Under the pieces are notes generated by a model, which was not told the DNA's origin, searched no databases, and saw only the letters and a list, made by a program, of their open reading frames with translations. The translations under genes and the position numbers were made by a program. Shown piece by piece: positions 1 through 64,000 of a DNA stretch of 64,000 nucleotides. Source of the DNA: Acidobacteriaceae bacterium (GTDB lineage: Bacteria > Acidobacteriota > Terriglobia > Terriglobales > Acidobacteriaceae); NCBI GenBank assembly GCA_003134855.1, contig PLCS01000004.1, forward strand, positions 62,001-126,000. Direction: 5' to 3'. Each line of letters starts with the position of its first letter. Within the stretch, counting starts at the first letter, position 1.

Positions 1-2268
<2,268 letters not shown>

Positions 2269-2415
2269 TCGGACGCTGTTCAGGCTGGAACCGCGTCATC
2301 GCCAGGTTGATGAGCGAGCTCGGATTCCTGTACAAGTTTGGTTGATCACATCCCGCTTAGCCGACTGATTGACGTCTGCCGCGTCTAACCAGCAGGCGGT
2401 ATTCTGTTGCGAGCA

Positions 2416-3357
2416 ATGCAAACGCGCATTCTCACCATGGACGGATGGAATAATAGCCGGCAAGCTTGTTGCTGGGCGCTGCTGGCTCTGGCGTCCCTCG
2501 GTCTGCCTGCGCAGGAGCTCACCCTGCGCATGGACGTGAAGCTGGTTAACGTCTTTGTGAACGTGATCGATCAGAACGGGGCCATTGTCAGCGGTTTGAC
2601 GCGCGAGGACTTCGCGCTCGCCGAGGACGGCCGGCCGCAGCAGATCGCGGTCTTCGAGCGCCTGTCGGATCTGCCGCTGAATCTGACGCTGGCCATTGAC
2701 ACCAGCGGCAGCGTGCACAAAGACATGGCCGAAGAGGCGGATGCGGCTAGGCGCTTTGCCCACGCTCTGCTGCGTCCGCAAGATCAGATGAGCCTCATGC
2801 AGTTTGCCACCGAAGTGCGCGAGCTGACGCCTTTCACCAACAAGGTGGCGCAGATCGATCACGGCCTCGGCCAGTTGCGCGGCGACTGGGCGACCTCGCT
2901 CTATGACGCGATCTGCCTGGCTTCCGCGCGCCTGGTCGGGAAAGAAGGCCGCAGGGTGCTGGTGCTGGTCTCCGACGGCGACGACACCGCCAGCAACGCC
3001 ACCTACGACAAGGCAGTCGAGCAGGCCCTGCGCAATGAAGTGATGATTTACTCGATCATCGATGTGCCCATCGAGGCCAGCGCCGGCCGCGACCTGGGCG
3101 GCGAACACGCGCTCATCACGCTGGCCGAGCAAACCGGCGGAAAGAGTTTCTACGTCAGCGACGGCGGCCTCAACAAAGCCTTTACGCGCGTCAGCGACGA
3201 CCTGCGCACGCAATACCTGCTCGGTTATTATCCCAAAAATCAGGAGCCTGGAAGGCCCTTTCACCGCATCCAGGTGACCATCCCCCGAGCCGCCGCCGGC
3301 GCCTTCAACCTTCGCCATCGCACCGGCTATTACGCCGACTCGCCGGCCAGGAATTAG
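2416..3357 (+). CDS. Exported VWFA-domain protein (TIGR03436-like)
   Basis: Secreted or periplasmic von Willebrand A domain protein of a family greatly expanded in Acidobacteriota; the molecular role is unknown. A hydrophobic signal segment (CCWALLALASLGLPAQ) lies close to the start. An N-terminal beta domain (LVNVFVNVIDQNG, then LTREDFALAEDG) precedes the VWA fold with the MIDAS motif DTSGS; further metal-coordinating positions are likely in the S/T-rich segment TSLYD and in SDGDD. The C-terminus, LRTQYLLGYYP, is typical of the family. I use ATG 2416; TTG 2407 and ATG 2437 are alternatives, and the signal peptide is best if translation starts at 2416 or 2437. It stands alone between lon and the Hfq-like gene. 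Confidence 0.85.
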   Translation: MQTRILTMDGWNNSRQACCWALLALASLGLPAQELTLRMDVKLVNVFVNVIDQNGAIVSGLTREDFALAEDGRPQQIAVFERLSDLPLNLTLAIDTSGSVHKDMAEEADAARRFAHALLRPQDQMSLMQFATEVRELTPFTNKVAQIDHGLGQLRGDWATSLYDAICLASARLVGKEGRRVLVLVSDGDDTASNATYDKAVEQALRNEVMIYSIIDVPIEASAGRDLGGEHALITLAEQTGGKSFYVSDGGLNKAFTRVSDDLRTQYLLGYYPKNQEPGRPFHRIQVTIPRAAAGAFNLRHRTGYYADSPARN

Positions 3358-3422
3358 TGATTCATCGCAATCCGCGTCTGCCCTCTCATCAGCTGCCGAT
3401 CGTTTTACCTGGGCAGTGCATC

Positions 3423-3428
3423 TAAAAT
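3423..3428 (+). promoter_or_regulatory. -10-like hexamer, leaderless geometry, hfq-like gene
   Basis: TAAAAT ends exactly six bases before ATG 3435 and there is no Shine-Dalgarno sequence in between, so transcription would begin at or beside the A of the start codon. No convincing -35 box is visible. Confidence 0.45.
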
Positions 3429-3434
3429 GGCAGC

Positions 3435-3755
3435 ATGACCCCTCCTTTATCTACGCGCCGCCGTTCCAAGACGCCTCCGCCGGGCGAAACCGGTCAGGAG
3501 GCGCTCTACCTGCGCTCTCTCAGCGATCGCCAGGTCAACATCCAGGTCAAGCTGCGCGACGGCGAGACAGTGCGCGGCTGGATCGAGTACTTCGACGAGG
3601 GAATGTTGCGCCTGACCCGCGAAGGCAAGCCCAATCTCTTTATCTATAAGCACCAGATCCGCAGCATTACGGAGGTGGGCAGGCAGGCTCCGCACCACGC
3701 CAAGACCGCGAGTCCGGAAGCGAACGGATCGACTGAGAACGGGGTGGTCTCGTGA
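3435..3755 (+). CDS. Hfq-like Sm-fold RNA-binding protein
   Basis: Probable RNA chaperone of the Hfq/Sm-like superfamily. The Sm core spans about residues 22-77: LRDGETVRGWIEYFDEGMLRL is the Sm1-like strand set and LFIYKHQIRSI matches the Hfq Sm2 signature (YKHAI in E. coli). At 106 aa it has a proline/basic N-terminal extension and a disordered C-tail (SPEANGSTENG). The Sm1 part differs enough from proteobacterial Hfq that I do not assign hfq outright. The stop codon overlaps the start of the following phosphatase gene by four bases, so the two are probably co-translated. The start is leaderless-type. Confidence 0.75.
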   Translation: MTPPLSTRRRSKTPPPGETGQEALYLRSLSDRQVNIQVKLRDGETVRGWIEYFDEGMLRLTREGKPNLFIYKHQIRSITEVGRQAPHHAKTASPEANGSTENGVVS

Positions 3756-4654
3756 GCGGCCTGAATTCGGCTCCGGAGTGGGTGTGGGTCCCCGCGGCCT
3801 CGGCCATTGCCCGCGAGGCCGGAGCCGTGCTGCGCAGGTTCTTCTCCAAGGGCGTCGCCACCGAGTACAAGGGCGATGTGGACCTAGTTACGGTGGCTGA
3901 CCGCACCTCGGAGAAGCTGATCCGCGAGCGGCTCGCCTCGGCCTTTCCGGAGCATGGAATCTACGGCGAAGAAGGCACGCGCGACAGGCTTGAGGGCGAG
4001 TTCCGCTGGTACGTAGACCCGCTGGACGGAACCACCAACTTCACCCACGGCTTTCCGCAGTTTTGCGTCTCTCTGGGTTTGGAGCAGCGCACTGCGGGTC
4101 TCGCGCCGGACGACGACGGGAATCTGGTGGCCGCGGTCATCTACGACCCGCTGCGGGATGAGCTCTTTGCCGCCGAGCGCGGTCGCGGCGCGCTGCTGAA
4201 CGGCAAGCCGATGCGGGTTTCGCGCACCGCGGAGCTGGCCGAGGCGCTGACGGCCACCGGCTTTCCCAGCCACAAACGCCACCAGAACCCGAACATTCAC
4301 TTTTACCAGGAGTTCACCTTGCGCTCGCATGGAGTGCGCCGGGCCGGCTCGGCCGCACTTGATCTGGCCTACGTCGCCGCCGGCCGCCTGGACGGCTTCT
4401 GGGAGTTCAACCTCAATCCCTGGGACACCGCCGCCGGCATTCTGCTCGTCGAGGAGGCAGGCGGGCAGGTGACGGACTTCTCCGGCCAGCACTTCCGGCT
4501 GGACAGCCGCGAGATTCTGGCTTCAAATGGGCTGATTCACGCCGAGTTGCTGGGCTTTTTTGCGGATCTGTTTGCCGGACGCAATCTGTCGCCCATCCCC
4601 ACGCCGCAGGAGTTTGCGGCGCACCATGCTGCCAATGCGGCTCGCTCGGGCTGA
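3752..4654 (+). CDS. Inositol monophosphatase family protein
   Basis: Mg-dependent sugar- or inositol-phosphate phosphatase (SuhB/CysQ superfamily). Metal-site motifs are in order: GEEG (residues about 73-76), the hallmark DPLDGTTNF (about 89-97), and the C-terminal NPWDTAAGILLVEEAGG (about 213-229). 300 aa is slightly longer than the usual 260-280, mainly through a C-terminal tail. GTG start at 3752, inside the stop of the Hfq-like gene. Substrate cannot be told from sequence: inositol-1-P, histidinol-P, fructose-1,6-bisP and PAP all remain possible. Confidence 0.9.
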   Translation: MSGLNSAPEWVWVPAASAIAREAGAVLRRFFSKGVATEYKGDVDLVTVADRTSEKLIRERLASAFPEHGIYGEEGTRDRLEGEFRWYVDPLDGTTNFTHGFPQFCVSLGLEQRTAGLAPDDDGNLVAAVIYDPLRDELFAAERGRGALLNGKPMRVSRTAELAEALTATGFPSHKRHQNPNIHFYQEFTLRSHGVRRAGSAALDLAYVAAGRLDGFWEFNLNPWDTAAGILLVEEAGGQVTDFSGQHFRLDSREILASNGLIHAELLGFFADLFAGRNLSPIPTPQEFAAHHAANAARSG

Positions 4655-4772
4655 GACGTATTGAGTGCCCGAGGCCTCGCAGTCCACTTTTGGAATCGAT
4701 ATATCGGGATTCCGCATCCAATTCCCGCATCGCACATGAAGCTGGGAGGAGCAGTCAGCCTTTGGCCTCCTG

Positions 4773-4781
4773 TGCTACTAT
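4773..4781 (+). promoter_or_regulatory. Extended -10 promoter element for the ferredoxin gene
   Basis: TGCTACTAT is an extended -10 (TGn plus TACTAT) 36 bases upstream of the ferredoxin ATG. A start site near 4788 would give a ~30-nt leader holding CTGGAGAA as ribosome binding site. The A+T-rich palindrome GGAATC...GATTCC at 4691-4713 lies further upstream. Confidence 0.45.
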
Positions 4782-4817
4782 CAGCCTCGAAGGATTCATT
4801 CCCCTGGAGAAATCAGA

Positions 4818-5078
4818 ATGGCTTACGTCATTGCAGAACCCTGTATCGGCACCAAGGACACCGCCTGTGTGGACGCCTGTCCGGTCGATTGCATCCACCC
4901 CAAGAAGGACGAGGACGGCTTCGCCGCGAGCGATCAGTTGTTCATCGACCCGGTCGAGTGCATCGACTGCGGCGCATGTGTCCCCGCCTGCCCGGTCTCG
5001 GCGATCTTCGCGCAGGACGACCTGCCCGAAAATTGGGCCAGCTTCACCGAGAAGAACGCCAAGCACTTCGGCCGCTAA
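4818..5078 (+). CDS. 4Fe-4S / 7Fe-type ferredoxin
   Basis: Small (86 aa) soluble electron carrier. Two Fe-S binding sets are visible: C9, C17, C21-P and C25, then CIDCGACVPACP around residues 47-58. The first set has the wide spacing of seven-iron (3Fe-4S + 4Fe-4S) ferredoxins of the FdxA type, and the C-terminal EKNAKHFGR tail also fits that group. Translation start supported by CTGGAGAA eight bases upstream. Monocistronic: own promoter and a hairpin terminator follow. The redox partner cannot be inferred from the neighbours. Confidence 0.93.
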   Translation: MAYVIAEPCIGTKDTACVDACPVDCIHPKKDEDGFAASDQLFIDPVECIDCGACVPACPVSAIFAQDDLPENWASFTEKNAKHFGR

Positions 5079-5100
5079 GCGGCTTCCAGCTTACCGCCGC

Positions 5101-5140
5101 AAACGCGCATTCCGCCCAGCGGGATGCGCGTTTGTGTGTC
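5101..5140 (+). terminator. Rho-independent terminator after the ferredoxin gene
   Basis: Perfect ten-base arms AAACGCGCAT and ATGCGCGTTT (5101-5110 / 5124-5133) enclose a 13-base region that can extend the stem (TCCGC..GCGG-like); a T-rich tail (TTTGTGTGT) follows. Confidence 0.75.
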
Positions 5141-5192
5141 TGTGAACGCGGCGCATGAAGAATGGTTGCCAACAGTGCGAAGATAGAAACGC

Positions 5193-5936
5193 ATGAGCGT
5201 GTTCTCCTCCGAAGCCGTGGTTTTGCGCACCTGGCCGGTCCATGAGGCTGACCTGATCGTGAGCATTTTCACGCGCGACTACGGCCGGGTGCGGGGCGTG
5301 GCCAAGTCGGCGCTCAAGAGCCGCAAACGCTTTGGCGGCTCTCTGGAGCCGATGACGGTGGCCCGCGCCTGGTTTGCCGAGCGGCCCCGCCAGGAACTGG
5401 TGCGCCTCGATCAATTGGAAATTCTCCGCTCGCCGCTCTCGTCGCCAATCGATCCGGTGCGCCTGGCGGTGCTCAGCTTCTTTGCTGAGTTGCTGGACGA
5501 GGCGCTGCCCGACCACGATCCCCATGAGACGGTCTTCCGCCTGCTGCTGGCGGTTCTTGACCTTACCACGGTCGAGCAGCCCTGGATGCCGCTGACCTAC
5601 TTCCAGCTCTGGATGACGCGGCTGATGGGCCTGTTGCCCGACCTCGTTCATTGCACGGCCTGCGGCGAGGCGCTCCAGGCCGGCGAGACCAGCTTCAACA
5701 CGCTGGGCGACGGCTTGTTCTGTCCAATTCATCGCAACGGCAGCGCGAGCGAGCTTTCCGCCGACTCCTGGCAATTGGCTCAGCGTATGTTGCGCGCGCC
5801 CGCCTCGGCCTTTGCCGCCGAAGCCTGGCCCCGCCGTCGCGCGCAGGATCTGCGCCGCTTCACCCTGCAAGCCCTGGAGCGCCATCTGGAGCGCAAACTG
5901 CGCTCCGCGGAGGCCTTAGCTCGGCTGGGCTGCTGA
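5193..5936 (+). CDS. recO: DNA repair protein RecO
   Basis: RecFOR pathway mediator that anneals strands and loads RecA. The N-terminal OB-fold is recognisable (VLRTWPVHEADLIVSIFTRD, then GVAKSALKSRKRFGGSLEP); the C-terminal helical domain holds CTACGEAL and, 30 residues later, FCPIH, resembling the zinc site of Gram-positive/Deinococcus RecO, although the second half lacks a second CxxC and offers C and H instead. 247 aa is normal. No clear Shine-Dalgarno is seen before ATG 5193. Confidence 0.92.
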   Translation: MSVFSSEAVVLRTWPVHEADLIVSIFTRDYGRVRGVAKSALKSRKRFGGSLEPMTVARAWFAERPRQELVRLDQLEILRSPLSSPIDPVRLAVLSFFAELLDEALPDHDPHETVFRLLLAVLDLTTVEQPWMPLTYFQLWMTRLMGLLPDLVHCTACGEALQAGETSFNTLGDGLFCPIHRNGSASELSADSWQLAQRMLRAPASAFAAEAWPRRRAQDLRRFTLQALERHLERKLRSAEALARLGC

Positions 5937-6017
5937 GCAATCGGTTCATTCCGCATTCTCACAAAGTGTAGAACTTGAGACGCCGCCCCGATCCCTAAAA
6001 AACAAGGAATTTGCGCG

Positions 6018-6046
6018 TTGAATATGCCGCATTACGGTGAAACAAT
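6018..6046 (+). promoter_or_regulatory. Promoter of the 68-aa / nucleotidyltransferase pair
   Basis: TTGAAT (6018-6023), a 17-base spacer and AACAAT (6041-6046), ending six bases before ATG 6053. This is one of the few cases with a plausible -35 box in the leaderless set. Confidence 0.5.
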
Positions 6047-6052
6047 AAGAGA

Positions 6053-6259
6053 ATGGATGCGATCCTGCGCAAGTACACGAGCCTCGACGAAATGAAGGCT
6101 GACGAGTATCGCTACTGGCAGAGTCGGCCCGTGCATGAGCGTATGGATGCGGTCGAGGAGATGATCCAGGCCGCCTACGAGCTGAAAGGTTGGGAGATCA
6201 AGCCGGATGGTCCAAGATTACAAAGACCTTTTGTCCGCATTCCATGTCCATGGCGTTAG
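6053..6259 (+). CDS. Small hypothetical protein, partner of the nucleotidyltransferase
   Basis: 68 aa, charged, probably helical (TSLDEMKADEYRYWQSRPVHERMDAVEEMIQ). No domain recognised with certainty. Its 3' end overlaps the following nucleotidyltransferase-like gene by 53 bases in another frame, so the two are a co-transcribed, tightly coupled pair. The organisation (small first protein, minimal nucleotidyltransferase second) resembles MNT/HEPN- or AbiE-type toxin-antitoxin modules; that role is inference only. The start lies six bases after a -10-like AACAAT. Confidence 0.65.
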   Translation: MDAILRKYTSLDEMKADEYRYWQSRPVHERMDAVEEMIQAAYELKGWEIKPDGPRLQRPFVRIPCPWR

Positions 6260-6677
6260 ATACATGATTGTGGGCGGATACGCGGTCATCTACCACGCTC
6301 AGCCCCGCTTTACCAAGGACATCGACCTTTTCATCAAAGCCGATCCTGTTAACGCGCAAGCGACGTACGCCGCGCTTGCCGCCTTCGGCGCGCCGCTCCA
6401 GGGTATTCGACCGGAAGACTTTGCTGAGCGTGGCAGTTTCTTTCGTTTTGGACGCGATCCGCATGGTTTCGATATTCTCCCCGAGATTCCCGGCGTCGAT
6501 TTTGAGGCGGCCTGGGAACGGCGTGTTGAAGGCGTGATTGATCCGAAGAGCGGCCTCAAGGCGTATTTCATCTCCGCTCCCGACCTCATCGCGTCGAAAC
6601 TGGCCGCCGGGAGGCCGCAGGATCTCGCGGATGCGGAGGCGATTCGCAAGGCTACCGAAGCGCAACAGCCTCAATAA
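6207..6677 (+). CDS. Nucleotidyltransferase-fold protein (DUF6036/AbiEii-like)
   Basis: 156 aa. The N-terminal half has the minimal nucleotidyltransferase pattern: YMIVGGYAVIYHAQPRFTKD with GG-(Y/S)-x9-TKDIDLF, giving the D-x-D metal pair (residues about 31-33), and a later GFDILPEIPG acidic strand. The C-terminal SAPDLIASKLAAGRPQDLADAEAI is characteristic of the AbiEii/DUF6036 group. Reading frame overlaps the upstream 68-aa gene. Could act as a toxin, an antitoxin kinase-like enzyme or an orphan NTase; the sequence does not decide. Confidence 0.8.
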   Translation: MVQDYKDLLSAFHVHGVRYMIVGGYAVIYHAQPRFTKDIDLFIKADPVNAQATYAALAAFGAPLQGIRPEDFAERGSFFRFGRDPHGFDILPEIPGVDFEAAWERRVEGVIDPKSGLKAYFISAPDLIASKLAAGRPQDLADAEAIRKATEAQQPQ

Positions 6678-6741
6678 GGCAATGCCAGGTGTTATCGCGT
6701 GGCCCGGCTGCTAAAATCGACCCAGTCCCATCAAGAGAGAA

Positions 6742-7704
6742 ATGCCCGTGCCTTCATCCCAGCTTGTATCGAACCCGAAGACTACCCCGCTCACCTTTCA
6801 GGAGCTATTGTTCCGCTTGCAGAGCTTTTGGGCGGAACGCGGCTGCGTGATCCAGCAGCCCTACGACGTGGAAGTGGGCGCGGGCACCATGGCGCCGGAG
6901 ACCTTTCTGCGCGTGCAGGGGCCCAAGCCCTACAAGGTCGGCTATGCGCAGCCTTCGCGCCGCCCCGCAGACGGCCGCTACGGCGAGAACCCCAACCGCC
7001 TCTTCCGCCACACCCAATTCCAGCTCATTCTGAAGCCGCCGCCGGTCAACGTGCAGGAGCTTTACCTGCAATCGCTGGAAGCCATCGGCATCGACCTGAG
7101 CAAGCACGACCTCAAGTTCGAGGAAGACAACTGGGAAGGCCCGACCGTCGGCGCATGGGGCGTGGGCTGGCAGGTGATGATGGACGGCATGGAGATCACC
7201 CAGTTCACTTACTTCCAGCAGTGCGGCGGCCTGGACCTCGACCCCATCTGCGCCGAGCTGACCTATGGATTGGAGCGCCTCTGCGCCTTCATGCAGGATG
7301 TGGACTCGGTCTACGACGTGGTCTGGGCGCGCGATCCGGAGACTGACGCTGTGGTGACCTACGGCGATGTTAGGTTGACCGAGGAGCTTCAATACTCGGT
7401 CTATAACTTCGAGGACGCCAATGTGGACCGCCTCTGGGCGCACTTTAATAGCTACGAAGACGAGGCGCAGGCGCTGCTGGATAGGTGGAAAGCCCTTCAG
7501 TCGGACGAGAAGACAACAGCCAGGGAAAAGCTGCGTTTCCCGCTGATGTCCACTTATGAGTTGGCGTTGAAATGCTCGAATCTCTTCAATCTTTTAGACG
7601 CCCGCGGAGCGATCAGCGTCACCGAGCGGGTCGGCATGATCGGTCGCATTCGCAATCTGGCCGTGGGCGCAGCCAAGGTATACGCAGCGCAGCAGACGTC
7701 CTGA
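6742..7704 (+). CDS. glyQ: Glycine--tRNA ligase alpha subunit
   Basis: Catalytic class II subunit of the alpha2beta2 bacterial glycyl-tRNA synthetase. It opens with the family signature [33 protein letters not shown] (described by its ends: residues about 14-46) and continues with [25 protein letters not shown] and [18 protein letters not shown]. 320 aa versus the usual ~290-300. A -10-like TAAAAT lies at about 6712, roughly 30 bases upstream of ATG 6742, and GAGAG precedes the ATG. glyS follows after 246 bases that carry repeat material rather than a gene. Confidence 0.97.
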
Positions 7705-7730
7705 TACGCTGTCATCCTGAGCGGAGCGTA

Positions 7731-7771
7731 CCGGGGTTCTCAGTGACAGGTCTTCGTCGCTGGGGTGAGAA
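7731..7771. repeat. ~41-bp hairpin repeat, family 1, copy A
   Basis: Begins CCGGGGTTCTC and ends TGGGGTGAGAA. Arms CAGTGAC / GTCGCTG pair (one T-G wobble) around the constant loop AGGTCTTC. Three other copies with the same loop and different but self-complementary stems occur at 17510, 17623 and (reversed) 51503. Between here and glyS, GTCCCGGAGGGAC-like and GTCCCGTAGGG fragments (7810-7915) look like decayed REP material; I see no gene in 7705-7950. Confidence 0.7.
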
Positions 7772-7950
7772 TCGAAGCACCTACGGTCGAATCGCTCGCA
7801 CAACCGCAACTCGTCCCGGAGGGACGAATCGAGAATAGCCCAGGAGAAGCGCAGTGCACTCCTGGGTGCAGATGCACCGATTTCGCAACGCGTCCCGTAG
7901 GGCCGCGGCGATTCCGCTTCAGAAATTGACCCTCGGAAAGCAGAAGCACA

Positions 7951-10056
7951 ATGGCAGATTTTCTACTCGAAATAGGGCTGGACGAGATTCCCGCCCGCAT
8001 GATTGCCGGAGCCGAGGCCGAACTATGCCGCCGTGTGAACGACTTGCTCACGCGCGAGCGGCTGCTTGCCCCTGGCTCCAAGCTGACCACGTACTCAACG
8101 CCGCGCCGCTTGGCCATACTGGTCGAGGGCGTGCTCGCCAGCCAGGCCGACGCTCAAGAGCAACTGACCGGCCCCTCGTGGAAGGTGGCCTTCAAGGACG
8201 GCGCGCCAACCAAAGCGGCCGAGGCCTTCGCTCACAAGGCCGGCGTCGCGGTTGCGGCTCTGGAAAAGGTTACGAACGCCAAGGGCGAGTATGTCGGAGT
8301 CACAGTCAAACGACAGGGACGCGAAACAGCGGAGCTACTGGCAACCGAGTTACCCAAGGAAGTTCTCGGCCTTTACTGGGCCAAAAATATGTACTGGCGC
8401 GCGGGCAAGCCAGAGCGCTATGTGCGGCCTATCCGCTGGATGGTTGCGCTGCTTGATTCCTCGATTGTTCCGCTGGAGATTGCCGGCATCAAGGCAGGCA
8501 ACACCAGCCGCGGCCACCGTATTCTGCACGGCGAGTCTCCAGTGATACTGGCCAAGCCAACCGACTACGCCGAAGCTCTGCGCAAAGCCTTTGTAGTAGT
8601 CGATGTAGCCGAGCGCCGCCAGTCCATTCGCAAAGCTCTCGACGCGGCCACCCGCACCGTCCCCGGAGCGCGCTGGCGCGAAGACGAGCCGCTGATTGAA
8701 ACCGTCGTTCATCTGACCGAGTGGCCGACCGTGGTGCTCGGCGACTTTGAACCCGAATACCTGGCGCTGCCGGAAGAGGTTCTGGTCACCGTAATGCGCG
8801 ACCACCAGAAGTATTTCGCCATAGAGGGCGCGGACGGCAAGCTCGCCCCTCACTTCTTCGCCGTTCTGAACATTCAGGTGGACCAGGAAGGCGAGGCCGT
8901 CATCCGCCACGGCAACCAGAAGGTTCTCCGCGCTCGCTTCAAAGACGCCCGTTTCTTCTGGGAGTTCGACCAGAAGATTTCTCTCGCTGACCGCGTGGAA
9001 AGCCTCAAGTATGTCACCTTCCAGAAGGAGCTGGGCAGTTATTTCTGGAAGACGGAGCAAAACCTAGCAGTAACTCGTGCGCTGGCTGAGAAAGTGAAGT
9101 CCGCGGGCATTGACTTGGATGAAGCTGCGCTGCTCAAGGCTGTCGAACTGGCCAAGACTGACCTTACTACCGAGTTAGTGAAAGAATTTACCGAGTTACA
9201 GGGAATTATCGGCGGACTTTATGCGAAGGCACAGGGTCTCGGCGAGACTGTAGCTCAAGCTATCTACACGCAATACACTCCAGCATCGACCGACGACGCG
9301 ATTCCCGCGACCATTGAAGGCCAGCTGCTCGGCCTTGCCGACCGCATTCAGACCATCACCGCCATGTTCGGCATCGGCAACGCGCCGACTGGCTCAAAAG
9401 ATCCCTTTGCATTGCGCCGCGCCGCCAACGCGATTGTTAAGATTCTGGCCGAATCAGGCCTGCCATTGACGATTGGGGATGTGGTTGCAGCAACTGGTGC
9501 CATGTCTACGCCAGAGCAGGCTGAGACGGCAGTCTTCTTAGCCGAGCGTGTCGGGTTTTATCTCAAAGATGTGCGCGGTTTCGCTTACGACGTTGTGAAT
9601 GCGGTATTGGCAGCGGGTTGGGATGATGTTCGCGATGCCATTGCCCGTGCTGAGGCATTGACTACTGTTCGGGGCAGTGAAGATTTTCTCGCGATCTCAG
9701 CGGCCTTCAAGCGGATTAAGAACATTGTGCGGCAGGCTGAGGAGAAAGGCGAGGTTTTTTCGATCGACAGTGAGAACGGGAAGCTCTTCAGTATCCTGGT
9801 AGAGCCTGAGGAGAAGGCGCTAATCAAAGCCTTTGGCGATGTTGTCGAGAAGGTGGGCGAACTCCGTATGAAGCGGGATTATAGGGCAGCGCTCGAGATG
9901 ATAGCGACTCTCAGGCCTGCCGTTGATGCCTTCTTCGAGAAGGTGATGGTTATGGCCCCCGACTCGAAATTACGGGCGGCCAGGCTTGGTATGATCCGGC
10001 ATGTCCGCGAGGGTTTCTCCGGCATCGCCGACTTCAGCGAGATCGTGACCGCCTAG
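7951..10056 (+). CDS. glyS: Glycine--tRNA ligase beta subunit
   Basis: tRNA-binding subunit of the alpha2beta2 enzyme. Starts FLLEIGLDEIPARMI, the typical N-terminus, and contains LTGPSWKVAF, GPDG-like KSAGIDLDEA segments and the HD-like block TEYSQ/ELQGIIGGLYAKAQG followed by YTQYTPAST; the C-terminus carries the DALR-type anticodon-binding helices ending in MIRHVREGFSGIADFSEI. 701 aa is normal. Likely transcribed with glyQ in spite of the repeat-bearing gap. Synonymous choices become less GC-biased after about nt 9050, a mild shift with no sign of a frameshift. Confidence 0.96.
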   Translation: MADFLLEIGLDEIPARMIAGAEAELCRRVNDLLTRERLLAPGSKLTTYSTPRRLAILVEGVLASQADAQEQLTGPSWKVAFKDGAPTKAAEAFAHKAGVAVAALEKVTNAKGEYVGVTVKRQGRETAELLATELPKEVLGLYWAKNMYWRAGKPERYVRPIRWMVALLDSSIVPLEIAGIKAGNTSRGHRILHGESPVILAKPTDYAEALRKAFVVVDVAERRQSIRKALDAATRTVPGARWREDEPLIETVVHLTEWPTVVLGDFEPEYLALPEEVLVTVMRDHQKYFAIEGADGKLAPHFFAVLNIQVDQEGEAVIRHGNQKVLRARFKDARFFWEFDQKISLADRVESLKYVTFQKELGSYFWKTEQNLAVTRALAEKVKSAGIDLDEAALLKAVELAKTDLTTELVKEFTELQGIIGGLYAKAQGLGETVAQAIYTQYTPASTDDAIPATIEGQLLGLADRIQTITAMFGIGNAPTGSKDPFALRRAANAIVKILAESGLPLTIGDVVAATGAMSTPEQAETAVFLAERVGFYLKDVRGFAYDVVNAVLAAGWDDVRDAIARAEALTTVRGSEDFLAISAAFKRIKNIVRQAEEKGEVFSIDSENGKLFSILVEPEEKALIKAFGDVVEKVGELRMKRDYRAALEMIATLRPAVDAFFEKVMVMAPDSKLRAARLGMIRHVREGFSGIADFSEIVTA

Positions 10057-10105
10057 CTGGAAGGTTCCCAGGTCATACGAATCGCGCCCTCTCGGCCAGC
10101 CTGCC

Positions 10106-10507
10106 TCAGCCGCGCTTTGCAATCAGTTGGCGAATCGGTTCGTTGTCGGCATAGACGCGCCATTCCGCCACTTTGCCTTCTTCAACCAGAGCCCTGAGGG
10201 CTGCCGGCGTCTGCCAGCGGTTTTCCGCACTCAGTTGGCCGTCCGCCGCATAGGTTCCCCCTACCACCCCCAGCATCACAACCACTGGCCCGTCACAAAA
10301 AGTCTCTTTGATTTCAATCGTGTAATCCGGAACCATGCGGAAATACTCCACCCAACCTGCGCGCATGGTGTCCCTGCCCTCTGTAACCCCGCCCAGCGAG
10401 TCGATAAAACGGTGTTGCGGCGTCATCAACTCAGCCAGCGCATCCACATCCTGGCCGTTGATCGCCTTCACAAACGCCACTGCTACGCTCTCCGTCCGAT
10501 TCGTCAT
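10106..10507 (-). CDS. NTF2/SnoaL-like protein
   Basis: 133 aa small alpha+beta-barrel protein: FVKAINGQDVDALAELMTPQHRFID (helices then strand), WVEYFRMVPDYTIEIKETF, and the closing strands ENRWQTPAALRALVEEGKVAEWRVYADNEP. The fold houses ketosteroid isomerase-like enzymes and ligand-binding proteins; no catalytic pair is obvious, so function is open. I place the start at the ATG 10505-10507, which follows TACAAT by exactly six bases; upstream in-frame codons are GC-rich filler without a start signal. Transcribed convergently with glyS. Confidence 0.7.
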   Translation of the reverse strand: MTNRTESVAVAFVKAINGQDVDALAELMTPQHRFIDSLGGVTEGRDTMRAGWVEYFRMVPDYTIEIKETFCDGPVVVMLGVVGGTYAADGQLSAENRWQTPAALRALVEEGKVAEWRVYADNEPIRQLIAKRG

Positions 10508-10513
10508 GCCGCC

Positions 10514-10519
10514 ATTGTA
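10514..10519 (-). promoter_or_regulatory. -10-like hexamer, leaderless geometry, NTF2-like gene
   Basis: TACAAT on the minus strand, six bases before the ATG at 10507, with no ribosome binding site between. Confidence 0.45.
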
Positions 10520-10708
10520 CCCGCCCCGCCATCCTCCCCCTGGAACCAAGACGCTGCCCGCTGCGTATGAGAGAAGAGCGGGGCGGCCTCAGCATAGTTG
10601 ACGAGGGCTGGTTTCCGCCGTCTCAGCTATTTCGCTTGCATGATCGCTTGATTGCGCCTCTCGTTCCGGCAAGAGTGCGTTGCTATTCTAAGTCTTAGGA
10701 GGTTCCTG

Positions 10709-11914
10709 GTGGCCGCATCACGCAAAAGCAAAAAATTCTGGATATGGTTGTCTGTCATCATACTTGTGGTGGTGCTGCTACTCGGCTTTGGGCTGGTGCG
10801 GATGGTCTCGGGATCGTCCCTTGACCCCAACAAGATAGCCAAGGTGACGCGCGGGGATGTGGCGCGCTCGGTGGTGGCTACCGGCAAGATTCAGCCGATC
10901 ACCAAGGTCGAGGTAAAGTCGAAGGCCTCCGGCATCGTGGAAAAACTCTTCGTGGACATCAACAACCAGGTACACAAGGGGCAAGAGCTGGCGCAGCTCG
11001 ATCAGCAGGAGATTGTGGCGCAGGTGGATGCGCAGCGGGCACAACTGTCAGCCGCCGAGGCCAATGTGGCCACCTATGAGGCCAATATCGAGCAGGATAA
11101 GGTAAACGCCAACGCTCCCGACCTGCCTATGTACAAGGCCACGCTGGATCGCAACCAGGAGATGCAGAAGCAAGGCATCGTGAGCCGCCAGGCGCTGGAC
11201 GACGCCAACAAGGATTACTTGGCCGCGCTCACCCGGCGCGACAACTCCAAGGCCCAGATCGGCGTGGATTCGGCCCGCCTGAAACAGGCGCGGGCGCAGG
11301 TGCAGCAAGCCCAGGCCGGCCTCAAGCAGCTTGAAGAGCAGTTGAGCTATACGACCATCGTGGCGCCGATGGACGGAGTGATTCTCTCCCGCGATGTGGA
11401 AATCGGCGACGCGGTCAGTTCCATCCTGGTGCTGGGTTCCACGGCCACGCTGGTGATGACCGAGGGCGACATCAACGAGGTGTATGTGCAGGGCAAGGTG
11501 GACGAGGCCGACATCGCGCACGTCTATATGGCGCAGCCGGCGCGCATCAAGGTGGAGAGCTTCCGCGACCGCGTCTTCAACGGCAAGGTCACCAAGATCG
11601 CGCCCCTGGGCGTGGAGAAGGACAACGTGACCACCTTCGAGGTCCGCGTCTCCATCAACAATCCGGGCGGCGAGCTGAAGGCCAACATGACGGCCAACGC
11701 CGAGATCATTCTGGACGAGCACAAGGGCGTGCTGATGGTGCCGGAGAGCGCCGTCATGTATGACAACCAGAAGAAGGCGACCGTGGAGATTCCCGACAAG
11801 AATCAGAAGGAAGGCAAGCGCAAGGTCCCGGTCACGGTGGGCTTGTCGAACGGATCGGTCACCGAAGTTCTGAGCGGGTTGAAGGAAGGCGATCAGGTGG
11901 TGTTACAGCAGTAA
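10709..11914 (+). CDS. Periplasmic adaptor (membrane fusion protein), MacA/HlyD-like
   Basis: 401 aa adaptor of a tripartite efflux pump. One N-terminal membrane anchor (WIWLSVIILVVVLLLGFGLV), a split biotinyl-lipoyl domain (GKIQPITKVEVKSKASGIV and LSYTTIVAPMDGVILSRDVE), a long alpha-hairpin rich in A and Q between them, then beta-barrel (VDEADIAHVYMAQPARIKVE) and membrane-proximal domains. GTG 10709 is chosen because AGGAGG (10697-10702) sits six bases upstream. The pattern fits MacA-type partners of ABC exporters, but no permease or ATPase gene is adjacent here, so the partner must lie elsewhere. Confidence 0.88.
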   Translation: MAASRKSKKFWIWLSVIILVVVLLLGFGLVRMVSGSSLDPNKIAKVTRGDVARSVVATGKIQPITKVEVKSKASGIVEKLFVDINNQVHKGQELAQLDQQEIVAQVDAQRAQLSAAEANVATYEANIEQDKVNANAPDLPMYKATLDRNQEMQKQGIVSRQALDDANKDYLAALTRRDNSKAQIGVDSARLKQARAQVQQAQAGLKQLEEQLSYTTIVAPMDGVILSRDVEIGDAVSSILVLGSTATLVMTEGDINEVYVQGKVDEADIAHVYMAQPARIKVESFRDRVFNGKVTKIAPLGVEKDNVTTFEVRVSINNPGGELKANMTANAEIILDEHKGVLMVPESAVMYDNQKKATVEIPDKNQKEGKRKVPVTVGLSNGSVTEVLSGLKEGDQVVLQQ

Positions 11915-11919
11915 GACAG

Positions 11920-12006
11920 CTTTCAGCTTCTAGCTACTAGCTCATAACTCGCGCACCTTGAACCACCTGCGCGCTGGCTAGAAGCTAGTAGCTAGCAGCT
12001 AGAGGC
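11920..12006. repeat. AGCT/TAGCTAGC low-complexity inverted repeat
   Basis: Left part reads AGCTTTCAGCTTCTAGCTA and the right part returns as CTAGAAGCTAGTAGCTAGCA, so the segment can fold on itself around 11945-11975. It fills the gap between the adaptor gene and the DUF4097 gene. Related AGCTTTCAGC runs occur at 12887-12968 and 58661-58735. Confidence 0.6.
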
Positions 12007-12031
12007 TACTACCCATGAAACGAGGAATGCA

Positions 12032-12880
12032 ATGAAGAAACTTTGGATTGCAGCGTTGGCAATGGCCTCGCTGGCGGCGCTTCCGGCGCTGGGCGCGGAT
12101 GCTACCTTCGAGCGCACGCTCACCGTGAGCGGGCGCGTGGAACTGTCGGTCTCGACCGGCTCAGGCAACATTCACATCACCCACGGCGCGGGCAACCAGG
12201 TGCACATCTACGGCAAGGTAAAGTCCGGCTGGGGTAACGGCGGTTGGGGCAATGCAGAGGAAAAGGTCAAGGAGATCGCGGCCAACCCTCCCATCGAGCA
12301 GACGGGCAACATCATCCGCATCGGCGGCCGCCACGAAAACCTGCGCAACATCAGCATCGACTATGAGATTCAGGCGCCCGAGGACGCGTTTCTCGACGCC
12401 GGCTCCGGCTCGGGCGACATCGGTGTCGAGGGCGTGGGCGAGAACGCCAAAATCTCGACCGGCTCTGGCAACATTCACGCCACCGGCCTGCACGGCGGCT
12501 TCAAGGTAGACACCGGCTCGGGCGACATCTACGCCGAGCAGACAGGTCAAGGTGATGTGAGGGCGTCGACCGGCTCGGGCAATATCGAACTGCGCAATCT
12601 GCATGGCAGCTTGTACGCCCATACCGGCTCCGGCAACATCAAGGCAGGCGGAGCGCCGACGGCGGACTGGAAGCTGGGGACGGGCTCCGGCAACGTGGAA
12701 CTCTGGCCGGGCAGCGCCCCGCTTACGCTGGATGCATCCACCGGCTCGGGCAGCATTCACACCGACCAGGATATGCTGACCCACGGCTCATCGGATCACC
12801 ACCACGTCTCCGGCAAAATCAACGGCGGCGGGCCCACGGTGCGCATCGAAACCGGCTCGGGCGACATTCGCGTGCATTGA
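12032..12880 (+). CDS. Exported DUF4097-type beta-repeat protein
   Basis: 282 aa. Signal peptide MKKLWIAALAMASLAALPALGA, then a beta-solenoid built from repeats with the core TGSGNI or TGSGDI (at least nine occurrences from residue ~43 to the C-terminal ETGSGDIRVH), each about 18-25 residues apart. This is the pattern of the DUF4097 / 'putative adhesin' family, seen in many bacteria as surface or periplasmic proteins of unknown function. An insert WGNGGWGNAEEKVKEIA lies in the N-terminal third. ATG 12032 follows GAGGAATGCA. Confidence 0.82.
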   Translation: MKKLWIAALAMASLAALPALGADATFERTLTVSGRVELSVSTGSGNIHITHGAGNQVHIYGKVKSGWGNGGWGNAEEKVKEIAANPPIEQTGNIIRIGGRHENLRNISIDYEIQAPEDAFLDAGSGSGDIGVEGVGENAKISTGSGNIHATGLHGGFKVDTGSGDIYAEQTGQGDVRASTGSGNIELRNLHGSLYAHTGSGNIKAGGAPTADWKLGTGSGNVELWPGSAPLTLDASTGSGSIHTDQDMLTHGSSDHHHVSGKINGGGPTVRIETGSGDIRVH

Positions 12881-12886
12881 TAAACA

Positions 12887-12968
12887 GCTTTCAGCTTTCA
12901 GCTTTCAGCTAACAGCTTTCAGTCGCCGGTTTCAGGCTGATAGCTGATGGCTGAAAGCCGATAGCTGC
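12887..12968. repeat. AGCTTTCAGC low-complexity repeat
   Basis: Four imperfect AGCTTTCAGCT units followed by the partly inverted GATAGCTGATGGCTGAAAGC; can form a hairpin. It reaches to within seven bases of the -10-like element of the next gene. Confidence 0.6.
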
Positions 12969-12974
12969 TTCTTT

Positions 12975-12980
12975 TACACT
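12975..12980 (+). promoter_or_regulatory. -10-like hexamer, leaderless geometry, HAD gene
   Basis: TACACT, then six bases, then ATG 12987; no Shine-Dalgarno sequence. Confidence 0.45.
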
Positions 12981-12986
12981 GGAATC

Positions 12987-13706
12987 ATGGTACGCATTCT
13001 TCGCCCGATCCCCGTCGAGCAATTGAAACTGCTGGTCTTCGATCTCGACGGTACGCTGATCGACTCCGCGCAGGACCTATGCAACAGTGTCAACGCGACG
13101 CTGGCTCACGAGGGGCGTGAGCCGCTGCCGGATGCGGTGGTTGCAGGTTACATCGGCGATGGCGCCATCATGCTGATGCGGCGGGCGCTCTTTGGCCCGG
13201 ATGCGACGGACGTCGATGAAGAGCTGCTCTCGCGCGCCTACGCCTTCTTTCTCATCTACTATCGCGAGCACAAGCTGGACTATACCTATGCCTACGAGGG
13301 AGTCCTGGAGGCGCTGGCCGCGCTGCGCCAGTTGCACGAACACCCGGACGGACCGGCGCGCCTGATGGCCGTGCTGACCAACAAGCCGGTTCGCCCGGCA
13401 CAGGAGATCTGCGCTGCCCTGGGCCTCGCGCCTTACTTCCTGCACATTTATGGCGGCAACAGCTTTGCCACCAAGAAGCCCGATCCGGAGGGCCTGCGCG
13501 CGCTGATGGACGAGGCCGGCGCGTTACCGGAAGAGACAGTGGTGATCGGCGACAGCCAGGTGGATGTGGAGACGGCGCGCAATGCGGGCGCATGGTGCAT
13601 CGGCTGCACCTTCGGCCTTGCGCCCGAGAGCCTCAACGACTATCCGCCAGACGTGCTGGTGGATTCCCCCGGCGAATGGACGGCGGCTCTGGCTTCAGTG
13701 CAGTAA
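12987..13706 (+). CDS. HAD hydrolase, phosphoglycolate phosphatase-like
   Basis: 239 aa HAD-superfamily phosphatase. Motif I FDLDGTLIDS (nucleophile D and acid/base D, residues about 18-27), motif II TN in AVLTNKP, motif III K in ATKKPDP, motif IV IGDSQVDVETA. Helical cap between motifs I and II as in Gph/PGPase. Probably dephosphorylates 2-phosphoglycolate or a related small phosphate ester; the exact substrate is not certain. A strong hairpin terminator follows at once. Confidence 0.88.
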   Translation: MVRILRPIPVEQLKLLVFDLDGTLIDSAQDLCNSVNATLAHEGREPLPDAVVAGYIGDGAIMLMRRALFGPDATDVDEELLSRAYAFFLIYYREHKLDYTYAYEGVLEALAALRQLHEHPDGPARLMAVLTNKPVRPAQEICAALGLAPYFLHIYGGNSFATKKPDPEGLRALMDEAGALPEETVVIGDSQVDVETARNAGAWCIGCTFGLAPESLNDYPPDVLVDSPGEWTAALASVQ

Positions 13707-13710
13707 ATGT

Positions 13711-13735
13711 CCCCCGGCAGAGCCGGGGGCTTTAT
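13711..13735 (+). terminator. Rho-independent terminator after the HAD gene
   Basis: Eight-base perfect arms CCCCCGGC / GCCGGGGG with an AGA loop, followed by CTTTAT. Confidence 0.75.
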
Positions 13736-13797
13736 GGTTGGTGGCCCCTCAATGGGGCCTCTACCGGAGTGTTCCCCTGCTGAAAGCAGCCAGTAGC

Positions 13798-13890
13798 CCC
13801 GCGCCGTAGGCGCAGTGGTTGTTAGCCCCGCGCTTCAGCGTGGGGTGGGCGCAACCAACAATCCATCCGGAGTCCTGTAAGGACGACGCC
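13798..13890. repeat. REP-like repeat, family 3 (three hairpins)
   Basis: Contains in order GCGCCGTAGGCGC, CCCCGCGCTTCAGCGTGGGG and GTCCTGTAAGGAC, each a short palindrome; the same order occurs beside the RAYT gene (34.9-35.9 kb) and in the array at 17.8-18.2 kb. Confidence 0.75.
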
Positions 13891-13891
13891 G

Positions 13892-13947
13892 GGTGCCCCA
13901 TCCTTCGCATAATTTGCGAAGGGTGGGAGACCGCGAACCTCCACCGG
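13892..13947. repeat. Hairpin repeat, family 2
   Basis: GTGCCCCATCC flank, stem CTTCGCA / TGCGAAG, then GGGTGGGAGACC flank and ACCTCCACCGG. Flanks CCCATCC and GGGTGGG also pair. The remaining gap 13707-14012 holds only the terminator, this repeat pair and the promoter-like TAAGCT at 14001. Confidence 0.7.
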
Positions 13948-14000
13948 CCCATATTCGATCTGTCCATTCAATTCGACACTCACAACGGAATCCAAAGCCG

Positions 14001-14006
14001 TAAGCT
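14001..14006 (+). promoter_or_regulatory. Weak -10-like hexamer six bases before ATG
   Basis: TAAGCT ends six bases before ATG 14013; geometry as in the other leaderless-type starts but the hexamer is a poorer match. Confidence 0.3.
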
Positions 14007-14012
14007 GAATCT

Positions 14013-15041
14013 ATGGAAATAATTGCTGCCGTGAATCCGCGTCCCCTGCGTATCGCCCTGCCCGGCGGCAGCGGCCAAGTGGGCCAGGCCTTGGCCCGCC
14101 ACTTTCAGCAGCAAGGCCATCAGGTGACCGTGCTGACCCGCGGCCCTTACGCCGCGCCCTGGCAAACCGTTCACTGGGACGGCGAGCAGACCGGCCCTTG
14201 GACCGAGTACCTGGAAGGCGCAGACGCCTGCATCAACCTGGCCGGACGCAGCGTCAACTGCCGCTACGATGCGGCTAACCGGCAAGCCATCTACGACTCG
14301 CGCATTCATTCCACGCAACTGCTGGGCAGGGTGATCGCCTCGCTCGCCGAGCCGCCGCGAGTGTGGCTGAACGCTTCGGCGGCCACAATTTACGAGCGCG
14401 CCCTTGATGCAAACGGCGTCGATCTGCCTCTGGATGAAGCGACGGGCGTATTAGGCGGCGACAAGCCCTCAGCCAATGCGAAGCCGCCGGCAAATCGATG
14501 GCTCCAGCGCCGAGGCTTTTCCTCCCGCGTGGCCCGGGACTGGGAGGCTGCGTTCTTTGCGGCCGAAACGCCGCGAACCCGCAAGGTGGCTCTACGCAGC
14601 GCCGTCGTGCTCAGCCCCACGGCCGGCAGCGCCTTTGGCGTGCTGTCGAATCTGGTACGGCTAAGCCTCGGCGGCCGTCAGGGCAACGGACGACAGTTCG
14701 TCTCCTGGATTCATGAGGCCGACTATGCCCGCGCCGTCGAATTCCTGATTGCCCACGAGGAGTTGCAGGGGCCAATCAACATCGCCGCGCCCAACCCGCT
14801 GCCCAATCGCGAGTTCATGGCGGCGCTGCGCTGGGCCTGGGATGTGCCCAACGGGGTGCCCGCGCCGTCGCTGGCCATCAAGCTAGGCGCAATTTTTCTG
14901 CGCACCGAGCCGGAACTGGTGCTGCAAAGCTGCCGCGCCGTCCCGGGACGCCTGCTCGACGCTGGATTTGAGTTCCAGTTTCCCGATTGGCCCGAGGCCG
15001 CCGAAGACCTGGTGCGGCAATGGAAAAGCAGGGGCGATTGA
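14013..15041 (+). CDS. TIGR01777 family NAD-dependent epimerase (YfcH-like)
   Basis: 342 aa extended short-chain dehydrogenase. Rossmann nucleotide motif GGSGQVGQALARHF (G-x-x-G-x-x-G, residues about 16-29), INLAGRSVNCRYD and the WLNASAATIY strand, then FVSWIHEADYARAVEFLI and the C-terminal DUF1731 region (LVLQSCRAVPGRLLDAGFEFQFPD). Physiological substrate of this family is unknown. The usual catalytic YxxxK is replaced in this family, and I see only Y in SAATIYE. Confidence 0.88.
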   Translation: MEIIAAVNPRPLRIALPGGSGQVGQALARHFQQQGHQVTVLTRGPYAAPWQTVHWDGEQTGPWTEYLEGADACINLAGRSVNCRYDAANRQAIYDSRIHSTQLLGRVIASLAEPPRVWLNASAATIYERALDANGVDLPLDEATGVLGGDKPSANAKPPANRWLQRRGFSSRVARDWEAAFFAAETPRTRKVALRSAVVLSPTAGSAFGVLSNLVRLSLGGRQGNGRQFVSWIHEADYARAVEFLIAHEELQGPINIAAPNPLPNREFMAALRWAWDVPNGVPAPSLAIKLGAIFLRTEPELVLQSCRAVPGRLLDAGFEFQFPDWPEAAEDLVRQWKSRGD

Positions 15042-15176
15042 GCGCAGATCGTGGGTCTGGCAGGTGGCCCGCACATCGGCCTCGAAGAATCACCATGAAC
15101 TATTAGAAGCTGTGCCCCGTTCATCGCGGCTGTATTGCGATGAGCGGGCGGGAGGTCCAGATCCAGCTGCGAAGGA

Positions 15177-15671
15177 TCAATCGTGTTCCGCATCAGCGCG
15201 TCGCCCGGTGGATTCAGCCGATCCAGGAATCACGCGCAGGATCAACGGAAAGACGAGGGCCACAATGAAGTAGCCTCCCGTGGCGGCGAGCGCCAGCCAC
15301 GGCAGACCTGCCCCGCAGGCCATGCCGACGCCAGTCACCAGCCAGACGGTAGCAGCGGTAGTGAGTCCTCTGACCCGGTCCTGGCCAACAAAAATAAGAC
15401 CAGCGCCGATGAACCCGATGCCGGAGACGATTTGCGCCGCCACGCGCGAAGGATCAAGGACAATGCGGTCCGCGATGAGAACGTCGGTGAAACCGTACTT
15501 CGAAATCAGCACAAAGAGGGCTGCCGCAGTGCCTACCACGGTATAGGTGCGCAGCCCCGCGCTCTTGTGGCGAATCTCGCGCTCCAGGCCAATCAATGCC
15601 GAGAGAAAAAATGCCAGGCCAAGCTCGATGAATTGCCTGACGTCTTGTCCGCTGATTTCAGAGATAGGCAT
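15177..15671 (-). CDS. MgtC/SapB family membrane protein
   Basis: 164 aa inner-membrane protein with four to five hydrophobic helices. MgtC signatures: ALIGLEREIRHKSAGLRTYTLVG-like segment near residues 24-46, QIVSGIGFIGAGLI, and VRGLTTAATVWLV. The C-terminal cytosolic domain of full MgtC is missing, as in the short MgtC/SapB proteins. Start ATG 15671 is preceded by GAGAGG. MgtC itself modulates F-type ATPase and Mg stress; the role of short homologues is unclear. Confidence 0.9.
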   Translation of the reverse strand: MPISEISGQDVRQFIELGLAFFLSALIGLEREIRHKSAGLRTYTVVGTAAALFVLISKYGFTDVLIADRIVLDPSRVAAQIVSGIGFIGAGLIFVGQDRVRGLTTAATVWLVTGVGMACGAGLPWLALAATGGYFIVALVFPLILRVIPGSAESTGRRADAEHD

Positions 15672-15680
15672 TGTGGCCTC

Positions 15681-16133
15681 TCACTGTTTCGCCGGTGTAA
15701 TGTCGGTGACGGGTAGGTCAATATGTCCGAGCAGAATCTCAAACCGCCGCTGCTCTTCTTTCTGATAAGTCGCCTGGTCGGGCCAAAGCTGCTTGATGAA
15801 GGCCTCTTCGTCGGGATTGGCGGTGGTGGCTACGGTTGAGTTCTTGTAGCGGATGGTGACGCGAAAGTCCCAGCGCAGCTCCTCGGACGTGTGGTAGGCC
15901 GGCGATTCAATCTTCACGGAAAGAATGCGCCCGGTGGCCTGAATCTTCTGCAGCAGCGGGTAGTGGTTCTTCAGAAAGAGTTGCAGAAACTCAGCCTGAT
16001 GGCCCCACTGGCACTTGTAGTAGTACTCGACGGTGTAAGGCTGGTCGGCGCTGCCCTGCGGCGGCGCGCCCTGGGCGGCCAGCAGCGAAGCGGAAAAGAC
16101 CACGGCGAGAACGGCGAGAAGAATCCTGCGCAT
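15681..16133 (-). CDS. Exported protein of unknown function
   Basis: 150 aa. Signal peptide MRRILLAVLAVVFSASLLAA with cleavage likely after AQG. The mature part has an aromatic-rich segment (YTVEYYYKCQWGHQAEFLQLF) and a dimeric alpha/beta-barrel-like rhythm that could be a ferredoxin-like (ABM/DUF) fold, but I cannot name a family. Strong ribosome site AAGGAGG six bases before ATG. Ten bases upstream of the MgtC gene on the same strand, so probably co-transcribed with it. Confidence 0.75.
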   Translation of the reverse strand: MRRILLAVLAVVFSASLLAAQGAPPQGSADQPYTVEYYYKCQWGHQAEFLQLFLKNHYPLLQKIQATGRILSVKIESPAYHTSEELRWDFRVTIRYKNSTVATTANPDEEAFIKQLWPDQATYQKEEQRRFEILLGHIDLPVTDITPAKQ

Positions 16134-16194
16134 GGAACCTCCTTGATTGAAAGTATTGTAATGTGAAACCGCTCAAACTGCCTTTGTCGTCTCA

Positions 16195-16848
16195 TCAACG
16201 CAGATGGAAGAGACGCTTCCACTCCGGAGAAAACTCCTGGATAAGGTGGATGCCGCCGATGAGGCCCATCTCAATGTGGCCGCCCTGCACTCCCTGAACC
16301 AACGGACTGTGGGAATGGGGATACCACATATCCTGGATCATCGAACTACCGTATGCGCCGGAAAGCTGAGGAACGTCGAGCGTTAGATGACCGCTGTGGG
16401 TATAGGTGAGAAGGGTCATCTTCAGCGCGTGGCCGGTGCGAGGAAAGAAACCGGTACAGGCGCACGCAAAGTAGCGTGTATCCGTGCCGGCAACCGCGGC
16501 CATGCTCTCCTGGATGGAGTTCTGAACGACGCTGCTGGCTAAACTGCTTCCTGTGCGGCGCAGATATCCGCGTGGGGTCCGGCCCCACTCGGATGGGGTA
16601 TTGATCGCCTGCTTATATGCGGCGGCCCCCAGCGACATGACGTAGATTTTCGGGCCGGCGCCGTCGTCTTTCACCCATTCGCGCCAGCGCTCCTGCCCGG
16701 TCTGAGGCTTGTATGTGCTTGGATCGAAGGGGCTTTGCGCGTCAAACGAACCGGCAAACGACTGGACAAACGACTGGCCATAGCCCAGGCTGGGCGCAAG
16801 CAGGAGAGCAAGGAGCGCGATGCGGGTTTTCAAGTTCACATCTCCCAT
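16195..16848 (-). CDS. Exported protein of unknown function
   Basis: 217 aa. N-terminal signal MNLKTRIALLALLLAPSLGYG with the mature sequence starting QSFVQSFAGSFDAQSP. Hydrophobic stretches are modest; motifs such as YFACACTGFFPRTGHAL and HIEMGLIGGIHLIQEF give the look of acidobacterial conserved proteins of unknown function. Start is ATG 16848 or, with GGGAG correctly spaced, GTG 16839. Not recognised otherwise. Confidence 0.65.
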   Translation of the reverse strand: MGDVNLKTRIALLALLLAPSLGYGQSFVQSFAGSFDAQSPFDPSTYKPQTGQERWREWVKDDGAGPKIYVMSLGAAAYKQAINTPSEWGRTPRGYLRRTGSSLASSVVQNSIQESMAAVAGTDTRYFACACTGFFPRTGHALKMTLLTYTHSGHLTLDVPQLSGAYGSSMIQDMWYPHSHSPLVQGVQGGHIEMGLIGGIHLIQEFSPEWKRLFHLR

Positions 16849-16907
16849 TCTCTATGAAAATCGTCGGAAAAGAGTGCGTAATGAGACATAAATACTAGTT
16901 TATTTGG

Positions 16908-16936
16908 TTACAAGCCGCTCCATCCTCATGTAAAAT
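16908..16936 (+). promoter_or_regulatory. Promoter of bfr, leaderless geometry
   Basis: TTACAA (16908-16913), 17-base spacer, TAAAAT (16931-16936), then six bases and ATG 16943. No Fur box recognised by eye. Confidence 0.5.
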
Positions 16937-16942
16937 CGCGCC

Positions 16943-17416
16943 ATGAAAGGTCATCCGAAGGTCATCGAGCAGCTCAACCACGCGCTCCGCGAGGAGCTCA
17001 CCGCCATCAACCAGTACTTCGTTCACGCTGAAATGTGCGAGAACTGGGGATACGACCGGCTTGCGAAGCAGATCAAGATGCGGTCCATAGCCGAGATGAA
17101 GCACGCCGAGTCGCTCATCGAGCGCGTCCTCTTTCTGGACGGCGCGCCCAGCATGGAGCCTCTGGCCATGTCGATCGGCAAAAACGTCAAGGAGATGGCC
17201 GAGTCCGACCATAAGGCCGAGATTCGAGCCATTGCCCTCTACAACGAGGCCGCCCGCATCGCAGCGGAGGAAAAAGACAATGGCTCGCGCGATCTTTTTA
17301 TCAGGCAGCTCAAAGCCGAGGAAGAACACCTGGACGAACTCGAAATTGAGTTGCACCAGATCGCCGAAATGGGCTACGAGCGCTACCTGGCCACGCAGAC
17401 CAGCGAAGCCAGGTAG
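16943..17416 (+). CDS. bfr: Bacterioferritin
   Basis: 157 aa four-helix iron-storage protein that assembles into 24-mers. Ferroxidase residues are in register with the family: E18, Y25, E51, H54, E94, and E127/H130 in EEEHLDELE. The haem-ligating methionine M52 (EMKHAE) is present, so this is a haem-type Bfr and not a plain ferritin. No bfd gene adjacent. The gene has no Shine-Dalgarno sequence and appears leaderless. Confidence 0.97.
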   Translation: MKGHPKVIEQLNHALREELTAINQYFVHAEMCENWGYDRLAKQIKMRSIAEMKHAESLIERVLFLDGAPSMEPLAMSIGKNVKEMAESDHKAEIRAIALYNEAARIAAEEKDNGSRDLFIRQLKAEEEHLDELEIELHQIAEMGYERYLATQTSEAR

Positions 17417-17456
17417 GGACTGGCCGTCCAGGCAGAGGGCCTTCGGCAGAGCGGCG

Positions 17457-17580
17457 GGTGCCCATCCTTGATCCAGCTATAAATGATTGGGTGCCCATCC
17501 TTCGCGTTGCCGGGGTTCCCACGGACAGGTCTTCGTCCGTGGGGTGGCTGGGGGAAGGGTGGGAGACCACGAACCTCGAC
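17457..17580. repeat. Composite repeat: family 2 flanks with family 1 hairpin in the loop
   Basis: GTGCCCATCC occurs twice (17458, 17491). The second is followed by TTCGCGTTG, then the family 1 unit (17510-17549; arms CCCACGGAC / GTCCGTGGG, loop AGGTCTTC), then GGAAGGGTGGGAGACCACGA, the normal right flank of family 2. The family 1 unit therefore occupies the loop position of a family 2 hairpin. Confidence 0.75.
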
Positions 17581-17583
17581 CGC

Positions 17584-17672
17584 CCGCGCCGTAGGCGCAA
17601 TGGTTGTTAGCCCCGCGCTTCACCGGGGTCCCCAAGAAATGGTCTTTGTTTCTTGGGGTGGTAGCGTGGGGT
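17584..17672. repeat. REP (family 3) interrupted by a family 1 hairpin
   Basis: Normal family 3 reads ...CCCCGCGCTTCA-GCGTGGGG. Here, between TTCA and GCGTGGGG, sits a 41-base unit (17623-17663) with arms CCCCAAGAAA / TTTCTTGGGG around TGGTCTTTG, a clean insertion of family 1 into family 3. Confidence 0.75.
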
Positions 17673-17690
17673 TGGCTCGTGCCGTAAGCG

Positions 17691-17794
17691 CTGTGATAGC
17701 AGCCCGTCGCCCTGCGCCCTAGGCGCTGTGATAGCAGCCCGTCGCCCTGCGCCCTAGGCGTTGTGATAGCAGCCCGTCGCCCGCGCCGTAGGCG
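17691..17794. repeat. 35-bp tandem repeat, three copies
   Basis: Units start CTGTGATAGCAGCCCGTCGC at 17691 and 17726, and TTGTGATAGC at 17761 (34-35 bases each); each carries the GCGCC(C/G)TAGGCG palindrome. Confidence 0.8.
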
Positions 17795-18203
17795 CTGTGG
17801 TAGTTAGCCCCGCGCTTTAGCGTGGGGTTGGAGCAACCAACAATCCATCCGGAGTCCCGTAGGGACGGCGCAGTGATAGCAGCCCTTCGTCCGCGCCGTA
17901 GGCGCAATGGTGGTTAGCCCCGCGCTTTAGCGTGGGGTTGGAGCAACCAACAATCCATCTGGAGTCCCGTAGGGACGGCGCAGTGATAGCAGCCCTTCGT
18001 CCGCGCCGTAGGCGCAATGGTTGTTAGCCCCGCGCTTCAGCGTGGGGTTGGAGCAACCAACAATCCATCCGGAGTCCCGTAGGGACGGCGCAGTGATAGC
18101 AGCCCTTCGTCCGCGCCGTAGGCGCTGTGGTAGCTAGCCCCGCGCTTCAGCGTGGGGTTGGAGCAACCAACAATCCATCCGGAGTCCCGTAGGGACGGCG
18201 CAT
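17781..18203. repeat. 110-bp tandem REP array, four copies
   Basis: Units begin CCGCGCCGTAGGCGC at 17781, 17891, 18001 and 18111, an exact 110-base period; the last unit ends at GTAGGGACGGCGC (about 18203). Each contains three hairpins and the spacer AGTGATAGCAGCCCTTCGT. Copies differ by few substitutions, indicating recent amplification. Nothing in 17417-18240 looks coding. Confidence 0.9.
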
Positions 18204-18242
18204 GATGATCGCGCGCATTCCTGATATGTTGCGAAAAGAAGG

Positions 18243-18294
18243 TAAAAACACAAACCGGGGGCGATTTCCGTAAATGTCGAACACCGACTATCGC
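18243..18294 (-). terminator. Minus-strand terminator of the regulator pseudogene
   Basis: On the minus strand CCGGGGCGAT pairs with ATCGCCCCCGG after a 27-base interval, followed by TTTGTGTTTTT. It sits just past the pseudogene stop codon. Confidence 0.55.
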
Positions 18295-18308
18295 CCCGGC
18301 AGGCTTCC

Positions 18309-18772
18309 TCAGATCGCGATTCTGGTTTCGATAGCGTCGTAGTCGGCGCGGACGCCACGGGCTGTGGCTTCGAGAAGTCCCGCGCCCGCCAGAGCTTTCA
18401 CATCCGCGTGATTACTGGTTTCCCGGCTGAGCGCCTTGGCCAGGGCGCGAACGCTAGTACCTGGACCGTGTCATTGTGTAATCTCTGGAGTGTAGCGCCG
18501 GTCTCCAGACCGACTGTTGCGCGGGCGTCCTCGCCCGCATTTGTTCTGGAATCATTACCAATTCACACAGTCTCAGCGCTGGGTACGTTGTTGCGCCGCA
18601 CGGATCGCAGCAACTCCATCCGCTTGCCGGTAAGGACGCGAGCCAGAGCCTCCCAGCTTTCAAAGGCCAGATGTCGCTCGTGGAATCTCTCGCCGCGCTC
18701 GCCACGATGCCATGCGTCGATGAATTTGCACGAGGCGTCCTCCTCCATCGCGCCGCCGACTGTGAGTTTCAT
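18309..18772 (-). pseudogene. Broken HTH regulator (HVO_A0114/antitoxin-like)
   Basis: Two in-frame pieces of one protein on the minus strand. The first (about 18772 to 18580) reads MKLTVGGAMEED...AFESWEALARVLTGKRMELLRSVRR; the second (18453 to stop 18309) reads VRALAKALSRETSNHADVKA, LAGAGLLEA, VRADYDAIETRIAI. Together they match the winged-helix antitoxin/regulator group that pairs with TumE-type (DUF6516) toxins. They are separated by a ~116-bp palindromic insertion that brings a stop (18563). No toxin gene is visible next to it; the upstream side is repeat sequence. Longer in-frame starts exist (18781, 18802, 18913). Confidence 0.75.
18461..18576. mobile_element. MITE-like palindromic insertion in the regulator gene
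   Basis: Flanked by CGCTAGTAC (18452-18460) and CGCTGGGTAC (18577-18586), near-identical and consistent with a target duplication. The ends CTGGACCGTGTCATTGTGTA and, on the other strand, CTGAGACTGTGTGAATTGG form imperfect inverted repeats. The interior has two palindromes, CCGGTCTCCAGACCG and GCGGGCGTCCTCGCCCGC. No coding capacity. Confidence 0.6.
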
Positions 18773-18814
18773 ATCGCTCATAAAACTCATTGTGAGGCTC
18801 ATGGTATCCAAGGT

Positions 18815-18846
18815 CCCAAATGCGGGACCTGGGTCACCCAGCTCTT
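18815..18846. repeat. GGACCTGGGTCACCCA repeat, family 5
   Basis: GTCCCAAATGCGGGACCTGGG followed by TCACCCAG; related to the longer copy at 23205-23285 (GGACCTGGGCCACCCA). Confidence 0.5.
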
Positions 18847-18895
18847 CATGGTGTACAGTAACGGTCAAAGCCTCCATTGAAAGGCGACTGCTCCG

Positions 18896-20878
18896 ATGCC
18901 CTTGCTCGACCAAATCCGCGAAATGAAGCTCATCGAATTGGCAAAGACTCGCTTCGACCCCAACTTAACACCAGCCGAACTCAAGGTGCTGCATGACTCG
19001 GCCAGTTCTGAAGACCCGCCTGAGCCGGACGAGAAGGCCCCGCGTCCGGAAATTCGTGCTACTTTTCTTCGCTGGCTGGCAACCGATCCGGAGGCCGCCC
19101 AGCACATCGACCCCAAGGGTCTGCGCGTCTATGCCGCGACCATCCCCTGCAAGCTCGACCTTAAAGAATGTCATGTCAATCCGACACTGGATTTTCGCGA
19201 CTGCGAATTTCAGGAGCAGATGAACTTACAGTTTGCGGAGATACGAGGAATCTACATCCTTGATTCTTTGCTGACCATGGGTATTTGGGCAGATGGTGTC
19301 ATTCTCCACGGCCCACTTCTTTTCAGGCGCATCCACTCCGCAGGTGAGAACCGCCTGTTTGGCGCACGGATCGAAGGTGATCTTGACTGCTCCAGCGCGA
19401 AGCTAACAGCTACGGGAAATGCTCTTTCTTTCGACGGCGCCAAAATTGGCGGTAATGTCTTCCTGAATCAAGGTTTCGAGTCTAGCGGCACGATTCGTTT
19501 GCTGGGAGCGGAGATCGCAGGACAACTTGTCTGCCAGGACGCGAAGCTGAAGGCCAAGGGTAATGCGCTATACGCGGACGGCGCGAAGATCGGCGGCTCC
19601 GTCGTCTTAATCGATGGCTTCGAGTCCGAGGGCACGATTCGCTTGCTGGGCGCGGAGATCGCAGGGCAACTCACCTGCAAGGACGCGAAGCTGAAGGCCA
19701 AAGGCGATGCTCTCATCGCGGACAACGCGAAGATCGGCGGCGGTGTCTTCATCGATGGCTTCGAGTCCGAGGGCACGATTCGCTTAATGGGCGCGGAGAT
19801 CGCAGGGCAACTAGCCTGCAAGGACGCGAAGCTGAAGGCCAAGGGTAATGCGCTTTATGCCGACGGCGCGAAGATCGTCGACAGCGTCTCTCTTAGGAAG
19901 GGTTTCGAGTCCGACGGTAAGATTCGCCTGATCGGAACGGAGATTGGCGGAAACCTATCAATCAATGGCGCAAAGGTTGCTCGGGTCAGCTGCCTGAATG
20001 CGGTCGTCAAAGGCGATCTGATCTGGCAGTGTATCGAGAAATCCGAGAAAACAGAACTTAGTCTGGTTGGCACAAAGGTCAAGAACTTGCGCGAAGACAA
20101 AATGAGTTGGCCGGATGAGGGAAACCTTAAGCTTGATGGGTTGATCTATGAGGAACTGACCCTCCATGGGTACTCATCGGATGAAGACATCGCGTCCGGG
20201 ATGTATGCGCCGAAGCTTCCATTGGACGCCAAGGAACGTATTGCATGGATCATGCTCCAGCCACCGAACCGGTGTACTCAGCCGCAGCCATGGATGCAAC
20301 TTCGGGAGTTGCTGGAGAGGAAGGGCGACCGCAAAGGGGCAAAGTACGTTCTCTTCCGCTTCCGCTGCTTGCAGGCGCAGAAGAGCTGGATTCTCTGGCG
20401 ATGGTTGAGGATTGCCTTTGCTTGGCTGGAAGAAAATCCTCTGCGAATCGGTTACTCGATCCTTTTCACGCTTGCGCTGGGCACGCTGGTCTTTGCTGGG
20501 GCAGTACGCAGCGGGGCGATGATCGAGACAATTAAAACACAACCCAATATGATCGCAACCTATGAAGAAAGCTTGAAGGGTGCAGCGAGAAATCCTGATC
20601 AATCGAACAAGCCGATTTCCCTTCATTACACATCTTTCCAGCCCTTCATCTACACGTTGGAGAATGCCGTACCCCTGGTGAAGTTGGGGATGGACGAGCG
20701 GTGGATGCCGGACCTGCAACATCAGCCACAGCCGTGGTGCCATATCGGGTGGCTTGGCTGGCTGAAGTGGTTCAATAGCTATGGATTTTTGGTTTGGTCG
20801 CGCTGGCTGCTCATTCTTTCCGGCTGGTTCCAGGCAACGGTTTTGGCTGCCGCGTTGGCGGACCGCTTCAGGAAGTAG
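18896..20878 (+). CDS. Repeat-built beta-helix-like protein with C-terminal membrane domain
   Basis: 660 aa. Residues ~150-360 contain three near-perfect repeats of 47-48 residues with core GFESEGTIRLLGAEIAG and CKDAKLKAKG, plus degenerate copies on both sides; the hydrophobic spacing suggests a right-handed beta-helix related to pentapeptide proteins. The C-terminal third has helical segments LRIAFAWLEENP, IGYSILFTLALGTLVFAGAV and WLLILSGWFQATVLAAALAD, i.e. two membrane passes. Similar proteins are sometimes labelled 'membrane-associated oxidoreductase', but no cofactor motif is visible and I would not use that name. The DNA repeats could change copy number by recombination. Start ATG 18896; no clear ribosome site. 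Confidence 0.75.
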   Translation: MPLLDQIREMKLIELAKTRFDPNLTPAELKVLHDSASSEDPPEPDEKAPRPEIRATFLRWLATDPEAAQHIDPKGLRVYAATIPCKLDLKECHVNPTLDFRDCEFQEQMNLQFAEIRGIYILDSLLTMGIWADGVILHGPLLFRRIHSAGENRLFGARIEGDLDCSSAKLTATGNALSFDGAKIGGNVFLNQGFESSGTIRLLGAEIAGQLVCQDAKLKAKGNALYADGAKIGGSVVLIDGFESEGTIRLLGAEIAGQLTCKDAKLKAKGDALIADNAKIGGGVFIDGFESEGTIRLMGAEIAGQLACKDAKLKAKGNALYADGAKIVDSVSLRKGFESDGKIRLIGTEIGGNLSINGAKVARVSCLNAVVKGDLIWQCIEKSEKTELSLVGTKVKNLREDKMSWPDEGNLKLDGLIYEELTLHGYSSDEDIASGMYAPKLPLDAKERIAWIMLQPPNRCTQPQPWMQLRELLERKGDRKGAKYVLFRFRCLQAQKSWILWRWLRIAFAWLEENPLRIGYSILFTLALGTLVFAGAVRSGAMIETIKTQPNMIATYEESLKGAARNPDQSNKPISLHYTSFQPFIYTLENAVPLVKLGMDERWMPDLQHQPQPWCHIGWLGWLKWFNSYGFLVWSRWLLILSGWFQATVLAAALADRFRK

Positions 20879-20929
20879 TCCACTGCGCACGCCATCTTCC
20901 TGCCTCCCGGCGCCCGATACCCGCTACAA

Positions 20930-21032
20930 CCCGGTTTTCTGGCCAAAAAAATGACAGTTTACCTATGCTTCGATGAATAGCCTTTCTTGCGCAAAGGAAC
21001 GCGCAGTTTGCGAGCATCTTCGCCTCTTATTC
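20930..21032 (+). repeat. ~103-bp inverted repeat, left copy, upstream of uvrB
   Basis: Runs from CCCGGTTTTCTGGCC to CGCCTCTTATTC. The reverse complement of 23101-23204 aligns over its whole length with about a dozen differences; the central TTACCTATGCTTCGATGAAT is identical. The copy ends ten bases before the uvrB -10 element. Confidence 0.85.
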
Positions 21033-21042
21033 GCTCCTGATG

Positions 21043-21048
21043 TATAAT
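21043..21048 (+). promoter_or_regulatory. uvrB -10 element, leaderless geometry
   Basis: Perfect TATAAT, six bases (CCCGCC), ATG 21055. No Shine-Dalgarno and no LexA-type palindrome recognised by eye; no good -35. Confidence 0.5.
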
Positions 21049-21054
21049 CCCGCC

Positions 21055-23046
21055 ATGGACTTTGAACTGGTAACCAGCTACAAACCTAGGGGGGATCAGC
21101 CGCGTGCGATTGACGAGCTGATGGCGGGCCTTGCCGCGGGCGAGAAGCACCAGGTGCTGCTCGGCGTCACCGGCTCGGGCAAGACCTTCACGATGGCCAA
21201 GATCATCGAGCAGTCCAACCGGCCGGCGCTGATTCTGGCGCATAATAAAACCCTAGCCGCCCAGCTTTATCACGAGTTCAAGCAGTTCTTTCCCAACAAT
21301 GCGGTCGAATACTTTGTCAGTTATTACGATTATTACCAGCCGGAGGCCTACATTCCCGCAGGCGACCTGTACATCGAAAAGGAAGCCACCGTCAACGAGG
21401 AGCTGGACAAGCTGCGCCTCTCGGCGACGCGCAGCTTGTTCGAGCGGCGCGACGCGATCATTGTCAGCTCAGTCAGTTGCATCTACGGCCTGGGCTCGCC
21501 GGAGGCTTACTACGGGATGCTGCTGTTGCTGGAAAAAGGCCAGCGCATCAGCCGCAAAGACATCACTCGAAGGCTGGTCGAAATCCTTTACGAGCGCAAT
21601 GACACCGACTTCCGTCGCGGCACCTTTCGCGTGCGCGGCGACGTGATCGAGGTCTTTCCGACCTACGATGAAACGGCTTACCGGATTGAGTTATTCGGCG
21701 ATGAGATCGAGAGCCTTTCTCAAATCGACCCGCTCTTCGGCACGGTGAAGCAGCGCTATGCGCGTCTGCCGATCTATCCCAAGAGCCATTATGTGATGCA
21801 GCCGGAGAAGAAGGCCGAGGCGATTGATTCGATTGTGGCGGAGCTGAACGCATGGATTCCCGAGTTGGAGGCGCAGGGGCGCATGGTGGAGGCGCAGCGC
21901 ATTCACCAGCGCACGCGCTTCGATCTGGAGATGATCAAGTCCATGGGCTTCTGCCATGGGATCGAGAACTATTCGCGGCACTTTTCGGGCCGTCTGCCGG
22001 GCGAGGCGCCCCCAACGCTGCTGGATTATTTTCCCCGCGATTTTCTGCTCTTTGTGGATGAGAGCCACGCGAGCATTCCGCAGGTGCACGGGATGTGGTT
22101 TGGCGACCGCAGCCGCAAGCAAAACCTCGTGGACTATGGCTTCCGGCTGCCCTCGGCCATGGACAACCGGCCGCTCAAGTTCGAGGAGTTTGAGAACCGC
22201 GTGCAGCAGGCGATTTATGTCTCCGCGACGCCGGGGCCGTATGAGCTGACCAAATCAGCCGGAGTCGTGGTGGAGCAGGTGATTCGCCCCACGGGCCTTG
22301 TGGATCCGGAGGTGGAGATTCGCCCGGTAAAAGGCCAAATAGACGACCTGCTGGCGGAGATCCGCGACCGCGCCGCGCGGAATGAGCGTGTGCTTGTGAC
22401 CACGCTGACCAAGCGCATGGCCGAGGACCTGGCCGGCTACTACACCGAGGTTGACGTTCGCTGCCGTTATCTTCACTCCGAAATCGAGACATTAGAACGA
22501 GTCAAGCTGCTCGCCGGCTTGCGCAAGGGCGAGTTCGACGTGCTGATCGGCATCAACCTGCTGCGCGAAGGGCTGGACCTGCCGGAAGTTTCGCTGGTGG
22601 CGATTCTCGATGCCGACAAAGAGGGTTTTTTGCGCTCGGCCGGCTCGCTGATCCAGACCATGGGCCGCGCCTCGCGCCACATTGCCGGCCGCGCGATCCT
22701 CTACGCCGACCGCATCACCGACTCGATGCGGCGCGCGATCGACGAGACTGATCGAAGGCGAACAATTCAGAGGGCTTACAACGAGGAACACGGGATTACC
22801 CCGCAGTCGATCATCAGCCCGGTGGACATGGGTCTGGCCGCGATTCTGAAGGCCGAGTACGGCGATTTGGAAGTGGAAGAGACGGCGGGGCTGCCGGAGT
22901 TTGCCACCCAGGCGGAACTCGACAGTTTCATCGCCAAATTGGAAACAGAGATGCGCGAGTCGGCCAAGAAGTTCGAGTTCGAGCGGGCGGCGCGTCTGCG
23001 CGATTCGATCAAGGAACTGCGCGAGAAGGAGTTCTTGTTTGGGTGA
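21055..23046 (+). CDS. uvrB: Excinuclease ABC subunit B
   Basis: 663 aa nucleotide-excision-repair helicase-like protein that receives damage from UvrA and positions UvrC. Motif [10 protein letters not shown], the damage-probing beta-hairpin [12 protein letters not shown], motif II DESHAS, helicase domain 2 with [13 protein letters not shown]-type, [27 protein letters not shown] and QTMGRASRH, and a C-terminal UVR domain ([28 protein letters not shown], described by its ends). Start placed at ATG 21055 because [16 protein letters not shown] is the family N-terminus; the in-frame ATG 21040 overlaps the -10. It is enclosed by inverted repeats. Confidence 0.97.
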
Positions 23047-23100
23047 GGGGTTCGTGGTTTCCCACCATTCGCAAAGAGCGCGAAGGATGGGGCGCCCGGT
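23047..23100. repeat. Hairpin repeat, family 2 (reverse orientation)
   Basis: GGTTCGTGGTTTCCCACCAT, stem TTCGC / GCGAA around the loop AAAGAGC, then GGATGGGGCGCCC. It starts at the uvrB stop codon. Confidence 0.65.
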
Positions 23101-23204
23101 GAATATGAGGCGAAGATACTTGCAAACAGCGCGTTCCTTTTGCGCACAAAAGGCTATTCATCGAAGCATAGGTAAATTGTCGTTTTTTTGGCCAAGAAAC
23201 CGGG
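23101..23204 (-). repeat. ~103-bp inverted repeat, right copy, downstream of uvrB
   Basis: Inverted partner of 20930-21032. It contains GCGTTCCTTTTGCGCA, the identical core ATTCATCGAAGCATAGGTAA and TTTTTTTGGCC. Confidence 0.85.
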
Positions 23205-23285
23205 TGGATTCCCAGGTCCGAAAATCCGGACCTGGGCCACCCAACTTTTATGGGATTGATAGTATGGGACATGGGCCACCCGCGT
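23205..23285. repeat. Family 5 repeat (GGACCTGGGCCACCCA)
   Basis: Contains CCCAGGTCCGAAAATCCGGACCTGGG (a palindrome read by its ends) followed by CCACCCAAC and a second half ATGGGACATGGGCCACCC. Lies just before the 194-aa gene. Confidence 0.55.
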
Positions 23286-23303
23286 AACAGATAGGAGTCA
23301 TGT

Positions 23304-23888
23304 ATGATCGAACTGGTGAAAAAGGCCATCGAAAGAACTGTGATACAGTTCCACGAGCATCATTTAGATTTTCTCTCGGAAACAGACATTCAAGCATGGC
23401 TTTATGCAGAGCTTCGGCTTCGGGATGCGACGAGTAATCACCGGTACACGTATGACCTTGCGCAAAATCGATTCGGATTTGACCGTACCTTTTCTGTTCA
23501 CCCTGTAACGACGGAGTATCACATCCCCCCTGAGGGAAGATTAGATGTAGCAGTGTTATCCGAGAAACCAGATCCTAAAAAAGATATTTGGCGTCAGCCT
23601 TGCCGCGTTGGAATCGAAATCAAGCTTTGGCAACCGTGCGAAAAGGAGCCAAAGTATATTATGGATGTCAAAAAGCTCCAGCGATACCAGGAAAAAATGC
23701 AAATTGCAGGGCAGAAGTTCACAGGTATTGTTCTGTTGTTTGTCCATCCATACAAGACGGGAATGCCGAAAGATATTATTGAGGAAATATCCCCAGACGC
23801 TTACCCAGAAAATGGTGTTGCATTGCATCTTGTTACTGACAAAGTCCACTGGTGGAAGCAGTGTCCGGGTCCATCAATCACGGAATAG
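23304..23888 (+). CDS. Possible PD-(D/E)XK-fold protein of unknown function
   Basis: 194 aa, encoded by DNA clearly richer in A+T than the housekeeping neighbours. The segment GRLDVAVLSEKP, about 25 residues before CRVGIEIKLWQP, gives D-x(n)-E-x-K on two strands, the usual layout of the PD-(D/E)XK nuclease core; helices LVKKAIERTVIQFHEHHLDF precede it. Neither a methyltransferase nor a restriction operon is adjacent, so it may be an orphan nuclease or a non-enzymatic relative. Ribosome site AGGAG eight bases before ATG 23304. Family name not known to me. Confidence 0.6.
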   Translation: MIELVKKAIERTVIQFHEHHLDFLSETDIQAWLYAELRLRDATSNHRYTYDLAQNRFGFDRTFSVHPVTTEYHIPPEGRLDVAVLSEKPDPKKDIWRQPCRVGIEIKLWQPCEKEPKYIMDVKKLQRYQEKMQIAGQKFTGIVLLFVHPYKTGMPKDIIEEISPDAYPENGVALHLVTDKVHWWKQCPGPSITE

Positions 23889-24184
23889 GTAACTTCTGTG
23901 GTGTTAGGTCATCTTCGCAAGTTTGCAAGTTCTTCGTCTTCGGATTCTGCTCGTGGGGGAACTCATCGCCGTAATACGGCGGGGGCTAGGATGCGCCGGC
24001 CTAGGCGTATTTCATCGGGGGACATTTGCGCCGGGGAAGGGAAGCACCTGGACGGGAGACTTTCTTTGCGGTATGTTCTTGCCGCGTACCGCCTGGCCTT
24101 CTATAACGCCAGAGTAGGGGTCGCTTCAGAAAACGGGAAAAATAGCACCTTAAGCTGGTTGCAACGGTCGTAGCGGTCAGAAGC
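23889..24184. other. Gap with no recognised gene
   Basis: About 300 bases with a perfect palindrome CGCCGTAATACGGCG (23967-23981). Short open frames exist on both strands but have no ribosome site and low-complexity translations (S-, R-rich). It does not resemble tmRNA, RNase P, 6S or 4.5S RNA in the conserved parts I can check. Confidence 0.4.
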
Positions 24185-24799
24185 CTACTTGTAGATTTTC
24201 TCAAAGAGGGCTTCCGTACCCAGGCCCATGTCGTTTGCCTCGTACTGAAATGTCGTCCCGTCATGGTTGATGGAAAACTGAACGACGACAGGAATTGGAT
24301 CGTTGGCGTGCTGCTTGGTGGTGGTGTCCCAGCAGGTGGCTTGCTCCTGATTCTGTTCCAGCTTCATCTCCAGAGCATTCTCGGCGACATATGAGCTCTG
24401 GTCTTTGGAGTAAAGAGCTTTTCCTGCATCGGATTTGCAGTAATCGACGAATTTATTGTAGAGGGCAGCACAAATAAGGTTGGCTGCGCAACCACCACCA
24501 CTAAATTTGCCGAATGGTTCGGACTCGTCGAATTCAACGATGGTCACGCCCTTTTGGGTGATGAAGGTTTTCCATGTGCCATTTGGGAAGGTGCCTTCGA
24601 GGGCTTTCCCGACCGTGGTAGTCTTGTTAGATTCCAGATAGCCGTTGCGAACTGTGTCTATTGGTGAGGGTGAGACCGGGACTGGGGCTTGTGCTGAAAC
24701 TTGGGTTGTAGTTTGGGTGTTTGAATCCTTGGTGTGGCAGGCGGTTAAAAACCCTGAGACGGTTAAGATTACGACGATTATTACGTTTTTCATTGTCAT
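24185..24799 (-). CDS. Predicted lipoprotein of unknown function
   Basis: 204 aa. Type II signal: MTMKNVIIVVILTVSGFLTAC with lipobox LTAC (Cys at ~21), then a T/Q/P-rich linker (TKDSNTQTTTQVSAQAPVPV). The globular part contains four Cys in two pairs (GGGCAANLIC, DYCKSD, ATCWD) and ends FQYEANDMGLGTEALFEKIY. AAGGAGTG precedes the start. Also A+T-richer than the surroundings; forms one accessory patch with the preceding gene. No family recognised. Confidence 0.72.
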   Translation of the reverse strand: MTMKNVIIVVILTVSGFLTACHTKDSNTQTTTQVSAQAPVPVSPSPIDTVRNGYLESNKTTTVGKALEGTFPNGTWKTFITQKGVTIVEFDESEPFGKFSGGGCAANLICAALYNKFVDYCKSDAGKALYSKDQSSYVAENALEMKLEQNQEQATCWDTTTKQHANDPIPVVVQFSINHDGTTFQYEANDMGLGTEALFEKIYK

Positions 24800-24988
24800 T
24801 TCACTCCTTGGCTAGCCTTAGAGAATGCCACGGCACGGCGCAAAATGCCCTCGCTTAAGCCAATTTTCAGTCGGTTTGAATGTATCAGCATCGCGTGGAC
24901 GGTGGCAAGGTTGTATTGTGTCACGGGATGGCGCACGGAGATTTTTGGGCTTGCGGATCTCCAGCCCCATCTGATTATCCACCCGTAG

Positions 24989-25004
24989 AGTGATACAGAT
25001 CACA
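24989..25004. promoter_or_regulatory. CRP/FNR-family-like operator upstream of ccmF
   Basis: AGTGATACAGATCACA: half sites AGTGA and TCACA with a six-base centre, one mismatch from the CRP consensus TGTGA-N6-TCACA; the inner GTGAT-N4-ATCAC also fits FNR/DNR-type sites. It lies about 90 bases upstream of the ccmF start. Confidence 0.45.
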
Positions 25005-25092
25005 CCGGAAGCGGCTATGATGGGACAAGAATTGTTCGCCGGGAGGCAGGTAGCGCTCCCCGTCCGCGTGCGAGAATCATTCTGGAGTCTTC

Positions 25093-27111
25093 ATGGCAGC
25101 CTTTGGCAGTTTTGCTCTTCTCATCGCGTTGGCGCTGGCCGCGTGGAACCTGCTGGCCGGGGCGGTTGCGCTGCGTCTGATCGCGACCGGGCAGCCCTCG
25201 GCTATTTCGCCCGAGCGGCTGGCCGACACGGCGCGGCGGGCGGGAATCGCCGGCTTCTGGGCCGTGACGGCGGCAGCCTTTGCGCTGGTCTGGTCGGTCT
25301 TCACCAACGATTTTTCCATCACCTACATTCTGGAGCACTCGAACCGCGCGCTGCCGGGGGCCTATAAGTTCTCGGCGATGTGGAGCGGGCAGGAAGGCTC
25401 GCTGCTGCTGTGGGCGTGGCTGCTGGGCGCGTATGGCTTTGTGCTGCGGCTGACGCACAAGCGGGACGTGAAGCTTTACGCCTATGCCGGAGCTATTCTG
25501 GCCGGGATTCAGGTCTTTTTCCTGGCTATTTTATGTTTTGCCGCGCCGCCGTTTTCGCTCTATCGGGGAGCGATTCCCGCCGACGGCGCCGGGTTGAATC
25601 CGCTGCTCCAGTACCCGGAGATGGTGATTCATCCGCCCATGCTCTATCTGGGCTATGTGGGCTTTTCCGTGCCGTTCGCCTTCGCTCTGGGCGCGCTGAT
25701 GATGCGCTATCCGGGCGAAAAATGGATCAAGATCACCCGCGTCTGGACGATGGTGACCTGGCTCTTTCTCACCTTGGGCATCTTCCTGGGAATGCACTGG
25801 GCCTATGCTGTGCTGGGCTGGGGCGGCTACTGGGGATGGGACCCGGTGGAGAACGCCAGCTTCATGCCCTGGCTGACCGGCACCGCCTTTCTGCACTCCG
25901 TAATGATGCAGGAGAAGAAAGGCATGATGAAGAGCTGGAATGTGTGGCTGATCTTCAGCACCTTCCTGCTGACACTGCTGGGTACGCTGCTGACCCGCGC
26001 CGGGCTGGTCAGTTCGGTGCATGCCTTCGCGCAATCGTCCATCGGCACCTGGTTCACGGTCTTCATGGGGATCGTGCTGGCGGTCTGCATCTTCACTTAC
26101 ATCTTGCAGCGCGACCACCTGAAGAGCGAACACCATCTGGAGTCGCTGGTCAGCCGCGAATCGAGCTTCCTTTTCAACAATCTGGTGCTGCTGGCCGCCT
26201 GCTTCGTGATTCTATGGGGAACGCTCTTCCCCATCCTCAGCGAGTACGTGGTGGGCAACAAGGTCACGGTGGGCGCGCCCTGGTATAACGCCGTCGCTGT
26301 CCCCATCGGGCTGTTTCTGCTCTTCCTGACTGGAGTCGGCCCGCTGCTACCGTGGCGTGCTACATCGTTCAGAGCCATCAAGCGCAACTTTGTGCTGCCG
26401 TGCATCGCGCTGTGGGCCACGGTTGCTGTCTGCCTGGCCGTAGGCGTGAAGCCGTGGAAGGACGGCGCCTTCGATCAGGGCAGCTTCTACGCGATTGTGG
26501 CCTTTGCACTCTCGGCAGCCGTCTTCACCGCCATCGCTTCGGAGTTCATGCGCGGAACTCTGGTTATCGCCAGGCAGAGCGGGCGCAATCTGATTTGGGC
26601 GAAATTTATGCTGATTCGCCGCAACACGCGCCGTTATGGCGGCTACATTGTTCACATCGGAGTGGTGATTGTGGTCGTCGGCCTGGCCGGCGCGGCCTTC
26701 AACCGCAGCGTGGAAAGCGAAATGGCACTGCACGATAAGCTATCCATCGGACCCTATGTTTTGGAGTGCGTCGGCGCAACGCAGGACTCGAACGCCAACT
26801 ATAACTCCGAGTACGCGCTGCTGGACGTGTACAAGGGCGGCAAGAAGCAGTTCCAAATGTCGCCGGAGAAGCGCGTCTATCTGGCCAGCGAACAGCCGCA
26901 GACGATGGTGGCGATTCACTCGAGGCCGGAGTGGGATTTGTACGTGGTCTACGAGGGCACGAATCCCGACACCGGCCAGCCGATCATCAAGGCCTTCCTC
27001 AATCCGCTGGTGAGCTGGATCTGGGCCGGAGTGGCGCTGATGTTCTGGGGCACGCTGATCGCGCTGGTTCCCAGCCTGAAGCCGGCGGCGCAGAAGGGAG
27101 GCCAAGCATGA
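25093..27111 (+). CDS. ccmF: Cytochrome c haem lyase CcmF
   Basis: 672 aa polytopic inner-membrane protein (about 15 helices) that attaches haem to apocytochrome c. The WWD haem-handling domain reads GWGGYWGWDPVENASFMPWL (residues about 238-257), preceded by YPEMVIHPPMLYLGYVGFSV and followed by THAF-like SVHAFAQSSIGTWF with conserved His. A C-terminal periplasmic domain (VESEMALHDKLSIGPY...) and last helix match CcmF. GGAG seven bases before ATG 25093. The stop overlaps the ccmH start (ATGA). A CRP/FNR-like site lies upstream. Confidence 0.95.
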   Translation: MAAFGSFALLIALALAAWNLLAGAVALRLIATGQPSAISPERLADTARRAGIAGFWAVTAAAFALVWSVFTNDFSITYILEHSNRALPGAYKFSAMWSGQEGSLLLWAWLLGAYGFVLRLTHKRDVKLYAYAGAILAGIQVFFLAILCFAAPPFSLYRGAIPADGAGLNPLLQYPEMVIHPPMLYLGYVGFSVPFAFALGALMMRYPGEKWIKITRVWTMVTWLFLTLGIFLGMHWAYAVLGWGGYWGWDPVENASFMPWLTGTAFLHSVMMQEKKGMMKSWNVWLIFSTFLLTLLGTLLTRAGLVSSVHAFAQSSIGTWFTVFMGIVLAVCIFTYILQRDHLKSEHHLESLVSRESSFLFNNLVLLAACFVILWGTLFPILSEYVVGNKVTVGAPWYNAVAVPIGLFLLFLTGVGPLLPWRATSFRAIKRNFVLPCIALWATVAVCLAVGVKPWKDGAFDQGSFYAIVAFALSAAVFTAIASEFMRGTLVIARQSGRNLIWAKFMLIRRNTRRYGGYIVHIGVVIVVVGLAGAAFNRSVESEMALHDKLSIGPYVLECVGATQDSNANYNSEYALLDVYKGGKKQFQMSPEKRVYLASEQPQTMVAIHSRPEWDLYVVYEGTNPDTGQPIIKAFLNPLVSWIWAGVALMFWGTLIALVPSLKPAAQKGGQA

Positions 27112-27587
27112 GAGCTTCCAGTCGCTTTACGTTTTGGATCAAAAGCGCGCAGGCGCTGGCGCTGGCTGTAGCTGTCTGTATTTCGCTGGGCGCGACGGAC
27201 TCAGGCTCACGGGTCAATAACCTGAGCCATCGGCTGATGTGCCAATGCGGTTGCGCGCAACTGCTGGGCGAGTGCGACCATATGGGCTGCCCATCCCGCG
27301 AACCGGAAATGGCAGAGCTGAAGGCAGCCATTGCCTCAGGCATGAGCGACAAGGAGATCTTCGCCGCCTTCTCCGCCAAGTACGGCGCGGTGGTGCTGGC
27401 CGCGCCAACAACTCATGGCTTTGACCTGGTGGCCTGGATTGCGCCCTTCGCGGTCTTCGCGGCGGCGCTGCTGGGCACGATTCTTCTGGTGCGCAGATGG
27501 TCGGTGGGCAAGACGCAGAGCGAAGCTCCAGCCTCCGATCCGGCCATGGACGCGCTCAGGGAAAAGATTCGCCGGGAGACGGAATAG
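27108..27587 (+). CDS. ccmH: Cytochrome c biogenesis protein CcmH
   Basis: 159 aa. Signal-anchor (ALALAVAVCISLG), a periplasmic redox motif and a C-terminal membrane helix (IAPFAVFAAALLGTILLV). The usual LRCxxC is replaced by LMCQCGCAQLLGECDHMGC, a multi-cysteine variant. MAELKAAIASGMSDKEIFAAFSAKYG is the three-helix CcmH fold. Start ATG 27108 inside the ccmF stop. The last codons and the stop (GAATAG) run into a GGGAATAGG repeat, so the C-terminus may have been reshaped by it. Confidence 0.88.
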   Translation: MRASSRFTFWIKSAQALALAVAVCISLGATDSGSRVNNLSHRLMCQCGCAQLLGECDHMGCPSREPEMAELKAAIASGMSDKEIFAAFSAKYGAVVLAAPTTHGFDLVAWIAPFAVFAAALLGTILLVRRWSVGKTQSEAPASDPAMDALREKIRRETE

Positions 27588-27612
27588 GGACTAGGGAATA
27601 GGGAATAGGGCT
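27583..27612. repeat. GGGAATAGG low-complexity repeat
   Basis: GAATAGGGACTAGGGAATAGGGAATAGGG (given by its unit GGGAATA): nearly tandem 7-base units starting in the ccmH stop codon. Also at 39446-39475 (opposite strand) and 43566-43603. Confidence 0.6.
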
Positions 27613-27629
27613 ATGGAGGTCTTTGCTTT

Positions 27630-27908
27630 ATGACGCCGACATTGGGACTGATTTGCGGAATACTATTGTTGTTTGTGCTCTTCGTATACACCTTCTGGCC
27701 GGAGAACGTCTTCGCAAGCCAGCGCCAAAAGACGCGGCTGGACTATCTGCTGGAGCGCAAGGAACAGCTTTACGAAAATCTGCGCGACCTGAACTTCGAG
27801 TTCAAGGCGGGCAAGTATCCTGAAGAAGACTTTGTCGTCCAGCGGGCGCAGTTGGAAAATGAGACGGCGCAGTTGCTGGGCGAAATTGAGCTTTTGCAGC
27901 GGGCGTGA
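27630..27908 (+). CDS. Short CcmI-like membrane protein
   Basis: 92 aa. One N-terminal helix (LGLICGILLLFVLFVYTFW) followed by a coiled coil (RLDYLLERKEQLYENLRDLNFEFKAGKYPEEDF) which matches the membrane-proximal part of CcmI/CycH: 'L-x-D-L-x-x-E-x-x-x-G-K-x-x-x-x-D-F'. The TPR domain of full CcmI is missing. Third gene of the ccmF-ccmH cluster, 42 bases downstream, so a role in c-type cytochrome maturation is likely by context. Confidence 0.75.
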   Translation: MTPTLGLICGILLLFVLFVYTFWPENVFASQRQKTRLDYLLERKEQLYENLRDLNFEFKAGKYPEEDFVVQRAQLENETAQLLGEIELLQRA

Positions 27909-27939
27909 GCGTAACCGAATTTAGGCGTCCAAGAATCAG

Positions 27940-28006
27940 TCCGGTTGTGATTTATAGTTTCCCACCCTAGCCGCAAAAACAAGAACCGGCGAGGGTGGGG
28001 CACCCA
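27940..28006. repeat. Hairpin repeat, family 2 (reverse orientation)
   Basis: CCGGTTGTGATTTATAGTTT, CCCACCCTAGCCG, loop AAAAACAAGAA, CCGGCGAGGGTGGGGCACCC. Stem CCCACCCT(A)GCCG / CGGCGAGGGTGGG. Confidence 0.65.
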
Positions 28007-28041
28007 GAATTCATAGAAACCGAAAGAGGTTTTTTCTGACG

Positions 28042-29307
28042 ATGAAATTGACTCCAATGATTTTTCGCATGATTGCCATGAGCCTGCTGCTCACGGGCTC
28101 GCTGGCGCAGGCCGCACAAGTCACCGGCACGGTAACCAACAAAACCACTGGCAAGCCCGCCGCGGGCGACACTGTCGTGCTGGTGGACGTGCAAGCCGGC
28201 ATGAATGAGGCCGCCAAGGCCACCACTGACGCCCATGGGCACTATTCGCTAAACGAACCGGGCAGCGGTCCTTACCTGGTGCGAGTCACTCACCAGGGCG
28301 CGGGCTACTTCATCGCCGCTCCGCAGGGCAGCGGGCCGGGCGACATCACGGTCTATGACGTGGCCGCCAAGGTGGATGGAGTCGGCATCGATGAGGATGT
28401 GATTGGGGTAGTGGATACCACGGGCGGTCAGCTTCGCGTCGTGGAGCGCTACGCCGTCCATAACGCCAGTATGCCGCCGCGCACGCAATGGACGCCGCGC
28501 ACCTTTGAGATTGTGCTACCGGATGGGGCAGTGGTGGACGGCGTCAGCGGACAGCGGCCGGGAGGGCTGGCGACTACCGTCAAGCTGGACCCGGACGGGC
28601 CCAAAGGCCATTACTCCTTCAACTTTCCCATCCAGCCCGACAACGCCGACAAAGGCACGCTCTTCCAAATCGAATATGAACTGCCTTACAGCGGCAAACT
28701 CACCTTCCATCCCCAGGTATCGATCCCGGCCAGAACCGTGTGGGTGATGATGCCCAAGAGCATGACCTTTACCGCGGGCGCGGGATCGAACTTCCAGTCG
28801 TCTCCACAGGACCCCGCCTTTCAAACCTACGTGGCCCGCAACGCTTTTCCCGGCAAGGCGCTGGAGTTTACCGTTTCGGGTAGCGGCGCACTGCCCCGCG
28901 ACGACCAGAGCGGGCAGGGTGGACAGGGCGGCCAGCAGCCAGCCTCCGGCATGGGCGGCCAGGAGGCCGGCGCTCCCGGCGCGCAGCCCGGCGGCGGCAT
29001 CGGCAATCCCATCAACACGCCCGACCCTCTCAGTAAGTACAAAGGCTGGATTCTGGGCGGACTGGCGCTGCTGATGGTCGTTACCGCGGCCTTCCTGCTG
29101 CGCAAACCGACAGCGGTCGCGGCCTTCGACGCCGGGGTTGCACAGCCGCCCGTGGCCAAGGGCGCGGCGCTGCTGAATGCGCTCAAGGAAGAACTCTTCG
29201 CGCTGGAGAGTGAGAAGATCGCCGGCACGCTGGCTCCGGACGAGTATGCAAAGCTCAAAACGGCACTGGAAACGATCTTGAAACGCGCATTAAAACGCGC
29301 CTCATAA
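28042..29307 (+). CDS. Exported membrane protein with carboxypeptidase-regulatory-like domain
   Basis: 421 aa. Signal peptide ending at QAAQ (about residue 28), then a CarboxypepD_reg-like beta-sandwich (VTGTVTNKTTGKPAAGDTVVLVD ... HYSLNEPGSGPYLVRVTHQG, residues about 30-100), a second beta domain, a G/Q/P-rich linker (GQGGQGGQQPASGMGG), one membrane helix (WILGGLALLMVVTAAFLL) and a cytosolic coiled coil ending in EEL..LE..YAKLK, which resembles the coiled coil of the CcmI-like protein upstream. Probably part of the ccm transcription unit; the exact role is unknown. Confidence 0.78.
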   Translation: MKLTPMIFRMIAMSLLLTGSLAQAAQVTGTVTNKTTGKPAAGDTVVLVDVQAGMNEAAKATTDAHGHYSLNEPGSGPYLVRVTHQGAGYFIAAPQGSGPGDITVYDVAAKVDGVGIDEDVIGVVDTTGGQLRVVERYAVHNASMPPRTQWTPRTFEIVLPDGAVVDGVSGQRPGGLATTVKLDPDGPKGHYSFNFPIQPDNADKGTLFQIEYELPYSGKLTFHPQVSIPARTVWVMMPKSMTFTAGAGSNFQSSPQDPAFQTYVARNAFPGKALEFTVSGSGALPRDDQSGQGGQGGQQPASGMGGQEAGAPGAQPGGGIGNPINTPDPLSKYKGWILGGLALLMVVTAAFLLRKPTAVAAFDAGVAQPPVAKGAALLNALKEELFALESEKIAGTLAPDEYAKLKTALETILKRALKRAS

Positions 29308-29460
29308 ACGCTCTTGTCGGCCCCGTCCCCGGCGGGTAATCGCCTCACGCCGGATGAGGGAACGAGAGTGCTCTGTTCCAACCCGTCCGGATGCGATAAA
29401 CTCATGCGGGTACGCTGTATGCAATTGCCGATTTTCAACCACAGGGAGGAAACATAGAAA

Positions 29461-30021
29461 TTGGGAAAAAGCATGGTCCCGAAGAAGCTGTTTTTCACCA
29501 AGGGCGTAGGCAAACACAAGGAGCGTTTGACCTCCTTTGAGCTGGCGCTTCGGGATGCGGGGATTGCCTCGCAGAATCTGGTGCGCGTTTCATCCATCTT
29601 TCCGCCGCGCTGCAAGATGATCACGCGCAAGGAAGGCCTCACCTACCTGCACCCCGGCGAGGTGGTTTTTTCGGTCATCGCGGAGAACTCGACGCGCGAG
29701 CCGCACCGCCTGCTGGTTTCCAGCATCGGCGTGGCCATCCCCGCGGATAAAAACACCTACGGCTACCTGAGCGAGCATCACAGCTTTGGCGAAACCGAGG
29801 ATCAGGCCGGCGAATATGCCGAGGAACTGGCCGCCGAGATGCTGGCCACCACGCTGGATGTGGAGTTCGATCCGGACAAAAGCTGGGATGAGAAGAAGGA
29901 GATTTACCGTATCTCCAACAAGATTGTCCGCACCAGCAACGTGACGCAATCGGCGATGGGCGACAAGCGTGGCCTGTGGACTACCACGATCGCCGCTGCC
30001 GTGCTGATTCTGGACGAGTAG
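29461..30021 (+). CDS. Pyruvoyl-dependent arginine decarboxylase
   Basis: 186 aa. Converts arginine to agmatine. The proenzyme cleaves itself at a Ser-Ser bond to make a pyruvoyl group; the site is VRVSSIFPP (residues about 45-53). Other family marks: [36 protein letters not shown] and the C-terminal [13 protein letters not shown]. Small enzyme, typical of archaea, Chlamydiae and some bacteria. Start is TTG 29461 (GGAGG 11 bases upstream) or ATG 29473. Two downstream genes complete agmatine to putrescine. Confidence 0.92.
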
Positions 30022-30098
30022 GGTCGCATCCGGCAGCGGCAAGGTAGGCCAATTCCGCTGGGCGGGGTTGGCCTTGCTGCGTCTTCCACAGAATTTCC

Positions 30099-30159
30099 GT
30101 GCCCCATCCTTTTCACGTTCTGTGTGAAAAGGGTGGGATACCACGAACCTGAACCGGCC
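30099..30159. repeat. Hairpin repeat, family 2
   Basis: GTGCCCCATCC, stem CTTTTCAC / GTGAAAAG around the loop GTTCTGT, then GGGTGGGATACCACGAACCT and GAACCGG. It lies between the arginine decarboxylase and aguB. Confidence 0.75.
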
Positions 30160-30188
30160 TCGTTTGTGAGTAAGATAGTCTTCAGCCT

Positions 30189-31130
30189 ATGACGAATTCA
30201 CGCAAATTCAACGTGGGGCTTGTGCAGATGCGCATGGGCGCGGACCCGGAGGCCAACTTCGCCGCCGCGGTCGAGCACATCCGCGAGGCGGCGCGGCTGG
30301 GCGTGAAGATCGTCTGCCTGCCGGAGCTCTTTCGCACGCAGTACTTCTGCCAGCGCGAGGATTTGCGGCTCTTCGATCTGGCCGAGCCGATTCCCGGCCC
30401 CTCGACGGCGCGCCTCTCCGAGGTGGCTCGCGAGTTGCGGGTTGCCATCATTGCATCGCTCTTTGAGCGCCGCGCGCCGGGGCTTTACCACAACACGGCG
30501 GTCACCTTGAACGCCGATGGGGCCATCGCCAGCGTCTATCGCAAGATGCACATTCCCGACGATCCCCTCTTCTACGAAAAGTATTACTTCGCGCCCGGCG
30601 ATCTGGGTTTTCAGGCCGTGGATTTGGCTTTTGGCCGCGTAGGCACGCTGGTCTGCTGGGATCAGTGGTATCCCGAAGCCGCGCGGCTCACCGCTCTTCA
30701 AGGCGCTGAGGCGCTGTTCTATCCCACCGCCATCGGCTGGCATCCGGCGGAGAAGGCCGAGTTTGGCGCGGCGCAGGTTGAGGCCTGGCAGACCATTCAG
30801 CGCTCCCACGCCATCGCCAACGGCGTCTATGTGGCCGCGGTCAACCGCGTGGGAATCGAGCATGGCGACGTTTCCGGAAATCGTGCTACCGGCGCGGGCA
30901 TCGAGTTTTGGGGTGGCAGCTTCCTGGCCGATCCCTTCGGCCGCATCATTGCCAAAGCCTCGCAAGACACCGAGGAAATTCTAGTTGGCGAGATTGACCT
31001 CGGCCTCATCGAAGAGACGCGCCGCAACTGGCCCTTTCTGCGCGACCGCCGCATCGACGCATACGAACCGATCACCAAGCGCTTTCTCGATCCGGTGAAC
31101 GCGTGGCCCGCGGAAGGAGATTCTAAATAA
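30189..31130 (+). CDS. aguB: N-carbamoylputrescine amidase
   Basis: 313 aa nitrilase-superfamily hydrolase. The Glu-Lys-Cys triad is visible: E in CLPELFRTQYF, K in YRKMHIPDDPLFYEKYYF, C in LVCWDQWYPEAARL. FYEKYYFAPGD and GWHPAEKAEFG are typical for N-carbamoylputrescine amidases rather than beta-ureidopropionases. The TAA stop abuts the ATG of aguA, so both are co-translated. Role: N-carbamoylputrescine to putrescine, CO2 and ammonia, in the cytoplasm. Confidence 0.93.
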   Translation: MTNSRKFNVGLVQMRMGADPEANFAAAVEHIREAARLGVKIVCLPELFRTQYFCQREDLRLFDLAEPIPGPSTARLSEVARELRVAIIASLFERRAPGLYHNTAVTLNADGAIASVYRKMHIPDDPLFYEKYYFAPGDLGFQAVDLAFGRVGTLVCWDQWYPEAARLTALQGAEALFYPTAIGWHPAEKAEFGAAQVEAWQTIQRSHAIANGVYVAAVNRVGIEHGDVSGNRATGAGIEFWGGSFLADPFGRIIAKASQDTEEILVGEIDLGLIEETRRNWPFLRDRRIDAYEPITKRFLDPVNAWPAEGDSK

Positions 31131-32677
<1,547 letters not shown>

Positions 32678-32679
32678 GC

Positions 32680-33165
32680 TTAGCTCCGGGTCAATCTTCT
32701 GATTCGCGCCGCTTCCGTGGGCCACTTATCGGCTAACTCGGCATAACTTCCGCCGCGGTAATCGGCATAGTCGAAGCCGGGAGTCACCGTGCAGCCGAGC
32801 AGTGCGAACTTGCCATCACCTACCAGCCGCGCGCCTTGCCACACCCCAGCGGGAACCACGAGTTGCACGCACTGCCCTGCCGTCAACTCCTGTCCAAGAG
32901 TAAAAAGCGTGGAGCGCCCATCGGGATAAAGTTGCAGCATTTCCACCGGATCGCCTAAATAAAAGTGAAAGACTTCGTCGGAGACAAGACAGTGCATCTC
33001 CGAGAAGGTTCCCGGCTCTAGCAGATAGTAGATCGCCGTGCCGATGGAGCGCGGACCACGCGAAAGCTCGACTCTCTCAGCAGCGACATAGGTCTGCCTG
33101 AAGAAGCCGCCCTCGCAGGGGTGCGGCTCCAGCTTCAGCAGCGATTTGATCTCGTCGGCGGTCAT
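32680..33165 (-). CDS. Cupin, DUF985 family
   Basis: 161 aa. PHPCEGGFFRQTYVA, GTAIYYLLEPGTFSEMHCL, DEVFHFYLGDPVEM, AGVWQGARLV and the C-terminal VTPGFDYADYRGG are the DUF985 cupin pattern; His/Glu for a metal are present. Function of the family is unknown (sugar epimerase-like fold). ATG 33165 with CAGGAAG upstream. A much longer open frame continues upstream but only antisense to purB. Divergent from the glutaredoxin gene over 42 bases. Confidence 0.85.
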   Translation of the reverse strand: MTADEIKSLLKLEPHPCEGGFFRQTYVAAERVELSRGPRSIGTAIYYLLEPGTFSEMHCLVSDEVFHFYLGDPVEMLQLYPDGRSTLFTLGQELTAGQCVQLVVPAGVWQGARLVGDGKFALLGCTVTPGFDYADYRGGSYAELADKWPTEAARIRRLTRS

Positions 33166-33195
33166 TCTTCCTGATCGTAGCAGCGTGGACCCGCG

Positions 33196-33201
33196 TAGAA
33201 T
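33196..33201 (+). promoter_or_regulatory. -10-like hexamer, leaderless geometry, glutaredoxin gene
   Basis: TAGAAT, six bases (GATCCC), ATG 33208. On the other strand TACGAT (33174-33179) may serve the cupin gene. Confidence 0.45.
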
Positions 33202-33207
33202 GATCCC

Positions 33208-33465
33208 ATGAAGGTGCAAATGTATGGCGTCTCCTGGTGCGGGGATTGCCGTGCGGCGCGAAAGTTCCTCACCTCGCACGGCGTCGAGTTCACCGAGATC
33301 GACATTGACCGCGACCGTGAGGCCTCGGCCGAGCTTGTGCGCCGCGTCGGCAAGCGGGCCGTTCCGCAACTGGTGATCGACGGAGAGTGGTTCCAGCCCT
33401 ACAAGCCGGGACGCGGGCTGCTGGAGGATGAACTCCACGAGCGGCTGGGGATTCCTCGCGCCTGA
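33208..33465 (+). CDS. Glutaredoxin/NrdH-like thiol oxidoreductase
   Basis: 85 aa thioredoxin-fold protein with active site CGDC (WCGDCRAAR, residues about 10-18), cis-Pro in KRAVPQLVID and a trailing LLEDELHERLG helix. CGDC is also seen in mycoredoxin-like proteins. Cytoplasmic. Start codon lies six bases after TAGAAT. Followed 69 bases later by purB. Confidence 0.9.
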   Translation: MKVQMYGVSWCGDCRAARKFLTSHGVEFTEIDIDRDREASAELVRRVGKRAVPQLVIDGEWFQPYKPGRGLLEDELHERLGIPRA

Positions 33466-33534
33466 GTGTCTTTCCCTCGTACAATAAAGAGTTGGAGCAG
33501 GGCCGCGGAATGCGGCTCTGGCAAGGAGCTTCCG

Positions 33535-34845
33535 TTGATCGACCGCTATACACGCCCGGCGATGGGCCGCATCTGGACTGAAGAGAACAAATACCGCTAC
33601 TGGCTCCAGGTGGAGTCGGCGGCCAGCACCGTGCTGGCCGAGGACGGCGTGATTCCCGCCGCCGCCGCCGAGGCCATCGCCACGAAGGCAAGCTTTTCCG
33701 TCGCACGCATTCAGGAGATCGAAGCCGAGGTCAAGCACGACGTGATCGCCTTCACCACCGCGGTCGCCGAGACGCTCAAAGACCAGGGGCTGGACGCCGA
33801 GTCCCGATGGCTGCACTATGGGCTGACCTCCAACGACATTGTGGACACCGCGCAGGCGCTTCAGGTTGCCGAGGCCTCGGCGCTGCTCCGCGCCGGCCTC
33901 ATGGGTATGCTCGTCGTGCTCCGCCGGCGCGCCGTCGAGTTCAAGCACACGCCCACCATCGGCCGCACCCACGGCATTCACGCCGAGCCGACCACCTTCG
34001 GCCTCAAGCTGCTCAACTGGTACGCCGAGATGGAGCGCAATCTCACCCGCTTTGACGCGGCCGCCGAGGAGATGCGCGTCGGCAAGCTCTCCGGCGCGGT
34101 GGGCACTTTTGGTCACCTCAAACCTGAACACGAAGAAAAAATCTGCGCGCGGCTCGGCCTCAAGCCCGCGCCGGTGGCCACGCAAGTGATCCAGCGCGAC
34201 CGCCATGCGGCCTACATTTCAACACTGGCAATCATCGCCAGCACGCTGGACAAGATCGCCGTCGAAGTCCGACACCTGCAACGCACCGAAGTGCGTGAGG
34301 CGCAGGAGTACTTCAGCGAGAAGCAAAAAGGCTCCTCGGCGATGCCGCACAAAAAGAATCCCATCACCAGCGAGCAGATCAGCGGCCTCGCGCGCGTTCT
34401 TCGCGGCAACGCACAAGCGGCCTTTGAGAACATTCCGCTCTGGCACGAGCGGGACATTTCCCACTCCTCGGTCGAGCGCATCATCTTCCCCGACTCGACG
34501 ATTCTGGTGGACTACTTGCTGGCCAAGACCACCGACCTGATCGACCGCCTGCTCGTCTATCCAGAGCGCATGAAGAAGAACCTGGAAAGCACCGGCGGCC
34601 TGATCTTCAGCGGCCAGTTGCTGCTCGATCTCTCCGAAGCCGGAATGATGCGCGAAGATGCGTACCGGCTGGTACAGTCGCACGCGATGCGCTCATGGAA
34701 GGAAGACTTGATCTTCCGCGACGAAGTGGCAAAGGACGCGGCAATCACCGCGCTGCTCAACCCGGAAAAGCTGGCCCAAACCTTCGACTACACGCGGCAG
34801 TTGGGCAATGTGGACGCAATCTTCAAGCGGGTGCTGGGGGAGTAG
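33535..34845 (+). CDS. purB: Adenylosuccinate lyase
   Basis: 436 aa fumarase/aspartase-superfamily enzyme of purine synthesis (SAICAR and adenylosuccinate cleavage). LIDRYTRPAMGRIWTEENKY is the family N-terminus, so TTG 33535, with AAGGAGC upstream, is the start although the frame is open further up. TSNDIVDTAQALQ, IGRTHGIHAEPTTFG and the signature loop GSSAMPHKKNPITSEQ are all present. -10-like TACAAT at about 33480. Confidence 0.97.
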   Translation: MIDRYTRPAMGRIWTEENKYRYWLQVESAASTVLAEDGVIPAAAAEAIATKASFSVARIQEIEAEVKHDVIAFTTAVAETLKDQGLDAESRWLHYGLTSNDIVDTAQALQVAEASALLRAGLMGMLVVLRRRAVEFKHTPTIGRTHGIHAEPTTFGLKLLNWYAEMERNLTRFDAAAEEMRVGKLSGAVGTFGHLKPEHEEKICARLGLKPAPVATQVIQRDRHAAYISTLAIIASTLDKIAVEVRHLQRTEVREAQEYFSEKQKGSSAMPHKKNPITSEQISGLARVLRGNAQAAFENIPLWHERDISHSSVERIIFPDSTILVDYLLAKTTDLIDRLLVYPERMKKNLESTGGLIFSGQLLLDLSEAGMMREDAYRLVQSHAMRSWKEDLIFRDEVAKDAAITALLNPEKLAQTFDYTRQLGNVDAIFKRVLGE

Positions 34846-34868
34846 CAAGGATGCAGCATGTCCAGGAA

Positions 34869-34961
34869 TCCGCGCCGTAGGCGCAGAGGTTGTTAGCCCC
34901 GCGCTTCAGCGTGGGGTGGGCGCAACCAACATAACGATTCGGAGCCCCGTAGGGACGGTGC
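34869..34961. repeat. REP (family 3) upstream of the RAYT gene
   Basis: CCGCGCCGTAGGCGC, CCCCGCGCTTCAGCGTGGGG and GCCCCGTAGGGACGGTGC; it ends four bases before the transposase ATG. Confidence 0.85.
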
Positions 34962-34964
34962 ACT

Positions 34965-35399
34965 ATGGCCCACACGTACGCGTGCAATTTCATTCATTGT
35001 GTTTTCAGCACCAAAGAGCGCCGCTCGCTCATTCCTGCCGCCCGCACCGCTGAACTCTATGCCTACCTGGGCGGCATTGCGCGCGGTGAGGGCTTCTCGC
35101 TCATCGCCGCAGGCGGAACGGCCAATCACGTTCATTTGTTGTTTGACTTGCCGGCGACTTCTTCCCTGGCCCATGCCGTTCAGAAGCTCAAAGGAAGCTC
35201 TTCCCGGTGGATGGGAGATGGCTTTTCCTGGCAGGAAGGATACGGAGCGTTCAGTGTCAGTCCCTCGCAGGTTGAGGTTGTAAAGGAGTACATTCAAAAT
35301 CAGGAAGAGCATCACCGCAAACGCGATTTTGAGCAGGAATTTGTCGCTCTTCTACGCAATTGTGGAATCGTGTACGATGAACGCTATGTGTTTGGGTGA
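34965..35399 (+). CDS. REP-associated tyrosine transposase (RAYT, IS200-like)
   Basis: 144 aa Y1 HUH transposase of the TnpA_REP group. HUH motif HVHLL in ANHVHLLFDLP (residues about 61-71) and the catalytic Tyr in VVKEYIQNQEEHH (residue about 106). The N-terminus YACNFIHCVFSTKERRS is typical. It lies between an upstream REP and a reversed REP downstream, the arrangement known for RAYTs that act on their own repeats. Complete, no internal stop. Confidence 0.92.
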   Translation: MAHTYACNFIHCVFSTKERRSLIPAARTAELYAYLGGIARGEGFSLIAAGGTANHVHLLFDLPATSSLAHAVQKLKGSSSRWMGDGFSWQEGYGAFSVSPSQVEVVKEYIQNQEEHHRKRDFEQEFVALLRNCGIVYDERYVFG

Positions 35400-35403
35400 G
35401 CGG

Positions 35404-35505
35404 TATTTGCGCCGTCCCTACGGGACTCCGGCTTCTGCGGTATGGCCAGCTACCCCACGCTGAAGCGCGGGGCTAATAAACATTGCGCCTACGGCGCGGT
35501 CGCTT
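35404..35505. repeat. REP (family 3), inverted, downstream of the RAYT gene
   Basis: Reads GCGCCGTCCCTACGGGACTCC, then CCCCACGCTGAAGCGCGGGG, then GCGCCTACGGCGC: family 3 in reverse order and orientation relative to the upstream copy. Confidence 0.85.
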
Positions 35506-35565
35506 CAGCCCATAGCAAAGTCATGCGGAAGACGGGAGTAGCGGAACAATTCCTTGGAGGGGACA

Positions 35566-35811
35566 GTGACCGAATCCGAGATTCAATTTCTCAAAGAGAA
35601 TATCGACAATACAATTGAAATCGAAACAAGCGATGGCGAGCGGCTCGTTGTAAAAGTGCTATTCGTAACATGCGATAAAGAATACGACGAACACGAATTA
35701 ACCTATCAAGCTGTTTCCTCAAGCAGGCAAGAGTCTTATTTGAACCTCGAAAATGCGGGCGGCTATGTCTTGGATTTTGACAAGATCGAGTCGGTAAAAC
35801 CGCTCAGTTGA
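35566..35811 (+). CDS. Small hypothetical protein
   Basis: 81 aa, acidic, beta-strand-rich (NTIEIETSDGERLVVKVLFV, then YDEHELTYQAV). GTG 35566 is chosen because GGAGGGG ends five bases upstream; TTG 35554 is possible. A+T-richer than the neighbours and enclosed by REP copies, so it may have arrived with the RAYT locus. No family recognised. Confidence 0.6.
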   Translation: MTESEIQFLKENIDNTIEIETSDGERLVVKVLFVTCDKEYDEHELTYQAVSSSRQESYLNLENAGGYVLDFDKIESVKPLS

Positions 35812-35824
35812 AGTCGGCCAAGAA

Positions 35825-35914
35825 TCCGCGCCGTAGGCGCAGAGGTTGTTAGCCCCGCGCTTCAGCGTGGGGTAAGGGAACGCAACAATTGACGGGGAGT
35901 CCCGTAGGGACGGT
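35825..35914. repeat. REP (family 3) abutting ubiX
   Basis: CCGCGCCGTAGGCGCAGAGG, CCCCGCGCTTCAGCGTGGGG and GTCCCGTAGGGACGGTG, ending nine bases before the ubiX ATG. Confidence 0.8.
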
Positions 35915-35922
35915 GTTCATCC

Positions 35923-36513
35923 ATGAATCTCACTCTCGCACTCACCGGCGCATCGGGCGCGGTCTTTGGCCGCGAAATGCTGCGCGCGCTGGAGGCAGAT
36001 GAGCGCGTGGCCCGCGTTCACTTTGTGGCTTCGGAGAACTCGTTGCGGGTGATTGCCGATGAACTGGGCGTAAGCGGGCGGACCAACCTGCTGGAGAAGC
36101 TGCTCGGCGCGCCGCCCGCAAAAACCGTGCAGCACTCCGACACGGACATCGGCGCGGCCATTGCCAGCGGCAGCTATCCGTCAAACGGCATGATCGTACT
36201 TCCCTGCTCGATGGGCACGCTGGCAGCCATCGCCCACGGCCTGGCCAACTCGCTGATCGCCCGCGCCGCCGACGTGACGCTCAAGGAGCGCCGCCCGCTC
36301 GTGCTCTGCGTGCGCGAAACGCCCTTCAATCGCATCCATCTGCGCAACATGACGCTGGCCGCAGAAGCCGGCGCGGTCATCTTCCCCTGCATTCCGGCCT
36401 TCTACAACAAGCCCATCGACTCCACCGAGATGGCCCGTCAGTTCGTCTATCGCGTGCTGGCGCACATTGGCCTGCCGCAGCCGGGGGCGTTTGTCTGGAA
36501 AGCGGAAGAGTAG
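35923..36513 (+). CDS. ubiX: Flavin prenyltransferase UbiX
   Basis: 196 aa flavoprotein that makes prenylated FMN for UbiD-type decarboxylases. N-terminal ALTGASGAVFGREML binds the flavin phosphate; SGSYPSNGMIVLPCSMGTLAAIAHG and KERRPLVLCVRETPFNRIHL plus the C-terminal PAFYNKP complete the signature. No ubiD gene in the window. The start codon follows the REP directly and no ribosome site is apparent. Confidence 0.95.
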   Translation: MNLTLALTGASGAVFGREMLRALEADERVARVHFVASENSLRVIADELGVSGRTNLLEKLLGAPPAKTVQHSDTDIGAAIASGSYPSNGMIVLPCSMGTLAAIAHGLANSLIARAADVTLKERRPLVLCVRETPFNRIHLRNMTLAAEAGAVIFPCIPAFYNKPIDSTEMARQFVYRVLAHIGLPQPGAFVWKAEE

Positions 36514-36541
36514 CGAGCAGGTTACAGGGCTTTGATTTTAT

Positions 36542-36571
36542 TTGACATTCGCCCCGCCTCCCGTGGATACT
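36542..36571 (+). promoter_or_regulatory. Promoter of the met leader / metYX operon
   Basis: TTGACA (36542-36547), 18-base spacer, GATACT (36566-36571); the leader-peptide ATG follows after six bases, so the transcript is probably leaderless. Confidence 0.65.
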
Positions 36572-36577
36572 ATTTTC

Positions 36578-36682
36578 ATGCTGAACTCAAGGAATCACGG
36601 AATTGCGGTCATGGACCTGTGTATGTGTATGCACATGGCGTGCGGACCCGTCCGTGTGGCTTTTGAGAGGCAAATGCGCTAG
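36578..36682 (+). CDS. Met/Cys-rich leader peptide upstream of metYX
   Basis: 34 codons. The middle reads MDLCMCMHMACG: four Met and three Cys within 11 residues (positions 12-22), flanked by unremarkable residues. No Shine-Dalgarno; the ATG is six bases behind a TTGACA/GATACT promoter. A rho-independent terminator starts 24 bases after its stop codon, and metY begins 155 bases after the stop. The segment TGCGGACCCG inside it can pair with CGGGTCCACA in the terminator. Interpretation: ribosome stalling at Met/Cys codons controls the terminator. Actinobacteria have Cys-rich leader peptides before sulfur genes; homology is not claimed. Confidence 0.65.
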   Translation: MLNSRNHGIAVMDLCMCMHMACGPVRVAFERQMR

Positions 36683-36705
36683 GCGCAACCGATCTTGAAG
36701 TCAGG

Positions 36706-36741
36706 CGGCCCGGGTCCACATAGGATTCGGGCCGTTTTGCT
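36706..36741 (+). terminator. Attenuator terminator before metY
   Basis: Seven-base perfect arms CGGCCCG (36706-36712) and CGGGCCG (36728-36734), followed by TTTTGCTTGT. It lies between the leader peptide and metY, 97 bases upstream of the metY start. Confidence 0.7.
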
Positions 36742-36744
36742 TGT

Positions 36745-36796
36745 GGAGTTCATCGTATCCCACCCATCGCACAGAACGCGATGGATGGGGCACTCA
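36745..36796. repeat. Hairpin repeat, family 2 (reverse orientation)
   Basis: GGAGTTCATCGTATCCCACC, stem CATCGC / GCGATG with loop ACAGAA, then GATGGGGCACTC. Sits between the attenuator and metY. Confidence 0.65.
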
Positions 36797-36819
36797 GTAG
36801 TCGCGGAATGATTGAATAA

Positions 36820-38139
<1,320 letters not shown>

Positions 38140-38177
38140 AGAGCGCGAAGGACGGTGAGTGTAGCACAATAGGAATC

Positions 38178-39308
38178 ATGAGTGAAACCCGAGCCGGGAC
38201 AGGAAGCTCGCCGCCCGCGAAGACCTTTCTTGCGCCTACCTACGAAGGCGACTTTGTGCTGGACGAGACCCTGTCGCTGGAGTGCGGGCGCGCGCTGGCC
38301 GGCGTTACGCTGCATTACGCGGTCTATGGCCGGCTGAACGCGACCAAGGACAACGCCGTGCTGGTCTGCCATGCACTGACCGGCTCGGCGCTGGTAGGCT
38401 CCTGGTGGCCGGAGATCTTCGCCCCCGGCGCGGTGCTCTCGCTGGATCACGACTTTGTGATCTGCATCAATATGCTGGGCTCCTGTTACGGCTCCACGGG
38501 CCCCGGCTCCGTTAACCCGGTAACCGGCATGATCTACGGCCCGGACTTTCCGCTGGTTTCGATCCGCGACAATGTACGGGCGCAGGCCAAGCTGCTGGAC
38601 TCGCTGGGCATCCGGCGGCTGCGGCTGGTTCTGGGCGGCTCCATCGGCGGCATGCAGGCGCTGGATTGGGCCATCCACGACCCCCAGCGCGTGCAGCGCG
38701 CGCTCATCATCGGCGCGACGCCGCTTTCGGCGATGGGGCTGGCGCTCAACCACTTGCAACGTCAGGCCATCCTGCGCGACCCGGAGTGGAAGGGTGGCCG
38801 CTATCGGCCGCAGCGCCCTCCACGCAACGGGTTGGCCTTTGCGCGCCAGATCGCCATGCTCAGCTACAAATCCTCTGAATTGTTCGACGAGCGTTTTGGC
38901 CGCAAGCCGAATCGCAGCGGGGAGGACCCTTGGGACGCGGGAGGGCAGCAGGGCGGCCTCGGCCTCACTGGAGGGCGCTTCGACATCGCCGGCTACCTCG
39001 ACCACCAGGGGGAGCGGTTCATTGACCGCTTTGACGCCAACTCTTATCTGGCCATTCTGCGCACCATGGATATATGGGATCCGCAGCGCGGATGCTCCTC
39101 GGCAGCCGAGGCCTTTGGCGGGATTCGCGCCCGTCTCAGCTTTGTCGGCATCAGCTCCGACTGGCTTTTTCCTCCCCAGGCCGTGCGCGACTTTGCCTAT
39201 ACCATTCGCGCAGCCGGCGTGCAGGCCGATTACCGGGAGATGACCAGCGCCCATGGCCACGACGCCTTCCTGGCCGAACAGGCTGAACTGGTGAGGCTGC
39301 TGCAATGA
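38178..39308 (+). CDS. metX: Homoserine O-acetyltransferase
   Basis: 376 aa alpha/beta-hydrolase-fold enzyme that makes O-acetylhomoserine, the substrate of MetY. LVCHALTGSA, INMLGSCYGSTGPGS, the nucleophile elbow GGSIGGMQALDW (family norm GGSMGG), and the catalytic Asp/His in SDWLFPP and HGHDAFL are visible. Upstream in-frame ATG 38136 overlaps the metY stop (ATGA); ATG 38178, with AGGAA upstream, gives a more usual N-terminus. CACAAT ends seven bases before this ATG, so an internal leaderless start is possible too. Confidence 0.94.
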   Translation: MSETRAGTGSSPPAKTFLAPTYEGDFVLDETLSLECGRALAGVTLHYAVYGRLNATKDNAVLVCHALTGSALVGSWWPEIFAPGAVLSLDHDFVICINMLGSCYGSTGPGSVNPVTGMIYGPDFPLVSIRDNVRAQAKLLDSLGIRRLRLVLGGSIGGMQALDWAIHDPQRVQRALIIGATPLSAMGLALNHLQRQAILRDPEWKGGRYRPQRPPRNGLAFARQIAMLSYKSSELFDERFGRKPNRSGEDPWDAGGQQGGLGLTGGRFDIAGYLDHQGERFIDRFDANSYLAILRTMDIWDPQRGCSSAAEAFGGIRARLSFVGISSDWLFPPQAVRDFAYTIRAAGVQADYREMTSAHGHDAFLAEQAELVRLLQ

Positions 39309-39445
39309 AAACAGGGAACAGTTTTGCCTTGATTGGTGTCTAATCGGTTATGGGTCCGAGTGAGCATCCAAACCGGGGAGCGGAGAACCGGGATCAGAAA
39401 GTGTTTTTGGCTCTTGACAAGCTCCAAATCCTGTTAAAAAGCTCG

Positions 39446-39475
39446 CTATTCCCTGTTCCCTATTCCTTATTCTCG
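39446..39475. repeat. TATTCCC low-complexity repeat (reverse of GGGAATA)
   Basis: CTATTCCCTGTTCCCTATTCC, the reverse-complement form of the repeats at 27583 and 43566. The gap 39309-39660 otherwise holds only a promoter and leader. Confidence 0.55.
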
Positions 39476-39494
39476 GTTTTTTTTGCAACTCCGC

Positions 39495-39523
39495 TTGTCA
39501 CAAAGCGCGCGGCTTTCTATAAT
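39495..39523 (+). promoter_or_regulatory. Strong sigma70-type promoter
   Basis: TTGTCA (39495-39500), exactly 17 bases, TATAAT (39518-39523). Predicts a start near 39530 and a ~130-base 5' leader for the 443-aa exported protein. Confidence 0.65.
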
Positions 39524-39660
39524 CCATCCAACACCGCATTGAAAGCCGTGGTATCGTTGAATCGATGCCCCGGTGCTCGACCGCCCCAAGGAACGGTTGC
39601 GCATTCCATGAGCGAGTGCTTGAACATTGATCTCCATTTCGCAGTTCCCAGGAGTACTAA

Positions 39661-40992
39661 ATGAAGAAGTTAGTCTTTGCGTCTGTGTTGGCATTGGCGA
39701 GCGTCAGCCTCGTTTCCGCGCCCATGCTTCGTGCCCAGGATTCGATTGTCATCAAGGATCCGGCAGAGTTCAACACCTATCAAATGGCCACATCGCAGGC
39801 CGATCCAAAAGCCAAGGCCATGGCTTTGGAGAGCTTTTTGACGGCTTACCCGCAGAGCGTCGTCAAGAACTCTGTGCTCGATTCGCTGATCGATACCTAT
39901 CAGGGTCTGCAAGATGCGGACAAGACGCTCAGCGCGGCCAGCCGCTTACTTCAGGTGGACCCCGGCAACATGAAGGCCATTTTCATGTCGGTCATCATCA
40001 AGAAGGGCCAGTGCGTCAAGACCCAGGATGCGCAGACCTGCGACGATGCTGGGCTGCTCGCCGGGAAGGGTCTAGCGGCTGTCAAGCCTGCCGCTACATC
40101 CGACGCTGACTGGAAGAAGCTGATCAGTGGAACCTATCCGACCTTTCACTCGGCGATCGCTTTGGACGACATTACCTCCAAGAAGGATATCAAGGGCGGA
40201 ATCTCCGAATACCGCACCGAACTGATGCTTTATCCGCCCGAGCAGACCACCACCTGGCCTTCGCAGGGACTGTGGGATACGCTGCAACTGGCGGAAGCAT
40301 ACACCAAGTCGGATAGCCCCGATCACCTGGTGCAGGCGGTCTGGTTCTACGCGCGCGCATGGAACTACGCCACCCCGATCAAAGCCCAGATTGAAAAAAA
40401 GATGAACTACTACTACCAGAAGTACCACGGCAATCTGGACGGCTTGAGTGATGTGAAAACCCAGGCGGCGGCTACGCTCTTCCCGTCAGGTACCTTTGTG
40501 ATCTCCGCCGCGCCGACTCCGATTGAGCTTGCTCACAAGGCAATTGTGGAAACCCCTGACCTGAGCAAAATGGCCTTGGTCGACACGGAGTTCATCCTGG
40601 CCAACGGTGCCAAGGAAGACACCGACAAACTGTGGGCCATTCTGAAGAATCAGGTTACGCCGGTCCCGGGAATTGTCATCGAAGCCAGCGCATCGGTGAT
40701 CAAGGTTGCCGTGACCCAGGATGCCAAGGATAACAAGATTGCCGACTTCATCGTCAATCTGAAGAAGCCCCTGGCAGACAAGGATATTCCCGCGGTTGGC
40801 TTCGAGTACAAGATTCCGCCGGGGACCGCGCTGGTGGGAACCTACGACACCTTCACCCAGGTTCCAGCCACGGCGACTTTGGCGCAAACCGCACAGATCG
40901 TGCTGCGCGACGGAGATATCCAGTTGGAGAAGAAGAAGCCTGCCGCCCCGGCGCATAAACCAGCAGCCGGTCACCATCCGGCAAAGCCCTAA
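39661..40992 (+). CDS. Exported TPR-like protein of unknown function
   Basis: 443 aa. Signal peptide MKKLVFASVLALASVSLVSA, cleavage near APMLRAQD. Residues ~35-110 look like TPR/tetratricopeptide helices (KAKAMALESFLTAYPQS, DSLIDTYQGLQDADKTLSAASRLLQVDPGNMKAI). The C-terminal half is mixed and ends in a K/P/A/H-rich tail (KKKPAAPAHKPAAGHHPAK). Good ribosome site AGGAG and strong promoter; ends with a strong terminator, so it is a well-expressed single gene. Confidence 0.78.
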   Translation: MKKLVFASVLALASVSLVSAPMLRAQDSIVIKDPAEFNTYQMATSQADPKAKAMALESFLTAYPQSVVKNSVLDSLIDTYQGLQDADKTLSAASRLLQVDPGNMKAIFMSVIIKKGQCVKTQDAQTCDDAGLLAGKGLAAVKPAATSDADWKKLISGTYPTFHSAIALDDITSKKDIKGGISEYRTELMLYPPEQTTTWPSQGLWDTLQLAEAYTKSDSPDHLVQAVWFYARAWNYATPIKAQIEKKMNYYYQKYHGNLDGLSDVKTQAAATLFPSGTFVISAAPTPIELAHKAIVETPDLSKMALVDTEFILANGAKEDTDKLWAILKNQVTPVPGIVIEASASVIKVAVTQDAKDNKIADFIVNLKKPLADKDIPAVGFEYKIPPGTALVGTYDTFTQVPATATLAQTAQIVLRDGDIQLEKKKPAAPAHKPAAGHHPAKP

Positions 40993-41035
40993 TCTGCTGT
41001 GTTGTCTGGCCGTTTGGACTGACTGATTATTTGTC

Positions 41036-41060
41036 GCCGGAGCTGGCAAGCTCCGGCGCG
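41036..41060. repeat. Inverted repeat in the terminator region
   Basis: GCCGGAGCT / AGCTCCGGC, nine-base perfect arms around GGCA-type loop. It has no T tract; probably supports the terminator 25 bases downstream. Confidence 0.6.
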
Positions 41061-41084
41061 TTCTACCCTCCTCCTGGGCCATCA

Positions 41085-41119
41085 AGGGCAGCCTGCATCA
41101 GGCTGCCCTTTTTGTGTTT
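41085..41119 (+). terminator. Strong rho-independent terminator
   Basis: AGGGCAGCCTG / CAGGCTGCCCT, 11-base perfect stem with CAT loop, followed by TTTTTGTGTTTT. Confidence 0.9.
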
Positions 41120-41175
41120 TCCCCTGCTCTCAACCAAGAGACTGCTGGATGCAATGGTGGTAGGCTAAGGGCAGC

Positions 41176-42060
41176 ATGGAACGATTCAGAATCCTCCCCG
41201 CCGTCCTGGTCCTTGCCGCCATCGCCCTGCTCTGCGCCCCCGCAGCGGCTCAGGATCAGGATTCCTCTACGCCACAACCCAGGCATGTGCGCCAGCCTGC
41301 TCAGCACCCCGTGCCGTTTTCTCTCGGCAGCGATACGCCCCAATCTGCCACGCCGGTCGAGTTCCGCTCCTTGGACCGGATGACCCCGCAGGATCGCGAT
41401 CTGGCGGCTGGCGCGGAGTCCGCGATCGACGAGCGCGCCGGGGTTGACGGACTGGAATTCAACCAAGGCAGCTGGAATTACCAGCAGATAGCCTGCTCCG
41501 CGCTTCCCAATCACCTCTTTCTACAGTTCACGCGCAACAACGGCGCCGGCGATGTGAGCGTCTTTTCCGCGTCGATTCCGCGCACAGGCGGCGGGCGCGT
41601 GTGGATTATCCCCATTTTGCGCCGCGGCTATTCGCTCTTCTCGGTCGCACCCATCAACGCGCTCACCATCTCGGCCTTCAACCACATCCGGGCTGAAGAG
41701 CATCCGGCCATGGCCCCGGAGTGGCTTGCAACCGGCCTCTGCTACGCCGCGCTGGCGGGAGCGCATCCCCAGATCGGGCCGCCGGACGAGAGCGAAATCA
41801 AGAAGCTGCCTGCCGCCCCGACGGGCATCCTGGCGATCTCACCCGGTGGCGGCGCCGTGATTTTGTTTACCGATGTGTCGGCGATTCCACGGCCGATGCA
41901 GTGGACCATGACCTTCGACGGTAAAGGCAAGCTGCTGAAGGCCACGCATGCAGCGGCGCCAAAATCAAGAGAAAAGGTTGTGCAGAAAACTCCGGTCGAA
42001 GTCCAGGGTAAACCCGTTCAAACGACGGATGCCGAGGGAAAAGCCAGGCTCATCAAATAG
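41176..42060 (+). CDS. Exported protein of unknown function
   Basis: 294 aa. Signal peptide MERFRILPAVLVLAAIALLCAPAAAQ. Mature part begins disordered (QDQDSSTPQPRHVRQPAQHP), then a domain with SWNYQQIACSALPNHLFLQFTRNNG and VWIIPILRRGYSLFSVAP; C-terminal basic/acidic tail. No family recognised; likely a lineage-specific envelope protein. -10-like TAGGCT nine bases before ATG. Confidence 0.72.
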   Translation: MERFRILPAVLVLAAIALLCAPAAAQDQDSSTPQPRHVRQPAQHPVPFSLGSDTPQSATPVEFRSLDRMTPQDRDLAAGAESAIDERAGVDGLEFNQGSWNYQQIACSALPNHLFLQFTRNNGAGDVSVFSASIPRTGGGRVWIIPILRRGYSLFSVAPINALTISAFNHIRAEEHPAMAPEWLATGLCYAALAGAHPQIGPPDESEIKKLPAAPTGILAISPGGGAVILFTDVSAIPRPMQWTMTFDGKGKLLKATHAAAPKSREKVVQKTPVEVQGKPVQTTDAEGKARLIK

Positions 42061-42186
42061 CTCACGCTATGGCTGTAGGCTGCTCCCCGGACGGCGATCC
42101 GGCTGAAGGCTGTCCAGCCTCGCGGACGCAATGCAAGAGCCGACCCGTTTCCGGCAGACGCCGCTTCGTTGTATACTCCAACCCGT

Positions 42187-42888
42187 ATGCAAGTTTTTGT
42201 GATTCTCCCAGCTGCGGGGCTGGGAACCCGGATGGCCGGGCCGCAGCCCAAACAGTTTCTCATCCTCGATGGGCTTCCCATCCTGATCCATTCGCTGCGC
42301 GCCTTTGCCGCGGTCCAGCGGGTGACGGCGATCTATGTGGCCGTGCGCCAGCCGGAGATGGAGCGCGTCCAGGCCCAAATTGCCGAGTATGGTTTCAGCG
42401 CGCGTGTTCACGTCGTCGAAGGCGGCGACCACCGCCAGGAGTCGGTCTCCCACGCGCTGGCCGCCCTGCCCGCCGAGCCGGACGACATTGTTCTGGTTCA
42501 CGACGCCGTCAGGCCGCTGATCGACGCGGCCACCATCGACCGGACCATCGACGCGGTCCTCGAGCACGGAGCGGCCATCGTCGGAATGCCGGCCGTGGAC
42601 ACCATCAAGCAGGTGGAGCGGACCGCCCACGGAGCGCTGGTCACCTCCACGATTCCGCGCGAGTTTATTGTGCTGGCGCAGACGCCGCAGGGCTTCCGCT
42701 ATGGACTCTTGCAGAGCGCTTTCTCCGAGGCCGTGGCGGACGGCTTTATCGGCACCGACGAGGCCTCGGTCGTCGAGCGCGCCGGCCATCCGGTCGCCGT
42801 GGTACATGGCTCTCCAGTGAATTTGAAGATTACCCAACCGGGAGATCTGGCGTTGGCTGAGTTCTACATACGCCAGCGCGCCCGCTGA
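42187..42888 (+). CDS. ispD: 2-C-methyl-D-erythritol 4-phosphate cytidylyltransferase
   Basis: 233 aa MEP-pathway enzyme. The nucleotide-binding N-terminus VILPAAGLGTRMAGPQPKQF is the IspD signature; VHDAVRPLIDAATID and VWAQTPQ-like VLAQTPQGFRY, and SPVNLKITQPGDLALAE complete it. ATG 42187 gives the correct N-terminus; TATACT ends nine bases upstream. ispF follows 60 bases later on the same strand. Confidence 0.95.
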   Translation: MQVFVILPAAGLGTRMAGPQPKQFLILDGLPILIHSLRAFAAVQRVTAIYVAVRQPEMERVQAQIAEYGFSARVHVVEGGDHRQESVSHALAALPAEPDDIVLVHDAVRPLIDAATIDRTIDAVLEHGAAIVGMPAVDTIKQVERTAHGALVTSTIPREFIVLAQTPQGFRYGLLQSAFSEAVADGFIGTDEASVVERAGHPVAVVHGSPVNLKITQPGDLALAEFYIRQRAR

Positions 42889-42948
42889 GGGCGGCTGAAT
42901 GAAATGGAACTCGCCGCCGATTAGCTCGAAAGAACAGGCACGGTAACC

Positions 42949-43563
42949 ATGGAAACACGGATCGGATTTGGCTATGACTCGCACGTCTTCAAGGCGGGCG
43001 TGCCGCTGCGCATCGGTGGACTCGCGCTGGACCACCCGGAGGGCCTGGCCGGCCACTCCGACGGCGACGTACTGCTGCACGCCATCACCGACGCGCTACT
43101 GGGCGCCATCGCCGCCGGCGACATCGGCACCTTCTTCCCGCCCGGAGACCCGCGCTGGAAGGACGCCGACTCGGCCGTGTTTCTCAACCTGGCCATGGAG
43201 GTGCTGCAACGCGCCGGCTACCGTATCGTGAACGTCGACACAACGCTGATTCTGGCCGCGCCCAAGATCGCCCCCCTCTCCAGCGAGATGCGCGCCCGCG
43301 TCGCCGACCTGCTGAGCCTGGGCACCGATCAGGTGAGCATCAAAGCCAAAACTCCGGAGGGGCTGAACCTCGACCACGTCGCCCAATGCCATGCCATCGT
43401 ACTGATCGAGCGCGTGATCGAACCCGAAGAGCTGAAGAGCATGAGCGCCGTGATCGAAAGCCAGCGCCAGCTCGAAGATGTAGTCGAAGACCTGATCAGC
43501 TCCGTCCACGGCATCCCCAAAAAGCGCGGGGGCCTGGTCTACGATACCGAGGACATTACGTAA
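42949..43563 (+). CDS. ispF: 2-C-methyl-D-erythritol 2,4-cyclodiphosphate synthase with C-terminal extension
   Basis: 204 aa. FGYDSHVF (D-x-H zinc site), GHSDGDVLLHAITDALLGA, DIGTFFPP, and KAKTPEGL(N) form the IspF core of ~158 aa. About 42 further residues (EELKSMSAVIESQRQLEDVV and onward to TEDIT) follow the core as a charged helical tail, not part of the enzyme's fold. Functions with ispD in isoprenoid synthesis. The tail may be a lineage feature. Confidence 0.94.
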   Translation: METRIGFGYDSHVFKAGVPLRIGGLALDHPEGLAGHSDGDVLLHAITDALLGAIAAGDIGTFFPPGDPRWKDADSAVFLNLAMEVLQRAGYRIVNVDTTLILAAPKIAPLSSEMRARVADLLSLGTDQVSIKAKTPEGLNLDHVAQCHAIVLIERVIEPEELKSMSAVIESQRQLEDVVEDLISSVHGIPKKRGGLVYDTEDIT

Positions 43564-43565
43564 AG

Positions 43566-43603
43566 CAGGGATCGGGGATCAGGGAATAGGGAATAGGGAT
43601 CAG
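43566..43603. repeat. GGGAATAGG / GGGATCAG low-complexity repeat
   Basis: Units GGGATC.GGGATCA.GGGAATA.GGGAATA.GGGATCA in direct tandem. Confidence 0.6.
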
Positions 43604-43609
43604 CAGCCG

Positions 43610-43684
43610 TTAAACCAGCAGAATTGGCATTCCGTACTGCGCCAGCTTCTTGTCGCTCGTCACAAGAATCAGGCGTTCAATCAT
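43610..43684 (-). pseudogene. C-terminal remnant of a PIN-domain toxin (VapC-like)
   Basis: 24 codons plus stop on the minus strand: MIERLILVTSDKKLAQYGMP and ILLV. LILVTSDKxLAxYG is the usual last strand-helix of VapC PIN domains (the T-x-D carries a catalytic Asp). The rest of the domain and any antitoxin are missing; the repeat at 43566 touches its 3' end. The rest of 43564-43815 shows nothing else. Confidence 0.5.
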
Positions 43685-43815
43685 GGGCCGATTTGCCGGT
43701 TTGGTCAAGTTGGTCAAGGCCAACCTGCACCCTCCCTATCCGTCCCAGCCGCCTTCGCCGCCCAGGCCTGAGACAGTCCGCGCCGGGCCGATTTGCGATA
43801 CGATGCAAACGAGCG

Positions 43816-44934
43816 ATGAATTCTAAAAACACTCCGTCCGCTGCCCTGTCCGCCGGCCCACGTGGCCGGTTTGCCACCGCCTACCGGGTGCTGGAGGAGG
43901 CCATCACCTCGCACGCCTTTCCCGGCTGCGCCTTCGGGGTGCTAGCGGGCAATGAAGTTATTCTCGCGGACGCGCGGGGCCGATTCACCTATGACGAAAC
44001 CTCCGCCGCCGTCGCCCCGCAAACCGTCTACGACGTAGCCAGCATCACCAAGGTTGCCGCGACCACCGCCGCGGCGATGCTGCTCCACCAGCAGGGCCTG
44101 CTGAGCCTGGAAACGACGCTGGGCGAGCTGCTGCACGGCTTTGTGGAGGGCCGCGCCGTGGGCAACGCTGCCCGCCGTGTGACGCTGCGCCATTTGCTGG
44201 CCCACAACTCCGGGCTGCCCGGTTACGTCGAGTTCTTCCGCACCGCCGCCATGCCCGAGGCGCTCTTGAGAGCCTGCCTGGAGCTGCCGCTCAAAGAAGA
44301 GCCAGGGGCGCAATCAGAGTACTCCGATCCCGGCTTCATTCTGTTAGGCAAAGCGCTGGAAGCGCTGACCGGCGAAGCCCTCGCGCCTTGGATGCGGCGC
44401 GAAGTCTTTCAGCCGCTGGGCTTGACGGCAACGAGCTTTTGCCCTCCCGCCGAGGCGCGAAGCCTCATTCCGCCCACCGAGGAGGACACAACCTTTCGCC
44501 ATCGCGTGATTCAAGGAGAAGTCCAGGATGAAAACGCCTGGCTTCTTGGAGGCGTAGCCGGTCACGCCGGGCTGTTTTCCAATGTGCCCGACCTGCTGCG
44601 CTTTGCCCGCGAGATTCTCGCCGCTGCTTCCGGCGCAGGCGAGGCTCGCCTCTTTGACGCGACGACGGTCGAACTCTTTGCCCAAAGGCAAAGCCCGCCG
44701 GGATCTTCGCGGGCGCTGGGTTGGGATACGCCTTCGGAAAACTCTTCGTCTGGCAAGCATTTTTCACCCCATTCCATCGGCCATCTGGGCTTCAGCGGCT
44801 GCTCGCTGTGGATCGACCTGGAGGCCGGGATTGCCGTTGCACTGCTGACGAATCGCACCTGGCCCGGCCGCCAGAGCCAACTTATTCGCCAGGTAAGGCC
44901 CGCCTTTCACGACGCCGTCCGTGAGGCGCTCTAA
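43816..44934 (+). CDS. Serine hydrolase, class C beta-lactamase family
   Basis: 372 aa penicillin-binding-protein/esterase-like fold. SxxK box VASITKVAATTAA (Ser nucleophile, Lys), second motif YSD in SEYSDPGFILLGKAL, third-motif equivalent HLG in IGHLGFSGCS. Beta-lactamase families use YxN and KTG, so this is more likely a peptidase or esterase than a lactamase. It has no signal peptide. Located 92 bases before murQ, so a role in cell-wall recycling is plausible. ATG 43816 is used because the earlier frame reads arginine/proline-rich filler. Confidence 0.85.
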   Translation: MNSKNTPSAALSAGPRGRFATAYRVLEEAITSHAFPGCAFGVLAGNEVILADARGRFTYDETSAAVAPQTVYDVASITKVAATTAAAMLLHQQGLLSLETTLGELLHGFVEGRAVGNAARRVTLRHLLAHNSGLPGYVEFFRTAAMPEALLRACLELPLKEEPGAQSEYSDPGFILLGKALEALTGEALAPWMRREVFQPLGLTATSFCPPAEARSLIPPTEEDTTFRHRVIQGEVQDENAWLLGGVAGHAGLFSNVPDLLRFAREILAAASGAGEARLFDATTVELFAQRQSPPGSSRALGWDTPSENSSSGKHFSPHSIGHLGFSGCSLWIDLEAGIAVALLTNRTWPGRQSQLIRQVRPAFHDAVREAL

Positions 44935-45026
44935 GACTTCCGCAATCCGAACTTGCTTCAAATGCTGAGAATTCACTTTTGAGTTGACTGCTTTGCAGAT
45001 ACAATAAAAACTTGGGGACTGACGCG

Positions 45027-46004
45027 ATGCTAACCAGTTCGACGATGCAGGAGACAGCCGGCGCCCAGGGAATCGAACTCAGGAAAGACCAGGCCTCCCA
45101 GCTTCAGCAACTGACAACCGAGAGCCAGAACGAAGCCTCTCAAGGCTTTGACACCAAATCCGCGCTGGAGATCGCTCGCATCATCAACCACGAGGACGCG
45201 AAGGTTGCCTCGGCGGTCAAGAAGGCGATTCCGGAGATTGCGCTGGTCATCGACCAGGTGGCGCGCAGCCTGCGCGAGGGCGGCCGACTGATCTACGTCG
45301 GCGCAGGCTCCAGCGGGCGGATCGCCGCGCTGGACGCCTCCGAATGCCCGCCCACTTATTCGACGGCCCCCGGACAGGTGCAATATATCATGGCCGGCGG
45401 ACCCAAGGCGCTAGCCTCGGCCGTCGAGGTCAACGAAGACTCCGAAGAGCTGGGCCAGCGGGACATCGCCCGCCGCCGCCCCACGCGCAAGGACGTTGTG
45501 GTCGGCGTCTCCGCCTCCGGCCGCACTCCCTACGTCGTGGCCGCTGTAGCCTATGCCCACGCCCGCGGCGCCCACACCGCCGCCGTTACCTGCAATCACG
45601 AGACCCCTCTGGCCGCGGCCGCCGACATCACCATCATTGCCGACGTCGGCCCCGAGGTCATCTCCGGCTCCACGCGCTTGAAGGCCGGCTCCGCCCAGAA
45701 GATGGTTCTGAACATGATCACCACCGGCGCCATGACCCGCCTGGGATACGTCTACGAAAACCTGATGGTCAACGTCCATATGCAAAACTCCAAGCTGACC
45801 GAGCGCGGCATCCGCATCCTGATGTGCGCCTGCAAGATCGACCACGAGGCTGCGGTGCAGATCATCAAGAGCGCCGGCCGCAGCGTCCCCGTGGCGCTGG
45901 TGATGCTCAAGGCCAAAGTCGACAAGCCGGAGGCCGTTCGCCGCCTCGCCAAATCCGACGGCAATGTCCGCCTCGCCATCGAGGACAATGTGCTGGATCT
46001 GTAA
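45027..46004 (+). CDS. murQ: N-acetylmuramic acid 6-phosphate etherase
   Basis: 325 aa SIS-domain lyase that converts MurNAc-6-P to GlcNAc-6-P and lactate in peptidoglycan recycling. GAGSSGRIAALDASECPPTY, ASGRTPYVVAAVAYA, DVGPEVISGSTRLKAGSAQK and EKVNMLTTGAM-like LNMITTGAMTRLG are diagnostic. ATG 45027; GGGGACTGA serves as ribosome site and TACAAT lies 22 bases upstream. An odd, Q-rich N-terminal extension (residues 1-35) precedes the core. Confidence 0.95.
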   Translation: MLTSSTMQETAGAQGIELRKDQASQLQQLTTESQNEASQGFDTKSALEIARIINHEDAKVASAVKKAIPEIALVIDQVARSLREGGRLIYVGAGSSGRIAALDASECPPTYSTAPGQVQYIMAGGPKALASAVEVNEDSEELGQRDIARRRPTRKDVVVGVSASGRTPYVVAAVAYAHARGAHTAAVTCNHETPLAAAADITIIADVGPEVISGSTRLKAGSAQKMVLNMITTGAMTRLGYVYENLMVNVHMQNSKLTERGIRILMCACKIDHEAAVQIIKSAGRSVPVALVMLKAKVDKPEAVRRLAKSDGNVRLAIEDNVLDL

Positions 46005-46017
46005 AGAATTCTGCTAC

Positions 46018-48219
46018 TCAGCGCGTCGTCTTCGGCAACTTTCCAATCGCATCGGTCACAATCCCCGGCGTCAGCACCTCGGGCAGGAGCCGCGGACTCG
46101 TTTCTCCCGGAGCGTAGAGCGCGTAAGCGGGCACTCCGCTACGGCCCAAAGTCGTCAAGGCTTGCGTGATCGCCTCGTCGTGGCGCGTCCAGTCGGCGCG
46201 GAGCAGAGCTACGTTCGCGGCCTGGAAGGCTTGCTTCACATCCGGCTGATTCAGTGCTATGCGCTCGTTGACCTGACAGCTCAGGCACCAGGCTGCAGTG
46301 AAGTCCACGAAGACCGGGCGCCCCTGGGACTGATAAGCCGCCAGGAGTTGCGGCGACCACGGCTCCCATGCGCCAGCAGCAGCGGAATCCAACCCCGTTT
46401 TTCTCGTAGGCCCCATCGATTCACTCGCGTCTCCAACCAGCCTCTGCCCGAAGACGGCCAGAGCGATGACCCCTAACAGGATGAGCGCTGCGACCGCCGT
46501 GGCCCAGCGTTTCGCCGGCCAGCGGCCCAGGAACCATCCGGCAATCGCCAGCAGCAGAAAGCTCGCCAGCAGCGCAGTAAACACGCTGGCTCCGTAGGCC
46601 TGCGCCAGCACCCAGGCCAGCCAGATCACGGTGGCGAAAATGGGCACGGCGACGGCCTGACGCAGCACTTCCATCCAGACGCCAGGCTTGGGCAGCAGGC
46701 GCGTCCAGGCCGGTTGCAGCGTCAGCGCAACATAGGGCGCGGCCAGCCCCAGCGCCAGAGCCGTGAAGACGGCAAAGGTGACCGCCGGGGATTGGGCCAA
46801 CGCATAGCCAATGGCCGCTCCCATGAAGGGCGCGGTGCAGGGCGTGGCCACTACTACAGCCAGTACGCCGGTAAAGAAACTGCCCGTGTAGCCTTGCTTC
46901 TGGGCGAGCGCTCCGCCCGCGCTGGTCAGCGTGAGGCCGATCTCGAATTGCCCTGCCAATGAGAGGCCCAGAAAGAAGAGCAGCCCGGCCATCAACGCCA
47001 GAAAGACCGGCGACTGGAACTGGAACCCCCAGCCCAGCGTGGCTCCCGCCGCGCGCAGCCCCAGCAGTGCGCCGACCAACGCCCAGAAGGAGACCAGAAT
47101 CCCCGCCGCGTAGACCATTCCATGCGCCCGCAGCTTGTGCAGTTCCTTATGGCCGGAGTGAACCAACCCTAGTCCTTTAAGGAAGAGCACTGGAAAGACA
47201 CAGGGCATGAGGTTCAACAGCAAGCCGCCGAGAAAGGCGAGGCCAGAGGTCCGTAGCAGCAAAGTCCAGGAAAGTGGTGGCGCGGTGATTGTGGCGGGTC
47301 CAGATTGGTTGGCGAGAGCTTTAGGCTCTGAGGCCTGCTGTACGGAGAGCGCAACCCCCGCTGTCCCTTGTTCTACGGGCGCAGCCGTCACCCCCGGCGG
47401 CAGCGCCACAATTTCGTACGCTCGCCCGCCGGAAAGTTCAAGAACCCCTTTCAATTGAGTTGGATTCGCGAAAAGATTCGAGTCTTTCTTGAGGTCGAGA
47501 ATCAAGCCATTGGTGGTCGGCGTAAGCTTTTGCGGGGCGGGATTGTCGAGAATATCCTGATCTTCCGGGAAAAACGTTGCTGAAAGTTCTCGCTGGCCTG
47601 TTTCGACGGTGAGACGGAAGCCTTCTTTTGTCGGTTGGAACAATACGCGATCACCGGATGGTAACGCGTCGGGGAGCAGAACAGCCAAACGCTTCCATAT
47701 CCCTGCGCCCGGCCCATCGTCTGGTTCAATTACGGGGACTGTCGCGAGAATCTTCTGCGTGATTTCTAAATCCGCTTTGCCCGGAATGCAGCTCCCGCGG
47801 CAGACCAGCCAATCGACTTTGGCATGCAGAACAACAGTTCCCGGTTTCACCGATTTTGCAATCACCAGCCGGAACGGGAAGAGGGCTTCATTTTCGTAGC
47901 CGTAGTCCATCAACGGCCCAAGCGGCAGCCGCTTCGGCGCAGTGAACTGCAACGGCTCCGCCGTCACTCCTTCGGGAAGCGTCCAGTGAATATGCGGCGG
48001 TTCGCCGGCATCGCCCGGATTCTTCCAATAAACATGCCAGCCCGGCTCCAGTTTGAAGTAGAGGCCTCCAAGATCACCCGCGCCCGGAAAGAGTTGAGCT
48101 TTGCGAAAGACAAGCTGTACGTGCACATGGTCATCATCGAAGGAACTCGACGCCGCCCACGCGGGCAGGCCAATGGCCAGCACAAGGAAAAGCGCGAAAA
48201 CGAAGCGTGGAAGGCGCAT
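46018..48219 (-). CDS. dsbD: Protein-disulfide reductase DsbD
   Basis: 733 aa. Three domains as in DsbD: signal peptide then an N-terminal periplasmic domain (HVHVQLVFRKAQLFPGAG, WLVCRGSCIPGKADL with its Cys pair), a central 8-helix membrane domain (GLAFLGGLLLNLMPCVFPVLFLKGLG with one Cys, FFTGVLAVVVATPCTAPFMG with the other) and a C-terminal thioredoxin domain with CLSCQ (WCLSCQVNERIAL). Transfers electrons from cytoplasmic thioredoxin across the membrane. Start ATG 48219; TTG 48231 is also open. Probably co-transcribed with the next gene upstream. Confidence 0.93.
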   Translation of the reverse strand: MRLPRFVFALFLVLAIGLPAWAASSSFDDDHVHVQLVFRKAQLFPGAGDLGGLYFKLEPGWHVYWKNPGDAGEPPHIHWTLPEGVTAEPLQFTAPKRLPLGPLMDYGYENEALFPFRLVIAKSVKPGTVVLHAKVDWLVCRGSCIPGKADLEITQKILATVPVIEPDDGPGAGIWKRLAVLLPDALPSGDRVLFQPTKEGFRLTVETGQRELSATFFPEDQDILDNPAPQKLTPTTNGLILDLKKDSNLFANPTQLKGVLELSGGRAYEIVALPPGVTAAPVEQGTAGVALSVQQASEPKALANQSGPATITAPPLSWTLLLRTSGLAFLGGLLLNLMPCVFPVLFLKGLGLVHSGHKELHKLRAHGMVYAAGILVSFWALVGALLGLRAAGATLGWGFQFQSPVFLALMAGLLFFLGLSLAGQFEIGLTLTSAGGALAQKQGYTGSFFTGVLAVVVATPCTAPFMGAAIGYALAQSPAVTFAVFTALALGLAAPYVALTLQPAWTRLLPKPGVWMEVLRQAVAVPIFATVIWLAWVLAQAYGASVFTALLASFLLLAIAGWFLGRWPAKRWATAVAALILLGVIALAVFGQRLVGDASESMGPTRKTGLDSAAAGAWEPWSPQLLAAYQSQGRPVFVDFTAAWCLSCQVNERIALNQPDVKQAFQAANVALLRADWTRHDEAITQALTTLGRSGVPAYALYAPGETSPRLLPEVLTPGIVTDAIGKLPKTTR

Positions 48220-48274
48220 GGTTTGAATCAAGCCTCTCGACGTGCCGCTAACTCCGCTAACTTCGCTAACACCG

Positions 48275-49459
48275 CTACTTGCTCGCCCAGTACGCGCGAT
48301 GGCCGAGGTAGCTGGCGTCGTCCAGATTGGCCAGTATCACCCGCCGCAGGGCCAGTACGTCCAGGTCGCCGGTTTGCTTATAGAGCACCTTGCCGTCGGG
48401 CGCGAGCAGCACCGTGTAGGGCACGCCCGACTCCCACTTGGGATCGAAGGCCGCCTGCATTGCATACGTATCATTAGATGCGAAGATCAGGTTGCGCCCC
48501 GTGGCGTGCTGCTTCTGGAGGAACTTCATCACACCGGGTTTTTCATCCGGCATGTTTGTTGACACTGTAACCATGTCGAGATCGCGCATCCGGAACATCC
48601 GATAGGTCGTCTCGAGGTCGGGGAACTCGACCACGCAGGGGCCGCACCAAGTGGCCCAGAAGTTCACTAGCAACAGTTTGCCGGTGGAATTGGCTCGCAG
48701 CTTCTTCAGCGTCTCGGCAGTGGCGTCTTCCAGCGTCACCTGCTCGGCTTCGATCTTTTTCAGGTACTCCTGGCCGCTGGCAATCTTCGACTTCCACTTG
48801 GTCGAACAGCCGAAGACGCCGGTATGATCGACCAGTACCGGCTTGTCGGCCAGCAACGCATCGATCGCGGCTCGCGTGTCCTGAGTCTTGACCAGCGACT
48901 CGCGCTGGCTATTGTCCACGCGGCCTTCATAGCGCAGCTTGCGCTGGGCATCGAAGATGAAGACGTGCGGCGTGGCCTTGGGGCCGTAGGCATTTGCTGT
49001 AGCTTGTGTCGCGCCGTCGTAGAGATAAGGGAAGTTGAAGTGCCGGAATGCGGCGCGAATCTTCATATCTTCCAGCCCGTCGCCCACATCGGTCCAGGCC
49101 AGTTCGTCCAGCCGCACGGCCTCCGGGTCGTTGGGTTCGATCATCACGAACTGGACGCTCTTGCCCTGGTAATCCTCGACCAGCTTTTTGAGCCTCGATT
49201 CGTAGAGCTGCGCCGTGGGGCAGTGATCGCAGGTGAAAACGATCACCAGCACCTTGGCGGCTTTGTATTCGGCCAGCGTGTGGGTCTTGCCGTCGATTCC
49301 CGGCAGCGAGAACTCCGGCGCGGCGGAGCCGAGGGCCAGCGTGGGGTGGGCAAAAGCCTCTTCGGCGAAGCAGTGCGGCAGCGCCAGCGCCAAAAGCAAT
49401 GCGCCCGTAACCACACCGGCGCGGCTCAACTCAGCCAGTCCACATCGTTTCTCTCTCAT
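48275..49459 (-). CDS. Exported protein with two thioredoxin-like domains
   Basis: 394 aa. Signal sequence VVTGALLLALALPHCFAEEA; first domain is AhpC/TSA-like (APEFSLPGIDGKTHTLAEYK) with CDHCP (VFTCDHCPTAQLYESRL), second is TlpA-like with WCGPC (NFWATWCGPCVVEFPDLETT) and a cis-Pro in SGVPYTVLL. The linker includes PVLVDHTGVFGCS. DsbD directly downstream can supply electrons, so the pair probably forms a periplasmic reductive system, e.g. for cytochrome c or cysteine repair. ATG 49459; TATACT ~35 bases upstream. Confidence 0.88.
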   Translation of the reverse strand: MREKRCGLAELSRAGVVTGALLLALALPHCFAEEAFAHPTLALGSAAPEFSLPGIDGKTHTLAEYKAAKVLVIVFTCDHCPTAQLYESRLKKLVEDYQGKSVQFVMIEPNDPEAVRLDELAWTDVGDGLEDMKIRAAFRHFNFPYLYDGATQATANAYGPKATPHVFIFDAQRKLRYEGRVDNSQRESLVKTQDTRAAIDALLADKPVLVDHTGVFGCSTKWKSKIASGQEYLKKIEAEQVTLEDATAETLKKLRANSTGKLLLVNFWATWCGPCVVEFPDLETTYRMFRMRDLDMVTVSTNMPDEKPGVMKFLQKQHATGRNLIFASNDTYAMQAAFDPKWESGVPYTVLLAPDGKVLYKQTGDLDVLALRRVILANLDDASYLGHRAYWASK

Positions 49460-49508
49460 CGAATGCAACCTCGCGATTCTTCGCTCTGGGAAAGTATACC
49501 GCCGGCCG

Positions 49509-50646
49509 CTACACATCCAGATCGTCGTCCGGCTCGGCGGCGACGGCTGTTCCGCGGCGCTTGGCCAGCAGATAGCCGCGCAGGAACGGCTCCAGGTAGC
49601 CGTCCAGCACCTTGTCCACGTCGCCCACCTCGACCTTGGTGCGATGGTCCTTGGCCATGCGGTAGGGCTGTAGGACGTAAGAGCGGATCTGCGAGCCGAA
49701 GTTGATCTCCAGCTTCGAGTCTTCCAGCTTCTTGGTGACGGCGCGCTTCTTGTCGAGTTCGTATTCATAGAGCCGAGAGCGCAGAATCTTCATCGCCTTC
49801 TCGCGATTCTTGTGCTGACTGCGTTCGTTCTGGCAGCAGACCACGATGCCCGTGGGCAGGTGAGTCATGCGCACGGCTGAATCTGTGGTATTCACGTGCT
49901 GGCCGCCCTTGCCACCGCTGCGGTAGGTGTCGATGCGCAGGTCTTCCACCTTCACGTCGACATGGATGGTTTCGTCGATCTCCGGCGAAACATAGACCGA
50001 GGCAAATGAAGTGTGGCGGCGCTTGGCCTGGTCGAAGGGCGAAATGCGAACCAGCCGGTGGACGCCGCTCTCGCCGGCCAGTTGGCCAAAGGCGTACTCG
50101 CCCAGAATAGTGAAGGTGGCAGATTTGATGCCCGCCTCTTCGCCGTCCTGGTAGTCGTTCATCTCGGTCTTGAAGCCCTGCTGCTCGGCCCAGCGCAGGT
50201 ACATCCGCAGCAGCATCTCTGCCCAATCCTGACTCTCTGTGCCGCCCGCGCCTGGGTGCACGGTGACGATGGCGTTCATCGCGTCGGCCTCGCCGTTGAG
50301 CATCGTCCGGGCTTCGAGATCTTCGTTGAATGTGGCCAGCGCCTTGATCTCGCTCTCGATCTCGCCGAGCACGTCTTCGCCTTCGCGGGCCAGCTCGATG
50401 TAGGTTTCGATCTCGCCCGTGCGGCGCAGCAACTCCTTATCGTCGGCGACCATCACTTCCAGGCGCTTTTTCTCGCGCATTAAAGGTTTAGTCGCGTTGG
50501 GATTGGACCAGAGCGCCGGATCGGCCAGTTTGGTTTCTATTTCGGCGAGTTCCCTGCGGATACGAGCAGGGTCAAAGATACTCCCGCAGGTCGCGCACTT
50601 GATCGCGGACGGGAGCGTAAGCGAATTCGAGATCGTTCAATGACAT
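49509..50646 (-). CDS. prfB: Peptide chain release factor 2, with programmed +1 frameshift
   Basis: 378 aa after frameshift. The first frame runs from ATG 50646 for 24 codons (MSLNDLEFAYAPVRDQVRDL, then REYL) to an in-frame TGA (50574-50572). The slippery site is CGGGAGTATCTTTGACC: CTT then TGA C, with a GGGAG Shine-Dalgarno-like element upstream. Skipping the T at 50574 joins the frame to DPARIRRELAEIE and onward to 49509. Specificity motif SPF (RISPFDQAKRRH) and GGQ (SGGKGGQHVNT) are present. RF2 autoregulates its own synthesis through this shift. Annotation tools may start it at 50480 and lose ~56 residues. Confidence 0.95.
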
Positions 50647-50679
50647 GGCTTGGCTCTTAAGACCTGACTTGGTTTTGAA

Positions 50680-52437
50680 CTATGAGGTGGCGATCCACTG
50701 GCGCAGGAGTTTTCTCCCCGACCAGACAACCATCCCTAAACCAAGTATGGCACAGAGATACGCAAAAATGTCGCCGTGAGCGGTGTAGAAGGTCACGTCG
50801 CTGCGAAAGCCGTAGCCGGCGGGCAGAGCGTCGGCCTGGTGGCGGGAAATGCTTTGGCGGACGTGGCCATAGGGGTCGATGACCGCTGTGACGCCGTTGT
50901 TGGTGTCGCGCAGCAGCCAGCGGCGGTTTTCGATGGCCCTCATGCGCGCCATGTTCAAGTGCTGCCAGGGGGCGCTGGTGTCGCCGTACCAGCCGTCGTC
51001 GCTGAGGTTGACCAGCACTTCGGCGCCCAGTTGCGCGAACTGGCGCACCTCGTCGGCAAAGACCGACTCGTAACAGAGAAAGACTCCGTAGCGGTGGCCA
51101 TTCAGGCGGAAGACTTTGCGCTCCGTTCCGCGATCGGTCTCCCCGACGTTGCCGGTGAGCGCGTGGGCAAAGAAGAGAAGCCGCCGGAAAGGAATGTACT
51201 CGCCGAAGGGGACGAGGTGGATCTTGTCGTAGCGGCCCACGCGCGCGCCGTCCGCTCCGACGACCAGCGCGGAGTTGTAGATGCGGTAGCCGCCCGGCGC
51301 AACTCCCGGCTCCGGCTCGGCGAGGGAGACTCCGATAGCGCCCACAACCAACGGCGTCTGCTCCTGACGGGCGATGGAGACAAGCGCCTGTTGGAAGCGC
51401 GGATCATCATCGATAAAGGGCGCGGGCGACTCCGGCCACGCGATCAGGTCGGGATGCGTGGGGGTTGGCGGGCAGACAATCTCACCCGCGGGCGCGCCGG
51501 TCTCCCACCCCAACGACGAAGACCTGTCGTTGGGGACCCCGGTCTGGGGGATTCCGGCGATGTAGGTCTTGCACTGCTCGCCAGCCAGCCGCTGGAAGTC
51601 GGCGATGTGACTCTCCCACTCGCCAGGGCGCAGCCAGCGATTGTCGCCGGAGACGTTGAGGTTGGGCTGGATGAGGACGGCGGTGGCTGTGGGCGCGGGT
51701 GCGGGCTGCGGCCAATTGAAGCCTAATAGAAGGAATAGAACCAAGCACCTGCCGAAGACAACCCAAGTCTCGCTGCCAAATAGAGCTTTCAATCTCCATC
51801 GCGGCAGCCCTGGCATCACCGGCTGCAATTGAACCATGGAGCGACTGGCTAGGAGCGCATTGGCGGCAACCAGCACAAAGCTGATCCCATAAACGCCGAT
51901 CCAGGGCGCAAGCTGAGTCAGCAGCGCATTGTCCACCTGCGAGTAGCCGAGTTGATCCCAGGGAAAGCTGGTGATGCGCGCGGCGGCCAGCTCCATGGCG
52001 ACCCAAAGAAAAGGCGCGGCGACGAGCGTGAGGCGCGTGCTGCCCGTGGCTCGGCGAACCAGCGCAACACAAAAGCCGAAGAGGCCGAAGTAAAGCCCCA
52101 GATAGAGGCTGAAGGCCAACAGCAGCAACGTCGGCGCGCCCAGCGGCATATCGCCATACTGCTTCATCGTGTCGCGGACCCAGTAGCAGTTGCCGCCGAA
52201 CCAGAGCACGCCGCAGAGATAGCCGAGCAGGAAGCCGCGGCGCAAGGGGCGCGGCTGCTCCACACAGGCCGGTGAAAGCAAAGCCCATAGCAGCGGGACC
52301 AGGGCAAACCAGGCAAAGAGCGACCGCCAGACCGGCAACGGCCCGGCCAGCGGAAACGGCAGCTCAAGCAGGCCGGCGGAGAGACCGGCCGCGGCCCACA
52401 ACTTCCAGCTTCCCGACTTCCAGAATGCACCCTGCAT
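50680..52437 (-). CDS. lnt: Apolipoprotein N-acyltransferase
   Basis: 585 aa inner-membrane enzyme that N-acylates lipoproteins. Six to seven N-terminal helices, then a nitrilase-like domain with the Glu-Lys-Cys triad: E in LIAWPESPAPF, K in YDKIHLVPFGEYIPFR, C in VFLCYESVFADE. Longer than the usual ~510. Part of the excess is the segment GVPNDRSSSLGWET (DNA 51501-51542), which is an in-frame copy of the family 1 hairpin repeat, located before the catalytic Glu. ATG 52437 is used; TACACT lies nine bases upstream of it. Confidence 0.92.
   Translation of the reverse strand: MQGAFWKSGSWKLWAAAGLSAGLLELPFPLAGPLPVWRSLFAWFALVPLLWALLSPACVEQPRPLRRGFLLGYLCGVLWFGGNCYWVRDTMKQYGDMPLGAPTLLLLAFSLYLGLYFGLFGFCVALVRRATGSTRLTLVAAPFLWVAMELAAARITSFPWDQLGYSQVDNALLTQLAPWIGVYGISFVLVAANALLASRSMVQLQPVMPGLPRWRLKALFGSETWVVFGRCLVLFLLLGFNWPQPAPAPTATAVLIQPNLNVSGDNRWLRPGEWESHIADFQRLAGEQCKTYIAGIPQTGVPNDRSSSLGWETGAPAGEIVCPPTPTHPDLIAWPESPAPFIDDDPRFQQALVSIARQEQTPLVVGAIGVSLAEPEPGVAPGGYRIYNSALVVGADGARVGRYDKIHLVPFGEYIPFRRLLFFAHALTGNVGETDRGTERKVFRLNGHRYGVFLCYESVFADEVRQFAQLGAEVLVNLSDDGWYGDTSAPWQHLNMARMRAIENRRWLLRDTNNGVTAVIDPYGHVRQSISRHQADALPAGYGFRSDVTFYTAHGDIFAYLCAILGLGMVVWSGRKLLRQWIATS
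51503..51542 (-). repeat. Family 1 hairpin repeat inside lnt, copy D
   Basis: On the minus strand CCGGGGT, perfect arms CCCCAACGAC / GTCGTTGGGG, loop AGGTCTTC, then GTGGGAGACC. Same boundaries as the intergenic copies. Confidence 0.8.
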
Positions 52438-52535
52438 ACAGGGCCGAGTGTATCGCATCGGGCGCTGGGATGCGATGAACGAGCCTGATCTGATTTCCTC
52501 TCCGCGAAAATCCCGTGAACGAACCGGAAACAGGC

Positions 52536-52541
52536 TACAAT
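52536..52541 (+). promoter_or_regulatory. -10-like hexamer, leaderless geometry, 48-aa gene
   Basis: TACAAT, six bases, ATG 52548. The divergent lnt promoter element TACACT is at about 52447-52452. Confidence 0.45.
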
Positions 52542-52547
52542 CTGAGT

Positions 52548-52694
52548 ATGCAAGTAGCAATCTTTGCCATGCGGGTTCTGGAAGTGATGTTTTTTGTCGG
52601 CCTGGCGGGATCGGCCGTGGTCGTGCTCATCAGCTTCATCGAGGACGGCAAGGAACTCTTCGGCAAGGATGAGCCGCCCGAATCGCGCGCTTGA
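52548..52694 (+). CDS. 48-aa single-pass membrane protein
   Basis: Hydrophobic N-terminal helix (VLEVMFFVGLAGSAVVVLIS) followed by a charged tail (FIEDGKELFGKDEPPESRA). Not random: amphipathic tail with FIEDGKELFGKDE after the helix, in good acidobacterial codon use, and a leaderless promoter in front. Seems to be a small inner-membrane protein, C-terminus probably cytoplasmic. Divergent from lnt by 110 bases. Function unknown. Confidence 0.6.
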   Translation: MQVAIFAMRVLEVMFFVGLAGSAVVVLISFIEDGKELFGKDEPPESRA

Positions 52695-52824
52695 CGACCC
52701 AACCTCTGCCGCCTGCTTTTTCATTGACTGTGGCGTGAATTGGAAATAAACTTATCGCAGGACGTGTCGTTATTTTTTGCCCCTTCAATTCTGGAAAGCC
52801 GGCCGCCGCGCCGGCACACTCACG

Positions 52825-55194
52825 ATGGCATCTACCCGAACGACCGTAGCTCCAATGTCAAACCGCGTGCGGCTGATCGTGGCATCGTCAGTGATGCTCA
52901 CGTTCATCTCCTTTTGGCGCGCGGCAGCTATCGTTCTCTGTGATTTAGGCTCATCGGCCTTCTATGCCGGGGGCATCGCGGAGCAGATGGTGGGCGAGGC
53001 AGCGCCGTGGTTCATCCTCGGCATCATGCTGTTCAGCTTCGCGGTGCGCGCGGTCTACGTCGAAAGCTGTTCGATGTTCACCCGCGGCGGCGTCTACCGC
53101 GTGGTGAAGGAGGCTTTGGGCGGCGGCTTTGCCAAAGTCAGCGTCTCGGCCCTGATGTTCGATTACATTCTTACCGGACCTATCTCGGGCGTTTCCGCTG
53201 GACAATACATTACAGGCTTGATGAACGAGCTGATCAACGTGGCCAACACCAGCCACTGGCTTCCTCCGGCGATGCTGGACGCGCATCATCACCCCTTCCA
53301 GTTCGATATGAATCACACTGCGGCGGTCTTCGCCGCGGCGGTCACTATCTACTACTGGTGGCAGAACATCAAGGGCATCGAGGAGTCCAGCGACAAGGCC
53401 TTGCGCGTCATGCAAATCACTACGGTGATGGTGGTGATTCTGCTCGCGTGGGGCTGTTACTCGGTATTCATGCTCGGGGTTCACGTGCCGCCGTCGCCCA
53501 TACCCTCGCATCTCAAGTTCAGCAGCGATGCTTTGGGCTTCCTGAGAGGATCGCCGCAACTGCTTCCCCTGCTGGGGCTGTTCGGCATTCTCATGGCCTT
53601 CGGCCACTCGATTCTGGCCATGAGCGGCGAAGAGACCCTGGCCCAGGTCAACCGCGAGATCGAGCATCCCAAGCTCAAGAACCTCAAACGCGCGGCCATC
53701 GTCATTGCCCTCTACAGCCTGATTTTCACCGGCGGCGCCACGCTGCTGGCTTCCATGCTGATTCCCGCATGGCAGATCACCCACGTCTACCAGGACAATC
53801 TGATCGCCGGCCTGGCCATGTACATGGTCGGTCCCCTCTTCTGGCGCATCGCCTTCCGCATCTTTGTAGTGCTGGTCGGCTTTCTGATTCTCTCCGGCGC
53901 CATCAATACCTCGATGATCGGTTCGACCGGCGTGCTGATGCGCGTCGCTGAGGATGGCGTACTTACCGATTGGTTCCGCAAGCCGCACGTGAAGTTCGGC
54001 ACCAGCTATCGCATCATCAACATGGTCTTCATCCTGCAGATGATCACGATTATCGCCAGCCGGGGCAACGTGATCATCCTGGGCGAGGCCTACGCCTTCG
54101 GCGTGATCTGGTCGTTCACCTTCAACAGCCTGGCGATGCTGGTGCTGCGCGGGAAGTACCACGGCGAACGCGGCTGGAAGGTTCCGCCCAACCTGCGCAT
54201 CGGCAAGTTCGAGATTCCCATCGGCCTGCTCTCGGTCTTTCTGGTGCTGCTCTCAGTGGCCACCGTCAATCTATTCACCAAATCAGTGGCCACGGTAAGC
54301 GGTGTCATTTTTACGGCCGGCTTCTTCATCATCTTTACCATCTCCGAGCGCAGCAACCTGCGCAAGCACGCTCTGACTGCCCTGCAGATGAAGGATATGT
54401 TTCAGCTCGAACATCAGGACACTATCAGTTCGGAGTCGGCTGCCATCCGTCCCGGCGGCGTGATGGTGACCATGCGCGACGCCGCCAATCCCCTTGCTCT
54501 GAAATGGACGCTCTCCCACACCAGCACCGAGGATCAGGACGTGGTGGTGATCAGCGTGCGCATCATGGGCGTAGGCGGACCGGAGTATCTGAGCGCCGAG
54601 GAACAGAGCTTCAGCGATCACGAGCAGATGCTCTTCACCAAGGCTGTCTCTGTTGCCGAGAGCTTTGGCAAGAAAGTCTCGCTGCTGGTGGTTCCCGCCG
54701 GAGATGTCTACGCGGCGCTGGCGCAAGGCGCAAGCTCGCTGGAAATGGATTCTGTGGTTTCCGGAGTTTCCACCCGGATGACCGCCGAGGATCAGGCCTT
54801 CCACCTGGGACAGGCCTGGGAGGCGCTGCCTCAGCCCAAGCGCCAGTTCAACTACTATGTCATCGGCCATGACGGCCAGACCAAGGTCTTTTTCATCGGG
54901 CCGCACGCGCCCACCCTGAGTCCCGACGACGTGCAACTGGTGCATCGCTTGTGGCTGAATATGCGCCGCGATCCCTCCATGCTGGAATTGCACCACAGCG
55001 ACATCATCACCTATGCCCTGACCCATCTGGCCGGCCAGTATGCCCGGGAGAAGCAAGAGATTCTGCGCGACCTGCGCAACTATCGCGCCGCCAAGGCTTC
55101 CGGCGCTCCTCCCCCCCGCGTCTCGGAACTTACCGGCAACACGACCTTGCCCGGGCTGCCGGGCCGTTCACCCAAGCCGCCCCATTATCTCTAA
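52825..55194 (+). CDS. APC-family permease with C-terminal soluble domain
   Basis: About 789 aa. Residues ~25-520 form a 12-helix amino-acid/polyamine/organocation transporter: LCDLGSSAFYAGGIAEQMVG is the first helix, FGHSILAMSGEETLAQVNREIEHP the conserved helix 6-7 loop, SGAINTSMIGSTGVLMRVAEDG later. The last ~230 residues (from SERSNLRKHALTALQMKDMF) are cytosolic alpha/beta resembling a universal-stress-like domain fused to some APC transporters. Substrate unknown. Start uncertain: TTG 52777, ATG 52825 or ATG 52855; none has a good ribosome site. Confidence 0.85.
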   Translation: MASTRTTVAPMSNRVRLIVASSVMLTFISFWRAAAIVLCDLGSSAFYAGGIAEQMVGEAAPWFILGIMLFSFAVRAVYVESCSMFTRGGVYRVVKEALGGGFAKVSVSALMFDYILTGPISGVSAGQYITGLMNELINVANTSHWLPPAMLDAHHHPFQFDMNHTAAVFAAAVTIYYWWQNIKGIEESSDKALRVMQITTVMVVILLAWGCYSVFMLGVHVPPSPIPSHLKFSSDALGFLRGSPQLLPLLGLFGILMAFGHSILAMSGEETLAQVNREIEHPKLKNLKRAAIVIALYSLIFTGGATLLASMLIPAWQITHVYQDNLIAGLAMYMVGPLFWRIAFRIFVVLVGFLILSGAINTSMIGSTGVLMRVAEDGVLTDWFRKPHVKFGTSYRIINMVFILQMITIIASRGNVIILGEAYAFGVIWSFTFNSLAMLVLRGKYHGERGWKVPPNLRIGKFEIPIGLLSVFLVLLSVATVNLFTKSVATVSGVIFTAGFFIIFTISERSNLRKHALTALQMKDMFQLEHQDTISSESAAIRPGGVMVTMRDAANPLALKWTLSHTSTEDQDVVVISVRIMGVGGPEYLSAEEQSFSDHEQMLFTKAVSVAESFGKKVSLLVVPAGDVYAALAQGASSLEMDSVVSGVSTRMTAEDQAFHLGQAWEALPQPKRQFNYYVIGHDGQTKVFFIGPHAPTLSPDDVQLVHRLWLNMRRDPSMLELHHSDIITYALTHLAGQYAREKQEILRDLRNYRAAKASGAPPPRVSELTGNTTLPGLPGRSPKPPHYL

Positions 55195-55229
55195 CAGCAT
55201 CTCCCCGTCCCTTCACCGCGGAAACAGAT

Positions 55230-55934
55230 TCAGATGGATTCTCCGGGCGTCCAGCGCACCACCTGGACGCCGGCATCGACCAATGGCGCCAGCTCTTCCG
55301 GAGTCCTCTTCAATTGCGGAATCGTTCCGAAGTGGATGGGAAGGATGGTTTTTACACCCAGCAAATGCGCTGCCAGCGCCGCTTCCTTCGGACCCATCGT
55401 GTAGTGCCCGCCGATGGGAAGCATCGCCACTTCCGGCTGATAGAGATCGCGGATCAGGGCCATGTCCCCAAAGACCGCGGTATCGCCGGCGTGGTAGAGC
55501 ACCGGCCCATCCGCAATCGTCAAAACAAATCCCGCCGCGACGCCCACATAGTGGACTCCCAGCTCATCCTGCGCGGACGACGAGTGTTTGGCCTCGACCA
55601 TCGTCGCCGCGACATCGTTCAGTTGCACCGTTCCGCCCAGGCTCATGCCAATCGTCTGGGCAACGCCCTTCTCTCCGAGATAGTTTGCCAGCTCAAAGAT
55701 CGCCACAACCGTCGAATGATGCTTGGCGGCTACCGGCGCCACGTCGGAGATATGGTCGCTGTGACCATGCGTCGCCAGAATGTAGTCGATCTTCTCCGGC
55801 AGGGCAAATCCCTTCGGGTACTTGGGATTCCCTGTAATAAACGGGTCGATCAGGATGTTTGTGCCCTTGGCGGTCTGCACCAGCACGGTGGCGTGTCCCA
55901 GCCAGGTGATGCGTGTTCCTTTCAAGTTCATCAT
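55230..55934 (-). CDS. Metal-dependent hydrolase, UPF0173 (metallo-beta-lactamase fold)
   Basis: 234 aa. Zn motif THGHSDHISD (HxHxDH), further His in PIGGHYTMGPKEAA and ILPIHFGTIP; ITWLGHATVLV and NILIDPFITGNP at the N-terminus are typical of UPF0173/YtkL. GAGGAGG ribosome site before ATG 55934. Substrate of the family is unknown. Confidence 0.93.
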   Translation of the reverse strand: MMNLKGTRITWLGHATVLVQTAKGTNILIDPFITGNPKYPKGFALPEKIDYILATHGHSDHISDVAPVAAKHHSTVVAIFELANYLGEKGVAQTIGMSLGGTVQLNDVAATMVEAKHSSSAQDELGVHYVGVAAGFVLTIADGPVLYHAGDTAVFGDMALIRDLYQPEVAMLPIGGHYTMGPKEAALAAHLLGVKTILPIHFGTIPQLKRTPEELAPLVDAGVQVVRWTPGESI

Positions 55935-55972
55935 GGTTCCTCCTCACGAGGTTGATCGAGCCGTCCGCGCCG

Positions 55973-56632
55973 TCAGCGTGTGATGATGACTTCCGAGACG
56001 CCGTCCTTGGCCAGAAACTGGCGGTAACCTGACCAGGCTGCGAACAGACGCTCGATGCTGCGATTGGTGAAAGCGCGCTGAATGGGAAACTGCTCGGCCA
56101 ACTGCATTTCGACATCATCGCCGGCAGTGACATGGAAGCGGCAGTGCGCCGTTTCCTCGTCCTGCGTCCGCGTATGGAAAAAGGCTAGCACCTGCCCATC
56201 CGGATTGGTGGCCTCAAAGAGGCGCTCAACCACCGGCGCCACCAGGGCTTCGGGAAGATAGTCAAGGGCGGTCCACAAGAGAACCACATCAAACGTGCGG
56301 CCCGAGAAGTTGAGCGACTGCGAGAGAAAGCCCTCGACGTTCCAAGCCGGGTTGCCGTCCGGGCCGGCGCCGGTCTGCCAGTTCCCCGTACAGGCATCGT
56401 GAACCACATCGGCCAGGAAGACGCTGTGGCCCAGGCCAGTGAGGTAGTTGATGTTGGCCGGAGAGGTATAGCCAATGTCCATTGCGTGAAGGCCGGAGTC
56501 CGTCTGAAGCCGCCTGCGCAGGGCCGCCCATCCGCCCGAGTGACGCAGCACTCTGGGCCCGGCCAGGCCCTGGACGGAGGCGGGAGGCACGATCTCCGGT
56601 TTCTTGCCAAACCAATGGCTATGCACCCTCAA
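55973..56632 (-). CDS. SAM methyltransferase-like protein
   Basis: 219 aa class I Rossmann-like protein. Weakly conserved motif I (HAMDIGYTSPANINYLTGLGH), SVFLADVVHDA as motif II and FDVVLLWTALDYLPEALVAPV as the characteristic motif III-IV; the rest follows a methyltransferase plan (TNPDGQVLAFFHTRT). The glycine-rich loop is degenerate, so it might be inactive. TTG 56632 or GTG 56626 start. Same strand and close to the UPF0173 gene and the bactofilin gene. Confidence 0.72.
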   Translation of the reverse strand: MRVHSHWFGKKPEIVPPASVQGLAGPRVLRHSGGWAALRRRLQTDSGLHAMDIGYTSPANINYLTGLGHSVFLADVVHDACTGNWQTGAGPDGNPAWNVEGFLSQSLNFSGRTFDVVLLWTALDYLPEALVAPVVERLFEATNPDGQVLAFFHTRTQDEETAHCRFHVTAGDDVEMQLAEQFPIQRAFTNRSIERLFAAWSGYRQFLAKDGVSEVIITR

Positions 56633-56686
56633 ATCCCCTTGCGGTCGAGCCGATGAGACGCGCTAGAACCGGCGCGTAGCTAGTTG

Positions 56687-57070
56687 TTAAAAGGAGCCGC
56701 CGGCCTGCGGCGCGCTTGCGCCATTGGGGCCCCTGGAGACAGCCTGCGTCAGATCCACCTTGCCGCGAAAGACCGCGTTGTCCTCCACCGCCAGACGAAG
56801 GGCGCGGATATCGCCTTCCACCTGGGAGCCGGCGCGCAACTCGACGCGGCCGCTGGCGACCATGTTGCCCTGAACCTGACCCAGGATCAGAATGTCTTTG
56901 GCGGAGAGGTTGGCGGCAACGTTTGCAGTGGGGCCGATGGTCAATCGGCTCTCCGAGAGGTTCACAGTCCCCTCCACTCGCCCATCCACAATTAAATCTT
57001 CACTGCCCTTCACTTCGCCGCAAATCACGATGGTTTTGCCGATGCGCGCTGGAGCGTTTTCCACTGCCAT
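56687..57070 (-). CDS. Bactofilin (polymer-forming cytoskeletal protein)
   Basis: 127 aa. Central beta-helix with six-residue hydrophobic periodicity: IVICGEVKGSEDLIVDGRVEG, VNLSESRLTIGPTANVAANL, DILILGQVQGNMVASGRVEL, then a short flexible tail. Bactofilins form membrane-bound filaments that organise cell shape or envelope synthesis. GGAAGGAAG before ATG 57070. Confidence 0.93.
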   Translation of the reverse strand: MAVENAPARIGKTIVICGEVKGSEDLIVDGRVEGTVNLSESRLTIGPTANVAANLSAKDILILGQVQGNMVASGRVELRAGSQVEGDIRALRLAVEDNAVFRGKVDLTQAVSRGPNGASAPQAGGSF

Positions 57071-57332
57071 AATGTACTTCCTTCCGGGGGCCTTCCTTCG
57101 TGTGTGCTCAGAGATTGCTCAAACCGATGCTCGACTCCGGCTGTCGCCCTCGAGAGAGCATTGGTCAAAGACCGTACGCGTCAGTCTGTGAGAGTTCGCT
57201 CATTGCAATTGGCCCTGCACGAACTATACGCAACCCGGACCCTTTGCGACAACCATGGCAGCGTTCAAGGCGTCTGCGCGTCTAACCAGCCAAAGGATTC
57301 AATCACGGCCCAGGCCCGCTAAACTGGAGAGT

Positions 57333-58169
57333 ATGCGCAAACTCTTGACGCTTTTCTTGTGGCTGTCCTGGACCGCCGCATCCACAGCCCAGACCGCTCC
57401 CGCCCTGGCGCCCGCGCAGGCCCAGGCGCTGGTGGCGCGCGCGCTGGCCACCGAGGCGCTCTCCGCCCGGGACGCAAGCCACCCCATGCGTTACCGGCTG
57501 CGCAGATCCAGCCCGCGGGTGACCTCGACCAAGGAGATTGTGGAGACCCGCGACGGCGATGTCGCCCGCCTGGTACAAATCAGCGACCAGCCGCTCAGCC
57601 CGGTCGACGCGCAGAAGGAAGAGGCCCGCCTCGATGCGCTGCTCGGCGATCCCGGCCGGCAGCGGCATCGCAAACAAAGCGAGGAGGCGGAGACCGGCAT
57701 CGTCCTGAAGCTGCTGCGCATGCTGCCCCAGGCATTCACGTACGAGTACGAGGGCGCTGGTCAGGGTCCGTCTGGAGCAGTGCGGAAGTTCCGCTTCCGG
57801 CCCAACCCCGGCTTCAGCCCACCCGACATGGAGACGCAGGCGCTGACCGCATTGAGCGGCGAACTCTGGATCGACGCCGCCGAGGAGCGCGTGACGCGCC
57901 TCGAGGGCCACTTGCAGCAGGACACCGACTACGGCTGGGGCATTCTGGGCAAGCTGGATAAGGGCGGTTGGATTGTGCTCGAACAGGCCAGGGTGGGCGC
58001 GGGGCAGTGGCGCATTGTGCGCTTCCAGATGAAGATGGATCTACGGATACTATTCAAGACCAAAAGCTTCGACACCGTGCAGAAGATGAGCCAGTATGCG
58101 CCGGTCCCCGCCAAGCTCGACTACCGGCAGGCAATCCAGATGTTGCGCGGTGGAGCGGAAGGCCAGTAA
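57333..58169 (+). CDS. Exported protein of unknown function
   Basis: 278 aa. Signal peptide MRKLLTLFLWLSWTAASTAQ with AQTAPA following; the mature part is rich in Ala/Arg and has LRRSSPRVTSTKEIVETRDGDVARLVQI, and later ALSGELWIDAAEERVTRLEGHLQ and GKLDKGGWIVLEQARVGAG, a beta-rich pattern related to outer-membrane lipoprotein-sorting (LolA/YmcE-like) folds. No firm family. TAAACT lies seven bases before ATG; GGAGAG overlaps as a possible ribosome site. Confidence 0.75.
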   Translation: MRKLLTLFLWLSWTAASTAQTAPALAPAQAQALVARALATEALSARDASHPMRYRLRRSSPRVTSTKEIVETRDGDVARLVQISDQPLSPVDAQKEEARLDALLGDPGRQRHRKQSEEAETGIVLKLLRMLPQAFTYEYEGAGQGPSGAVRKFRFRPNPGFSPPDMETQALTALSGELWIDAAEERVTRLEGHLQQDTDYGWGILGKLDKGGWIVLEQARVGAGQWRIVRFQMKMDLRILFKTKSFDTVQKMSQYAPVPAKLDYRQAIQMLRGGAEGQ

Positions 58170-58185
58170 GAGCCTGGGAAGACAC

Positions 58186-58217
58186 AACGGCCCCACCCGC
58201 TCGGGCGGGGCCGTTTT
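58186..58217. terminator. Rho-independent terminator
   Basis: AACGGCCCC ... GGGGCCGTT with inner ACCCGCTCGGGC, T-tract TTTTGC on the plus strand. Ends the 57333 gene; the AACGGCC side also allows minus-strand termination after atpE. Confidence 0.8.
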
Positions 58218-58239
58218 GCTTCTTGCGAAAACAATCTGA

Positions 58240-58536
58240 CTACATCCTGGCGAAAACGATCACCAGGGTGAACAGGGTGAGGGACTCGATCAGCGCCAGA
58301 CCGAGGACCAGGAAGGTGAAGATTGCAGGGCGCGCGCCGGGGTTGCGGGCAACCGCTTCGACGGCCGAACCGACCGCCCTGCCCTGACCGAGACCGCACA
58401 GACCGGCGGCCAAACCCATCCCCAAACCGGCGCCGATCGGCACCAGATTGACAGCGGCTGAACCGCTGTCTGCAAAGGCCGGAACGGCGAAACAAAGCGC
58501 CGCCAGGGCCATGAACACATATTGAAGTTTCCGCAT
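58240..58536 (-). CDS. atpE: ATP synthase F0 subunit c
   Basis: 98 aa, two helices plus a signal-like N-terminus (MALAALCFAVPAFADSGS) that is probably cleaved, giving a ~75-aa mature subunit. Ion-binding carboxylate: Glu in LALIESLTLF of helix 2; helix 1 has GLGQGRAVGSAVEAVARNPGA with Gln in the GxGQG position. Q, E and the Ser after E are three of the residues used by Na-binding c subunits, but the following Thr is Leu. SD CTGGAG before ATG 58536. Confidence 0.94.
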   Translation of the reverse strand: MRKLQYVFMALAALCFAVPAFADSGSAAVNLVPIGAGLGMGLAAGLCGLGQGRAVGSAVEAVARNPGARPAIFTFLVLGLALIESLTLFTLVIVFARM

Positions 58537-58660
58537 AGTTCTCCAGCTTCCCTGAATTGGCCGCCAGTGGGTGGTTGAGGCTCACCATGCTGGCCCCCTC
58601 ACGCTTGCGGCCTACCGTTGACCCGGAGCGGAAGCGCTCTCCGGCGGAATCTTGTTGAAA

Positions 58661-58735
58661 ACAGCTATCAGCTTTCAGCCGTCAGCTCACAGCTATGCAG
58701 TTCACAGTTCAATGCCAAAGCTGAAAGCTGCTTTT
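58661..58735. repeat. AGCT/CAGCT low-complexity repeat between atpB and atpE
   Basis: AACAGCTATCAGCTTTCAGC, CGTCAGCTCACAGCTATG and then the inverted AAAGCTGAAAGCTGCTTTTT at its end. Sits in the gap between atpB and atpE; atpB stops at 58735. Confidence 0.6.
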
Positions 58736-59478
58736 TAGTGCTCGTGCGAAATCGCCAGCGAGAGATAAATCATCGTGAGCAGCATGAAAACGAAGGCCTG
58801 AATCAGCGAGATAAAAACGTGCAGGCCCAGGAAGATCACCGGAATGCCCACCGGAATCAGCGAAAAGAAGACCAGCGTCACCAGATCGCCGGCAAACATA
58901 TTGGCGTAAAGACGGACGCTGAGCGACATGACCCTTGCCAGATGCGAGACCATCTCGATGGGTAAAATCAGCCAGGACATCCACCAGATCGGACCGGCAA
59001 ATTGCTTCAGATAGCCTTTGGGGCCATTGACGCGGATACCTTGGAAGTTGTAGTAGAGGAAGGTGGGAATGGCAAGGCCCAGCGTCACCATCATCGAGGT
59101 GGTGGGAGCCGTAATGCCGGGAATCAGCCCGCTCAGATTGTTGAGCAGCACAAACAGGAAGATGCAGGTCACGTAAGCCTGGAAGTGCTGGTAGCCGTGG
59201 CCGATCACCTGCTCGGCCTGACCGCCGATGGCCTCGTGAATCATCTCGGCGATATGCTGCGCAGGGTTGACCCTCTCCACCGACAGGCTCAAGCGGACGA
59301 CAACGAAAAACGCGATGAGCCCGGCCGCGATCAGCAACTCCAGCGCAAAGGCCTGATTGATACCGGCGGCCTTTTCGGCGGCGATGGCCGGAGAAAGGCC
59401 AATCAATTGAAAGGCCTTGATCTCAACGCCCCTCAACAGGGCATCCAGCAAGCGTACAAGTATGAATGTTTCCGGCAT
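58735..59478 (-). CDS. atpB: ATP synthase F0 subunit a
   Basis: 247 aa membrane subunit. Arginine essential for ion translocation in MSLSVRLYANMFAGD; NLSGLIPGI and the last helices ending LVIFISLIQAFVFMLLTMIYLSLA-like are family-typical. AAGGA before ATG 59478. Upstream, the assembly genes atpI/atpZ are on the same strand. Confidence 0.95.
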   Translation of the reverse strand: MPETFILVRLLDALLRGVEIKAFQLIGLSPAIAAEKAAGINQAFALELLIAAGLIAFFVVVRLSLSVERVNPAQHIAEMIHEAIGGQAEQVIGHGYQHFQAYVTCIFLFVLLNNLSGLIPGITAPTTSMMVTLGLAIPTFLYYNFQGIRVNGPKGYLKQFAGPIWWMSWLILPIEMVSHLARVMSLSVRLYANMFAGDLVTLVFFSLIPVGIPVIFLGLHVFISLIQAFVFMLLTMIYLSLAISHEH

Positions 59479-59603
59479 GAATCCTTGAGTCTTTCCGTCT
59501 CCGGGCAGCGTAACGCATCCGCTGCGGAGCCTGTTCCAGATTGATTTCCATCTCGTCCACCGCCGCCGCTAGAGAATTTTCACTGATGGCGTAAGGAATC
59601 TCC

Positions 59604-59652
59604 GTGCCCCATCCATTTCACGTTCTTTGTGGAATGGGTGGGAAACCACGAA
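59604..59652. repeat. Hairpin repeat, family 2
   Basis: GTGCCCCATCC, stem ATTTCAC / GTGGAAT around loop GTTCTTT, then GGGTGGGAAACCACGAA. Inside the atp operon, between the subunit-I gene and atpB. Confidence 0.75.
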
Positions 59653-59681
59653 ATCAACCCTTCAGGGACTGTGAAAATGCT

Positions 59682-60095
59682 CTATTCGCGCAGCAACCGG
59701 ATCGCTTCCCAGACTATGGTCAGTGCCGCCAAAGCCACGCCAAAGAGAAGCGCCACAATCGAGCCATGGAAACATTTCAGGCTACCATAGATCACCCCGG
59801 CAAAAACGGTGAGCCTGAGCACAAAGAAGAGAACCACCACCGGAGCGCTCGCCGGAGTCTTCTGCTTGTCCAATCGGGCGTTGATGAGGCGAATCAGGCG
59901 CTGCCACTCCCAGATGCTGGCGGCCGAAATCAGTGTGCCGGTCCCGAGCATGGCCGCACTGCGCCAGCCTCCGCCGATCCATACAATCAGAGCGGCAACT
60001 ATCCCTAGAATCAGCGTGTTGCGCAGTGCTCGTTGAAGCAATGCATCCAGGTCTGCCTGGGTAAGGTCAACGATGGGATGGGTTTCCTGGGTCAT
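59682..60095 (-). CDS. ATP synthase subunit I-like membrane protein
   Basis: 137 aa with four hydrophobic helices (TLILGIVAALIVWIGGGWRSA, LGTGTLISAASIW, VVVLFFVLRLTVFAGVIYG, GSIVALLFGVALAALTIVW). Fits the AtpI/'ATP synthase I' group of small hydrophobic genes before atpB. Start ATG 60095 overlaps the stop of the preceding gene (ATGA). Confidence 0.78.
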   Translation of the reverse strand: MTQETHPIVDLTQADLDALLQRALRNTLILGIVAALIVWIGGGWRSAAMLGTGTLISAASIWEWQRLIRLINARLDKQKTPASAPVVVLFFVLRLTVFAGVIYGSLKCFHGSIVALLFGVALAALTIVWEAIRLLRE

Positions 60096-60409
60096 GATTC
60101 GAGGTCGCCGCTTCCCTTCCCGCTCCCGTTCCGGATTGGGTCTTCCTTGCGGGATTTCTTTTCGGTGGCAATCGCCTGCTGAATCACATAAAACAGCCCG
60201 GAGATGCAGCCAAAGACAATGCCAACGATGAAAATCCAGTGCTGATGCAGGCGATTGCCCACCCACCAGCCGGCGCCCCCGCAGATGGCCACCGCCGCGG
60301 GCAAAACAAAGGCGAGGTTCATCAGCTTTTCCGCCTCGACGTAGCCGCGCAGCGCGCCCGAGGACTTCTCGGGCGGCTTCGACTCCGGTAGGTCGCGGTG
60401 AAAGGGCAT
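60092..60409 (-). CDS. AtpZ/AtpI family protein
   Basis: 105 aa; two helices (LMNLAFVLPAAVAICGGAGWWVG, IFIVGIVFGCISGLFYVIQQA) between charged ends, the AtpZ-type F0 gene-cluster protein (Mg/Ca transport or assembly). First gene of the minus-strand atp operon; SD CTGGAG before ATG 60409. Confidence 0.8.
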   Translation of the reverse strand: MPFHRDLPESKPPEKSSGALRGYVEAEKLMNLAFVLPAAVAICGGAGWWVGNRLHQHWIFIVGIVFGCISGLFYVIQQAIATEKKSRKEDPIRNGSGKGSGDLES

Positions 60410-60903
60410 GGTGACTCCAGGGCAACCTCACGAAGGCATTTTGCAGATATTTATCAGGCTGCCTGCTACTCTGAAAGCGTATCGGTCCTCCCCAATGGGC
60501 CTGATTGGGATGCGGTGAGCCTGGACCCCCACCCCCCCTGGGCTGTGGAGGCCGTTTTGGCCCATCGCGTTGCACGTAACTTGCATTGAATCAATAGGTT
60601 GAATTTTTATCCCATTGACTGATCAGTAACCTTAAACCACTGATTTTGCCCGTTTTTTAGCCCGAAAAGCGTCGTTTTTCGCAAAAAATGGACGTTTTTC
60701 GCTGATTTTTGTGTGCCCTGAATTCGGATTCGTGGAATTTCGCGCTTGCTCTTGCCATGGGATGCGTCCGCATGAGTTTGCTGAGAATTCATCCTTCCTC
60801 CAGGCGATTGCCCTGATGGTGACTCCTTTCAGCATACAGTGCAAACCGGCGAACAGGTATACTTCCCTTTCAGGCATTTGCCCGAAAAATGGAAGGAAGT
60901 TCA
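60410..60903. other. Intergenic region between the atp operon and lysS
   Basis: About 490 bases without a gene. The 60560-60720 part is A+T-rich for this genome and has partial direct repeats, GCGTCGTTTTTCGC and GGACGTTTTTCGC. TATACT near 60857 may serve lysS. No recognised RNA. Confidence 0.45.
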
Positions 60904-62574
60904 GTGTTCGATTCGGAATTTGAGCGCAGCCTCTTCGATCTGCGCAAGGCAAAACTCGAAGAGATCGTCAAGCTGGGGCAGGCCGCCTATCCCAACCACT
61001 TCCCTGCCTCGCACACTGTGCCTGAGGTGCGCGCCCAATGGGGTGAGGCAACGACTGAATTTTTAGAAGCGCCGCGCGTGATGGTCTCCGTCGCCGGGCG
61101 CATCATGGCCATCCGCGCGCAAGGCAAGGCCGGCTTCGCGACCCTGCAACAAGACGGCCAGCGGCTGCAGATTTACGTCCGTCTGGACGCTGTCGGCGAG
61201 CAGGGCTTTGCGCTCTACAAGCTGCTCGACATGGGCGACCACATTGGCGTCACCGGCTACCTCTTCCGCACGCGCACCGGCGAGCTGACCGTCCACGTCG
61301 AGACGCTGACCTTCCTGGCCAAGGCGATGCTGGCGCTGCCGGAGAAGTTCCATGGCCTGGCCGACGTCGAGTTGCGCTACCGCCAGCGTTACGTGGACCT
61401 CTTCACCAACCTCGATGCCCGCGAGGTCTTCGTCAAGCGCGCCAAAACTCTGAAGGCCTTGCGGCAGTTCTTCGACGAGCGCGGATTCCTCGAAGTCGAA
61501 ACGCCGATGATGCAGCAGGTGGCCGGCGGCGCGGCGGCGCGGCCCTTCACCACGCACCACAACGCACTCGATCTGGATCTTTTTCTGCGCATCGCGCCGG
61601 AGCTTTATCTGAAGCGGCTGGTCGTCGGCGGTTTTGACAGAGTTTATGAGATCAACCGTAACTTCCGCAACGAGGGCGTCAGCACGCAGCACAATCCCGA
61701 GTTCACGATGCTGGAGTTCTATCAGGCCTACGCCAACTATCACGACCTGATGACGCTGACCGAAGAGCTGATCGCGTTCGTCGCAAAGGAAGTGAACGGA
61801 ACGACGATCACGAACTTCAATGGCGTTGAGATTGATCTGAGTAAGTGGACGCGGCTAACGATGGTGGAGGCGATCATCAAGCAATGGCCCGAGGAGTTGG
61901 AGGCCAAGCCGAGTACGGAGTCATTCTCAGATTGGCACTCGCTTGATGCTGTTCTGCAATCAGCCTGGGAACGTCTAGAACAGATCCAGGAAGCTGACGA
62001 GAAAGCAAATCCGGAGTATATGTCAGCCGAAACAGAATCTACCGATGATGAAGTCCAGTTTGTAATTCGGAGGGCATTACGACAGATCTCGATTGCATTA
62101 TTCAGTAATGCTCGCGCAAGGTTAGCCCTTGACAAATCGCTTGGCAAAGTCATTTATGCCCTCTTCGAAGAGCTCGTAGAGTCAAACCTCATCCAGCCAA
62201 CGATTATTTACGACTACCCAACGGAAGTTTCTCCGCTGAGCAAGGCCAAGCCCGACGACCCTGCGCACGTGGAGCGCTTCGAGTTCTTCTGTGGCGGCTT
62301 TGAGCTGGGCAACGCCTTCAGCGAGTTGAACGATCCGGTCGAGCAGCACAAGCGCTTTGCCCAGCAGCTTGCCGAGCGCGCCCAGGGCGACGACGAGGCT
62401 CACCAGATGGACGAGGATTACGTGCGCGCGCTGGCCTACGGACTGCCTCCGACCGCCGGCGAGGGCATCGGCATCGACCGGCTGGTGATGCTACTGACCG
62501 GATCCAAGTCCATCCGCGATGTGATTCTGTTTCCGCTGATGAGGAATCAGCCGTCAGTTGTCAGTTCTCAGTAG
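60904..62574 (+). CDS. lysS: Lysine--tRNA ligase (class II) with an insertion
   Basis: 556 aa (usual ~500). N-terminal OB-fold tRNA-binding domain ([22 protein letters not shown]), class II motif 1 [22 protein letters not shown], motif 2 [28 protein letters not shown], motif 3 [23 protein letters not shown]. Between the [13 protein letters not shown] helix and [20 protein letters not shown], residues about 340-415 (nt 61905-62145) are a more polar, A+T-richer segment of roughly 75 aa where the family has about 30. GTG 60904 has GGAAGGAAG in front; ATG 60889 is possible. Confidence 0.94.
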
Positions 62575-62635
62575 TCAGTTGTTCCGGGCTGTCAGCCGTT
62601 TTTCTGAGAACTGTGAACTGTGAACTGAGAACTAT
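62558..62635. repeat. CAGTTCTCAGT / GAACTGTGAACTG low-complexity repeat
   Basis: CAGTTGTCAGTTCTCAGTAGTCAGTTG on the left and GAGAACTGTGAACTGTGAACTGAGAAC on the right (each given by units of CAGTT or GAACT) form a long imperfect hairpin. It starts inside the end of lysS and ends next to the ymdB ribosome site. Confidence 0.6.
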
Positions 62636-62645
62636 AGGAGCAGCA

Positions 62646-63443
62646 TTGAACATTCTCTTCATCGGCGACATCTTCGGCAGCGCGGGGCGCAGGATCGTGC
62701 GCGAGCACATCGGCCATCTGCGCGAGGCGCACAACGTCGAGCTGACCATCATCAATGCCGAGAACGCCGCCGGCGGCTTTGGCCTGACGCCGCAGATTGC
62801 GGAGGATCTCTTCGATCTGGGCGCGGATGTGCTAACCACCGGCAACCACGTCTGGGACAAGCGCGAGCTGATCGACACCATGAACGCCGCGCCAGCCGAC
62901 GGCCATGAGCGCGGGCGGCGCATACTGCGTCCGGCCAACCTGCAACCGGGCGTTCCCGGCCATGGCGTTTATCAAGGGCGCACGCAGAGCGGCGTGGAGT
63001 ATGCGGTGATTCAGTTGCAGGGCTGCGTCTTCATGAATACGACCAACGACCCGTTTCATACCGTGGACGCGCTGCTCAAAGAGATCAAGGCCAAAGTCAT
63101 TGTGGTGGACTTTCACGCCGAGGCCACCAGCGAGAAGGTGGCGATGGGCTGGCATCTGGAGGGGCGCGTGACCGCTGTGCTGGGCACGCATACCCACATT
63201 CCGACCGCCGACGAGCGGGTGCTGCCGGGTGGAACCGCTTACCAGACCGATGTGGGCATGAGCGGCCCCTACGACAGCGTGATCGGCGTCGAAAAGGAGC
63301 TGGTGCTCAAGAAGTTTCTCACTGGAATGCCGAGCAAGTTCGAGGCCGCCAAGGGAAACCCCAAGATGTGCGCCGCGCTGGTGGCTTGCGATCCGATGAC
63401 CGGCCGCGCCATGCGAATTCAGCGCATCATGCTGGGCGAGTAA
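62646..63443 (+). CDS. YmdB-type metallophosphoesterase (TIGR00282)
   Basis: 265 aa. FIGDIFGSAGR (first metal motif), INAENAAGGFGL, TTGNHVWDKRE, VVDFHAEATSEK and GTHTHIPTAD are the metal-binding strands of the YmdB phosphodiesterase family, which hydrolyses 2',3'-cNMP and affects biofilm in Bacillus. TTG 62646 start: AGGAG ends six bases upstream and the family N-terminus begins at LNILFIGD. Confidence 0.93.
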   Translation: MNILFIGDIFGSAGRRIVREHIGHLREAHNVELTIINAENAAGGFGLTPQIAEDLFDLGADVLTTGNHVWDKRELIDTMNAAPADGHERGRRILRPANLQPGVPGHGVYQGRTQSGVEYAVIQLQGCVFMNTTNDPFHTVDALLKEIKAKVIVVDFHAEATSEKVAMGWHLEGRVTAVLGTHTHIPTADERVLPGGTAYQTDVGMSGPYDSVIGVEKELVLKKFLTGMPSKFEAAKGNPKMCAALVACDPMTGRAMRIQRIMLGE

Positions 63444-63457
63444 CCGCATTGGCGCAT

Positions 63458-63463
63458 TATGAT
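63458..63463 (+). promoter_or_regulatory. -10-like hexamer, leaderless geometry, tilS
   Basis: TATGAT, six bases (TTTGGG), ATG 63470. Confidence 0.45.
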
Positions 63464-63469
63464 TTTGGG

Positions 63470-64000
63470 ATGCGCATCGTTCTACCTCCAACGCTCGCAA
63501 TCGATACAACACTGCTCAAGCCGGGCTTGCGCCTGGCTGTTGGCCTCTCCGGCGGCGCTGACTCCGTCGCCCTGACGCGCGCGCTGGCGGAGCGGAGCAG
63601 GCAACTGGGGCTGGTGCTCCACGCCGCCCACCTGCACCACGGCCTGCGCGGCGAAGAGGCCGACGGTGATCTGGCCTTTGCCCGCGCACTCGCTGCTGAT
63701 CTGCGCCTGCCCTTTCACGAGGCACGGGTGGATTGCGAGGCCGAAGCAAAGGCCAACGGCGAGACCATCGAAGAAGCCGCTCGCCATCTGCGATACCGCT
63801 GGTTCCGGCAACTGATGGCCTCGGGCGAGGTGGAGGTTGTGGCAACCGCCCACACTCGCGACGATCAGGCCGAGACCGTGTTGGCCAAATTCCTGCGCGG
63901 CGCATGGACCGAAGGCCTAAGCGGCATTCATCCGGTGGTCGAGTTTCCCGAAGGCAGGATTCTTCGCCCACTGCTTTCCACGACGCGGGCTGAGGTCGAG
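63470..64000 (+). CDS. tilS: tRNA(Ile)-lysidine synthase TilS, 3' end beyond the window
   Basis: The frame runs open to the last base: 177 codons visible. PP-loop SGGADSVALTRAL (residues about 27-39), LHAAHLHHGLRGEEADGD, and TAHTRDDQAETVLAKFLRG are the TilS N-terminal ATPase core. It modifies C34 of tRNA-Ile to lysidine so that it reads AUA. Starts 26 bases after the ymdB stop. Confidence 0.94.
   Translation, partial: MRIVLPPTLAIDTTLLKPGLRLAVGLSGGADSVALTRALAERSRQLGLVLHAAHLHHGLRGEEADGDLAFARALAADLRLPFHEARVDCEAEAKANGETIEEAARHLRYRWFRQLMASGEVEVVATAHTRDDQAETVLAKFLRGAWTEGLSGIHPVVEFPEGRILRPLLSTTRAEVE

Follow-up and report, generated by a model that had tools for sequence, protein, structure and literature searches.

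The short hairpin that recurs in the window, that is, in the whole stretch of 64,000 nucleotides from an Acidobacteriaceae bacterium that was analysed, is probably a non-autonomous mobile DNA element, which has near-constant shoulders and a freely pairing apex and is mobilised as folded copies. The element is mobile, its shoulders are kept, its arms are complementary, it is inserted in frame into genes and it prefers the loops of hairpins. All four copies that the original prediction had placed in the window are present, at 7731, 17510 and 17623 on the forward strand and at 51505 on the reverse strand, the last having been listed at 51503; each consists of 38-39 bases with a layout of roughly CCGGGGT-CCCC-apex-GGGG-TGG (Table 1). 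The repeat, predicted as a unit of about 41 bp, is real, but the unit measures 38-39 bp and reaches about 42 bp when a 4-nt direct repeat is included. In addition, the prediction had passed over the defining shoulders, the insertion in lnt and the insertion in other hairpins.

Table 1. Copies of the element, their host hairpins and the interrupted lnt gene in the window
Feature	Positions	Strand	Remarks
Copy 1	7731..7768	+	38 bp, decayed, three G.T pairs in stem
Copy 2	17510..17547	+	38 bp, within loop of REP-like hairpin
Copy 3	17623..17661	+	39 bp, within loop of Acido-Lenti-1-type hairpin
Copy 4	51505..51542	-	38 bp, perfect stem, inside lnt
Left arm, host hairpin of copy 2, CCCATCCTT type	17494..17505	+	imperfect pairing with 17552-17563
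Right arm, host hairpin of copy 2	17552..17563	+	10 pairs, 2 mismatches inside stem
Left arm, Acido-Lenti-1-type host hairpin of copy 3	17609..17619	+	sub-threshold Rfam match nearby
Right arm, Acido-Lenti-1-type host hairpin of copy 3	17663..17673	+	
lnt, apolipoprotein N-acyltransferase, host of copy 4	50680..52560	-	Pfam LNT_N 2.8e-33, CN_hydrolase 1.4e-27
Exact 42-bp (14-codon) in-frame insertion in lnt: copy 4 + 4-nt direct repeat	51501..51542	-	uninterrupted in G009

A covariance model was built from 32 copies, the four window copies being part of the training set, and with the filters off it gave E values in the window of 7e-12 for 51505-51542(-), 4.9e-11 for 17510-17547(+), 7.6e-10 for 17623-17661(+) and 5.6e-9 for 7731-7768(+); the sole further match up to E 1 was the opposite strand of the 51505 copy. 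In the 3.94-Mb genome a strict pattern found 21 copies, and 0 when the pattern was read backwards. The model, with which the genomic copies were collected as had been proposed, gave 74 matches in this genome at E ≤ 0.01 and 85 at E ≤ 10, the completeness of the copy list depending on the model and its filters. With these 74 matches the element is, like REPs, a short palindrome with many copies per genome. A set of 76 own-genome matches, the own copies below, was examined together with the flanks.

The shoulders of the element, CCGGGGTCCCC...GGGGTGG, are near-constant and are its defining part more than the GGTCTT loop is. Only 21 of the 76 own copies have both shoulders exact. Variation at the outermost bases is mostly paired (CC..GG in 33, TC..GA in 23, and others), and the outer pairs are both Watson-Crick in 59/76. 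The ends can be written as CC or TC ... GG or GA around GGGGTCCCC/GGGGTG, and a terminal GTAG or CGTC tag is absent. The loop, which had been described as constant, is GGTCTT in only 58 of the 76 own copies, where GATTTTT and GATCTTT loops are found too; copies of family f30 have the loop CAG, those of family f2 the loops AGCGGT, GCAGTTT or GCTTGC and those of other genera of the window's family the loop CTTG. Since the apices between like shoulders differ in distant genera and families (f2, f8, f30 and other genera), constancy of the loop belongs to the main type in this genus. The patterns and the model by which the distant copies were found contained the shoulders, and the constancy of the shoulders is thus in part imposed; the paired apex and its opening A or G opposite T were not imposed there by the search pattern.

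As had been proposed, the two sides of the stem change together. The genus set of 108 distinct 38-mers (188 sites, 39-mers and other lengths left out) was selected on shoulders and loop, the stem playing no part in the choice. Watson-Crick pairs make up 563 of its 648 apex pairs, whereas re-dealing the arms, a comparison that uses no tree and leaves the relatedness of the copies in the counts, yields 419 on average and 453 at most; when one arm is shifted by 1 to 3 bases, 81 to 283 such pairs are left. The f30 set, made from 34 of 36 f30 sequences with one 27-mer and one 36-mer left out, comprises 22 distinct 35-mers and has 133/154 Watson-Crick pairs against a re-dealt mean of 94 and maximum of 113, and a further set of 13 34-mers has 48/65 (mean 39, maximum 48), which is not significant alone. 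As in REPINs, conserved ends enclose a compensatory hairpin. The wording "always self-complementary" was too strong: the 7731 copy contains three G.T pairs, and the DNA of this copy and its flanks folds no better than shuffles (z -0.47).

Furthermore, the mismatches have a polarity. The pooled sets contain 74 G.T and 19 A.C oppositions; without the first apical pair the numbers are 34 and 17, a modest excess with a p of 0.024, which is not strict because the copies are related. At the first apical position, A-T or G.T stands in 19/22 f30 sequences, 12/13 34-mers and 88/108 genus sequences, and G.T alone accounts for 9, 10 and 21 of these, respectively. Read on the opposite strand, a G.T pair becomes a C-A mismatch, so the written strand is the one that has to fold; that is, because G.T exceeds A.C and is frequent at the first apical position, the strand required to fold is CCGGGGTCCCC...GGGGTGG.

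The paired change had been ascribed either to a selected structure or to a copying process that forces both arms to match. Quasipalindrome correction is known in bacteria, and in such a process template switching during replication would rewrite one arm from the other, the matching being purely mutational. The arms do match in most copies, and 2 of 60 comparisons between copies sharing both flanks show a paired change outside tandem arrays (L165/L179 and L113/L386). Arm changes as a whole, however, are mostly unpaired. The arms are identical in 19 of 25 pairs of tandem neighbours, 1 pair is of unequal length, and the remaining ones show 6 unpaired arm changes, 1 paired and 1 two-sided unpaired. 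The 60 flank-sharing pairs, which are not independent, show 19 unpaired and 6 paired arm changes, 4 of the 6 coming from two tandem-array comparisons (L130 with L219 and L130 with L039) in which the flanks are themselves copies. Moreover, types with G.T pairs propagate without correction, GGCGAC/GTCGCT being present at 23 and GCGGAC/GTCCGT at 12 of 188 sites. The two findings that had been set out as refuting the prediction are both partly present, since stem changes without a partner occur and copies from beyond the genus have unrelated loops. Because unpaired changes dominate and G.T types are copied unchanged, copying does not make the arms match, and copy-forced matching was rejected; purely mutational correction, which also leaves the excess of G.T over A.C and the insertion of the element unexplained, is quite improbable. 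The other option, a selected structure, agrees with arm pairing that is retained and decay that is mostly unpaired. The simplest account, in which mobilisation is restricted to copies that fold, with selection for folding on one strand, fits better; selection would then act at mobilisation.

The mobility of the element follows from clean empty sites in three genes, namely, lnt, trpF and ftsK. The lnt insert is absent from all 19 genus loci aligned over the region, and the nearest relative, G009, has the site intact. In trpF, 84 bp made of two tandem units add 28 residues, which are absent from all seven relatives aligned, G009 among them, and in ftsK a single 42-bp insert is absent from G009, the insert region being a variable linker in other relatives. 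These are in-frame insertions in conserved genes with intact homologues free of the insert, as is the case with Rickettsia palindromic elements (RPEs). Among 20 chosen ORFs that carry copies, in both orientations, 18 match a Pfam family over the cut-off; of the remaining two, L002 has a Pfam match below the cut-off only and L186 has none. Sense hosts by Pfam include FtsK, TrpF, a Glu/Gln-type synthetase, a class II synthetase with an editing domain, an aminotransferase IV, a TsaD-family protein, a UvrA-like protein and a beta-propeller protein, and antisense hosts include a pterin-binding enzyme, an RNB ribonuclease, a penicillin-binding protein, a UPF0004/radical SAM protein, a competence/lactamase protein, a DPPIV peptidase, an ABC transporter, a GH3 protein, an amine oxidase and a DDE transposase. 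The copies lie within the Pfam domain in the TsaD, RNB, lactamase, DPPIV and GH3 proteins and between or beyond domains in the others.

Insertion in coding genes and the strand polarity of the G.T pairs would also be expected of a structured RNA, regulatory or acting in translational bypass, whose function in the mRNA keeps the stem. However, among dominant ORFs of at least 250 codons, 74 elements stand 44 in sense and 30 in antisense, numbers to which a few fortuitous pattern matches and, at this G+C, possibly some spurious ORFs contribute, and Pfam-supported hosts occur in both orientations. Copies that are read in genes are open in frame, so a bypass is not needed. There are 36 elements in flanks that are open only without the element, chance open frames being common at this G+C, and none of the 36 was shown to be in a conserved gene; the loose pattern used for these reading-frame and ORF counts also takes in chance matches from shoulder-pattern loci. 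In addition, many copies lie inside other hairpins, and in the window the element itself has no Rfam match, the only one over the gathering score being Acido-Lenti-1, a host hairpin type. An RNA function is therefore very unlikely to be what keeps the stem.

As to the insertion sites of the mobile element, exact 4-nt direct repeats are present at 26/182 sites against 1.8 expected and, without tandem copies, at 19/162 sites against 1.5 expected, and at least three of the four repeat bases match at 58/162 sites (11.4 expected, maximum 22); most sites are without an exact direct repeat. Short and repeated flanks were removed from both sets, and sites preceding another copy from the 162 as well. 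The sequence CCGG stands at +5..+8 after the element at 16/162 sites, compared with about 1 elsewhere. A flanking stem of at least 8 matched bases (one mismatch allowed) encloses 27 of the 178 sites whose flanks measure 45 nt or more, as against 33 of 2000 positions drawn at random from the same loci. Copies are also nested in copies, at L011, L198, L202, L203 and L210. In the window, copy 2 splits a CCCATCCTT/AAGGGTGGG hairpin, of which uninterrupted examples stand at 13897 and 30103, and the host of copy 3 has a sub-threshold Acido-Lenti-1 match in Rfam (17585-17628, 18.3 bits, E 0.085); no host-hairpin stem was found in the flanks of the 7731 copy. Four Acido-Lenti-1-type hairpins stand in tandem in the window at 17807, 17917, 18027 and 18137, with a period of 110 bp.

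The unit, for which a search in related genomes had been suggested, does recur there. The covariance model matches 45/60 genomes, namely, 36/36 of the genus (the own genome included), 8/14 of family f2, which belongs to the same order, and 1/10 of the other genomes of the class. Named genome contigs contain at least 114 stretches with the element, and the 80 stretches listed with titles are all from Acidobacteria, mostly Acidobacteriaceae. The shoulders alone match 70/396 genomes of the phylum, low counts possibly being due to chance since the backward control matches once or twice in some genomes. At least 4 shoulder matches are found in 25 genomes, and the control never exceeds 2 per genome (table counts by eye). 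Nine of these 25 are outside the window's family, that is, four of f30, two of f33 and one each of f55, f67 and f71; copy sequences were examined for the four of f30, and the others are known by counts only. Moreover, predicted viral contigs in IMG/VR contain 51 stretches with 48 distinct copies. The viral contigs L431, L437, L441 and L445 have genes in common, and copies lie close to these genes; the element may thus be spread by phages.

The enzyme that mobilises the element may be a RAYT/TIRYT (Y1, HUH) transposase acting in trans on a REP/REPIN-like element, with the bracketed arrangement lacking or outside the sample; this is a substantial possibility, short of an even one. All 20 genomes chosen, in which pattern matches number 2 to 30, possess a Y1_Tnp gene, and in family f2 Y1 is found in 7/8 genomes with copies and 1/6 without (Fisher test by hand, p about 0.026). 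On the other hand, 8/9 other-family genomes of the class with Y1 carry no copies, and in G023 (12 copies) and G047 (9), both about 73% complete, no Y1 was found. Among 85 sampled Y1 loci none is bracketed by the element, unlike a RAYT in a REPtron, and 23/85 are bracketed by other matched hairpins; one copy of the element lies inside 5/85 of these stretches. Hairpins were listed around 46 Y1 loci and element copies in 76, then 85, the 85 being a sample of the Y1 genes. Furthermore, direct repeats such as those at the element sites are unexpected for Y1 transposition, and the element has neither the GTAG nor the CGTC tag. REPINs have conserved ends and a middle in which compensatory changes are common (PMC3116915), as in the element. 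The co-occurrence of Y1 and the element is thus a lead and not a demonstration.

The 1104 ORFs within 2.5 kb of copies contain no recurrent neighbour gene, the largest cluster comprising 6 loci at a median distance of 1.5 kb. A MITE would share its terminal inverted repeats with an autonomous IS; an autonomous long version with the ends of the element was not found in 1.5 Mb of sampled DNA, where 250 of 258 left shoulders have a right shoulder within 70 nt and 5 of the 8 without a right partner resemble copies whose right side has changed.

Acidobacterial Y1 genes (L284-L328) are bracketed by distinct hairpin families of the TCATCGCG, GGCACGAC, CCCATCCTT and CCCAGGTCTC types, which differ in sequence from the element and some of which serve as its hosts; the CCCATCCTT-type hairpin also has matched arm variation. 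In L285 (1374-2003; G000 C16, around 31660-32016) a copy of the element lies within an apparently frame-disrupted Y1_Tnp gene, which is flanked on both sides by TCATCGCG-type hairpins. In the window, inverted Acido-Lenti-1-type units at 34896-34916 and 35453-35498, one over the Rfam threshold and one by pattern only, stand on both sides of the Y1_Tnp gene 34965-35399; such units, both over the threshold, surround a Y1_Tnp gene in L293 (343-388 and 923-968), and L292 and L295 have one beside the Y1_Tnp gene. The "RNA" of Rfam RF01687 may represent a terminal inverted repeat belonging to a Y1/HUH transposase gene.

By analogy, the element may work like REPINs, and it resembles RPEs. The SDR of cyanobacteria are very small mobile repeats and, by description only, are like the element in size and mobility. 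REPINs and their RAYTs (PMC3116915) share with the element that they are short, non-autonomous and multi-copy, with conserved ends and compensatory hairpin arms, but a REPIN consists of two inverted REPs and the element of 38 bp, without a GTAG tag and without a bracketing RAYT among the sampled loci, with direct repeats at part of its sites and with insertion in hairpin loops. The survey in PMC3733652 describes tagged GTAG/CGTC palindromes, intragenic REPs, TIR-flanked transposases of Acidobacteria and one class without a dedicated transposase. Like the element, these REPs and TIRs are small palindromes; in them a tag is conserved while stems and loops vary, some are intragenic, and the CGTC REPs too are without a dedicated transposase. 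The constant part of the element, in contrast, is a shoulder pair at the base of the stem. In its in-frame habit the closest system is the RPEs, palindromes standing in frame in many unrelated conserved genes (PMC10969869 and PMC3733652). They measure about 150 bp, some being shorter, and were compared by description; unlike them, the element stands in both orientations, targets loops and is widespread in one phylum. The GC clusters of yeast mitochondria (PMC4478555) are GC-rich mobile hairpins of about 42 nt with a putative target-site duplication and merging of units, and CGGGGTCCCC occurs by coincidence in one of the clusters listed. The substitutions of GC42 fall mainly in its loops and its stems are conserved, whereas the apical stem of the element varies in pairs. 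The hairpins of sponge mitochondria (PMC2800124) are of similar size, but their stems are conserved and their loops vary. A literature search, including one by sequence, gave no description of the element in titles and abstract openings, subscription journals being mostly uncovered.

For the element as a mobile folded hairpin the following mechanism is proposed. The shoulders, CCGGGGTCCCC and GGGGTGG, would be the part that is recognised, and the apical stem and loop would be a structural spacer, in which pairing is needed but not a particular sequence. The folded single strand is probably recognised by an enzyme supplied in trans, single-stranded DNA being more likely than RNA. If only folding copies are mobilised, the arms would change in a compensating fashion over many rounds of transposition, and after insertion a copy would decay with unpaired changes. 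Insertion favours the loops of hairpins, its own included, and sites followed by CCGG, and in part leaves behind a 4-nt direct repeat. More tentatively, the element could represent a RAYT-independent third class of bacterial mobile hairpin, whose shoulders at the stem base recur across Acidobacteriota, which moves as a folded single strand and travels with phages, which would use the loops of REPs, Acido-Lenti-1 hairpins and its own copies as landing pads, and whose open frames would permit 14-residue inserts in conserved proteins.

The part of the element that is likely recognised, the shoulders, separates cleanly from the part that is merely folded, the covarying apex, so structure-guided mobility becomes testable. 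In addition, conserved genes such as lnt and ftsK carry inserts of 14 residues, which constitute a natural experiment on insertion tolerance. The element also gives a warning that paired change in bacterial hairpins can stem from mobile DNA and not from regulatory RNA.
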